Shown here in pieces: positions 1-35,781 of a stretch of DNA of 35,781 bases; within the stretch, counting starts at the first letter, position 1, and each line of letters starts with the position of its first letter. Origin of the DNA: Xanthomonas sp. GTDB taxonomy: Bacteria > Pseudomonadota > Gammaproteobacteria > Xanthomonadales > SZUA-5. Under the pieces are notes generated by a model. The model did no database searches and had not been told where the DNA came from. It worked only from the letters and a program-made list of their open reading frames with translations. The stretch covers positions 1 through 35,781 of the forward strand of contig JAIMJQ010000005.1 of the NCBI GenBank assembly GCA_020693165.1, in the 5' to 3' direction. The position numbers and the translations under genes are program-made.

Positions 1-25
1 CGTCCAGACAAGTCTGGACCCACCA
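1..25. repeat. 18-bp palindrome repeat, copy 1
   Basis: The arms GTCCAGAC (2-9) and GTCTGGAC (12-19) flank a central AA, and the copy is followed by CCACCA. This is the reverse orientation of the element found in tandem at 16051-16254 and as an inverted pair at 32942-33002. It lies at the window edge just upstream of the CYTH gene, so its left context is not visible. Confidence 0.85.
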
Positions 26-40
26 CGGCGTTCAAGCCTC

Positions 41-61
41 CCCCGTGCCCCGTGCCCCGTG
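41..61. repeat. Heptanucleotide array (CCCCGTG)x3
   Basis: Three exact CCCCGTG units run head to tail. The same heptamer family appears inverted at 15975-16026, as the variant CACCAYG at 16286-16342, and inside mutS at about 33215-33250. The only available GTG start of the CYTH reading frame (45) lies inside this array, so a change in unit number would alter the 5' end of that gene. Confidence 0.8.
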
Positions 62-584
62 CGAGCGGCATACTCCGTTACCGCCCACAGCATCGACCGG
101 AGCCGTCGCCATCGCCATCGAAATCGAACGCAAGTTCCTGCTCGCCAATGACGACTGGCGCGCCCAGGTCAGCGTCAGCGAGTATCTGGCGCAGGGATAC
201 CTTGGCGGCACCCGCGCGTCGGTGCGCGTGCGTATCGGTGGCGAGCGTGCCTGGCTGAACATCAAGAGCATGACGCTCGGCAGTTCCCGCCTCGAGTTCG
301 AGTACCCGATTCCGCGGGCCGATGCCGAGATCATGCTGCGCGAACTGGCCGACGGCCCGGTGGTGTCGAAGACCCGGCACCATGTCCAGGTCGGCGCGCA
401 TTTGTTCGAGATCGACGAATTCGACGGCGACAACGCCGGCCTGGTGGTTGCCGAAGTGGAACTTGTCGCCGTCGACGAGATATTCGAGCGGCCGTGCTGG
501 TTGGGGCGCGAGGTTACCGACGACTCGCGCTACTACAACGTCAATCTGGCGCGCCGACCGTTTCGCTCCTGGGAGTCGACATGA
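45..584 (+). CDS. CYTH-domain protein (class IV adenylate cyclase / triphosphatase-like)
   Basis: The protein is about 179 aa. The conserved core begins at residue 24 with the CYTH signature EIERKFL and continues with alternating charged strands (RVRI, LNIKSMTLGSSRLEFEY, EIDEF) that line the triphosphate tunnel in this superfamily. CYTH proteins hydrolyse triphosphates such as tripolyphosphate or thiamine triphosphate, or make cAMP; the substrate cannot be chosen here. The start is uncertain: the frame is open to the left window edge, and the only GTG (45) lies in a CCCCGTG heptamer array. No ATG, GTG or TTG occurs between it and the core, so the first 20 or so residues look repeat-derived. 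The stop overlaps the nagZ start by 4 bp (ATGA), which suggests translational coupling. Confidence 0.8.
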   Translation: MPRAPCERHTPLPPTASTGAVAIAIEIERKFLLANDDWRAQVSVSEYLAQGYLGGTRASVRVRIGGERAWLNIKSMTLGSSRLEFEYPIPRADAEIMLRELADGPVVSKTRHHVQVGAHLFEIDEFDGDNAGLVVAEVELVAVDEIFERPCWLGREVTDDSRYYNVNLARRPFRSWEST

Positions 585-1618
585 GCGCACTGATGATTGG
601 ACTGGCCGCAGCCGAGTTGAGTGCCGACGATCAATTGGCGCTGGCCGATCCGGCGGTCGCCGGTGTGATCCTGTTCACGCGGAATTTCGTCGACGCGCAG
701 CAGGTACGAGCCCTGTGCGCCACGATTCGCGCCGTCGACCCGCACGCGTTGATCGCCGTCGACCAGGAGGGTGGCCGCGTGCAGCGCTTCCGTCCAGGCT
801 TCACCGCACTGCCGCCACTCGCTCGCATCGGCGCGCTGTACCGGCGTCAGCCTGCCGCCGCACGCCGCGCGACGCGCCTGCATGCGGAGATCATGGCGGT
901 CGAGATTCTCGCCGCCGGACTTGACCTCAGCTTCGCGCCGGTCGCCGATCTCGGGCGCGGCAATCTCGCCATCGGCGATCGCGCATTCTCGCCGGATCCC
1001 GGGGTCTGCGCCGAACTTGCGACCATCTACGCCGACACCATGCAGCGCGCAGGGATGCCGGCCACGCTCAAGCACTTTCCCGGACATGGTAGCGTGGTCG
1101 CCGACACCCACCATGACCGCGCCATCGATTCGCGGCCGGCGGATGCCATCTTCGATGCCGACCTGTTGCCGTTCGCCACCGGTGCGCTGGCCGGTGCGCG
1201 TGCGGTGATGATGGCGCATGTCGAGTATCCGGCGGTCGCAGCGGACGCGGCCGGTTACTCGGGCTACTGGATCAAGGACGTACTCCGCAGCGCGCTCGGT
1301 TTCGGCGGCGTCGTCATTTCCGATGACATCGGCATGGTTGCCGGTGCCGCCCTTGGCGATGTTGGCGCGCGTCTGGCGGCGCACCGCGACGCCGGCTGCG
1401 ATCTGATTCTGGTCTGCGATCCGGCGCTGGTGCCTACTGCGCTTGCGGCAGCACGTGTGCTGCGTCTGAACAGCACCTCGCGGCTGACCGAGCGCCTTCG
1501 CGGACGGTTGCGCGCGCCGCTTCGACGCCAGCGGGAAGGCTCGACTTGGTCGCATCGCGCCGCTAGGCTGGAAGCTTTGCTGGAGCTGACGAACGATGAA
1601 CCCGGAAACCTGCGTTGA
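581..1618 (+). CDS. nagZ: Beta-N-acetylhexosaminidase NagZ (GH3)
   Basis: This 345-aa cytoplasmic glycoside hydrolase family 3 enzyme removes GlcNAc from 1,6-anhydro-muropeptides in peptidoglycan recycling. Visible hallmarks are VDQEGGRVQRF (60-70), KHFPGHG (164-170), the D175/H177 pair typical of the NagZ His-Asp general acid loop, and SDDIGM (247-252) carrying the aspartate nucleophile. There is no signal peptide, as expected. The ATG at 581 was chosen because it overlaps the CYTH stop (ATGA) and begins at the normal NagZ N-terminus (MSALMIGLAA); a longer in-frame extension from 494 overlaps the CYTH gene and is unlikely. The gene is followed directly by hpt and the MTI phosphorylase, matching the nagZ–PA3004 neighbourhood known from Pseudomonas aeruginosa. 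Confidence 0.95.
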   Translation: MSALMIGLAAAELSADDQLALADPAVAGVILFTRNFVDAQQVRALCATIRAVDPHALIAVDQEGGRVQRFRPGFTALPPLARIGALYRRQPAAARRATRLHAEIMAVEILAAGLDLSFAPVADLGRGNLAIGDRAFSPDPGVCAELATIYADTMQRAGMPATLKHFPGHGSVVADTHHDRAIDSRPADAIFDADLLPFATGALAGARAVMMAHVEYPAVAADAAGYSGYWIKDVLRSALGFGGVVISDDIGMVAGAALGDVGARLAAHRDAGCDLILVCDPALVPTALAAARVLRLNSTSRLTERLRGRLRAPLRRQREGSTWSHRAARLEALLELTNDEPGNLR

Positions 1619-1624
1619 GTGCTC

Positions 1625-2170
1625 ATGACCCATCTTGACCTGAAACCGATACTGGCCCGCTCCGACCTGCTGTTCGACCGTGCGGCCCTGGAGGCGGCGA
1701 TCGACCGCATGGCCGCCGACATCAGCGAGCGCTTGCGCGGACAGCGGCCGGTCTACGTCACCGTGCTTACTGGCGGGCTGATCACCGCCGGGATGTTGGC
1801 GCCGCGCGTGAGCACCGAGGTCGACCTCGACTTCGATTACGTCCACGTGACCCGCTACCACGGTGGAACCAGCGGCGGCGACCTGCACTGGAAAGCACGA
1901 CCACGCAATGATTTTGCGGGACGCGTGGTGCTGTTTGTCGACGACATCCTCGACGAGGGCCATACCCTGGAGGCGCTCAAGAAGTACGCGCTGGAAGCAG
2001 GCGCCAAGGCGGTGTATGTCGCGGTCCTGGTGCGCAAGGAGCACAACCGTTGCGTGCCGGGCATCGAGGCGGATTTCATCGGCCTGACCGTGCCTGATCG
2101 CTACGTGTTCGGATTCGGGATGGACTACGAGGAACACGGTCGCAGCCTGTTCGGCATCTACGCGGCATGA
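1625..2170 (+). CDS. hpt: Hypoxanthine-guanine phosphoribosyltransferase
   Basis: This 181-aa type I phosphoribosyltransferase converts hypoxanthine or guanine plus PRPP to IMP or GMP. The PRPP-binding motif VVLFVDDILDEGHTL is plain (about 101-114 from this start), and the upstream TGGLITAG loop and the C-terminal RYVFGFGMDY segment match the gammaproteobacterial Hpt group. The ATG at 1625 is preferred; a GTG at 1619, immediately after the nagZ stop, would add only two residues. The stop overlaps the next start (ATGA at 2167). It pairs naturally with the downstream phosphorylase, which would release hypoxanthine for Hpt to salvage. Confidence 0.93.
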   Translation: MTHLDLKPILARSDLLFDRAALEAAIDRMAADISERLRGQRPVYVTVLTGGLITAGMLAPRVSTEVDLDFDYVHVTRYHGGTSGGDLHWKARPRNDFAGRVVLFVDDILDEGHTLEALKKYALEAGAKAVYVAVLVRKEHNRCVPGIEADFIGLTVPDRYVFGFGMDYEEHGRSLFGIYAA

Positions 2171-2934
2171 GCGCGGCGGCTCTCGGCATCATCGGCGGCA
2201 CCGGCTTCGGCCGTTTGGCGGATCTCGCCGACGCCAGGGGCGTGGAACTCGAAACCGCTTATGGTTGGCCGTCGGCGCCGATCGTGGTCGGGCACATCGA
2301 CGGTGCCTCGGTTGCGTTTCTCGCGCGCCATGGCAGTCCGCATCAGATCGCGCCGCACCGGGTCAATTACCGCGCCAACATTGCCGCGCTGCAGGCGCTG
2401 GGGGTAGCCGAAATCATCGCCATCAATGCGGTCGGCGGCATTGCCGACTGGGCCGGCCCTGGAGCGATCGCAGTGCCCACGCAACTGGTCGACTACACCC
2501 ATGGACGCCTGTCGAGCTTCAGCGATGTCGATGGTCGGGTGGTCGACCATATCGACTTCAGCGAGCCGTTTACCGAGGCGTTGCGCCAGCGGCTGCTGAT
2601 GGCGGCGGTGACCGCTGGCGTGGCCGTCCACGACGGCGGTGTCGTTGGCGTGACCCAGGGGCCGCGGCTGGAAACGCGTGCCGAGATCGTACGCATGCGC
2701 CGCGATGGCTGCGACCTGGTGGGCATGACTTCGATGCCGGAAGCGGCGCTTGCGCGCGAGGCCGGCCTCGGCTACGCGGCGATCGCCGTTTCGGCCAACG
2801 CCGCCGCTGGTTGCGCTGGTGCCGAGCCGATCGGCATGCTCGAAATCGAGCACACCCTCGCCGAGGCGATGCAACGCGTCATGCGCCTGATGCGGGCGTT
2901 CCTGGCCACGCCCGCTGCGGTAGCACCCCATTAA
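2167..2934 (+). CDS. S-methyl-5'-thioinosine phosphorylase (MTAP/PNP family)
   Basis: This 255-aa enzyme of the PNP/MTAP trimeric family opens with the phosphate-binding GGTGFG (10-15). RHGSPH (54-59) and GVTQGPRLETRAEI (161-174) follow, then VGMTSMPEAALARE (185-198). Adenine-specific MTAPs carry an ATDYDCW-type segment after this point, with aspartates that hold the amino group. Here the segment reads VSANAAAG, with Asn instead, which favours 6-oxopurine substrates as in P. aeruginosa PA3004. The expected reaction is methylthioinosine plus phosphate to hypoxanthine and methylthioribose-1-phosphate. It overlaps hpt by 4 bp, and the product hypoxanthine is Hpt's substrate. Specificity is inferred from the motif alone. 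Confidence 0.88.
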   Translation: MSAAALGIIGGTGFGRLADLADARGVELETAYGWPSAPIVVGHIDGASVAFLARHGSPHQIAPHRVNYRANIAALQALGVAEIIAINAVGGIADWAGPGAIAVPTQLVDYTHGRLSSFSDVDGRVVDHIDFSEPFTEALRQRLLMAAVTAGVAVHDGGVVGVTQGPRLETRAEIVRMRRDGCDLVGMTSMPEAALAREAGLGYAAIAVSANAAAGCAGAEPIGMLEIEHTLAEAMQRVMRLMRAFLATPAAVAPH

Positions 2935-3180
2935 GTACGAAGATGCGGAGTACCCGCAGAGGAGCCAGGAGCAAGCGGAAGGTTTCTCTTGGCAACCAGC
3001 GAGAGCTGGTTGTCTGGTGGGGCCAAGCACAAGTAGTCGGGCCGCTCCAGCGCTCGTTCACTCTGTGCTCCTCTCCGCGTTCTTCGCGTCTCCGCGATTG
3101 ACCGGCCCCGGTCTCGCGCGCGCCGGGACAAAGCCGGGCACTCGTGGCAGGATGCGCCCATTGATTGCGGGTGAATCCGG
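2935..3180. other. Intergenic region with hairpin and dispersed inverted repeat
   Basis: No gene is seen here. A perfect 8-bp hairpin (CAACCAGC, GAGA loop, GCTGGTTG) lies at 2993-3012. The outer parts (about 2942-2967 and 3061-3102) form an imperfect inverted repeat of GCGGAG/GCAGAGGAGC type, related to the one at 32244-32362. These two sites appear to be members of the same dispersed repeat family. Confidence 0.5.
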
Positions 3181-4692
3181 ATGAACACACACGAACCGAT
3201 GTCGAAGGTCGACACCGCATGGCTGCGGATGGAGCGACCGACCAATCTGATGATGATCACCGGCGTGATCGTCCTCGACGGGGCGCTCGACGTCGACGTG
3301 CTCAGGCACGCGGTCGAGTCGCGCTTCCTGGCTTTTCAGCGCTTTCGTCAGCGGCCGGTCGAACTGGCCGGCCAGTGGTACTGGGAGCTCGACGATACCT
3401 TCGACATCAATTGGCATGTGCGCCGCGCTGCGTTGGTGTCGCCGGCCGGCAAGGCCGAACTGCAGGAATACGTCAGCAATCTGGCCAGTTCGCCGCTGGA
3501 TGCGACGAAGCCGCTTTGGCAGTTTCACCTGATCGAGAACTATGAAGGCGGCGCTGCGCTGGTGATGCGCATCCACCACTGCTATGCCGACGGCATTGCC
3601 CTGGTCCAGGTCCTGCTGTCGCTGCACGATACCAGCGCCCATCCGCGTCACCGCAAGGCGCAGCCAAACCGGCCGCAGGGGAACGAAGGCAATGTGTTCG
3701 AGCGCCTGCTGGCGCCGGCGATGCATCGTGTCGAGCACGCGGCAGAACTGGTTGAATCGGCGCTGCACAAGGCCTTCGACTGGGCGCGCGACCCGCAGGC
3801 AGCAGCCGAATCGGTGCTCGGCATGGCCCGCACCGGAACCCATGAGGCGGGCGAGATCCTGCGCGAACTGGTGCACGCGCTATCGCTGGCGGATGATCCG
3901 GCAACGCGATTCAAAGGACCGCTCGGCGTATTCAAGCGCGTAGCCTGGTGCGATCCGCTACCGCTCAGCGACGTCAAGGCGGTCGGCAAGGCGCTCGGTG
4001 CGACCATCAATGATGTGCTGCTGGCGTGCGCGACCGGGGCCCTGCGCGCGTATCTGCTTGAGTGCGGCGATCGCGTGGACGGCCTCACCATCCGCGCGAC
4101 GGTACCGGTCAATTTGCGCTCGGCAGAGCGCGCTGGCGACCTTGGCAACCGTTTCGGACTGGTCATGCTCGATCTGCCGATCGGACTCGCCAACCCGGTC
4201 GCACGTCTGGTCGCCGTCCGCGACGGCATGCTCGCGATCAAGCACTCGCGCCAGGCGATCATGACCTATGGTCTGCTGAGCGCGCTCGGCGTCGGCCCCG
4301 GCATGTTGCAGCGACCGGCGCTGGAGATGCTCAGCCGCAAGGCCACGGCGGTTGCGACCAATGTGCCGGGACCGCAGGTGCCGCTGTTTTTGTGCGGCAC
4401 GCCGGTGCGCGAGATGATGTTCTGGGTCCCGCAAAGCGGATCGATCGGCATGGGCGTGAGCATCCTGAGCTATGCCGGCTCGGTCTACTTCGGGTTGATT
4501 TCCGACACCAAGCTGGTACCCGACCCCGATCGCATCATCGGACGCTTCGCCGGCGAGCTGGAGAAGTTGTTGCTGATCGCGCTGATGCACGATGGCGAGC
4601 AGCCGATCACGCCGGAGTCGGCTGAGCACTTGCTGGCGCCAGCAAAGCGCAAGCCACGGCGGCGCCCGAGGTCGCGTGCGCCGGCTTCGTGA
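3181..4692 (+). CDS. Wax ester synthase / diacylglycerol acyltransferase (WS/DGAT)
   Basis: This 503-aa protein has the WS/DGAT layout. It opens with the typical MSKVDTAWLRME segment (7-18). The catalytic HHxxxDG motif is HHCYADG (132-138), in which the second His is the presumed base. The C-terminal domain carries the usual NLR and VTNVPGP-like stretches (here ATNVPGPQVPLFL) that mark the family. The enzyme joins acyl-CoA to a fatty alcohol or diacylglycerol, giving wax esters or triacylglycerol. It lies 4.3 kb upstream of a fatty acyl-CoA reductase and close to phasins, which favours wax-ester synthesis. The ATG at 3181 fits the family start. No terminator was seen after the stop. Confidence 0.93.
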   Translation: MNTHEPMSKVDTAWLRMERPTNLMMITGVIVLDGALDVDVLRHAVESRFLAFQRFRQRPVELAGQWYWELDDTFDINWHVRRAALVSPAGKAELQEYVSNLASSPLDATKPLWQFHLIENYEGGAALVMRIHHCYADGIALVQVLLSLHDTSAHPRHRKAQPNRPQGNEGNVFERLLAPAMHRVEHAAELVESALHKAFDWARDPQAAAESVLGMARTGTHEAGEILRELVHALSLADDPATRFKGPLGVFKRVAWCDPLPLSDVKAVGKALGATINDVLLACATGALRAYLLECGDRVDGLTIRATVPVNLRSAERAGDLGNRFGLVMLDLPIGLANPVARLVAVRDGMLAIKHSRQAIMTYGLLSALGVGPGMLQRPALEMLSRKATAVATNVPGPQVPLFLCGTPVREMMFWVPQSGSIGMGVSILSYAGSVYFGLISDTKLVPDPDRIIGRFAGELEKLLLIALMHDGEQPITPESAEHLLAPAKRKPRRRPRSRAPAS

Positions 4693-4789
4693 GCTGGCGC
4701 GCAGACGGCAATTCGCTGCCGGCGTACGCTCGCGCTGGTCCTGCTTGCCGCTGATCTACCAAACAGGGTGAAGAAGGGTCGCTTTGTGC

Positions 4790-4818
4790 TTGATTCTAAA
4801 TGGTCTATCCTAGATATA
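4790..4818 (+). promoter_or_regulatory. Possible sigma70 promoter for the P-domain protein
   Basis: TTGATT (4790-4795) and GATATA (4813-4818) are separated by 17 bp in an AT-rich patch that stands out from the surrounding GC-rich DNA. They lie just upstream of the start at 4846, with a GGGAG-like ribosome site in between. This was assigned by eye only. Confidence 0.4.
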
Positions 4819-4845
4819 TCTGACCCAGCAGGGCGGGAGCGCCGT

Positions 4846-6195
4846 ATGGCCGCAAAAAACATGCATCGGACAGCGCTTTGGGCGATGTGCTGCGCCTTGG
4901 GTTTTGGCGCCGTCGACGCCGCCGCGCAGGCCCAGAACTTCCAGTTGCGCGTCGATTATGCGGTGACCTACACACCGTATTTCCCGTTGGGGCAGATCGA
5001 CACCACCACGCCGTACACGCTGTGCCGCAACAATGCCATCGCGCTGCGCATGCGCTACACCTGGCGCAACAATTATCAGGAATACGTCTATACCGAGCCG
5101 ACCACCTCGTTGTTTCCGTATTACTTCCTGCAAGGCGTATCGCCCAACCCGGTTTTCCTTCCGGCGGCCGCAGGCGGCAATTCGGTGACCCGGATGGTCG
5201 ATCTTGGCTTGATCGCCGGATCGGTCAATACGGTCGGGATCAGGCAGGTAGCATTGCGCGGCCGCACCTCCGGGTTCTTCGGCAACCCGATTCAATATGC
5301 GCCGGTCAATGTCCTGATCGAGACCCAGATCCAGCCACCGCCGACGCAGTATGGTGAAATCATCGACGGCACCCTCGACATGCCGACGCGGCCATGGCTG
5401 CGTTGGGCCCAGTCGCTGGCGGACAACAACCGCGTCGATGTCGCCCGTTGCCCGAATGCCGGGGCGGTATTGCCGGCCGAGTGCGGGGCGACGGCGATGC
5501 CCGGTGAACCTTTGTTCGCCGATTGCGGCACCAGCGACTACTGCTGGGTGGGGACCGACTACCGTCATCGCGTCGAGACCACGCTGCTGCCTGGCACGCC
5601 GTATCAGTATCGCGTTGTCGGGCGCAATCAGTGTGGCGTCAGTGACGAATTCGGTTCGACCCCGCGACGCCCGTTCTTCAAGACCGCGCAGGCCTGTTTC
5701 GTGGTCCCCGCCGGCGCCATCCCGGATGGCGGTACCCGGCATTTCGACGCCGCCACGATTGGCGTGAACCCCAACTCGCTGGTTCCCAATCTGCGCGTCA
5801 CCGTCCACACTGATCACGCCGATGTCAGCGATCTGCGCGTCTCGCTGACCAAGACCTCACCGGTGGTTGCCGGCCCGTTGCTGCTGATGGACCGCCCGAC
5901 CGCCAGCAACTGCATCGACGGCGACCGCATCCAGGCGGTATTCGCCGACGGTGCCTCGTCGCTTGCCGGCGGCTGCAAGTTGACCGAGCCGGCGATCAGC
6001 GGCGCGGTTGCGCCGCAGCAGGCATTGGCTTCGTTCGCGCCGCTGGAGGGCGCGGGCACCTGGCGTTTGACCGTCGAGGACACCGATCTCGACGGCAAGT
6101 CCGGCGCGCTGCTCGAATGGTGCCTGTCGGCCGACGTGGGCGTCACCGCGACCGAACTCCCGACCGACGCGATCATGAGCGACGGCTTCGAGTAG
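4846..6195 (+). CDS. Secreted protein with C-terminal proprotein-convertase P-domain and DGFE tail
   Basis: This 449-aa exported protein has an N-terminal hydrophobic signal (ALWAMCCALGFGAVDAAAQA). The middle 300 residues are cysteine-containing and unrecognised. The C-terminal part (about 300-440) resembles the P/homoB domain of subtilisin-like proprotein convertases, with HFDAATIGVNPNSLVPNLRVTV-type strands and the GTWRLTVEDTDLDG segment. It ends in IMSDGFE; similar DGFE tails are, as I recall, common on secreted proteins of this order, possibly a sorting or anchoring tag. The ATG at 4846 places the signal peptide at the N-terminus; an upstream in-frame ATG at 4768 would bury it. It converges on the TPR gene with only 9 bp between stops. 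The function is unknown: no protease domain accompanies the P-domain. Confidence 0.75.
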   Translation: MAAKNMHRTALWAMCCALGFGAVDAAAQAQNFQLRVDYAVTYTPYFPLGQIDTTTPYTLCRNNAIALRMRYTWRNNYQEYVYTEPTTSLFPYYFLQGVSPNPVFLPAAAGGNSVTRMVDLGLIAGSVNTVGIRQVALRGRTSGFFGNPIQYAPVNVLIETQIQPPPTQYGEIIDGTLDMPTRPWLRWAQSLADNNRVDVARCPNAGAVLPAECGATAMPGEPLFADCGTSDYCWVGTDYRHRVETTLLPGTPYQYRVVGRNQCGVSDEFGSTPRRPFFKTAQACFVVPAGAIPDGGTRHFDAATIGVNPNSLVPNLRVTVHTDHADVSDLRVSLTKTSPVVAGPLLLMDRPTASNCIDGDRIQAVFADGASSLAGGCKLTEPAISGAVAPQQALASFAPLEGAGTWRLTVEDTDLDGKSGALLEWCLSADVGVTATELPTDAIMSDGFE

Positions 6196-6204
6196 GTTTC
6201 AGCC

Positions 6205-7053
6205 TCAGTCGGCGAGTTCGCCCTTGGCCTTGTCGATGTCGAGCGCCTCCATCGCGTCGGCCGGCTTCAGCGCGATCGCCGCCTCGTAGGCCTTGACCAC
6301 GTCCGGCGCGCGCTTCCTGCCGTAGATCATCAGCATGCCGTTGCCCATCTCGATGTGGGCGATCGGGGAGTGCGGCGTCAACTTGATCGCTTCCTGCAAG
6401 TGCTTCATGCCGGTGTCGGCCTTCGCGCCATAGGTCAGTCCGCCGATCATCGCGCCGATCTTGTCGATGATCTCGGCGTGATAGACGCCCATCGCCGTGT
6501 GCGCCTCGGCATGCTTTGGCGCCAGTTTCAGTGTCTGCTCCAGGCTTTCCCTGATCTTGCCGCCGAGTCCCTGCGCGAGCGCCTTGGTGATCGAGATGGT
6601 CTGGCTGTAGCGGCCGAGCGCGAAGGCGTGGAAGTAGTGGGCGTTGGCTTCCTGCGGCATCGCCGCGATCGCCGCTTCGGCGCGTTTGGCGCAATGCTCG
6701 AAATGCGCCCCGCGGTCTGCCTCCTTGGCGAGGTAGGTGGCGTAGATTCCCTCTGCCTTGTTGGCCACCGTGCTGCCGATCACCCCGAGACTGCTGCCGG
6801 CCTCCGCGGCTTTCTGAAACTCGCCGCGATGGTATTCGCGCCATGCGTCCTGCAGCGCCTCGGCGATGGCACCGGCGTCGCCAGCCTGCTTCAGTGGCGG
6901 GTAGAGCTTCTGCAACGCGGCGACGTGCTTCTTGTCCGGAAACGGCTCCTGGTCACCGGCGTGCAGTCGCTCCCAGGCCTTGGCCAACTTCGGCCCGGCG
7001 TAGTCGAACGCCGCACTGCCGTGCGGAAACTTCACCCACTTTTTTGCTGCCAT
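6205..7053 (-). CDS. Cytoplasmic TPR-like protein
   Basis: This 282-aa protein has no signal peptide or membrane segment. Helical repeat pairs are visible from about residue 80 onward (QKAAEAGSSLGVIGSTVANKAEGIY, EANAHYFHAFALGRYSQ, AEAHTAMGVYHAEIIDKIGAM, SPIAHIEMGNGMLMIYG, PDVVKAYEAAIALKP), with the alanine/glycine spacing of tetratricopeptide repeats. The ATG at 7053 follows a CAGGAG site by 7 bp and is preferred to an upstream in-frame start at 7080. It is divergent from the phasin gene and convergent with the P-domain gene. A scaffolding role is generic for TPRs. Its place beside the storage-granule genes is suggestive but proves nothing. Confidence 0.75.
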   Translation of the reverse strand: MAAKKWVKFPHGSAAFDYAGPKLAKAWERLHAGDQEPFPDKKHVAALQKLYPPLKQAGDAGAIAEALQDAWREYHRGEFQKAAEAGSSLGVIGSTVANKAEGIYATYLAKEADRGAHFEHCAKRAEAAIAAMPQEANAHYFHAFALGRYSQTISITKALAQGLGGKIRESLEQTLKLAPKHAEAHTAMGVYHAEIIDKIGAMIGGLTYGAKADTGMKHLQEAIKLTPHSPIAHIEMGNGMLMIYGRKRAPDVVKAYEAAIALKPADAMEALDIDKAKGELAD

Positions 7054-7136
7054 GCTCGAACTCCTGTATCGGAAGACCAAAGCCAGAGCATCGACAATGG
7101 CGGGCGCGGGGGCAAGGCCTCAAAGGCGGTTGTAGA

Positions 7137-7215
7137 TTGCTGGTTGTTGGTTACTGGCGGCAGAGCAGGAGAGCCGAAACTGCGGGTTGCTGCTTTCGCT
7201 GCCAACAACCAGCAC
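7137..7215. repeat. Inverted pair of heptanucleotide arrays (TTGYTGG type)
   Basis: Units TTGCTGG, TTGTTGG and TTACTGG (7137-7157) face the reverse-complement units CCAACAA and CCAGCAC (7202-7215). This gives a 12-bp perfect inverted repeat with a loop of about 50 nt. It lies in the 293-bp gap between the divergent TPR and phasin genes (7054-7346). Apart from this pair and the phasin ribosome site, I see nothing else in that gap. Confidence 0.65.
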
Positions 7216-7346
7216 CCGATACCGCATCACCTGAATGGTCTAGTCAACGCAAGTGTTGCCTAGTGTGATTGTTCTATCGACCGAACCTTACCTTGCCATC
7301 AGCGCTGGGAAAAAGCGCGTCATTACTGAACCCGAGGAGAGGCACC

Positions 7347-7790
7347 ATGGCAATCAAGAAACCCGTTGGCAAGAAAGCACTGCGTTCGGTCAAGCGCGAA
7401 ACCGTTGTGGCGCGTGACACTGCCCGCGATCTGCTGCTCGCATCGCTGGGTGCGGTGTCGATCTCACGCAAGGAAGGTGCACGCTTCGTCGGCACGCTGA
7501 TCGAGCAGGGTCAGGAACTGGGCGAGCGCACGGTCAAGCTGGCCGAGGGCAAGGTCGCCGACGTGCGCAAGCAGGTCGAAGGCGTGTTCGGCAAGGTGCA
7601 GAAGGCTGCGAATGCCAATCTGTCGCAGGTCGAGGGCGTGGTTGGTGGTCAGGTGACGCGTGTGCTGTCGCGCCTGGGCATTCCGTCCAAGGCTGACGTG
7701 CAGGAATTGGCACGTCGCGTTGCCGACCTCAACCGCCAGGTCAAGGCACTGCAGGGCGCCCGCAAGGTCGCGCAGGCCAAGGCAGCCTGA
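7347..7790 (+). CDS. Phasin, PhaI-type granule-associated protein
   Basis: This 147-aa lysine-rich protein starts MAIKKPVGKKALRS. Its amphipathic helical body (ARDLLLASLGAVSISRKEGARFVGTLIEQGQELGERTVKLAEGKV) and the segment VTRVLSRLGIPSKADVQELARRVADLNRQVKAL match the PhaF/PhaI phasin family (Pfam Phasin). The second segment is closely echoed in the larger phasin at 11457-12140. Phasins coat storage granules and control their size. The ATG at 7347 has a strong GAGGAGAGG site 5 bp upstream. A 12-bp perfect stem-loop follows the stop. No PHA synthase is in the window, so the coated inclusion could be PHA or neutral lipid. Confidence 0.88.
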   Translation: MAIKKPVGKKALRSVKRETVVARDTARDLLLASLGAVSISRKEGARFVGTLIEQGQELGERTVKLAEGKVADVRKQVEGVFGKVQKAANANLSQVEGVVGGQVTRVLSRLGIPSKADVQELARRVADLNRQVKALQGARKVAQAKAA

Positions 7791-7794
7791 GCCA

Positions 7795-7822
7795 CTCCGG
7801 AACCTCTGATGAGGTTCCGGAG
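7795..7822 (+). terminator. Stem-loop after phasin gene
   Basis: A perfect 12-bp stem (CTCCGGAACCTC / GAGGTTCCGGAG) with a TGAT loop starts 4 bp after the stop codon. No U-tract follows, so it may act as a weak terminator or as a 3' stabilising hairpin. Confidence 0.7.
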
Positions 7823-7837
7823 CATATTGGAGCGAAG

Positions 7838-7924
7838 GTAGGGGGAACCCGCGCAGCGGATTCCGCCATCGCTCCACGACAAGCAGGCGGCGGAATCTTT
7901 GCCTGCGGCAAGGGTTCCGCCTAC
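7838..7924. repeat. GTAG-headed REP pair (inverted) between convergent genes
   Basis: One unit begins GTAG at 7838 and ends TTCCGCC at 7867. The other, on the minus strand, begins GTAG at 7924 and ends at 7889, with a clean GGCGGAA/TTCCGCC stem. GTAG heads followed by a stem-loop are typical of REPs mobilised by RAYT transposases in Stenotrophomonas and relatives. The minus-strand GTAG contains the TAG stop of the TetR gene. Confidence 0.7.
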
Positions 7925-8574
7925 GAGTTGCCGAGGTACTGGTCTGCCAACCGGTTCAGGTGCGCGCGCTCCGCCGATTTCAGGTACGGCGCCATCAGCA
8001 CCATGACCTGATAGATGCCACGGCCGAGGTCGACGTCGGACTTGGCTCCGGTGATCGGCTTTATCTGCTGGAAGTTCAGCCAGAACGTCGTCAGCACCAC
8101 GGTGTTCTGGGCGATTGCCTCGATCTCGCGCTGGCTGGCCAGCATGCTTCCGGACTTGACCATCTCCGTGCACACCATGGAAATGCTTTCGTGCGCGCGC
8201 TTCAGGATGCGCGAGAAGTGCATCTTCAGTTTGCGCGAGCGCGTCAGCAGGTCGACCAGATCGCGATAGACGAAGCGGTAGTCCCAGATGCACTCGAACA
8301 CCAGGTGCATCTGCAGCCACATATCCTCGAGATTCGGCGCACGTCCCTCGGGCACCAGCAGGGCATCGCCGATGCGCTCTTCGAAGCGCGCGAACAGCTG
8401 CTCGATGATGTCGTCCTTGTTGCGGAAGTGGTAGTACAGGTTCCCCGGGCTGATCTCGAGTTCGTCGGCGATATGGTTGGTCGTGACGTTCGGTTCGCCA
8501 GTCCCGTTGAACATTTCCAGGCTTTTGGCGAGGATGCGATCACGCGTCTTGACGGGCGCCGGTTCCTGACTCAC
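7921..8574 (-). CDS. TetR-family transcriptional regulator
   Basis: This 217-aa repressor-type protein has an N-terminal helix-turn-helix (TRDRILAKSLEMFNGTGEPNVTTNHIADELEISPGNLYYHFRNKDDIIEQLF), classic TetR. The C-terminal ligand domain carries the YRFVYRDLVDLLTRSRKLKMHF segment of the TetR_C subgroup that is often found with lipid-metabolism genes. A GTG at 8574 is preferred: it follows the ACBP stop by 7 bp and has a GAGG site, whereas the ATG at 8637 would overlap ACBP by 56 bp. It sits downstream of the acyl-CoA-binding gene on the same strand and opposite the acyl-CoA reductase, so an acyl-CoA-responsive regulator of this locus is plausible. Its stop codon lies within a GTAG REP head. 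Confidence 0.88.
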   Translation of the reverse strand: MSQEPAPVKTRDRILAKSLEMFNGTGEPNVTTNHIADELEISPGNLYYHFRNKDDIIEQLFARFEERIGDALLVPEGRAPNLEDMWLQMHLVFECIWDYRFVYRDLVDLLTRSRKLKMHFSRILKRAHESISMVCTEMVKSGSMLASQREIEAIAQNTVVLTTFWLNFQQIKPITGAKSDVDLGRGIYQVMVLMAPYLKSAERAHLNRLADQYLGNS

Positions 8575-8581
8575 GGCCGCC

Positions 8582-8845
8582 TCAGAACTTGCCGCCAAGG
8601 CGCTTGACGAGGTCGCAGTACTTCTTTTTCGCATCATCGGCGCTCAACCCCTTCAATTTTTCCCAGGCTTCGTACTTGGCAGTGCCGACGAAGTCGAAGA
8701 ATCCAGGCTTCGGGCCCGAGACATCGCCTTCGGTGGCTTGCTTGAAGTGGCTGTACAGCTTGAGCATGGTGTCGTTGTCGGGCCGCTCGGGCAGCTGCTT
8801 GGCAGCCTCGGTGGCGGCCTGGAACTGATTATCGATGTCGGACAT
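8582..8845 (-). CDS. Acyl-CoA-binding protein (ACBP)
   Basis: At 87 aa this is the normal size for a stand-alone ACBP. It shows the family's helices: FQAATEAAKQLPERPDNDTMLKLYSHFKQATEGDV, then GPKPGFFDFVGTAKYEAWEKLKGLSADDAKKKY, with the KYEAW and YSHFKQATEGD signatures that contact the CoA and acyl chain. It would buffer long-chain acyl-CoA and hand it to the reductase or to the WS/DGAT. The start has a GGGAG site at good spacing. It is co-directional with the TetR gene (7-bp gap) and divergent from the reductase across about 160 bp, so the three genes probably share one control region. Confidence 0.93.
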   Translation of the reverse strand: MSDIDNQFQAATEAAKQLPERPDNDTMLKLYSHFKQATEGDVSGPKPGFFDFVGTAKYEAWEKLKGLSADDAKKKYCDLVKRLGGKF

Positions 8846-9007
8846 GCAAATCTCCCGGTCGAATCACTGAGGAAAGCTGACGCGCACTATCGTTCGGTGG
8901 ATCGCGAATCGCAAGTGGCGGCTCGGCCTCAGCCTCGTTATCTTAGGGGCAATCCGTCGCTACCGCGGCGGCGTACATCTCGACGAACTCGGGGGAGGAC
9001 GATCCAA

Positions 9008-10999
9008 ATGACTTACTTCGTCACCGGCGCCACCGGCTTTCTTGGCCGATTCCTGGTCGGCAACCTGCTCAAGCGCAAGGGCACCATCCACGTCCTCGTG
9101 CGCCGCGGCTCGAAGGACAAGTTCGAGGCGCTGCAGGCGCGCTATCCGGAGGCGGGCGAGCGCTTGCTGCCGGTCTACGGCGATCTGACCAAACCCAAGC
9201 TTGGCTTGACTGCCGAGGCGCAGAAGCAGTTGGCCGGGAAGATCAAGCACTTCTTTCATCTGGCGGCGATCTACGATCTGTCGGCCAGCGCCGAGTCGCA
9301 GCAGGCAGCGAACATCGACGGCACCCGCAACGCCGTGCAATTGGCCGAGGCGATCCGCGCCGGCTGCTTCCACCACGTCAGCTCGATTGCCGCCGCCGGC
9401 CTGTATGCCGGCGTGTTCCGCGAGGACATGTTCGACGAGGCGGAGAATCTCGACCATCCGTATTTCCGCACCAAGCACGATTCCGAAGGGATCGTGCGCA
9501 AGGAGTGCAAACGGCCGTTCCGGATTTACCGTCCAGGCATGGTCGTTGGCCACTCGCAGACCGGCGAAATCGACAAGATCGACGGGCCGTACTACTTTTT
9601 CACATTGCTCAAGCGCATGCGCGAAAGCTTGCCGCCGTGGATGCCGATGCTCGGTTTCGAGGGCGGGCGCATCAACATCGTGCCAGTCGATTTCGTGGTC
9701 AATGCGATGGACCACATTGCCCACGAAAAGGGGCTCGACGGCAGTTGTTTCCATCTCACCGACCCGTCGCCGCAGCGCGTCGGAGAAGTGCTGAACACCT
9801 TCGCCTCAGCCGGGCATGCGCCCGGCATGACCATGCGCATCGATGCGCGCATCTTCCAGTTCATCCCGTCCTCGGTGCGTGGCGCGATCGGCATGCTGCC
9901 GCCGGTGCGCCGGATCATCGGCCACACGCTGAAGAGCCTGAACATCCCGGCCGACGTGCTGAAGTTCTTCAACTACCCGACGCGTTTCGACAGTCGCGAG
10001 ACCGAGCGGGCGCTCAAGGGCACCGGTATCAAGGTGCCCGAACTCGATACCTACGCCTGGCGCCTGTGGGATTACTGGGAGCGCCATCTCGACCCCGATC
10101 TGTTCATCGACCGCTCGCTGTCGAGCCGGGTCAAGGGCAAGGTCGTGCTGATCACTGGCGGTTCGTCCGGCATTGGCCTGGCTACAGCGAAGAAGGTCGC
10201 TGCGGCGGGCGCAACCACGGTGATCTGTGCGCGCGGCCAGGAAGACCTGGACAAGGCCAAGGCCGAGATCGAAGCTGAGACCAAGGGCGCCAAGGTCTGC
10301 ACCTACTCGGTCGATCTCGCCGAACTGGCGTCGGCCGACGAACTGGTCAGGAAAGTGCTGGCCGACCACGGCGTCGTCGACGTGCTGATCAACAACGCCG
10401 GGCGCTCGATCCGGCGCTCGATCGAATTGTCTTATGACCGCTTCCACGATTTCGAGCGCACCATGCAGCTGAACTATTTCGGTTCGCTGCGTTTGATCAT
10501 GGGATTGCTGCCGAGCATGACCGAGCGTCGCAAGGGGCATGTGATCAACATCAGCTCGATCGGTGTGCTCACCAACGCGCCGCGCTTCTCGGCGTATGTC
10601 GCCAGCAAGGCGGCGCTGGACGCGTTCTCGCGCTGCGCGGCGAGCGAATTCGCCGACAAGAACATCCACTTCACCATCATCAACATGCCGCTGGTGAAGA
10701 CGCCGATGATCGGTCCGACCAAGATCTACGACAACGTGCCGACGCTGTCGCCGGAAGAAGCCGCGGACATGGTGGTCAAAGGCATCATCGAGCGTCCGCA
10801 CCGGTTGGCGACGCGCATGGGCATCTTCGCTGAAATGCTGCATCTGGTGTCGCCGAAGGTCTACCAGGTGATCCTCAACACCGCCTTCCAGCTGTTCCCC
10901 GATTCAGCGGCAGCCAAGGGCGTCAAGGGCGGCGTCGATGCCGCGCCATCGACCGAGCAGGTCGCGTTTGCCTCGCTGATGCGCGGGGTGCACTGGTGA
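9008..10999 (+). CDS. Fatty acyl-CoA reductase, two-domain SDR (alcohol-forming)
   Basis: This 663-aa protein consists of two Rossmann domains. The first (extended SDR, 1 to about 360) has TGATGFLG (6-13) and an active-site YxxxK (Y152, K156). The second (classical SDR, about 375-620) has TGGSSGIG (about 383-390), NISSIG, and YVASK (Y530, K534). Length, domain order and many stretches (LDHPYFRTKHDSE, RFSAYVASKAALDAFSRCAA, the C-terminal LMRGVHW) match, from memory, Marinobacter Maqu_2507, which reduces acyl-CoA through aldehyde to fatty alcohol with NADPH. This alcohol is the partner substrate of the WS/DGAT at 3181. The ATG at 9008 has a GGGGGAGG site 9 bp upstream. It is divergent from ACBP/TetR. 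The assignment is strong, but the specificity is inferred. Confidence 0.92.
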   Translation: MTYFVTGATGFLGRFLVGNLLKRKGTIHVLVRRGSKDKFEALQARYPEAGERLLPVYGDLTKPKLGLTAEAQKQLAGKIKHFFHLAAIYDLSASAESQQAANIDGTRNAVQLAEAIRAGCFHHVSSIAAAGLYAGVFREDMFDEAENLDHPYFRTKHDSEGIVRKECKRPFRIYRPGMVVGHSQTGEIDKIDGPYYFFTLLKRMRESLPPWMPMLGFEGGRINIVPVDFVVNAMDHIAHEKGLDGSCFHLTDPSPQRVGEVLNTFASAGHAPGMTMRIDARIFQFIPSSVRGAIGMLPPVRRIIGHTLKSLNIPADVLKFFNYPTRFDSRETERALKGTGIKVPELDTYAWRLWDYWERHLDPDLFIDRSLSSRVKGKVVLITGGSSGIGLATAKKVAAAGATTVICARGQEDLDKAKAEIEAETKGAKVCTYSVDLAELASADELVRKVLADHGVVDVLINNAGRSIRRSIELSYDRFHDFERTMQLNYFGSLRLIMGLLPSMTERRKGHVINISSIGVLTNAPRFSAYVASKAALDAFSRCAASEFADKNIHFTIINMPLVKTPMIGPTKIYDNVPTLSPEEAADMVVKGIIERPHRLATRMGIFAEMLHLVSPKVYQVILNTAFQLFPDSAAAKGVKGGVDAAPSTEQVAFASLMRGVHW

Positions 11000-11069
11000 T
11001 TTTGCAGGAGTCCCGGTCGCCCCTGGCGGAGCGCTTGTTCGCGCATCGAACGGGCTGACTTCTAGTCCA

Positions 11070-11154
11070 CCGTTCGCCCTGAGCAAAGCGTCCCAGAGCT
11101 TCACCGGGACCCGCGTCCTGATAAAGCGTCGGCCGCTTTGCTCAGGGCGAACGG
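11070..11154. repeat. 21-bp perfect inverted repeat
   Basis: The arms at 11070-11090 and 11134-11154 are exact reverse complements around a 43-bp centre. The core CCGTTCGCCCTGAGC resembles a dispersed intergenic element seen in many proteobacterial genomes (recalled, not searched). It lies 70 bp after the acyl-CoA reductase stop and could also end its transcript. Confidence 0.75.
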
Positions 11155-11161
11155 ACTCATC

Positions 11162-11294
11162 GTTGCGTTGGCCAATAAGATCAATTGCTTACGGCATGTT
11201 CGGTGAGAACGACGTGTACATCGCGACCACGCCGTCGGTCACGTTGGCCCGCAAGGGCCTGCGTGGCATCGACTTGCGCCACGGCTTGGCGTGA
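11162..11294 (+). pseudogene. Possible IS110-type transposase C-terminal remnant
   Basis: One frame reads VALANKI (11162-11182). The next frame, from about 11180, reads SIAYGMFGENDVYIATTPSV and runs on to a stop at 11294. IS110-family transposases end in a VALANK-type stretch followed by (R)IAWxLL-like residues, so this may be the tail of such an enzyme broken by a one-base change. It is too short for certainty, and no terminal repeats were recognised. Confidence 0.25.
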
Positions 11295-11416
11295 CACGTA
11301 GCACGCTTCGCGGCCAACGTGACCATAAAGGCGCCCGCCAGCCGGCCGGTCGGGGAGGGCGATCGGCAAGAATTTGGCTGGCGGGCATTGAAGCGGGGTA
11401 GCGCGATCCGTGCGCC

Positions 11417-11443
11417 TGGATCGGCGAGGGATTCGCCGATCCA
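11417..11443 (-). terminator. Hairpin downstream of PhaF-like phasin
   Basis: A perfect 11-bp stem (TGGATCGGCGA / TCGCCGATCCA) with a 5-nt loop lies 13 bp beyond the phasin stop on the minus strand. There is no clear U-tract. Confidence 0.6.
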
Positions 11444-11456
11444 TGACAGCTGAGGC

Positions 11457-12140
11457 TCAGGCTTCCGCCTTGACCTCGACCTCGGCAGCGGCGGCCGACG
11501 TCTTGGCCGGCGCCTTGCGCGGCTTCGGCGCGGCTGCGGGCTTCGGAGCGGCGGCCTCGGTGGCAGCGACGGCCTTCGGCGCGACGACCTTGGCGGCGGC
11601 CTTCTTCGGTGCAGCAGCCTTCGGCGCGGCTGCCTTGGGTGCAGCAGCCTTGGGTGCCGTCGCGGTGGCCTTGGCAACCGGCTTCTTCGCAGCCTGAGCG
11701 CGGTTGCCGGCGTCCAGCGCGCGTACCGCCTTGCTCAGTTCATCGACGCGCTTGGCGAGCTGCTCCAACTCTTCGCGGCCCGGAATGCCGAGCGTACCGA
11801 GTGCCTTGGAGACGCGATTCTCGAACACCTGCTCGAGACGATCCCAGGTATCGGTCGCCCGTTCCTTGACCTGCGAGACGGATTTTTCGACCATGCCACG
11901 TACTTCCTCTACCTTGTTGCCGGTCAGCTTGCGGGTGGCTTTTTCGAGCACCGCGCCTTCCTTGACCAGCGTTTCGTAAAACTTGCCGCTCTGCTCCTGC
12001 GCCTTCGAGAATGCGCCGAGACCGGCCAGCCAGATCTGCTCGGCCTGCTCCATGATCGCCTTGGCGGTGTTCTTCAGCGACTTGTCGCTGCCGGCGTCCT
12101 TGAGTCTGGACTTGAGTTTGGAACCCTTCGACGTCTTCAT
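11457..12140 (-). CDS. phaF: PhaF-like phasin with Ala/Lys/Pro-rich tail
   Basis: This 227-aa protein has an N-terminal phasin domain (about 20-145: AEQIWLAGLGAFSKAQEQSGKFYETLVKEG … VFENRVSKALGTLGIPGREELEQLAKRVDELSKAVRAL). A low-complexity tail (about 150-220) of repeated AAPK/KAAAP units follows, like the histone-H1-like tail of PhaF. That tail binds DNA in Pseudomonas and helps segregate granules to daughter cells. The shared LGIPxxxxxxxLAxRVxxLxxxVxAL segment shows kinship with the small phasin at 7347. The start has an AGAGGAAG site. The tail is encoded by near-tandem GC-rich repeats, so its length may vary between strains. The symbol rests on architecture only. Confidence 0.87.
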   Translation of the reverse strand: MKTSKGSKLKSRLKDAGSDKSLKNTAKAIMEQAEQIWLAGLGAFSKAQEQSGKFYETLVKEGAVLEKATRKLTGNKVEEVRGMVEKSVSQVKERATDTWDRLEQVFENRVSKALGTLGIPGREELEQLAKRVDELSKAVRALDAGNRAQAAKKPVAKATATAPKAAAPKAAAPKAAAPKKAAAKVVAPKAVAATEAAAPKPAAAPKPRKAPAKTSAAAAEVEVKAEA

Positions 12141-12346
12141 GTGCTTCCTCTGCGTGTTGGCAGCCTCGATCCGCTTCGCCAGGATGCGAAGCGCAGGATG
12201 TGAGCTGCATGCTGCGGGCCGCAGCTAGAATATTCACACTATGCAACGCGGCGGCGAGCTTGATCTGATGCGGCTTGCGGGGCTATTTCAGGCGTGCACG
12301 TGCTGCGCCGGACGAGCCGACGACAACCTTGTCGCGGCAGTTTGCG

Positions 12347-13669
12347 TCAGTCAGTCGCGGCGTTTTCACCGACCAGCAACAGCGAGTCGTGGGTCGGTGC
12401 TGGTTGCAATGAACGCGATCGCGCACGCCGTTGTGCGTGTGTGCGTGCGATCACCCGATCAAGCTCCTTGAGCGCGCGATCCAGCCGCGACAGCACCGTG
12501 GAGTTGGGGGGGCGCGTGCCCTCCAGGCCATCCCATACGGTGCGTTGCGCATCGTCGAGAATGTCCGTGCGCAGGCGCAGGCCGTGACGCTCCAGCACCG
12601 GGCCCAGTTCTTTGCGGCGCCTGCGCAGGTCCGCCAGCGTGGTCGAATACGCGTGCTCGCACAGGCGCCGTCGGCTGGCAAAGCTGAACACATTGGTAAA
12701 GAACATCTCGGCGTCATTCATGTCCGGCTGGAACAGCACCAGATCCGAATGGTCGTAGCTCTTGTCGTACTTGCCGAAGCCGACGCGCATGCGCGAGTAC
12801 AGCATCGCGCGAATGGTCTGCGAGATCACTCGCGGCAAGCCACCATCGACCAGACTGCCGGGAGGTTCGTCACCGCGGTCGCGCAATGCCGAGGCGTCGA
12901 ACGGCACCAGCGGATTCAGCGCCAGCAGCAGGTCAAGATCTGCGTCCAGCGCTACCGAGGCGTGCAGCGTACGCTGCAGCGCCCCATCGACGTAGTAGCG
13001 ACCGTTGATCTCGACCGGCGGGTAAAACCCCGGGAGCGCCGAACTGGCCTGCACCGCCTTGGAGATCGGAATGGCGTCGTCGCCGGGTGAGCCGAAACGC
13101 ACCGCATGGCCGGTGTCGAGATCGACGGCAACCACATACAGCGGGCGATCCAGGTTGCGAAAATCGTTGGTGCGCCCGGGCGCGGTAAAGATGCCATGGA
13201 GATAGCGTTCGACCCCTTCGTTGTCGAACAGGCCGGTGGGTATGGCGGCGCCGAGGCGTCCGAGCGACTCGCTCCAGCCGACCGAGCCCGGGTGCAGCAC
13301 CATGTCGAGCAGCCACTCGCCGACGATCTTCGGCAGCGACCCGAGGCGCCGTATGTATTCGAAAAACGCCGGCCTCAGGAACATCTCCGGTCGGAACTGG
13401 TGTTCTGGATCCTCTTCGGTGATGAACATCCGGCACATGGTTGCCGAATCCACGCGGTTCGCCAGTCCGGCGGCAAGGAACGCGCCCGAGCTGACGCCGA
13501 CGTACACATCGAGCCGAGTCAGGTCGAGGCCCTCGATGGCTTCGTCCAGGGCCCGCAGCGCGCCCATTTCGTAGATGCCGCCGATCGGTCCGCCGCCGGC
13601 CACGGCAAGGCCGATGCGATGCGGTCTGCGTAGTGAACGGACTCGGCGAGCTTCCTGCATGTGCAGCAT
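12347..13669 (-). CDS. Patatin-like phospholipase
   Basis: This 440-aa protein has the patatin Ser-Asp dyad layout: the oxyanion segment GGGPIGG (25-31), nucleophile motif GVSSG (58-62, Ser60), and the aspartate in YYVDGAL. The C-terminal third (about 300-440) is basic, arginine-rich and probably not part of the fold. No signal peptide is evident, so it likely acts in the cytoplasm on lipid acyl esters. Patatin-type proteins are known on storage inclusions, and its position next to the PhaF-like phasin on the same strand (206 bp apart) suggests mobilisation of granule lipid. This is inference. ATGs at 13669 and 13660 are both possible; neither has a strong ribosome site. Confidence 0.88.
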   Translation of the reverse strand: MLHMQEARRVRSLRRPHRIGLAVAGGGPIGGIYEMGALRALDEAIEGLDLTRLDVYVGVSSGAFLAAGLANRVDSATMCRMFITEEDPEHQFRPEMFLRPAFFEYIRRLGSLPKIVGEWLLDMVLHPGSVGWSESLGRLGAAIPTGLFDNEGVERYLHGIFTAPGRTNDFRNLDRPLYVVAVDLDTGHAVRFGSPGDDAIPISKAVQASSALPGFYPPVEINGRYYVDGALQRTLHASVALDADLDLLLALNPLVPFDASALRDRGDEPPGSLVDGGLPRVISQTIRAMLYSRMRVGFGKYDKSYDHSDLVLFQPDMNDAEMFFTNVFSFASRRRLCEHAYSTTLADLRRRRKELGPVLERHGLRLRTDILDDAQRTVWDGLEGTRPPNSTVLSRLDRALKELDRVIARTHAQRRARSRSLQPAPTHDSLLLVGENAATD

Positions 13670-13806
13670 ATTCAGGGTACCCCTGTTCGCGACGCGCCCG
13701 ATTGTAGGCGCGCGCGGTTGGAGAAATCGCTCGGTATGCGCGCTTGTTTACCATGTTCGGCTTGCGCCCTGCGTCGAGTGCATTCTCGGTTTCCAGGGCT
13801 CAAACT

Positions 13807-14772
13807 ATGTCGATGAACCGATTGAATTTTTTGCCGGCCAGAGCGCGCAGCACAGTACTTGCCAATGGCCTCAGGGTGAACTGGCTGATGCAGTTGGTGA
13901 TGCTGGCGTGGCTGGCGACGCTGCTGACGGGCAGTGGCTGGTCCTGGCCCGGCGCCGTGGGACTGGCAGTGGGTGGCTGGTGGTTGTTGCAGTTGTGCCT
14001 GCTCGGTTTCGGGTTCGCGCTCAAGCTGGTTGCCGGAGACTGGCCAGTGGCGACCCGCGGGCCTTTGTCACGCATGCTGCGTATCGCGGCCGTCGAGATT
14101 GGCTGGATGATCCGGCTGTACCTGCTCGACCATCCGTGGCGGGCAGCACCGCTGCATCTGGCGGCGGATGATCGTCGTGCGCCGTTGCTGCTGGTGCATG
14201 GATTCCTCTGCAACGGCGCCGTCTGGCGATCATTCGCGCGCTTCCTGCGAGGCCGTAGCCACGCAGCGGTGAGCCTGGAGCCGAGCTACCGGCACTTCGA
14301 GCGGCAGCTCGATGACCTCCACCAAGCGGTCGTTGCGCTCTCCGAACGAAGCGGACATGAGCGCGTGATGCTGCTCGGCCACAGCATGGGCGGGCTGCTG
14401 GTTCGCGCCTATGCCGAGCGCCACCCTGAACGTTGCGCCGGTGTCGTATGCGTCGCGGCGCCGCACCATGGTACCTTGCTTGCGGACTACGTTTACGGCG
14501 TCGAAGCCGGCCCGCCGTCGGCACGCTGCCAGTGGCTGAATGCGGTCAACCAGCGCGACCGTGAACGTATCGCCGTCCCCGCCCTGAATCTATGGACCGC
14601 CGACGACAACATCGTGATTCCGGCGCGCAGCGCGCAACTCGGCGCCACCCCCGAGCGCACGCTGCACGGTCACGGACATCTGGCCGCGATTGCCGCGGCC
14701 AGCGCCTGTCCGGCCTTGCTCGCCGCCATAGATCATCTCGAAAGTCTGTCCACCATGGAGAAAGCCGCATGA
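13807..14772 (+). CDS. Membrane-anchored alpha/beta-hydrolase
   Basis: The 321-aa protein has two hydrophobic helices near the N-terminus (LMQLVMLAWLATLLTGSGW and AVGLAVGGWWLLQLCLLGFGF). An alpha/beta-hydrolase domain follows, with the oxyanion strand LLLVHGFLCNGAVW, nucleophile elbow GHSMGG, an acid in the NLWTADDNIV region and a late histidine in HGHGHL. Such lipase/esterase-type proteins hydrolyse acyl esters; the substrate is unknown. The ATG at 13807 is preferred over one at 13744 because it starts just ahead of the first helix. The stop overlaps the peroxiredoxin start (ATGA), and that in turn overlaps the next gene, so all three are one unit. Confidence 0.82.
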   Translation: MSMNRLNFLPARARSTVLANGLRVNWLMQLVMLAWLATLLTGSGWSWPGAVGLAVGGWWLLQLCLLGFGFALKLVAGDWPVATRGPLSRMLRIAAVEIGWMIRLYLLDHPWRAAPLHLAADDRRAPLLLVHGFLCNGAVWRSFARFLRGRSHAAVSLEPSYRHFERQLDDLHQAVVALSERSGHERVMLLGHSMGGLLVRAYAERHPERCAGVVCVAAPHHGTLLADYVYGVEAGPPSARCQWLNAVNQRDRERIAVPALNLWTADDNIVIPARSAQLGATPERTLHGHGHLAAIAAASACPALLAAIDHLESLSTMEKAA

Positions 14773-15233
14773 TCGCAATCGGCGATGCTGCACCCGACTT
14801 CGAGCTCGAGGCCGACGACGGCAGCCGCTTCAAGCTCTCTGCACAGCGCGGAAAGCGCGTGCTGCTGCTGTTCTATCCCGGTGACAACACACCCGTGTGC
14901 ACGGCACAGTTGTGCGAATACCGCGACGGATTCGAAGACTACCGGGAACTCGGCGTCGAAGTGGTCGGCATCAGCAAGGATGATGCCTCCAGCCACCGCG
15001 ACTTCAAGCGCAAGCGCCTGCTGCCATTCACGCTGCTCAGCGACCCCGATCTGCAGGCAGCCAGGCGCTATGGCGCTTCCGGCATGCTGGGGATGAAGCG
15101 CGCGGTGTTTCTGGTCGATGAGGAGGGCGTGATCCGCTACGAGCACATCGAGGCGCTGGCGCTGTTCCGGCGTCCTCACGAGGAGCTGGTCGCCGCCGTG
15201 CGCGCGCTGCCGGCAACGGGGGGCAAGCCGTGA
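14769..15233 (+). CDS. bcp: Peroxiredoxin, BCP/PrxQ type
   Basis: This 154-aa thioredoxin-fold peroxidase reduces hydrogen peroxide and lipid hydroperoxides. The peroxidatic Cys44 sits in TPVCTAQLC and the resolving Cys49 is five residues later, the arrangement of BCP/PrxQ enzymes that form an intramolecular disulfide. The GDxAPDFELxADDG opening is typical. It overlaps the hydrolase gene by 4 bp upstream and the next gene by 4 bp downstream (GTGA). A lipid-peroxide role would fit the lipid-rich neighbourhood but is inferred. Confidence 0.93.
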   Translation: MIAIGDAAPDFELEADDGSRFKLSAQRGKRVLLLFYPGDNTPVCTAQLCEYRDGFEDYRELGVEVVGISKDDASSHRDFKRKRLLPFTLLSDPDLQAARRYGASGMLGMKRAVFLVDEEGVIRYEHIEALALFRRPHEELVAAVRALPATGGKP

Positions 15234-15967
15234 GTGCCGTCGGCGAGCGCTTGCGCGCGCTGCTGGCGCGGCTGCAGGCGCAGCATCAGCTGTCGGCCAG
15301 CGATCCCGCGGTCAGTCACCGACTGGCAGCGTTGCGCGCCTGGCAGGCGCGTCGGCTGGCTGCGACGTACGCCGACATTCACAGTGCCGAGCCGTTCGCG
15401 GCGGCGTGTGAGTTCTTCCTCGCCGACCTCTATGGCGAGGGCGACTTCGGCGATCGCGATCGCGCAGTGGAACGGGTGGTGCCGATCATGATGCGCATCC
15501 TGCCGGAGGGCGTGCTCGCCAGCCTGGCGCGCGCGATCGAACTGAACGCGATGAGCCAGGAGCTCGACTACGCGGTAGCGGCCGCGCTGCCGGGCCATTG
15601 CACCAGCGCAGCGGCGATCAGCGATCTCGACTACGCGGGTGCCTATCTGCAGTCGGCCGAGCGCCGGGCGCGGCGGCACCAGCTGGCGTTGTTGCTGGTG
15701 CTCGGGCGCGAACTCGATCGCCTGGTGCGCAAGCCGCTGCTGTCGGAACTGCTGCACTTGTGCCGCTGGCCGGCGAAGCTCGCCGGGCTGGGCGCGCTGC
15801 AGAGCTTCCTCGAGCGCGGCTTCGATGCATTCGGCCGACTCGGCGGCGCCAACGCCTTCCTGACCACGATCGTGACCCGCGAACGCGCGTTCATGACCGC
15901 CGTTTCCCGGGTGCAGGGCGGCAGCGTCGAGTCGCGCCTGCAGGATTCGAGTAGCTGGTCGAGGTAG
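15230..15967 (+). CDS. Conserved-looking protein of unknown function
   Basis: This 245-aa protein is predicted to be all-helical, cytoplasmic, and lacks signal or membrane segments. A distinctive stretch, FFLADLYGEGDFGDRDRAVERVVPIMMRILPEG, runs from about residue 62. I recall similar FFLxDLYG proteins in gammaproteobacteria but know no function. The GTG start overlaps the peroxiredoxin stop (GTGA), so it is probably translated together with it. A repeat-rich region begins 8 bp after the stop. Confidence 0.75.
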   Translation: MSAVGERLRALLARLQAQHQLSASDPAVSHRLAALRAWQARRLAATYADIHSAEPFAAACEFFLADLYGEGDFGDRDRAVERVVPIMMRILPEGVLASLARAIELNAMSQELDYAVAAALPGHCTSAAAISDLDYAGAYLQSAERRARRHQLALLLVLGRELDRLVRKPLLSELLHLCRWPAKLAGLGALQSFLERGFDAFGRLGGANAFLTTIVTRERAFMTAVSRVQGGSVESRLQDSSSWSR

Positions 15968-15974
15968 CGGCGAG

Positions 15975-16026
15975 GCACCGGGGCACCGGGGCACCGGGGC
16001 ATGGAGCACGGAGCACGGAGCACGGG
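15975..16026. repeat. Short tandem array: GCACCGGG octamers then GCACGGA heptamers
   Basis: Three GCACCGGG units are followed by GCATGGA, GCACGGA, GCACGGA and GCACGGG. The reverse complement of the last units belongs to the CCCCGTG/CTCCGTG heptamer family seen at 41-61 and in mutS. Together with 16286-16342 it brackets the palindrome array in inverted orientation. Confidence 0.8.
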
Positions 16027-16050
16027 AAGAGCCCCGGCGACGCTGCCCTT

Positions 16051-16212
16051 GTGGGTCCAGACTTGTCTGGACGCTGTTGATCCTGCTGTTGCCTTTGTGG
16101 GTCCAGACTTGTCTGGACGCTGTTGATCCTGCTGTTGCCCTTGTGGGTCCAGACTTGTCTGGACGCTGTTGATCCTGCTGTTGCCCTTGTGGGTCCAGAC
16201 TTGTCTGGACGC
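16051..16212. repeat. 46-bp tandem array carrying an 18-bp perfect palindrome
   Basis: The palindrome GTCCAGACTTGTCTGGAC begins at 16055, 16101, 16147 and 16193, an exact 46-bp period. The 28 bp between palindromes are almost identical in each unit (a single C/T difference in the CCTTT/CCCTT stretch). This is a tandem amplification of one unit. The identical spacers exclude a CRISPR array. Confidence 0.92.
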
Positions 16213-16236
16213 TTCTGGCTGCCATCCAGGGACAGC

Positions 16237-16254
16237 GTCCAGACAAGTCTGGAC
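16237..16254. repeat. Inverted copy of the 18-bp palindrome
   Basis: The opposite orientation (AA centre) is followed by CCACCA, as at 1-25. It closes the array and lies 26 bp after its last unit. Confidence 0.9.
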
Positions 16255-16285
16255 CCACCATAAGCTCGCAATCTGCGAGTCTTTG

Positions 16286-16342
16286 CCACGCACCATGCAC
16301 CACGCACCACGCACCACGCACCACGCACCATGCACCATGCGC
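16286..16342. repeat. Heptanucleotide array CACCACG/CACCATG
   Basis: About eight 7-bp units alternate between CACGCAC and CATGCAC phases. In reverse complement the units read GCRTGGT, matching the style of the GCAYGGA units at 15998-16026, so the two arrays form an inverted pair around the palindrome array. Confidence 0.8.
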
Positions 16343-16357
16343 CGACTCCCGGCCCAC

Positions 16358-16636
16358 TCAATCCCCGAATTCCTGCTCCAGGTAGCGGCGGATTTCCGAC
16401 TCGATCGCGCCCTTGATCGGCAGCAGCAGCCAGCTGATGTCGGCGTGCACCGAGACCGAATCGATCTCCACCGCAATCTCGCCCTCGACGCCGGTGCGCG
16501 AGAACTCGAGCGTGTTGCGGTTCCACTGCGCTTCGATCTCGAACTTCTCACGGATGTGCCGGGCGACCTTGTCGACCGCCTTCTTCGCCTTGGCGACGCC
16601 AAGGGAGTGCTTGCGATGCATGCGAATGGTGGCCAT
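16358..16636 (-). CDS. Polyhydroxyalkanoic acid system family protein (PHA_gran_rgn)
   Basis: At 92 aa this matches the small PHA-granule-region family: it starts MATIRMHRKHSLGVAKAKKAVDKVARHIREKF and continues through beta strands (LEFSRTGVEGEIAVEIDSVSVHADISWLLLPIKG) to an acidic end. The role is unknown in detail; members occur with phasins and PHA synthase genes. The ribosome site AAAGGAGGG is near-perfect and 7 bp from the ATG, suggesting high expression. It is divergent from the cupredoxin operon. Together with the two phasins it strengthens the case for storage granules in this organism. Confidence 0.85.
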   Translation of the reverse strand: MATIRMHRKHSLGVAKAKKAVDKVARHIREKFEIEAQWNRNTLEFSRTGVEGEIAVEIDSVSVHADISWLLLPIKGAIESEIRRYLEQEFGD

Positions 16637-16708
16637 ATCGAGCCCTCCTTTGCCCGGTGTCGTCCGTAGTTGATTATGATCAAGTCCCGGTCATGTGGGG
16701 AGCGGTCC

Positions 16709-17548
16709 GTGCGCATCTGTCTTGCCTTGTGGTTGCTGGGTGCCGCAGCAATGGCCTGGGCGCAGTCTGGCGAGCGCGAAGCGCCTGCCCTGGTTGTACC
16801 CGCGCCAGTGCCGGCAGCCGCGACGCCGGCGATGACGGTGCCAACGCCTGCAACTGCGCTGCCGACCGCGGCCGGGCAATCTCCAGCACCCGCACCAGCA
16901 AAGCCAGCACCCGCACCAGCACCAACAAGCCTTGCAGTGATCCGCGGGCAGCTCAGCCTGAGCAGCGCTGGACGTCCGCTGCGCAGCGAAGAGGCGGTCG
17001 ACGCCGTCGTTTACTTCCGTCCGGCCACTCCGGTTGCCGTCGAGGTGCCCGATGCGCCGTTCGTGATCGCCACCGAACGCAAGACCTTCGTGCCGCGCGT
17101 GCTGGCGATTCCGGTGGGCGCCAGCGTGCGCTTTCCGAACAACGACCCGATCCTGCACAACGTGTTCTCGACCGCCAGGGAGGCGCAGTTCGACCTCGGG
17201 CTGTACGGTCGCAGCGAAGGCGAGGCCTACCGCTTCACGCAGGCGGGCGTCATTCGTGTCTACTGCAACGTGCACCACGCGATGACCGCCCATGTGCTGG
17301 TAATGGACACGCCGTTCTTTGCAAAGCCCGATGCCCAGGGTCGCTTTCGCCTGGTTGGCGTGCCGGCCGGGCCGGGCGAGCTTTACGTCTGGCATGAGCG
17401 CTCGCAACTCTGGCGCCAGGCGATCGACGCCGGTGCCGACGCCGACGCCGACATCAAGATTGCGCTCGAACTCAGCAAACGCCGCATCCCACCGCATCTG
17501 AACAAGAGCGGCCAGCCGTATCGAAGGACCCGTCCCGATGAGTACTGA
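16709..17548 (+). CDS. Periplasmic cupredoxin-like (methylamine-utilisation-type) protein
   Basis: This 279-aa exported protein has a signal peptide (MRICLALWLLGAAAMAWAQ), then a Pro/Ala-rich linker (about 25-73). A plastocyanin-like domain follows, with a plausible type-1 copper site: His150 (PILHNVFS) and Cys186, His189 and Met192 in CNVHHAM. The GTG at 16709 is preferred because it has a GGGGAG site at 6 bp and puts the signal at the N-terminus; ATG 16676 would add 11 polar residues. Its last 11 bp overlap the sensor-kinase start, so the two are tightly coupled. It may carry electrons or sense copper/redox state for the kinase, but this is inference from position only. Confidence 0.85.
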   Translation: MRICLALWLLGAAAMAWAQSGEREAPALVVPAPVPAAATPAMTVPTPATALPTAAGQSPAPAPAKPAPAPAPTSLAVIRGQLSLSSAGRPLRSEEAVDAVVYFRPATPVAVEVPDAPFVIATERKTFVPRVLAIPVGASVRFPNNDPILHNVFSTAREAQFDLGLYGRSEGEAYRFTQAGVIRVYCNVHHAMTAHVLVMDTPFFAKPDAQGRFRLVGVPAGPGELYVWHERSQLWRQAIDAGADADADIKIALELSKRRIPPHLNKSGQPYRRTRPDEY

Positions 17549-20330
17549 ACGTGGATTTCGGCTACCGCTGGCGCTGCGCATTTTCCTGGCGACGGCGGTG
17601 CTGGTGGCGGTTGCGGTCGCGCTGGCGGCGTTCTTCACCATCCAGCAGGGTCAGCGCGCGGGGGCCGAGGCGGTTGAGCACAGCCTCAAGGCCGCCGATG
17701 CCGCGCAGACACGGCTGGAAGAGCTGTCATTCGAGAAGCTCGACATCATCGCGCGCACGATCACCAACGATGCCGATTTCGTGCGCTACGTCGCCACCGC
17801 AACCGACAGTGGCCAGGGCCTCGGCGAGCCAGTGTCGTCGTCGGTGACCGAGCCGGATCCGCTCGATACTGCGATCGACGCTGCATCGCCGGCTGGCGGT
17901 GAGCCCGGCGTGGCCGATGTTGCGGCGGCGCAAGCGGTTGCGGATACAGCCTCGGTCAAGGATCTGATCGATCAGAAGATCCAGACTTACGGCGTTGACT
18001 TCGGCATGGTGCTGGACGCCGACGGCCGCGTGGTCGCGCGCTCCGACGAGCGCGAGGCGTTTCAGGACGACTTCTCCGACGATGCGATGTTCGCGACCAT
18101 GGTCAGCGACATGGCGGGTGTCACCGGATATTGGCGCGACGGCGTCAACCTCTACCAGGCGTCGGCGCAGCCGATGGCGATGCAGGACGAGCTGGTCGGC
18201 TTTCTGGTCGTTGGCGAGCCGGTCGACGCCGGCATCGTCAAGCAAGTGCGTGCAGTGAGCGGCGGCGAAGTCGCCTACTGGATGCTCGATGGCGACAGCC
18301 TCCGGTTGATCGCGACCTCGGTCGACGAGGAGTCCTCGGCGTTGCTGAGGACATCGGTCGCGAGCATGGAAGCGATGGTGAAGGAGCGCCTCGCCGAGGG
18401 CGCAGGGCTGGAGCGGATCGACATTGCGCTCGGCGGCCGCAAGATGGCGGCCAGCCTGGCGCCGTTGTTCGGACAACCCGGCGACGCCATCGGCGGCGTG
18501 TTGACGATGACTTCGGTGGACGCCGCCATGGCGCCGTTTCAGGCCATTCAGAACTCGGTGCTGCTCGGCGGGCTGGTCGCCCTGGTGCTGGCGCTGGCGG
18601 TGTCGTGGTGGCTGGCCCGACGCGTATTGCGTCCGGTCGCAGAGTTGGCGGAGGCGGCCGAGCAGGCGGCCGGCGGCAACTATCACCAGCAGCTCGGCAT
18701 CGAAGGCAACGACGAGGTTGGCCGTCTCGGTCGCGCCTTCGATTCGTTGCTCAGCGACCTGCGCGAGCAGAAGGACATTGAGGGCTATGTCGGGCACCTG
18801 ACCCGTTTTTTGCCCGATCCGGGTTCCGAAGCGCCGACCACGGTTTCACGTCCGCCGCCGAAGCCGGTCACACGCCGCGAGTGCGCCTTGCTTGGCCTGG
18901 AATTGCGCCGTTTCCTGAGGGCACCGCCGCACGGCGAAGAGGCGATCACCTTGACCGCGCTCGGGCAGCTGATCGAGGAGGCCAGCGCCCGCGCGCTGGC
19001 CGCCGGCGGCGAACTGCTGGAACAGGAGGGGCCGCGGCTGCTGTTCGGATTCGGCGGCGAGGCCTCGGTGGAGCGCGCACTGGCGACCGTCGGCGTCTGG
19101 TGGGACGGCCGCATCGGCGCAGTCGACAATGGCGCCGCTGCAGCGCTGGCACTCGGCGAGATCGTGCACGGATCATTGCCGGCACGCCCCGAGTCCAGTG
19201 CGACCATCGGATTGCCGGTGTTGCAGGTGGAGCGCCTGCTGGCGGAAACGCCGATCGGCCAGCTGCTGATGTCGCCGATGGTCGGCGAGAAGTTGAAGGC
19301 GAGCGGTCAGACCGCGCTGCTGAAGGTGGCGAATGGCCAGAGCAGCGGCAAGCGCTTCCTGACCATGGACAAGTCCGGGCTGGCGACGATCACGCGCCAG
19401 GTGCCGGGACTTTCGCAGTCGACGCTGGTGATGGGTTCCGACAGCAACCTCACGCAGGCCGCCGTCGCCGCACCGCGAACCGCTGGCGACAATGCCTCGA
19501 CGCGACTGGCGCTCGGCATGCGCTTCGCCGGACGCTACGAAATCCTCGCGATCCTCGGAGCTGGCGGCATGGGCATGGTCTACAAGGCGCGCGACGCCGA
19601 CCTGTCCGACGTGGTCGCGCTGAAAATGCTGCGCCCGGGCATGGTGGTGGACGCCGAGCAACTCGACCGGCTCAAGGTCGAGCTCAAGCTCGCGCGCAAG
19701 ATCACCCATCCGAATGTGCTGCGCACCTACGATTTCGGCGACTTCCAGGGCGTGCCCTACATTTCGATGGAGTACGTGCGCGGCGTCACCCTGCGCTACC
19801 TGCTGCAGCAGGCCGGCCGACTGCCGTTCTCGGCGGCGCTGCGCATCGCCCGGCAGTTGTGCATGGGTCTTGATGCCGCCCACCAGATGGGCGTGATCCA
19901 TCGCGATATCAAGCCGGAAAACCTGATCATCGAACAGAGCGGAAATGCCAAGTTGATGGACTTTGGCATCGCGCGCTCGGCGAGCCGCTCGGATACCGGC
20001 CATACGCAACCCGGCACCTTCCTCGGTACGCCCAACTACGCTTCGCCCGAGCAACTGTCGGGCATGGATCTCGACACGCGTTCGGATATCTATTCGACCG
20101 GCGTGATGTTGTGCGAGATGTTCTGCGGCAAACTGCCCTTCAGTGGCGGCAACACCATGGAATTGTATGTCGCCCATCTGCAGCAGCCGCCGATCAAGCC
20201 GTCGCTGTTGTGGCCGGACATCCCGCGCGCACTGGAAGAGGTAATTCTCAAGTGTCTGGAGAAAAAGCCCGCGGATCGCTACGCTTCCGCGGCCGATTTG
20301 CTGGTGGCGCTGTCGGGTCTGCGGGCCTGA
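17538..20330 (+). CDS. Transmembrane sensor Ser/Thr kinase with HAMP and cyclase-like domain
   Basis: This 930-aa protein has TM1 (about 13-33), a periplasmic sensor region (about 34-338, Cache-like, with GMVLDADGRVVARSD), TM2 (about 341-361) and a HAMP linker (about 360-412). Next comes a region (about 445-610) that looks like a degenerate class III nucleotidyl-cyclase fold lacking the metal aspartates, then a Hanks-type kinase domain (about 667-925). Kinase hallmarks are GAGGMGMVY, Lys696, HRDIKPEN (Asp790) and DFG (808-810), all intact. It should phosphorylate Ser/Thr in the cytoplasm in response to a periplasmic signal. It is coupled to the upstream cupredoxin and followed at 14 bp by a porin and then an FHA protein, a likely phospho-target. 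The cyclase assignment is tentative. Confidence 0.9.
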   Translation: MSTERGFRLPLALRIFLATAVLVAVAVALAAFFTIQQGQRAGAEAVEHSLKAADAAQTRLEELSFEKLDIIARTITNDADFVRYVATATDSGQGLGEPVSSSVTEPDPLDTAIDAASPAGGEPGVADVAAAQAVADTASVKDLIDQKIQTYGVDFGMVLDADGRVVARSDEREAFQDDFSDDAMFATMVSDMAGVTGYWRDGVNLYQASAQPMAMQDELVGFLVVGEPVDAGIVKQVRAVSGGEVAYWMLDGDSLRLIATSVDEESSALLRTSVASMEAMVKERLAEGAGLERIDIALGGRKMAASLAPLFGQPGDAIGGVLTMTSVDAAMAPFQAIQNSVLLGGLVALVLALAVSWWLARRVLRPVAELAEAAEQAAGGNYHQQLGIEGNDEVGRLGRAFDSLLSDLREQKDIEGYVGHLTRFLPDPGSEAPTTVSRPPPKPVTRRECALLGLELRRFLRAPPHGEEAITLTALGQLIEEASARALAAGGELLEQEGPRLLFGFGGEASVERALATVGVWWDGRIGAVDNGAAAALALGEIVHGSLPARPESSATIGLPVLQVERLLAETPIGQLLMSPMVGEKLKASGQTALLKVANGQSSGKRFLTMDKSGLATITRQVPGLSQSTLVMGSDSNLTQAAVAAPRTAGDNASTRLALGMRFAGRYEILAILGAGGMGMVYKARDADLSDVVALKMLRPGMVVDAEQLDRLKVELKLARKITHPNVLRTYDFGDFQGVPYISMEYVRGVTLRYLLQQAGRLPFSAALRIARQLCMGLDAAHQMGVIHRDIKPENLIIEQSGNAKLMDFGIARSASRSDTGHTQPGTFLGTPNYASPEQLSGMDLDTRSDIYSTGVMLCEMFCGKLPFSGGNTMELYVAHLQQPPIKPSLLWPDIPRALEEVILKCLEKKPADRYASAADLLVALSGLRA

Positions 20331-20344
20331 AAGGGAGTTGTGGC

Positions 20345-21439
20345 GTGAGTTGGTTACGGACATGGGTAAGGCTCGTCCTGGCTGCCGCCGGTATCGCTTC
20401 GACCGTGGCGGCGCACGCCCAGGATGCGGCCGAGGACGCCGGCGTCGATACCCGCATGGCGATCGACGGGTACGGCGACTTGCGTCTGCGCGGGGAGTAC
20501 ACCGGCGATATTCCCAACCGGCCCGACGACATCGAGCGCGTGCTTTCGTCCGTGCGCGCCGGCGCCCGCGTCGCCACCGAATCCGGCTGGGAGTTCGCCG
20601 CCGCGGTGAAGCTCGGTATCGGCAGCGACGACAACGACGACACTCGCCGCAACCTCGACAACGAGGAGTCCGATGGCATCGGCTTCGACGAGTGGTACGC
20701 CGCCTACAGCTTCAGCGACCGCGCGCTGTTCCGCCTCGGCAAGGGGCGCATGCCGCTGCTGCTGTCGCCCATGGTCTGGGACCGCGACCTGCGGCCGGTC
20801 GGCGCCAGTGTCGAATACAGCCGCGAAATGCGCGATTTCGATGCGTTTTACCTGACCGCCGGCTACTTCGCCGGCGATCATCTGTACGGCGACGAGTCGC
20901 GTATCGGCGCGCTGCAAATCGGCTACGGCTGGATGGAGGGCGCCGAGACCGGCTTCAGTGCGTTTCTCAGCTATCTCGATTTCGACGATCTCGACGTGCT
21001 TGCGCGCGAGGGCCTCGGGCGCACCAACCGCCGTGTCGGCAGCCAGTTCGTCAGCGACTACCAGTTGCTCGACCTGCAACTGGTCGGACGCACGCAGGCG
21101 TTCGCCGCGCCATTGGTGGCGCGCCTTGATCTGGTCAGGAATCTTGGTGCCGACGATCTGCGCGACGGCGCCCGCTTCAGTCTGGTCTGGGGCAACGCCG
21201 ACGAACTCGGCGGTTGGGAGCTCGGCTATTCGATCCAGCGCATCCAGCGCGACGCCGTGCTCGCCGCTTTCAACGAGGACGACTGGTGGTTCCACAGTTT
21301 CGCGCGCGGTTACATGCCGTGGGTCGCCTACGGCATCAGCGAGCACTGGGCGATCCAGGCCAGTGCTTTCCTCGAGCGTCGCGACGGAATCGACGAGTAC
21401 ACCGATCGATACCTGCTCGACGTGCGCTCGCGCTGGTAG
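20345..21439 (+). CDS. Putative outer-membrane porin
   Basis: The 364-aa protein begins with a signal peptide (SWLRTWVRLVLAAAGIASTVAAHAQ). About sixteen alternating amphipathic strands follow (for example GYGDLRLRGEYTGD, WEFAAAVKLGIGSD, SVEYSREMRDFDAFYLTAGYF), ending in a C-terminal aromatic (DVRSRW), as expected for a beta-barrel inserted by BAM. The acidic loop at about residues 98-114 may bind cations. The GTG at 20345 has a GGGAG site and starts at the signal; an upstream in-frame ATG at 20111 lies inside the kinase gene. It is probably co-transcribed with the cupredoxin and the kinase. The solute is unknown. Confidence 0.8.
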   Translation: MSWLRTWVRLVLAAAGIASTVAAHAQDAAEDAGVDTRMAIDGYGDLRLRGEYTGDIPNRPDDIERVLSSVRAGARVATESGWEFAAAVKLGIGSDDNDDTRRNLDNEESDGIGFDEWYAAYSFSDRALFRLGKGRMPLLLSPMVWDRDLRPVGASVEYSREMRDFDAFYLTAGYFAGDHLYGDESRIGALQIGYGWMEGAETGFSAFLSYLDFDDLDVLAREGLGRTNRRVGSQFVSDYQLLDLQLVGRTQAFAAPLVARLDLVRNLGADDLRDGARFSLVWGNADELGGWELGYSIQRIQRDAVLAAFNEDDWWFHSFARGYMPWVAYGISEHWAIQASAFLERRDGIDEYTDRYLLDVRSRW

Positions 21440-21478
21440 TCTTGCGCACACACCCCGCCGGAGCTCCGAACGCTCTCG

Positions 21479-22327
21479 ATGAAGATCAGTTTTCCCGGAG
21501 GCGAAAGACAGGACTTCCTGGCGGAGGACGGGGTCGTGCGCGTGGGCGCAGCGCCGGAGAACGATATTGTGCTCGCGGCCGCCAAGCAGGTGCAGCCGCA
21601 GCACCTCGAACTGCAGCTCGATCGCCGCCGCGGCATCACGCTGACGGTCAGCGATCCCGCCGCTGTGGTCCATGTCAATGGGCGCCCGGTACGCGAAAAG
21701 GCGATCCTGCGCGTCGGCGACATGGTCGGTGTCGGCAGCGTGCGCCTGGTGATCAGGCCGGATACCGACCGCACCGAGAAGCCGCCCAAGGCGGCGCCGG
21801 AGAATGAAACCCGCCAGCGGTTCACGCCGCCGCGGGTGATCCTGCGCGGCGTCTCCGGCAGCTATTTCGGCAAGGTCATCCCGCTGCGCTCCAAGACCAT
21901 CATCGGACGCGGCAGCGATTGCGACCTGGTGCTCAACGAATCCGAGATGAGCCGTCGCCACGCGTTGATCGAGAACACGCCGGAGGGCTTGTTCCTGCGC
22001 GACCTCGGCTCGGCCAACGGAACTTTCGTCAACGGCAGTTCGGTGCGCGACACCGTGCTGAAGCCGGGCGACCAGATCGCATTCGACCAGAATCGCTTCA
22101 TGATCGAAGCGCCGGGCTACCTGATCAATGCGCCCGGCGATGAGCAGGTACACACTGGCTTCATCACCCAGGTGCAGCGTCCGTTCGTGGTGCCGCCCGC
22201 GGCGAAGCCGGCGGCGCCGCCGGAGGGCGAGAACAGTGCCGTCGACTGGATCATCATGACCGCTGCCGTCGTCACGCTGCTGGCGCTGGCGGTGCTGGTG
22301 TACCTGGAGTTCGGCCGCGTCGGCTGA
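21479..22327 (+). CDS. Double-FHA protein with C-terminal membrane anchor
   Basis: This 282-aa protein has an N-terminal FHA-like domain (about 1-95) that is degenerate (RVGAAPENDI in place of GR-S). A canonical FHA domain (about 118-212) follows, with GRGSDCDL, SRRH and NGTFVNG for phosphothreonine recognition. After a Pro/Ala linker comes a single C-terminal hydrophobic helix (about 256-276), so it is tail-anchored with both FHA domains in the cytoplasm. FHA domains bind pThr peptides, and the two Ser/Thr kinases nearby are natural partners. It is the last gene of the cupredoxin–kinase–porin unit and converges on the degenerate GGDEF gene. Confidence 0.9.
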   Translation: MKISFPGGERQDFLAEDGVVRVGAAPENDIVLAAAKQVQPQHLELQLDRRRGITLTVSDPAAVVHVNGRPVREKAILRVGDMVGVGSVRLVIRPDTDRTEKPPKAAPENETRQRFTPPRVILRGVSGSYFGKVIPLRSKTIIGRGSDCDLVLNESEMSRRHALIENTPEGLFLRDLGSANGTFVNGSSVRDTVLKPGDQIAFDQNRFMIEAPGYLINAPGDEQVHTGFITQVQRPFVVPPAAKPAAPPEGENSAVDWIIMTAAVVTLLALAVLVYLEFGRVG

Positions 22328-22411
22328 ATTCGCTTTTCCGCCGCAGTCGCGGCCGCCGATGACGGAGCGCTTGCCTGCTGGTTCAGGCCATTGCCAGCGA
22401 TTCGACGAACG

Positions 22412-22906
22412 TCAGGCTGCCGCGTCGACGACGATCTGTCCGTGACCGCTTTCCAGCCGCGCCAGCAGCATCGCCCGATGGGCGCGGCGCAGCGGATGTT
22501 CGCCCTCCAGTTGCGCGCCGCTGGCGGTGGCGACGCCGATGTGCGCGCCGCGCGATGCTTTCGCCTGGCCGCGCGTGGCCGGCACCTGCAGTGCGCTGAG
22601 GATGCGAACCGCCATCCGCCGCGCGGCGTGCGGTCCTTCGATGAACTCGGCGACGATCATGCAGACATCGTCGTTCAGCGGCGCCACCAGGTCGTTGCGG
22701 CGCGCACAGCGGCGCACGCGTTCGGCAAGTTGGCCCGCCGCCGGACCGCCGTCCCACTCCGGATTGACGGCCGCTTCGCCGCGCAGGTCGGCGAGGTCCA
22801 CGCACAGTACTGACAGCGTCCCGGCGTGACTGCGCGCGCGAGCGATTGCCGAATCGAACTGCGCCCTGAGCGCCTCGTGTTGCGCCAATGCCCTGACCGG
22901 GTCCAT
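22412..22906 (-). CDS. Degenerate GGDEF-domain protein, I-site retained
   Basis: This 164-aa protein keeps the GGDEF-domain framework (LSVLCVDLADLRG from about 31; RRCARRNDLVAPLNDDVCMIVAEF; HIGVATA). The catalytic GGDEF is replaced by NDDVC (78-82), so it cannot be an active cyclase. The RxxD inhibitory-site motif is kept as RRND (69-72) at the correct five-residue distance, which would allow c-di-GMP binding as in receptor-type degenerate GGDEF proteins. The ATG at 22906 (MDPVRALAQHEAL) was chosen because sequence before it (back to 23053) is arginine-rich and overlaps the divergent gene. The receptor role is inference. Confidence 0.65.
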   Translation of the reverse strand: MDPVRALAQHEALRAQFDSAIARARSHAGTLSVLCVDLADLRGEAAVNPEWDGGPAAGQLAERVRRCARRNDLVAPLNDDVCMIVAEFIEGPHAARRMAVRILSALQVPATRGQAKASRGAHIGVATASGAQLEGEHPLRRAHRAMLLARLESGHGQIVVDAAA

Positions 22907-23001
22907 GGGCTCGAAAATTGGCAAGTTTGCTCCCCACCGCAGCTGGCGCGACAACGTGCATGCGCGAAGGGGCAGGAGGATAGCAATCCGACGCGCACTA
23001 T

Positions 23002-23537
23002 ATGGACAGCGATCCCGAAGTGGCCGGCGGCGCCGATCCACGCTGGAAGCCATGGAACCCGCAGCATCTCGCCGCCGCCGAGGCGCGCGCCAAGGGCCCG
23101 AGCCCCGGTGTTCGCGACGCCACCCGGCACGCCTATCTGCTCAGCCTGCGCGGCGACCGCGCGGGCGCGCAGGCGGGTCTGGCGGCGGCCAAGCAGCGCT
23201 ACCCCGATTCCGTCGGCGTGCATTGGTCAGAAGGTTGGATCCGCCGCAACCTGCTCGATTTCGAGGGCGCGCTGGTGGCCTGGCAGCAGGTGGCCCAACG
23301 CGCTTACGCGCCCGAGCTCGCCAGCGCCGATGGCGCGCGCGACCGCTTCCAGCATTGGCGTCCGACCGAAAAGAAGCTGCTGGAAGAGGTGATCGGGCTG
23401 GCCTATCCGCTGGATACGCGCAACTGGCTCCACCCGATGCCGCGCGCAAGGCCGAGATCGACCGAAGCATCGCGCAGCGCATGGCGGAAATGCGCGCGGA
23501 AGCGGCGAAAGCGCAGAGCCAGCAACCGGCGGAATGA
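23002..23537 (+). pseudogene. Small TPR-like gene with probable frameshift near 23433
   Basis: The first frame encodes about 143 residues (DSDPEVAGGADPRWKPW … GWIRRNLLDFEGALVAWQQVAQ … EEVIGLAYPLDTRNWLHP) with two TPR-like helix pairs. At CACCCG (23431-23436) the original frame turns arginine-rich and runs without a stop into the next gene. In the frame at 23433 the sequence continues naturally as PDAARKAEIDRSIAQRMAEMRAEAAKAQ and stops at 23537. One missing C (CCCC to CCC) explains both. The intact product would be about 178 aa. It could be a genuine lesion or a sequencing error; the smooth codon use on both sides suggests a recent change. Confidence 0.65.
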
Positions 23538-23544
23538 CCCAAGG

Positions 23545-23580
23545 GTACCCGGTGCGCGCGCCAGCGGGTTCACCGGGTAC
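23545..23580. repeat. REP-like hairpin
   Basis: A perfect 10-bp stem, GTACCCGGTG / CACCGGGTAC, encloses a loop containing CGCGCGCCAGCG. The left half resembles the GTAG REP at 28722 (CCCGGTG…CGCGCGCCAGCG), so this is probably a member that lost its head. It lies 8 bp after the frameshifted gene's stop. Confidence 0.6.
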
Positions 23581-23700
23581 CTGCGACCAGTCCGCGCCGG
23601 TCAATCGCATTGTGATGATCGGGCCGGCGAAGGCTCGCCGCATGGCCTGGTGTCCTTGCGTGATAGAGTCCTGCGCATCGTATTTGCGGGGCTCACCGAT

Positions 23701-25101
23701 ATGCCTGATCGGGCCATTTCGTGGCTTTCCGGGGTTCTCCTGGCAGCGGCCAGTGCAACCAGCATCGCGCTGATGGCGACATCGGCCGCCCCGGCGCAGG
23801 CGTTGCAACCGGCGGTCGCCGGACCTTTGAAAAACGCCCCCAGCCTGCTGTTCTGCAACGGCTACGAATCCACGCCCGGCTGCGCCGCCAGCCCCGGAGC
23901 GGGCGCTGCTTCATGGGTGCGGCTGGAGCAACTTTCGCCGGCAACCGGCGACGGCCGGCCGGTCCAGTTCCGCGCCGGCTGGCCACTGATCTTTCGCGCT
24001 TCGGTCGCCGGCGGAAAAATGCTCGGCCTCGGGCGGATGCACGGGGAGCAGTATTTCGAGCGACTGGGTTACCAGTTCCCCGAGTTCGGACAGGGCGCGG
24101 CGATCGTGTTCGAGAATCCGGACGGAATCTGGTCGTACTCGGTTCCGACCGCTCCGTTCTGGCCGCGCGATGAGAGCGTGTTGCCGTTTTACCCCGATCC
24201 GGGCGACATCACGCGCTACCTCGACGATGTCGCCGGCGCGCCGCTGAGCCACGATCCGGCACTGCGCTTCGCCTTGCGTCCGCAGTTCGGCGGGCCGCTG
24301 CCGCAGTTCGCTTACGAGCCCGTCAACGGGCTCTCGACGGTTCTTCAGGTTCCGGTCGCCGACGGCGTCCAGTTCGGCGCGGACGACGATTTCCCGGGCC
24401 TGGTGATCCTGTCCAATGTCGGCGTCGGGATCGTGATGACGCCGCTTGCGGACGGCTGGAACCCGGTACTGCCGCGCCAGGGGCGCAACCTGGCCGGATT
24501 CACCACTTCGGTGGGCTATGAGTTGAGCGACGTCGACGGTCGCACCAGCGTCACCGCGGTGATGATGGTTCCGCGTTTTCTGTTCTCGCATCTGCAGCTG
24601 GCCGATCCCTGCGTGGGTGCCGTCACGCTGGACGGCGACGGCAACCCGGTGTCGTGTGCGGAAGCGGCCATCCAGCGCGTGGACGGAGGGCCGATCGAGC
24701 CGGAGACCATCAATGACGAATCGCGGGTGGAACTGCGCGCATTCGTGGTCGAGCCGGTCTGGAGTGCGGCGCTCGACCGCATCGAAGCGCTGGATATCGT
24801 GACCGACATGAATGCGGACGGCCAGGTCGGCGCCGCGGATGCCGAGCTGATGGGCTGGCGTGTGCTCTCCAACGAAATCGTCTTCAACTTCCGCCAGATT
24901 GGAACCCTGCTGGTCGGCCGGGCGCGCACCTACGCACCGCTGGATTTCTGCCAGCCGGCGGCGCGCCCCGACGATCCGGCGCCGAGGTTGCCGGCGGGCG
25001 CCTCCTTTGACTTCGACATCGACGGCAACGGCTACGCGGCCTTCGACGAGGTGATCGTCTGCCCGCCCGGTGGCAGCGGCGTGACGCAGCCACCACGCTG
25101 A
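23701..25101 (+). CDS. Exported protein of unknown function with EF-hand/dockerin-like loops
   Basis: This 466-aa protein has an N-terminal hydrophobic signal (ISWLSGVLLAAASATSIALMATSAAPAQA), then a cysteine-containing NAP-SLLFCNGYE stretch. Its FCNGYE recalls the xxDGFE motifs of exported proteins in this order. The body is beta-rich and unrecognised. Near the C-terminus two acidic loops, DMNADGQVGAADAE and DIDGNGYAAFDE, look like EF-hand/dockerin calcium sites. The ATG at 23701 was chosen for the signal peptide; the frame is open back into the frameshifted TPR gene, and that apparent 699-aa fusion is an artefact. The kinase-TPR gene starts 21 bp downstream. Confidence 0.7.
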   Translation: MPDRAISWLSGVLLAAASATSIALMATSAAPAQALQPAVAGPLKNAPSLLFCNGYESTPGCAASPGAGAASWVRLEQLSPATGDGRPVQFRAGWPLIFRASVAGGKMLGLGRMHGEQYFERLGYQFPEFGQGAAIVFENPDGIWSYSVPTAPFWPRDESVLPFYPDPGDITRYLDDVAGAPLSHDPALRFALRPQFGGPLPQFAYEPVNGLSTVLQVPVADGVQFGADDDFPGLVILSNVGVGIVMTPLADGWNPVLPRQGRNLAGFTTSVGYELSDVDGRTSVTAVMMVPRFLFSHLQLADPCVGAVTLDGDGNPVSCAEAAIQRVDGGPIEPETINDESRVELRAFVVEPVWSAALDRIEALDIVTDMNADGQVGAADAELMGWRVLSNEIVFNFRQIGTLLVGRARTYAPLDFCQPAARPDDPAPRLPAGASFDFDIDGNGYAAFDEVIVCPPGGSGVTQPPR

Positions 25102-25122
25102 TCGGCGGCTACCAGAGCGACC

Positions 25123-27786
25123 ATGCACGCGGGGACGCCTTCGGGTTCAACGGGCGAGGAGACGGTTCCCTCGGGTCCCTTTGCCTTGAATGCCGGTCAA
25201 GGTCATCCCGGGTCGGCGGACGTTGCGGCGGATCTGCCGACCGGCCACTGCCCGATGGTCACCGGCGTTGGCCTCGAAGCCGGTTGCGCGCCGCCTGCGG
25301 ATCGCTCCGGTGGCGGCCGCCATGACGACGGCACGAACGCAGCGCTCCTTCCGGCATTCATCGGTCCGTTCCGGGTCGTGCGCCTGCTCGGTGAAGGCGG
25401 CATGGGTGCGGTGTATCTGGGCGAGCAATCGGTCCCGGTCCAGCGTCAGGTCGCGCTCAAGCTCGTGCATGCCAGTCTGCGCAGCCCCAACGCGCTGGCG
25501 CGCTTCACCGCGGAACGCCAGGCGCTGGCGCGACTGTCGCACCCGAATGTCGCGCAGCTGTACGAGGCGGGCACGACCCCGGATGGTTTTCCCTACTTTG
25601 CGATGGAGTTCCTGCCCGGCGATACGCTCGGCGACTACTGCCGGCACTTGCGCCTGGGTATCCGCGAGCGGGTCAAGCTGTTCGTCCAGGTTTGTCAGGG
25701 CGTCCAGCATGCCCATCAGAAGGGACTGATCCACCGCGATTTGAAGCCGGGCAATCTGCTGGTGGCCGATATCGGCGGTCAGGCGGTGCCCAAGGTGATC
25801 GACTTCGGCATCGCCAAGGCGCTCGACCAACCGCTCACCGACAGTGGCGAACTGACCGGCGCGGGCGCCATCGGCACGCCGTCCTACATGAGTCCGGAGG
25901 CGTTCTCCGGCGATGTCGATCTCGACACCCGCACCGATATCTACTCGCTCGGCATTGTCCTCTACGAATTGCTCGCCGGCGTGCGCCCCAGCGACCTCTC
26001 GGGCATGGCTCTGATCCGGCTCAACGCGGCCGGCCAGAGACCGGAGCCGCCGCGGCTGACCACCCGCGTGCTCGGACTGGATGCGCAACTGGTCGCCGGC
26101 ATCGCCGAAGAACGTGGACTGAAACCCGCCCAACTCGCCGAGCACCTGCGCGACGATCTCGACTGGATCGTCGGCCGCGCGATTGCCGAGGATCGCGACC
26201 AGCGTTATGCCACGGTGGCCGATCTGGCCGCCGACCTGAACCGCTACCTCAACGATCAGCCGGTCGAGGCGCGCCCGCCGAGCGTCGGTTATCGGACCGG
26301 CAAGTTCGTGCGCCGGCACCGCGTGACCGTGTTCGCCGCAGCATTGGTACTGGTCGCGCTGGTGCTCGGCATCGTCGGCACCAGCGTCGGCATGCTGCGG
26401 GCGGCACGCGAGGCCGAGGCGGCACGACAGGTTTCCGCATTCCTGACCCGTTTGTTCGAGGTGTCCGACCCCGGCAGCGGGCGCGGCGCCACGGTAACCG
26501 CGCGCGAACTGCTCGACCAGGGCGCCGCGCGGATTCAGGACGAGCTCAAGGGCCAGCCGATCGTGCAGGCGCAGTTGCTGCGCACCATGGGTGGGGTCTA
26601 CCAGAACCTCGGACTGTATGCGCAGGCGGAGCCGCTGGAGCAGGCGGCGCTTGCCCTGCGGCGCACCACGCTGGGTCCACGGCATGCCGATGTTGGCCGC
26701 AGCCTGCTGGCCCTGGGCACGCTGTACAACGCCCTGGGACGCTATCGGGAGGCGGAGCCGTTGCAGCAGCAAGCGCTGCAACTGTTGCAGGCGCAACTCG
26801 GCAGCGACGATCCCGATGTCGCCGAGGCGCAGACGCAACTCGGCCTGACCCGTTTCCTGCTCGGCGACGCCGAGGCGGCCGAGCGTCTGTACCGCGCCGC
26901 GCTGGCGGCGCGCGAGCAGGAATTCGGCGCCGACCATCCGGAAGTCGCCACCAGCCTGGCGCACTTGGGTCACCTGCTGAACAATCGCGGTCGCCAGGCC
27001 GAGGCCGAACCCTATCTGCTGCGGGCGCTCGCGATCCGCAAGGCCAGGCTCGGCGCCGATCACTTCCAGGTGTCGGTAAGCCAGGACCTGCTGGGCGATC
27101 TCTACAGCAACATGGGTCGCTTCGACGAAGCGGTGGCGCTGTACCGCGACAGCCTGGCGATCAAGCGCAAGGTGTATGCCCCAGATCATCCGCTGATCGC
27201 CGAAAGCCACTTCTCGCTGGGCAAGGCGTACGCCGCGCAAGGCAAGCCGGAAGAAGCACGCGCCGCGCTGGAGGAAGGCTTGCGCCTGGTCGAGCGCGTG
27301 CTCGGACCCACCCACATCAGCTTGAGTCGTGGCTTGCAGGAACTCGGACTCCTGCTCGGCTACCAGGGCCAATGGCACGAAGCCGAAGCCGCGTTTACGC
27401 GCCTGGTCGAGGTTTACGAAGCCGCCGTGGGCCGCAAGCATGCCTGGGTCGGCGAAGCCCTCAACAATCTGGGCTGGGTAGTGAGCGACGGATTGCACGA
27501 GCATGCGCGCGCCGAAATCATTCTTCGCCGTGCGGTCGAGATCTTCCCGCTGGACCAGAATCCCGGCTACTCGGGCGCTCTGGCGCGCTGGAGCCTGGCC
27601 AACTGCCTGCGCGACCAGAAACGGGCGATTGACGCCGAGCCTTACTATGCGCAGGCTCTCACCCTGATGGAAGCGCTGGACCACCCGCAACGGCCCGATT
27701 TGCTGCGCGACTACGCACGCGCTCTGAGAGACGCCGGTCGCGATGCGCAGGCCGCGGCACTGGAGGCGCGTCTGCCGTCACCTTGA
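25123..27786 (+). CDS. Ser/Thr protein kinase with TM helix and C-terminal TPRs
   Basis: This 887-aa protein has an N-terminal linker (1-80) and a Hanks-type kinase domain (about 82-370): GEGGMGAVY, Lys113, HRDLKPGN (Asp206), DFG (227-229) and SPEAFSG in the activation segment. One TM helix (about 401-425) and a periplasmic or membrane-distal array of tetratricopeptide repeats (about 490-880) follow, many of TPR_12 type (AQAEPLEQAALALRRTTLGPRHADVGRSLLALGTLYNALGR). This architecture is common in Lysobacterales. The catalytic residues look intact. It is followed at 33 bp by an FHA-GGDEF protein, whose FHA domain could read this kinase's phosphorylation. Orientation across the membrane is inferred. 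Confidence 0.92.
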   Translation: MHAGTPSGSTGEETVPSGPFALNAGQGHPGSADVAADLPTGHCPMVTGVGLEAGCAPPADRSGGGRHDDGTNAALLPAFIGPFRVVRLLGEGGMGAVYLGEQSVPVQRQVALKLVHASLRSPNALARFTAERQALARLSHPNVAQLYEAGTTPDGFPYFAMEFLPGDTLGDYCRHLRLGIRERVKLFVQVCQGVQHAHQKGLIHRDLKPGNLLVADIGGQAVPKVIDFGIAKALDQPLTDSGELTGAGAIGTPSYMSPEAFSGDVDLDTRTDIYSLGIVLYELLAGVRPSDLSGMALIRLNAAGQRPEPPRLTTRVLGLDAQLVAGIAEERGLKPAQLAEHLRDDLDWIVGRAIAEDRDQRYATVADLAADLNRYLNDQPVEARPPSVGYRTGKFVRRHRVTVFAAALVLVALVLGIVGTSVGMLRAAREAEAARQVSAFLTRLFEVSDPGSGRGATVTARELLDQGAARIQDELKGQPIVQAQLLRTMGGVYQNLGLYAQAEPLEQAALALRRTTLGPRHADVGRSLLALGTLYNALGRYREAEPLQQQALQLLQAQLGSDDPDVAEAQTQLGLTRFLLGDAEAAERLYRAALAAREQEFGADHPEVATSLAHLGHLLNNRGRQAEAEPYLLRALAIRKARLGADHFQVSVSQDLLGDLYSNMGRFDEAVALYRDSLAIKRKVYAPDHPLIAESHFSLGKAYAAQGKPEEARAALEEGLRLVERVLGPTHISLSRGLQELGLLLGYQGQWHEAEAAFTRLVEVYEAAVGRKHAWVGEALNNLGWVVSDGLHEHARAEIILRRAVEIFPLDQNPGYSGALARWSLANCLRDQKRAIDAEPYYAQALTLMEALDHPQRPDLLRDYARALRDAGRDAQAAALEARLPSP

Positions 27787-27819
27787 TCTGTCACCACGAG
27801 CGCAGCCAAGCCATCCAGC

Positions 27820-28725
27820 ATGAGCAACGAGCAAACCACATACACCATTCCCGACAGCGGCCAGTGGGTCGACGAGGGTCACTACACCGCCTGCCTGGTG
27901 GTGATCCGGGGCGCCGGCACCGGCAACAAGATCCTGTTGAATCGCGACTCGCTGGTCATCGGCCGTGCCGATGACGCCGACGTACGGCTGGCCAAGGCGG
28001 GTGTGTCGCGGCGTCATGCCGAGGTCGAGCGGCTGGGGGAACAGCAGTTCCGGTTGAAGGACCTCGCCAGTACCAATGGCACCTTCGTCAATGCGGCGCG
28101 CATCGAAGAGGCTTTGCTCAAGGATCAGGACATCATCGCGATCGGCGAGACCCGTCTCAAGTTCCTCGCCGCCGACAGTCCCGAGCAACCGTATTACGAG
28201 GCGCTGTACAGCCAGGCGCAGCTGGACAAGGCGCTGCAGGTCTACAACAAACACTACTTCCTGACCCGGCTCGACGAGGAACTGCGGCGCCACCGGATGC
28301 TCGGAGCGCCGCTGACGCTGGTCATGCTCGACGTCGATCACTTCAAGCGCCTCAACGACAGTTACGGCCACCTGGTCGGGGACGCGGCGCTCGCGCACCT
28401 GGTCGCGCTGGTCAAGGGGCGCATTCGCGATGCCGACGTGTTCTGCCGCTACGGCGGCGAGGAGTTCGGACTGATCATGCTGCAGACGCCGCCGTTGCAG
28501 GCGCAGCAAGTCGCCGAACAGTTGCGCATGCTGGTCGCCAACGCGCCGTTGCAGCACGGCAACCGCGCCATCGACATGACCATCAGTCTCGGCATCAGCG
28601 ATGCGTCGGATCGCGACGCCACGCCCGAGACCCTGATCGAGCAAGCCGATCGCGCGCTCTACCGGGCCAAGCACGATGGGCGAAACCGCGTCTGCGTGTA
28701 CCAGCGCGGGATGGATCCCGTGTAG
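27820..28725 (+). CDS. FHA-GGDEF diguanylate cyclase (I-site present)
   Basis: The 301-aa soluble protein has an FHA domain (about 22-118: GRADDADV at 48-55, SRRH 63-66, NGTFVN 86-91) joined to an active-looking GGDEF domain (about 135-295) with GGEEF at 212-216. It would make c-di-GMP from GTP, gated by binding of a phosphothreonine partner. The RxxD inhibitory site is present as RDAD (203-206), five residues before YGGEEF, so product feedback is likely. It is 33 bp downstream of the kinase-TPR gene on the same strand. Its TAG stop is inside a GTAG REP head. Confidence 0.93.
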   Translation: MSNEQTTYTIPDSGQWVDEGHYTACLVVIRGAGTGNKILLNRDSLVIGRADDADVRLAKAGVSRRHAEVERLGEQQFRLKDLASTNGTFVNAARIEEALLKDQDIIAIGETRLKFLAADSPEQPYYEALYSQAQLDKALQVYNKHYFLTRLDEELRRHRMLGAPLTLVMLDVDHFKRLNDSYGHLVGDAALAHLVALVKGRIRDADVFCRYGGEEFGLIMLQTPPLQAQQVAEQLRMLVANAPLQHGNRAIDMTISLGISDASDRDATPETLIEQADRALYRAKHDGRNRVCVYQRGMDPV

Positions 28726-28804
28726 CCCGGTGTACGCGCGCCAGCGCGTTCAGTGCTTGCCGCAAGCACCTGCCGCTGAATCGCTGCGCGATACACCGGC
28801 CTAC
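28722..28804. repeat. GTAG-headed REP pair forming a long cruciform
   Basis: GTAG at 28722-28725 (+) and at 28804-28801 (-) bound an 83-bp structure. It has an outer stem CCGGTGTA (28727-28734) / TACACCGG (28792-28799) and an inner stem GTGCTTG/CAAGCAC (28753-28769). Both convergent flanking genes use the TAG of GTAG as stop codon: the FHA-GGDEF gene on the left and the E1 gene on the right. It may serve as a two-way terminator. Confidence 0.8.
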
Positions 28805-31053
28805 ACGGCGAGCAGCGCCTCCGCGGCCTGCTTGATCGACGCGTCCGACGGCAGCACCAGATTGGCAGCGCCCGCCAGCGGCGTGTAGGTATCGGTGCCG
28901 CAAACGCGGGCGATCGGCTTGCTGCCGCAGCCACCCTCAACCAGCGCGGTGATCACGCCTTCGCCGGGGCCCGCGCTCTTGCGGCCTTCGTCGACCACCA
29001 GGATGCGCGCGCACTGGCGGCCGTGGGCTGCGATCGCGGCGTCGTTCAACGGCTGCAGCCAGCGCAGGTCCATGACCCGGGACTGGATGCCGTGTTCGGC
29101 TTCCAGTTGTTTCGCCACGCGCAGGCTCATCGGCATCGCGTTGCCGTAGCTGATGATCAGCAGGTCGCTGTTGTCCTCGCCATACAGGCGCGGTTCGCCG
29201 ATGGCGATCGCCTGATCCGGCGCCGGGTAGGCGAACGACCACTGGCCGTCGCCGGCCTCATGCAGATCCTTGGTCATGTACAGCGCAATCGGTTCGAGGA
29301 ACACCGACACGCGCCCGTCCACCGCCGACAGCGCCATCAGCGTGCGCAGCATCATTGCAGCATCGTCGCCGCGGCTCGGGCAGGCGATGGTCAGCCCCGG
29401 AATGTCGCGCAGCGCGGCCATCGAGTTGTCGTTGTGGAAATGCCCGCCGAAGCCCTTCTGGTAACCGAGCCCGGCGATGCGGATGACCATCGGGTTCTTG
29501 AACTGGTTGTTGGAAAAGAACTGCAGCGACGCCGCCTCCCCGCGGATCTGGTCGCAGGCGTTGTGATAGTAGGCGAGGTACTGGATCTCCGGGATCGGCA
29601 GCATGCCGAGGTTGGCCAGGCCCTGGGCCAGGCCGAGGATGGTGGTCTCGTCGAGCAGCGTGTTGAACACGCGCGCGCCCTTGAACTTGTTCCACAGGCC
29701 CTTGCTGACAGTGTAGACGCCGCCCTTCTGCGCCACGTCCTCGCCGAACAGCAGCGAGTTGGGGTACTTCAGCAGCAAATCGTGCAGCGCCTGGTTGATC
29801 AGGATCGCCAGATGCTTCGGTGGCTGGGTTTCCGGCAGGGCGGCGCCGAAGATCCTGCTGCGTTCCTCTTTCGATACCAATCGCGTGGCCTCGGCCATCA
29901 CCGCATCCGGCGTGTACGGCGCCAGCGGCGCGATGACGTCGGCCAGGTCGGTGAGCTTGGGCGTCAGGTCGGCAGCCTCGGCGGCGGCGAAACAGCGGCC
30001 ACGGATGGTTTCGTAATGCGCGATCAATTCGTCCGCCGTGTAGACACCGTGCTCCAGCGCCAGCGCGGCCGAGCGCAACAGCGGATCGGCGGCTTCGCCG
30101 GCAAAGATGTCGTCGAAGTTGCGGTATTCGATCTCGAAGTCGGTGCCGGCGTGGCCCATCAGGCGCGTCGTGCGCAGGTGCAGGAAAGTCGGCTTGCGCT
30201 CGCGGCGGCAGTAGTCGACCGCAGCGGCGACCTGGTCGAATCCTTCGGCCAGATCGAGGCCGTCGGCCGCGAAATACTTCATGTGCTGGCGCTGCGCGAA
30301 GCTGTGCGCGATCCAGCCGCTTGGCGTACGCACCGAGATGCCGATGCCGTTGTCCTCGCAGACGAACAATACCGGCGCCTTGATCTGCTGGTAGCCGGCC
30401 CATTCGGCGGCGTTGAACGCGCCTTGCGCGGTGGCGTGGTTGGCGCTGGCGTCGCCGAAGCTGCAGATCACGATGCTGTCGGCCGGGATTGGCAGTGGAT
30501 GACCGATGCGTACGGCCTGGTCGATCGCCATCGCGGTACCAAAGGCCTTCGGCGGATGGCTGGCGATGGTCGAGGTCTGCGGCAGCACCCACAGCGGCTT
30601 GCTGCCCCACACCTTGTGGCGCCCGCCGGAGGCCGGATCGAGCTTGCTGGCGGCGAACGACAGCGCCGAATCCATGATCGGATCCATGCCCGGCAGCTTG
30701 CGGAAGCGCTCGGCCATGAAGCCGCCGGAGCGGTAGTGCAGGAACGCAGGATCGGTGTGCCGCGTCAGCCGCGCGACCATCGCATTGCCCTCATGGCCGG
30801 AGCTGCCGATGGTGTAGAAAACCTTGTTCTGCACCCTCAGAACGCGCGCCATCAGGTCGAGGTGGCGGCTGATCATTTGCGATTCGAACAGCTCGCGGAA
30901 GGCAGCGACCGTCAGCGAAGTGCCGGTGCAAAGCGGCTCGGCGCCGTCGCGCACGCGCGTTCGCACCGAGCCATTCCGGTCACGCACCGTGCTGAGGAAG
31001 TTCTGGTCGACGATCTCGGCGCGATTCAGCTGCTTGCTGCGGGAAAGGGGCAT
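28801..31053 (-). CDS. Thiamine-dependent 2-oxoacid dehydrogenase E1, fused alpha-beta
   Basis: This 750-aa protein combines the E1 alpha half (about 50-390) with the E1 beta half (about 405-745). The alpha half carries the TPP motif, GDA at 200-202 followed by EDNGIGIS from 233, and the GRCFAAAE-type phosphorylation-loop region. The beta half has LLFGEDVAQKGGVYTVSKGLWNKF and IRIAGLGYQKGFGGHFHNDNS. It resembles E1 enzymes that decarboxylate branched-chain or related 2-oxoacids. No E2 or E3 gene lies beside it, so its partner acyltransferase must be elsewhere. The ATG at 31053 (MPLSRSKQLNRAEI) is preferred to one at 31149. The substrate is not determined. Confidence 0.88.
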   Translation of the reverse strand: MPLSRSKQLNRAEIVDQNFLSTVRDRNGSVRTRVRDGAEPLCTGTSLTVAAFRELFESQMISRHLDLMARVLRVQNKVFYTIGSSGHEGNAMVARLTRHTDPAFLHYRSGGFMAERFRKLPGMDPIMDSALSFAASKLDPASGGRHKVWGSKPLWVLPQTSTIASHPPKAFGTAMAIDQAVRIGHPLPIPADSIVICSFGDASANHATAQGAFNAAEWAGYQQIKAPVLFVCEDNGIGISVRTPSGWIAHSFAQRQHMKYFAADGLDLAEGFDQVAAAVDYCRRERKPTFLHLRTTRLMGHAGTDFEIEYRNFDDIFAGEAADPLLRSAALALEHGVYTADELIAHYETIRGRCFAAAEAADLTPKLTDLADVIAPLAPYTPDAVMAEATRLVSKEERSRIFGAALPETQPPKHLAILINQALHDLLLKYPNSLLFGEDVAQKGGVYTVSKGLWNKFKGARVFNTLLDETTILGLAQGLANLGMLPIPEIQYLAYYHNACDQIRGEAASLQFFSNNQFKNPMVIRIAGLGYQKGFGGHFHNDNSMAALRDIPGLTIACPSRGDDAAMMLRTLMALSAVDGRVSVFLEPIALYMTKDLHEAGDGQWSFAYPAPDQAIAIGEPRLYGEDNSDLLIISYGNAMPMSLRVAKQLEAEHGIQSRVMDLRWLQPLNDAAIAAHGRQCARILVVDEGRKSAGPGEGVITALVEGGCGSKPIARVCGTDTYTPLAGAANLVLPSDASIKQAAEALLAV

Positions 31054-31169
31054 GGGAACAGAGCCGTCAAGAAGTGATGAGTGCGGTTTTAAAGGGCGAG
31101 GAGCATAGCGGGTGCGCTGGATGGAGCAGGCACTCAGGAATAGGCTCATTCAGCCAGCATACGACGCGG

Positions 31170-31264
31170 GTAGGCCGGGGTAAGGCGCAGCCGTTCCCCG
31201 GCGCTCTGGAAGTGGTCTGGAACAGCGCCGGGGAACGCGTCTGCGACGCGTACCGCCGGCCTAC
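31170..31264. repeat. GTAG-headed REP pair (BIME-like)
   Basis: The first unit (31170-31202) is GTAG plus a perfect GCCGGGG/CCCCGGC stem. The second (31264-31227, minus strand) is GTAG plus GCCGG…CCGGC. A 24-bp linker separates them. The second GTAG starts 5 bp after the stop of the FHA-GGDEF gene at 31269. Confidence 0.8.
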
Positions 31265-31268
31265 CGGT

Positions 31269-32153
31269 TCAAGCCGACTCCACCCGATTGCGTCCGTTGG
31301 CCTTGGCCCGGTAAAGGCGCTCGTCGGCCAGGCGCAGCAGGTCGGCGCTGCTGGCCATGGTCGGCGACCAGCTGGCGACGCCAACGCTGGCGGTGATCGC
31401 GTGCGGATCGCCGCGGATCTCGAACCGATGCTGGGCAATGCCGGCGCGAATCTGTTCGGCGAAACGCTGGGCTTCGTCGTGCGTGGCTTCCGCCAGTGCG
31501 ACCGCGAACTCCTCGCCGCCAAGGCGCCCATGCTGGCAACTGGAATAGCTCAAGTCGCGGATGACTTGAGAGACGCTGGCGATCACCTGGTCGCCGACCA
31601 GATGCCCGAAATGGTCGTTGATCTGCTTGAAGTGGTCGAGGTCGACGATCAGCACGGCAAGGTCGACGCCCGCGCGCGCGCGTTCGACATGGTCGTCGAG
31701 CAGCATGCGGAAGTGGCGACGATTGAAGAAGCCGGTCAGCCCGTCGTGGACCGCCAGGTCGATCAGCTCCTGGTGATAGCGTGCTTCCGGACTGGCGCCG
31801 CGAAAGAACTTGAGCGCATGGTTGCCGATGCCGATCTGGTCGCCGTCGCCGAGCTCCGCGCGCATCACCGCCTGGCCGTTCAGATAGGTCTTGTTGGTCG
31901 AGCCGAGATCCTCGATGAAGAAGCGTTCGTCCTCGACCCACACGCGGCAATGGCTGCGCGACACGCTCGGGTGCGGCAGGCTCAGCGTCGCATCGACGGC
32001 GCGCCCGATGACGATCGGTTCGCTGCCGATCTCGAGCTGGTGGCCGAGGAACACGCCACTGACCACGATCAGTCGCGGCGGCCGCTCCCGATGATCGACG
32101 TCGGGGCCGGCGAGCACTGTGGCGCGGTCAGTGTTCGAGTGGTCCTTGTTCAC
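31269..32153 (-). CDS. FHA-GGDEF diguanylate cyclase (no I-site)
   Basis: This 294-aa paralogue of the protein at 27820 has the same order: FHA (about 27-118: GRAVDATL 50-57, SRSH 65-68, NKTYLNG 87-93), then GGDEF (about 135-290) with GGEEF at 212-216. Unlike the other copy it has no RxxD at the I-site position (YSSC instead), so it may escape product inhibition. The start is a GTG at 32153 with no strong ribosome site, suggesting low expression. It is preceded by a long imperfect inverted repeat and followed by a GTAG REP pair. Confidence 0.92.
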   Translation of the reverse strand: MNKDHSNTDRATVLAGPDVDHRERPPRLIVVSGVFLGHQLEIGSEPIVIGRAVDATLSLPHPSVSRSHCRVWVEDERFFIEDLGSTNKTYLNGQAVMRAELGDGDQIGIGNHALKFFRGASPEARYHQELIDLAVHDGLTGFFNRRHFRMLLDDHVERARAGVDLAVLIVDLDHFKQINDHFGHLVGDQVIASVSQVIRDLSYSSCQHGRLGGEEFAVALAEATHDEAQRFAEQIRAGIAQHRFEIRGDPHAITASVGVASWSPTMASSADLLRLADERLYRAKANGRNRVESA

Positions 32154-32243
32154 CAGGGCTCGTGAAAGCGACTGAGGCGATCAGTCTACCCGACACTTCG
32201 GCTGCCGTTGGGGCCGCGCTCGGACGACCCTCGGCAAGTTCTT

Positions 32244-32362
32244 CACGCGGAGGCGCGGAGGCGCGCAGAGGAGCAACGAACTGGTGGGTAGCTGCGCCTG
32301 TGTTTCTCGGCCCGCTATCCAACCCTCCTTCGCTCTTCTCCGCGTCTCCGCGCCCCCGCGTG
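32244..32362. repeat. Long imperfect inverted repeat (CGCGGAG type)
   Basis: The left arm (32244-32274) and right arm (32331-32362) pair over about 30 bp with a few mismatches around a 56-bp centre. The arms carry GCGGAG and CGCAGAGGAGC blocks shared with 2942-2967 and 3061-3102. This occupies most of the 277-bp gap 32154-32430; nothing else is recognised there. Confidence 0.65.
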
Positions 32363-32430
32363 AGATAGCTCCCGGGACTCTCAGCGCCAACTTTCCGTGC
32401 GTTCTTCGCGGACAAGGCACTTCATCCAGA

Positions 32431-32841
32431 TCAACGCGTATCGTGGTGGCACGCTTCGCAGGCATCGGCGATCTGCTTCAGCGCGGTGCCGATGACGGCG
32501 CAATCGGCGCCGGCGGCCAGCCCTTTGCTGACTTCCTCGATGAAACCGTCGCGACGACGCTCGAAGGTGGCATCGACGTAGCCGATCGCGGCGAAGATCG
32601 GCGTCGAATCTTCCGCCAGGGCGCGCATGCGCTGCAGGTGGCGTTGCGCGGCTGGCGCATCGCAGGTCGTCGAGCGCGCCGTCTTGCGCGCCTGACCCAT
32701 GTGGTACTGCATCAGCGCCATCGTGCCGCGTGGCACCTGGTGGCGCTGCGCCAGCGTGCTCATGACCACGAACGCACCGATGGCGCCGATGAACAAACCC
32801 ACCGCCAACAGCGCCAGCGCGCGCCCTCCAGACATTGCCAT
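32431..32841 (-). CDS. Membrane-anchored cytochrome c'-like protein
   Basis: This 136-aa protein has one N-terminal membrane helix or signal anchor (ALALLAVGLFIGAIGAFVVM), then an all-helical domain. It ends with a haem c attachment motif CEACH only three residues from the C-terminus, the position used by four-helix class II cytochromes c'. An isolated Cys in TTCDAP and a second in ADCAVIG also occur. The ATG at 32841 has a GGGAA site and is preferred to one at 32865. A role in periplasmic electron transfer or NO binding is generic for the family and not shown here. Confidence 0.7.
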   Translation of the reverse strand: MAMSGGRALALLAVGLFIGAIGAFVVMSTLAQRHQVPRGTMALMQYHMGQARKTARSTTCDAPAAQRHLQRMRALAEDSTPIFAAIGYVDATFERRRDGFIEEVSKGLAAGADCAVIGTALKQIADACEACHHDTR

Positions 32842-32941
32842 CGTCGAATTCCCGAGTAAAACCACGAGGCTAGCCGATGGCGGTTGAGTGAAGCGTCACG
32901 AAGCGTCAGAAGCTTTCTTGCGTCTGCACCAGCATTTGTGG

Positions 32942-33002
32942 GCCCAGACTTGTCTGGACGCTCCCCGGTTGGATGCTGAAAAGCGTCCAGACAAGTCTGG
33001 AC
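32942..33002. repeat. Inverted pair of the 18-bp palindrome
   Basis: The left copy (32942-32959, TT centre) has one change in its first arm (GCCCAGAC). The right copy (32985-33002, AA centre) is perfect and is followed by CCACA. The spacer is 25 bp. The pair lies between the cytochrome gene and the end of mutS. Confidence 0.9.
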
Positions 33003-33027
33003 CCACAAACGCATGGGACTTTGGCGC

Positions 33028-35781
33028 TTACACCAGCGCCTTCAACCGATACAACAGATCCAGCGCCTGGCGCGGCGTCAGCGCATCCGGATCGACGTCG
33101 CGCAGCGCATCCAGTGCGGGGGAGGGCGCCGCAAACAGGTCGAATTGTGCCGGCTTCGCTTCCTGCCTTTCGCCGTGTCGGGTCCCGGGTCCCGGGTCCC
33201 GGGACCCGTCATCCGCCCGTGCCCCGTGCCCCATGCCCCGTGCCCCGTCTTCCAGTCCCTTCAGCACCGCCTCCGCACGCTTCAGCACGCGCCCCGGCAA
33301 CCCGGCCAACGCCGCCACCTGCAGCCCGAAGCTGCGATTGGCCGGCCCGGGTTTGACCGCGTGCAGGAACACCAGCGCATGCGCATGTTCGACTGCATCC
33401 AGGTGCACATTGGCGACGCCCTCGCATTCGTCGGCGAGTTCGGTCAGCTCGAAGTAATGGGTGGCGAACAGGGTGTAGGCGCGATTGCGCTCGGCCAGTT
33501 CGATGGCGCAGGCGCGGGCGATGGCGAGGCCGTCGTAAGTGCTGGTGCCGCGCCCGATCTCGTCCATCAGCACCAGGCTGCGATCGGTCGCGTTGTGCAG
33601 GATGCGTGCGGTCTCGGCCATCTCGACCATGAAGGTCGACTGACCGCGGGCGAGGTCGTCGCCGGCGCCGATGCGGGTGAAGATGCGGTCGATCGGGCCG
33701 ATCGTCGCCGACCTCGCCGGCACTGCGCTGCCGATATGCGCGAGCAGCACGATCAACGCATTCTGGCGCATGTAGGTGCTCTTGCCGCCCATGTTCGGGC
33801 CGGTGATCACCAGCATGCGACGATCGCCATGCAGGTCCAGGTCGTTCGGTTCAAATGGCTCGCGGCGGACGACCTCGACCACCGGATGGCGTCCCGCCTC
33901 GATCTTGAGCACGCGTTCATCGGTCAATGTCGGTCGCGCCCAGTTCCAGCGCTCGGCGCCATCAGCCAGCGCCGCAATCACATCCAGGTGGGCGAGGGCG
34001 TCGGAGGCCGCGCGCAGGGTGTCGAGGTGCCGCTGCAGTTCGGCGATCAGTTCGTCGTAGAGACCGCGCTCGCGCATCAGCGCGCGCTCGCGACTGCCGA
34101 GTACCTTGTCCTCGTAGAGCTTCAATTCCTCGGTGATGTAGCGCTCGGCGCCCTTGAGCGTCTGCCGCCGCGACCAGCGCGCCGGCACGCGTTCCAGATG
34201 CGAGCGGGTCACTTCGAGGTAGTAGCCGTGCACCTTGTTGTAGGCGACGCGCAGATTGGCGATGCCGGTGGCCTCGCGCTCGCGGCGTTCGAGGTCGACC
34301 AGGAACTCGTCGGCGCCGGCCGACAGCAGTCGCAGTTCATCGAGTTCAGCATCGAATCCGGTGGCGATCACGCCGCCATCGCGCATGAATATCGGTGGCT
34401 CGGCGACCAGCGCGCGCAGCAGCAGCGCATGGGTATCCTCCATGCCACGTAGCGCCTGCGCCCATTCGATCAGCGCACTCGGCGTGCCTTGCTCGGCGAT
34501 CGACGCGAGCGCGGGGCAGATTGCGAGCGCATCGCGCAGGCCCGACAGATCGCGCGGCCGCGCCGAGCCGAGCGCCAGCCGCCCGAGCATGCGTTCGACG
34601 TCGCCAAGTGCCTGCAGCGCGGTGCGCAGCGGCTCGATCAGCGCCAGGTTGCGCACTGATTCGATCGCATCCTGACGCACGCGCAGCGCCGCGTGGTCGC
34701 GCAATGGACGCGCCAGCCAGCGCCTGAGGAGGCGCGCACCCATCGGCGTCAGACAGCGGTCGAGGATGCCGATCAGCGTGTGCTCGCGACGGCCGGAGGC
34801 ATGTTCCTCGATCTCGAGGTGACGGCGTGTGGCCGCATCCAGGTGCAGCGAGTCCTCTCCTTGTTCCACTGACAGGCCCGCCAGGCGCGGTAGCGCCGCC
34901 TTCTGCGTTTCGCGCACGTAGTGCAGCAGCGCCCCGGCGGCACCGAGCGCCGCATCGAGGTGGTCGCAACCGTAGCCGGAGAGGTCGCGCACCGCGAACT
35001 GCTGCGTCAGCGCGCGGCGTCCGGCATCGCTGTCGAAGTGCCACGGCGCCAGGCGCCTGACCAGGCCGGCTTCGACGCCATCAAGATTCAGCAGGTCCTC
35101 GGGAATCAGCGTCTCGGCGGGGGCCAGTCGCGCCATCTCGGCCGGCAGTGCCTCGGCATCGATCTCGCTGACGCGGATGCGGCCGGAGCCGAGGTCGAGC
35201 CAGGCGAGGCCGAGGCGAGGGCCGGAAGTTGCAACGGCGGGGCAGGGGGCAGGGAGCAGGGGACGGGGTCCTTCGCCCTGACTGGATGCAGTCGCAAGAT
35301 TCGCACTGAGTTGAGGCGACCGGCGAGCCGCAAGATGTTCCCCCTGCCCCCTGCCCGCTGCCGCCGCTCGTTCGTGCCTCACCGCCACCGCCAGCAACAG
35401 ATTGTCCCGCCGCTGGTCCAGCAGCGCATCGTCGACCACCGTGCCGGGTGTGACAATGCGCGTAATGCGGCGCTCGACCAGGCCCTTGGCTTCACGCGGA
35501 TCGCCGATCTGTTCAGCGATCGCTACCGCTTCGCCGAGGCGGATCAGCTTGGCCAGATAGCCATCCAGCGCATGCACCGGTATGCCCGCCATCGGAATCG
35601 GCGCGCCTGCCGATTGGCCGCGTTGGGTCAGCGTGATGTCGAGCAGGCTCGCCGCGCGCCGCGCGTCGTTGTAGAACACCTCATAGAAGTCGCCCATGCG
35701 GAACAGCAGCAGCAGATCCGGCTGCTCGGCCTTGAGCGCCAGGTACTGGCGCATCAGTGGGGTGTGGTCGGCAATGACGCT
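33028..35781 (-). CDS. mutS: DNA mismatch repair protein MutS (5' end outside window)
   Basis: At least 917 aa are visible; the frame is open to the right edge as [14 protein letters not shown], so the true start lies a few codons beyond 35781 and the ATG at 35754 is internal. Hallmarks are the mismatch-reading FYE ([10 protein letters not shown]), Walker [22 protein letters not shown], and at the C-terminus a beta-clamp-type motif QFDLF followed by the tetramerisation helix [17 protein letters not shown]. The protein is longer than usual (about 855 aa) because of two extra segments encoded by heptanucleotide repeats. One lies at the N-domain/connector boundary (35239-35366) and one in the linker before the clamp motif (33180-33250). 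Confidence 0.95.
33180..33250. repeat. Heptanucleotide clusters inside mutS (linker)
   Basis: GGGTCCC x3 plus inverted GGGACCC (33180-33207) are followed by GTGCCCC-type units (GTGCCCC, GTGCCCC, ATGCCCC, GTGCCCC; about 33220-33247). They encode the extra peptide [20 protein letters not shown]… about 50-75 codons before the MutS stop. Adding or removing one 7-bp unit would shift the frame. Confidence 0.85.
35239..35366. repeat. Inverted heptanucleotide arrays inside mutS (N-terminal part)
   Basis: GGGGCAG, GGGGCAG, GGAGCAG and GGGACGG (35239-35266) face CCCCCTG, CCCCCTG and CCCGCTG (35340-35360) across about 73 bp. In reverse complement both are CAGGGGG units, so they form an inverted pair. 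The encoded segment ([13 protein letters not shown] … PLLPAPCP) is absent from standard MutS and separates LLLAVA from [12 protein letters not shown]. Confidence 0.85.

Follow-up and report, generated by a model that had tools for sequence, protein, structure and literature searches.

We consider it about 75% probable that the heptamer insert in the connector domain of this mutS (site 1) is a member of a dispersed family of inverted arrays, carried in frame as a tolerated passenger, that the arrays in the linker before the β-clamp motif (site 2) are older and decaying, and that neither is a phase switch. Elements of the same layout lie in frame in other genes, including the gene for an indispensable tRNA synthetase, and inverted arrays recur at orthologous places in other species of the genus, generally with a different unit on both arms.

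The window analyzed here, a stretch of 35,781 nucleotides, belongs to the source genome (G000), which was compared with two genomes of the same genus (G001 and G002) and with relatives outside the genus, among them G004, G005, and G007. The genus genomes are fragmented drafts, at least one of them metagenome assembled (completeness of G000, 77%; contamination of G001, 7%), and each species was represented by one genome in all comparisons.

Repeat sites within mutS

The mutS coding sequence (33028 to 35781, minus strand) runs for 917 codons to the window edge, beyond which its 5' end lies, and contains five MutS Pfam domains and no internal stop. Tandem Repeats Finder places four period-7 arrays inside it, at 33179 to 33208, 33216 to 33248, 35239 to 35262, and 35340 to 35362. 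The two heptamer clusters that the preliminary description had assigned to the mutS frame are real and lie in frame within this minus-strand ORF, and the reading frame is open through both inserts in all three genus species.

Two short arrays in inverted orientation make up site 1 (35239 to 35362, minus strand), which lies within a lineage-specific segment that spans 35212 to 35382 and encodes amino acids 134 to 190. Read in the mutS sense, a G-rich left arm of about 3.3 GGGGCAG units (GGCAGCGGGCAGGGGGCAGGGGG, 35340 to 35362) is followed by a 78-bp spacer (35262 to 35339) with an open frame and no detectable relative among the sampled spacers and then by a C-rich right arm of about three CTGCCCC units (35239 to 35261), the reverse complement of the left. 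The segment corresponds to 6 amino acids in G005 and to a 5-residue turn in Escherichia coli MutS; with its flanks, site 1 accounts for 51 amino acids more than are found in G005 MutS. In the HMMER alignment to E. coli MutS (6i5f), query residues 132 and 189 correspond to residues 136 and 142, which places site 1 at the turn between two connector-domain strands. AlphaFold2, run with 28 aligned sequences, gives pLDDT values below 50 over residues 138 to 145 and 147 to 186, between strands 128 to 134 and 189 to 196, and the insert is thus predicted to be a flexible, disordered loop in place of a short connector-domain turn.

Among 29 relatives, site 1 is filled in G001, with a G000-like architecture, and in G002, with a short lone GGGGCAC array that has no inverted partner. 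The element is absent from G004, G005, G007, and all remaining relatives aligned, which have a short turn instead, so that alignment confirms the lineage specificity expected of this insertion, found only in the three genus members searched. The arms have about 3.3 to 3.7 units in both G000 and G001, although the two genes are only 64% identical at 4-fold sites. Between G000 and G001, the spacers cannot be aligned (local score of 13 against a null mean of 14.7), a result to be read with the caution that at 64% identity a neutral spacer is itself hard to align.

It is very unlikely that the loop has been adopted for a function, such as contact with MutL, the clamp, or DNA, or that the mRNA hairpin tunes the MutS level. 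The location in the connector domain, the conservation of the arms but not of the spacer, and the very stable RNA hairpin (-84.3 kcal/mol for positions 35225 to 35368, with a z score of -5.9) would suit such a role, but like elements occur in unrelated genes, the loop is predicted to be disordered, and its spacer-encoded sequence is not conserved, with most of the loop missing from G002.

Site 2 lies in the linker that follows the ATPase domain of MutS and consists of array A (33216 to 33248, minus strand), with 4.7 GGGGCAC units and one mismatch, and array B (33179 to 33208, minus strand), with 4.3 units, first GGGTCCC and then GGGACCC. Directly after it comes QFDLFA (33130 to 33147, minus strand; amino acids 879 to 884), a β-clamp-binding-like motif in which Q879, L882, and F883 are conserved. 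The linker measures 41 amino acids in G000, 31 in G001, 35 in G002, 30 in G005 (without arrays), and 21 in G004 and G007; degenerate GGGGCAC units remain at this site in G002 (four) and G001 (three). The AlphaFold2 model, with pLDDT below 50 over residues 849 to 884, points to a flexible addition that lengthens an already variable linker. In G005, a nonrepeat linker reaches a similar length at this place.

A dispersed family of inverted heptamer arrays

Heptamer families related to those in mutS also occur elsewhere in the genome, both inside and between genes, and the earlier suggestion that a dispersed element is involved is upheld. Within the window, arrays outside mutS comprise a CCCCGTG array of 3.1 units (41 to 62), a GGAGCAC-like array in an intergenic repeat cluster (15999 to 16025), and an intergenic CCACGCA/CCATGCA array of 7.4 units (16286 to 16340). 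A census was taken of 1.39 Mb (599 kb of G000, 400 kb of G001, and 389 kb of G002), in which all of the sampled stretches of G001, many of G002, and a few of G000 were picked to include known hits, so that the densities are upper estimates. Period-7 arrays numbered 37 in G000, 74 in G001, and 25 in G002, with no more than 8 at any of periods 5, 6, 8, 9, and 10. Chance and generic slippage at any period were ruled out as sources because period 7 dominates (37 arrays versus 0 to 8 in the 599 kb of G000).

The same 1.39 Mb contains 51 inverted pairs with spacers of 20 to 200 bp, mostly 70 to 92 bp in G000 and 38 to 44 bp or longer in G001. Arm order, as read from the census rows, is fixed in all 51 pairs, with the G-rich (or purine/G-T-rich) arm on the left and the C-rich arm on the right. 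Units in the genus genomes include GGGGCAG, GGGGCAC, GGGGCTG, GGGACCC, GGGAATC, GGAAAAA, and GGTTGTT. Four G-tracts per array is the commonest number in G000 (15 of 47 arrays) and G002 (14 of 30) and ranks second in G001 (17 of 87, after five G-tracts with 19). Exact copies of GGGCAGGGG-N60-90-CCCCTGCCC were counted 12 times in G000, 13 times in G001, 5 times in G002, and 15 times in G005; outside the family only 4 of 290 genomes (299 were searched in all) have a copy, and that of G287 is a chance match of the pattern to a different element. This genome, from another family of the order, holds several copies of an inverted element that starts GGGGGGATTCGCTTTTGC and has GCTTTG repeats (L166 and L173).

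Terminal inverted repeats, many dispersed copies, and presence or absence at orthologous sites, by which MITEs and Rickettsia palindromic elements are recognized, are all found in this family. No clear target-site duplication was seen at the elements examined, and at the G002 empty site of one intergenic element the flanks show no more than a weak and imperfect match of ATGA type. In G001, the spacers of some short-spacer elements match one another; the mutS spacers match none above the 99% level of the null. The absence of detectable homology among the spacers of long-spacer elements, unlike the body of a classical MITE, counts against our preferred explanation, as do the lack of a clear target duplication and the failure to find a mobilizing enzyme in the searches described next.

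Several sources for the elements were considered and rejected. A reverse-transcriptase or telomerase-like origin was entertained because of the array orientation and was discarded on the finding that RVT_1 is detected in neither G000 (77% complete) nor G002. REP/RAYT mobilization was discarded since no Y1 transposase was found in G002 (99% complete), and no reverse transcriptase or Y1 transposase is common to all of the element-holding genomes searched. Capture of host DNA as a spacer was likewise rejected: the mutS insert matched other loci mainly through its arms, and the best full-length match (71%, to another G000 element) was not significant over the spacer alone. There was no Rfam match within the window.

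Other repeats were noted in the same genomes. Heptamer hairpins of G001 are nested or doubled in tandem at L211 (14616 to 14904) and L209 (8651 to 8846), with AAGAGC/GCTCTT-like motifs between the layers, and GGGGCAG elements are often flanked by GAAAAGC...GCTTTTC, a bidirectional-terminator-like arrangement. Inverted pairs of 8- or 9-bp arrays (ACGCAAAGG, ACGCAGAGA, and GAGGGCAC) with the layout of the heptamer elements occur at L228 (12794 to 12954), L220 (2025 to 2138), L314, L315, and window positions 32243 to 32363; at some sites, one species has such a pair where another has a heptamer element. Directly downstream of mutS (window positions 32932 to 33012) lies another kind of dispersed palindrome, GTGGGTCCAGACTTGTCTGGACGCT and its reverse complement, with 31-nucleotide arms 19 nucleotides apart. 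It also forms a tandem array (46 bp, 3.7 copies), 20 nucleotides beyond which lies an inverted copy, and repeats of this type are located at 16044 to 16258 of the window and at L196 (10093 to 10376), L201 (11187 to 11399), and L214 (17547 to 17742).

Elements inside other genes and the question of a mutator switch

An element of the kind found at mutS site 1 lies in frame in valS of G000, a genome in which no second full-length ValRS was found. The valS genes of G001 and G002 carry elements at identical codons, with GGGACCC and GGGGCTG units, respectively. Each of the three ORFs is full length and encodes the HIGH and KMSKS motifs, and no element was found in valS of the relatives G003, G004, G006, G007, and G008. 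Upstream of the element, the G001 ValRS (L240) has a further repeat-free insertion of about 46 amino acids that is absent from G000, G002, and G007. An in-frame element is also present in glgX of G000 and missing from glgX of relatives, and the polyunsaturated-fatty-acid synthase genes of G002 contain several. In one stretch of these synthase genes (L236, 18199 to 19213), GGGGCAG elements lie between acyl-carrier-protein repeats and have apparently been multiplied together with the carrier domains.

The preliminary description had proposed a reversible mutator, in which 7-bp slippage within mutS changes the reading frame so that mismatch repair, or the clamp and tetramer tail alone, is switched off and on. 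The consequence was drawn correctly, in that a one-unit change at site 1 is predicted to truncate MutS at about 222 to 235 amino acids, and a change at site 2 to scramble the C-terminal tail only. Arrays of 7 bp, including one with the unit CCGGGTC, a rotation of the site 2 GGGTCCC unit, serve as typing VNTR loci in Xanthomonas euvesicatoria, where they were picked for between-strain variation and have reported allele ranges down to 2 to 4 units (PMC8002079). The tracts in mutS are shorter: the longest perfect ones are 2.4 and 2.3 units at site 1 and 2.4 and 3.6 units at site 2 (the latter in array B), and not the long, uninterrupted tracts that distinguish phase-variable contingency loci. Unit number at site 1 is about equal in G000 and G001 despite their synonymous-site divergence, and, as noted above, both frames are open in every one of the three species. 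The off state of valS should be lethal, and the occurrence of a similar element in this indispensable tRNA synthetase gene indicates that such elements are tolerated and not maintained by selection for switching. We therefore regard a reversible mutator as most unlikely. Because Xanthomonas heptamer arrays vary between strains, rare slippage at a low rate may nevertheless occur at the mutS tracts.

Conservation of sites and change of unit between species

Nine G000 elements, three of them coding, were compared at orthologous places. An inverted array was present at seven of nine such places in G001 and at five of eight in G002, against a background of 15.3% (G001) and 8.2% (G002) of gene 3' windows with an inverted array. 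The corresponding binomial probabilities, calculated by hand, are about 5e-5 and 2e-4. They serve as indications only, since gene ends that lack intergenic space dilute the background and the sites compared include the three coding ones. One intergenic element site is empty in G002. Of the 12 comparisons in which both species have an array, 11 show different units, changed on both arms together. At two sites, the G000 unit is 7 bp long and its counterparts in G001 and G002 measure about 9 bp. The sole comparison in which the unit is preserved is that of mutS between G000 and G001.

These comparisons would describe elements that occupy fixed sites within and between genes across species while the unit of both arms is rewritten together (GGGGCAG, GGGGCTG, GGGACCC, GTGAGTA, and even 9-mers), the spacer diverges freely, and the loops in MutS and ValRS are translated, a reading that we hold tentatively, at somewhat less than even odds. 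Rather than one ancestral element with a changed unit, different element families may have inserted independently at the same permissive places in each species, which we regard as plausible although on the doubtful side. The frequent difference in unit, the two sites with 9-bp units, and the unalignable mutS spacers of G000 and G001 are what independent insertion would lead one to expect; the high level of sharing over background, the valS junctions at identical codons, the GAGAGC...GCTCCTGCTC flanks common to valS of G000 and G002, and the mutS 3' flank, of about equal length from element to conserved core in G000 and G001, are more readily accounted for by an element inherited in place.

Comparison with known repeat systems

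Rehm et al. (2015) described GGGAATC heptamer repeats in Xanthomonas and GGGGA(C/T)T repeats in Nostoc; the Xanthomonas heptamers often form convergent inverted pairs (70 cases in Xcc and 75 in Xac) and lie inside genes in 7 to 11% of cases (PMC4692102). Comparing Xcc with Xac, that study reports that 83% of sites retain a G-rich repeat in an unchanged gene context. The present family shares with these the dispersed, tandem G-rich 7-bp units with typically about four G-tracts, the frequent convergent inverted pairs (all 51 here), and the location of a minority within genes; after the same study, the arms may be ascribed G-quadruplex potential. The GGGNATC type of unit is not found in mutS, which has GGGGCAG, GGGGCAC, and GGGACCC, although GGGAATC is present elsewhere in G000. 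In contrast to the Xanthomonas heptamers, many unit families coexist here in one genome, in-frame copies lie in conserved core genes including valS and mutS, and orthologous sites in different species have different units, on both arms alike.

Rickettsia palindromic elements and other in-frame MITEs are inverted-repeat elements of about 100 to 150 bp that lie in frame in unrelated protein genes (PMC10969869), as do the elements described here. The latter differ in that their arms are tandem heptamers, the spacers of the long elements share no detectable homology, and neither a conserved spacer-encoded peptide nor a recognizable target duplication was seen. Genic tandem repeats of Borgs, whose unit lengths are divisible by three, add disordered protein segments without breaking the frame (PMC9879509). 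Disordered segments are likewise added to an intact frame here, but the unit is 7 bp, and divisibility by three holds only for the insert as a whole.

Possible mechanism and implications

According to the explanation that we favor, the element would consist of a tandem array of G-rich heptamers (about 3.4 units and four G-tracts), a spacer usually of 40 to 155 bp, and the same heptamers in reverse complement, and would have spread by some copying process. It would have settled at site 1, a permissive hairpin turn of MutS, before the three sampled genus species diverged; there it would be translated in frame as a flexible, functionally near-neutral loop and kept because the protein suffers little from it. 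The arrays of site 2 would be an older, decaying pair in a linker that is disordered anyway.

The likeness of the two arms could be kept by template switching between hairpin arms together with slippage within arms, by repeated reinsertion at the same sites, or by both. Template switching homogenizes inverted-repeat arms in other systems (PMC8604942 and PMC8794818). Here, arm pairing would let one arm serve as the template for the other, and slippage would homogenize the units within an arm. Arm correction alone does not fit the change of unit length from 7 to 9 bp at two sites, where replacement of the whole would be needed.

Heptamer repeats in a repair gene are, by themselves, no evidence for contingency. 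The account of a mutator switch would give way to one of hairpin repeat elements that essential protein genes tolerate and whose two arms change together while their sites stay fixed, and this raises the general and testable question of how inverted repeats keep their arms alike during sequence turnover.
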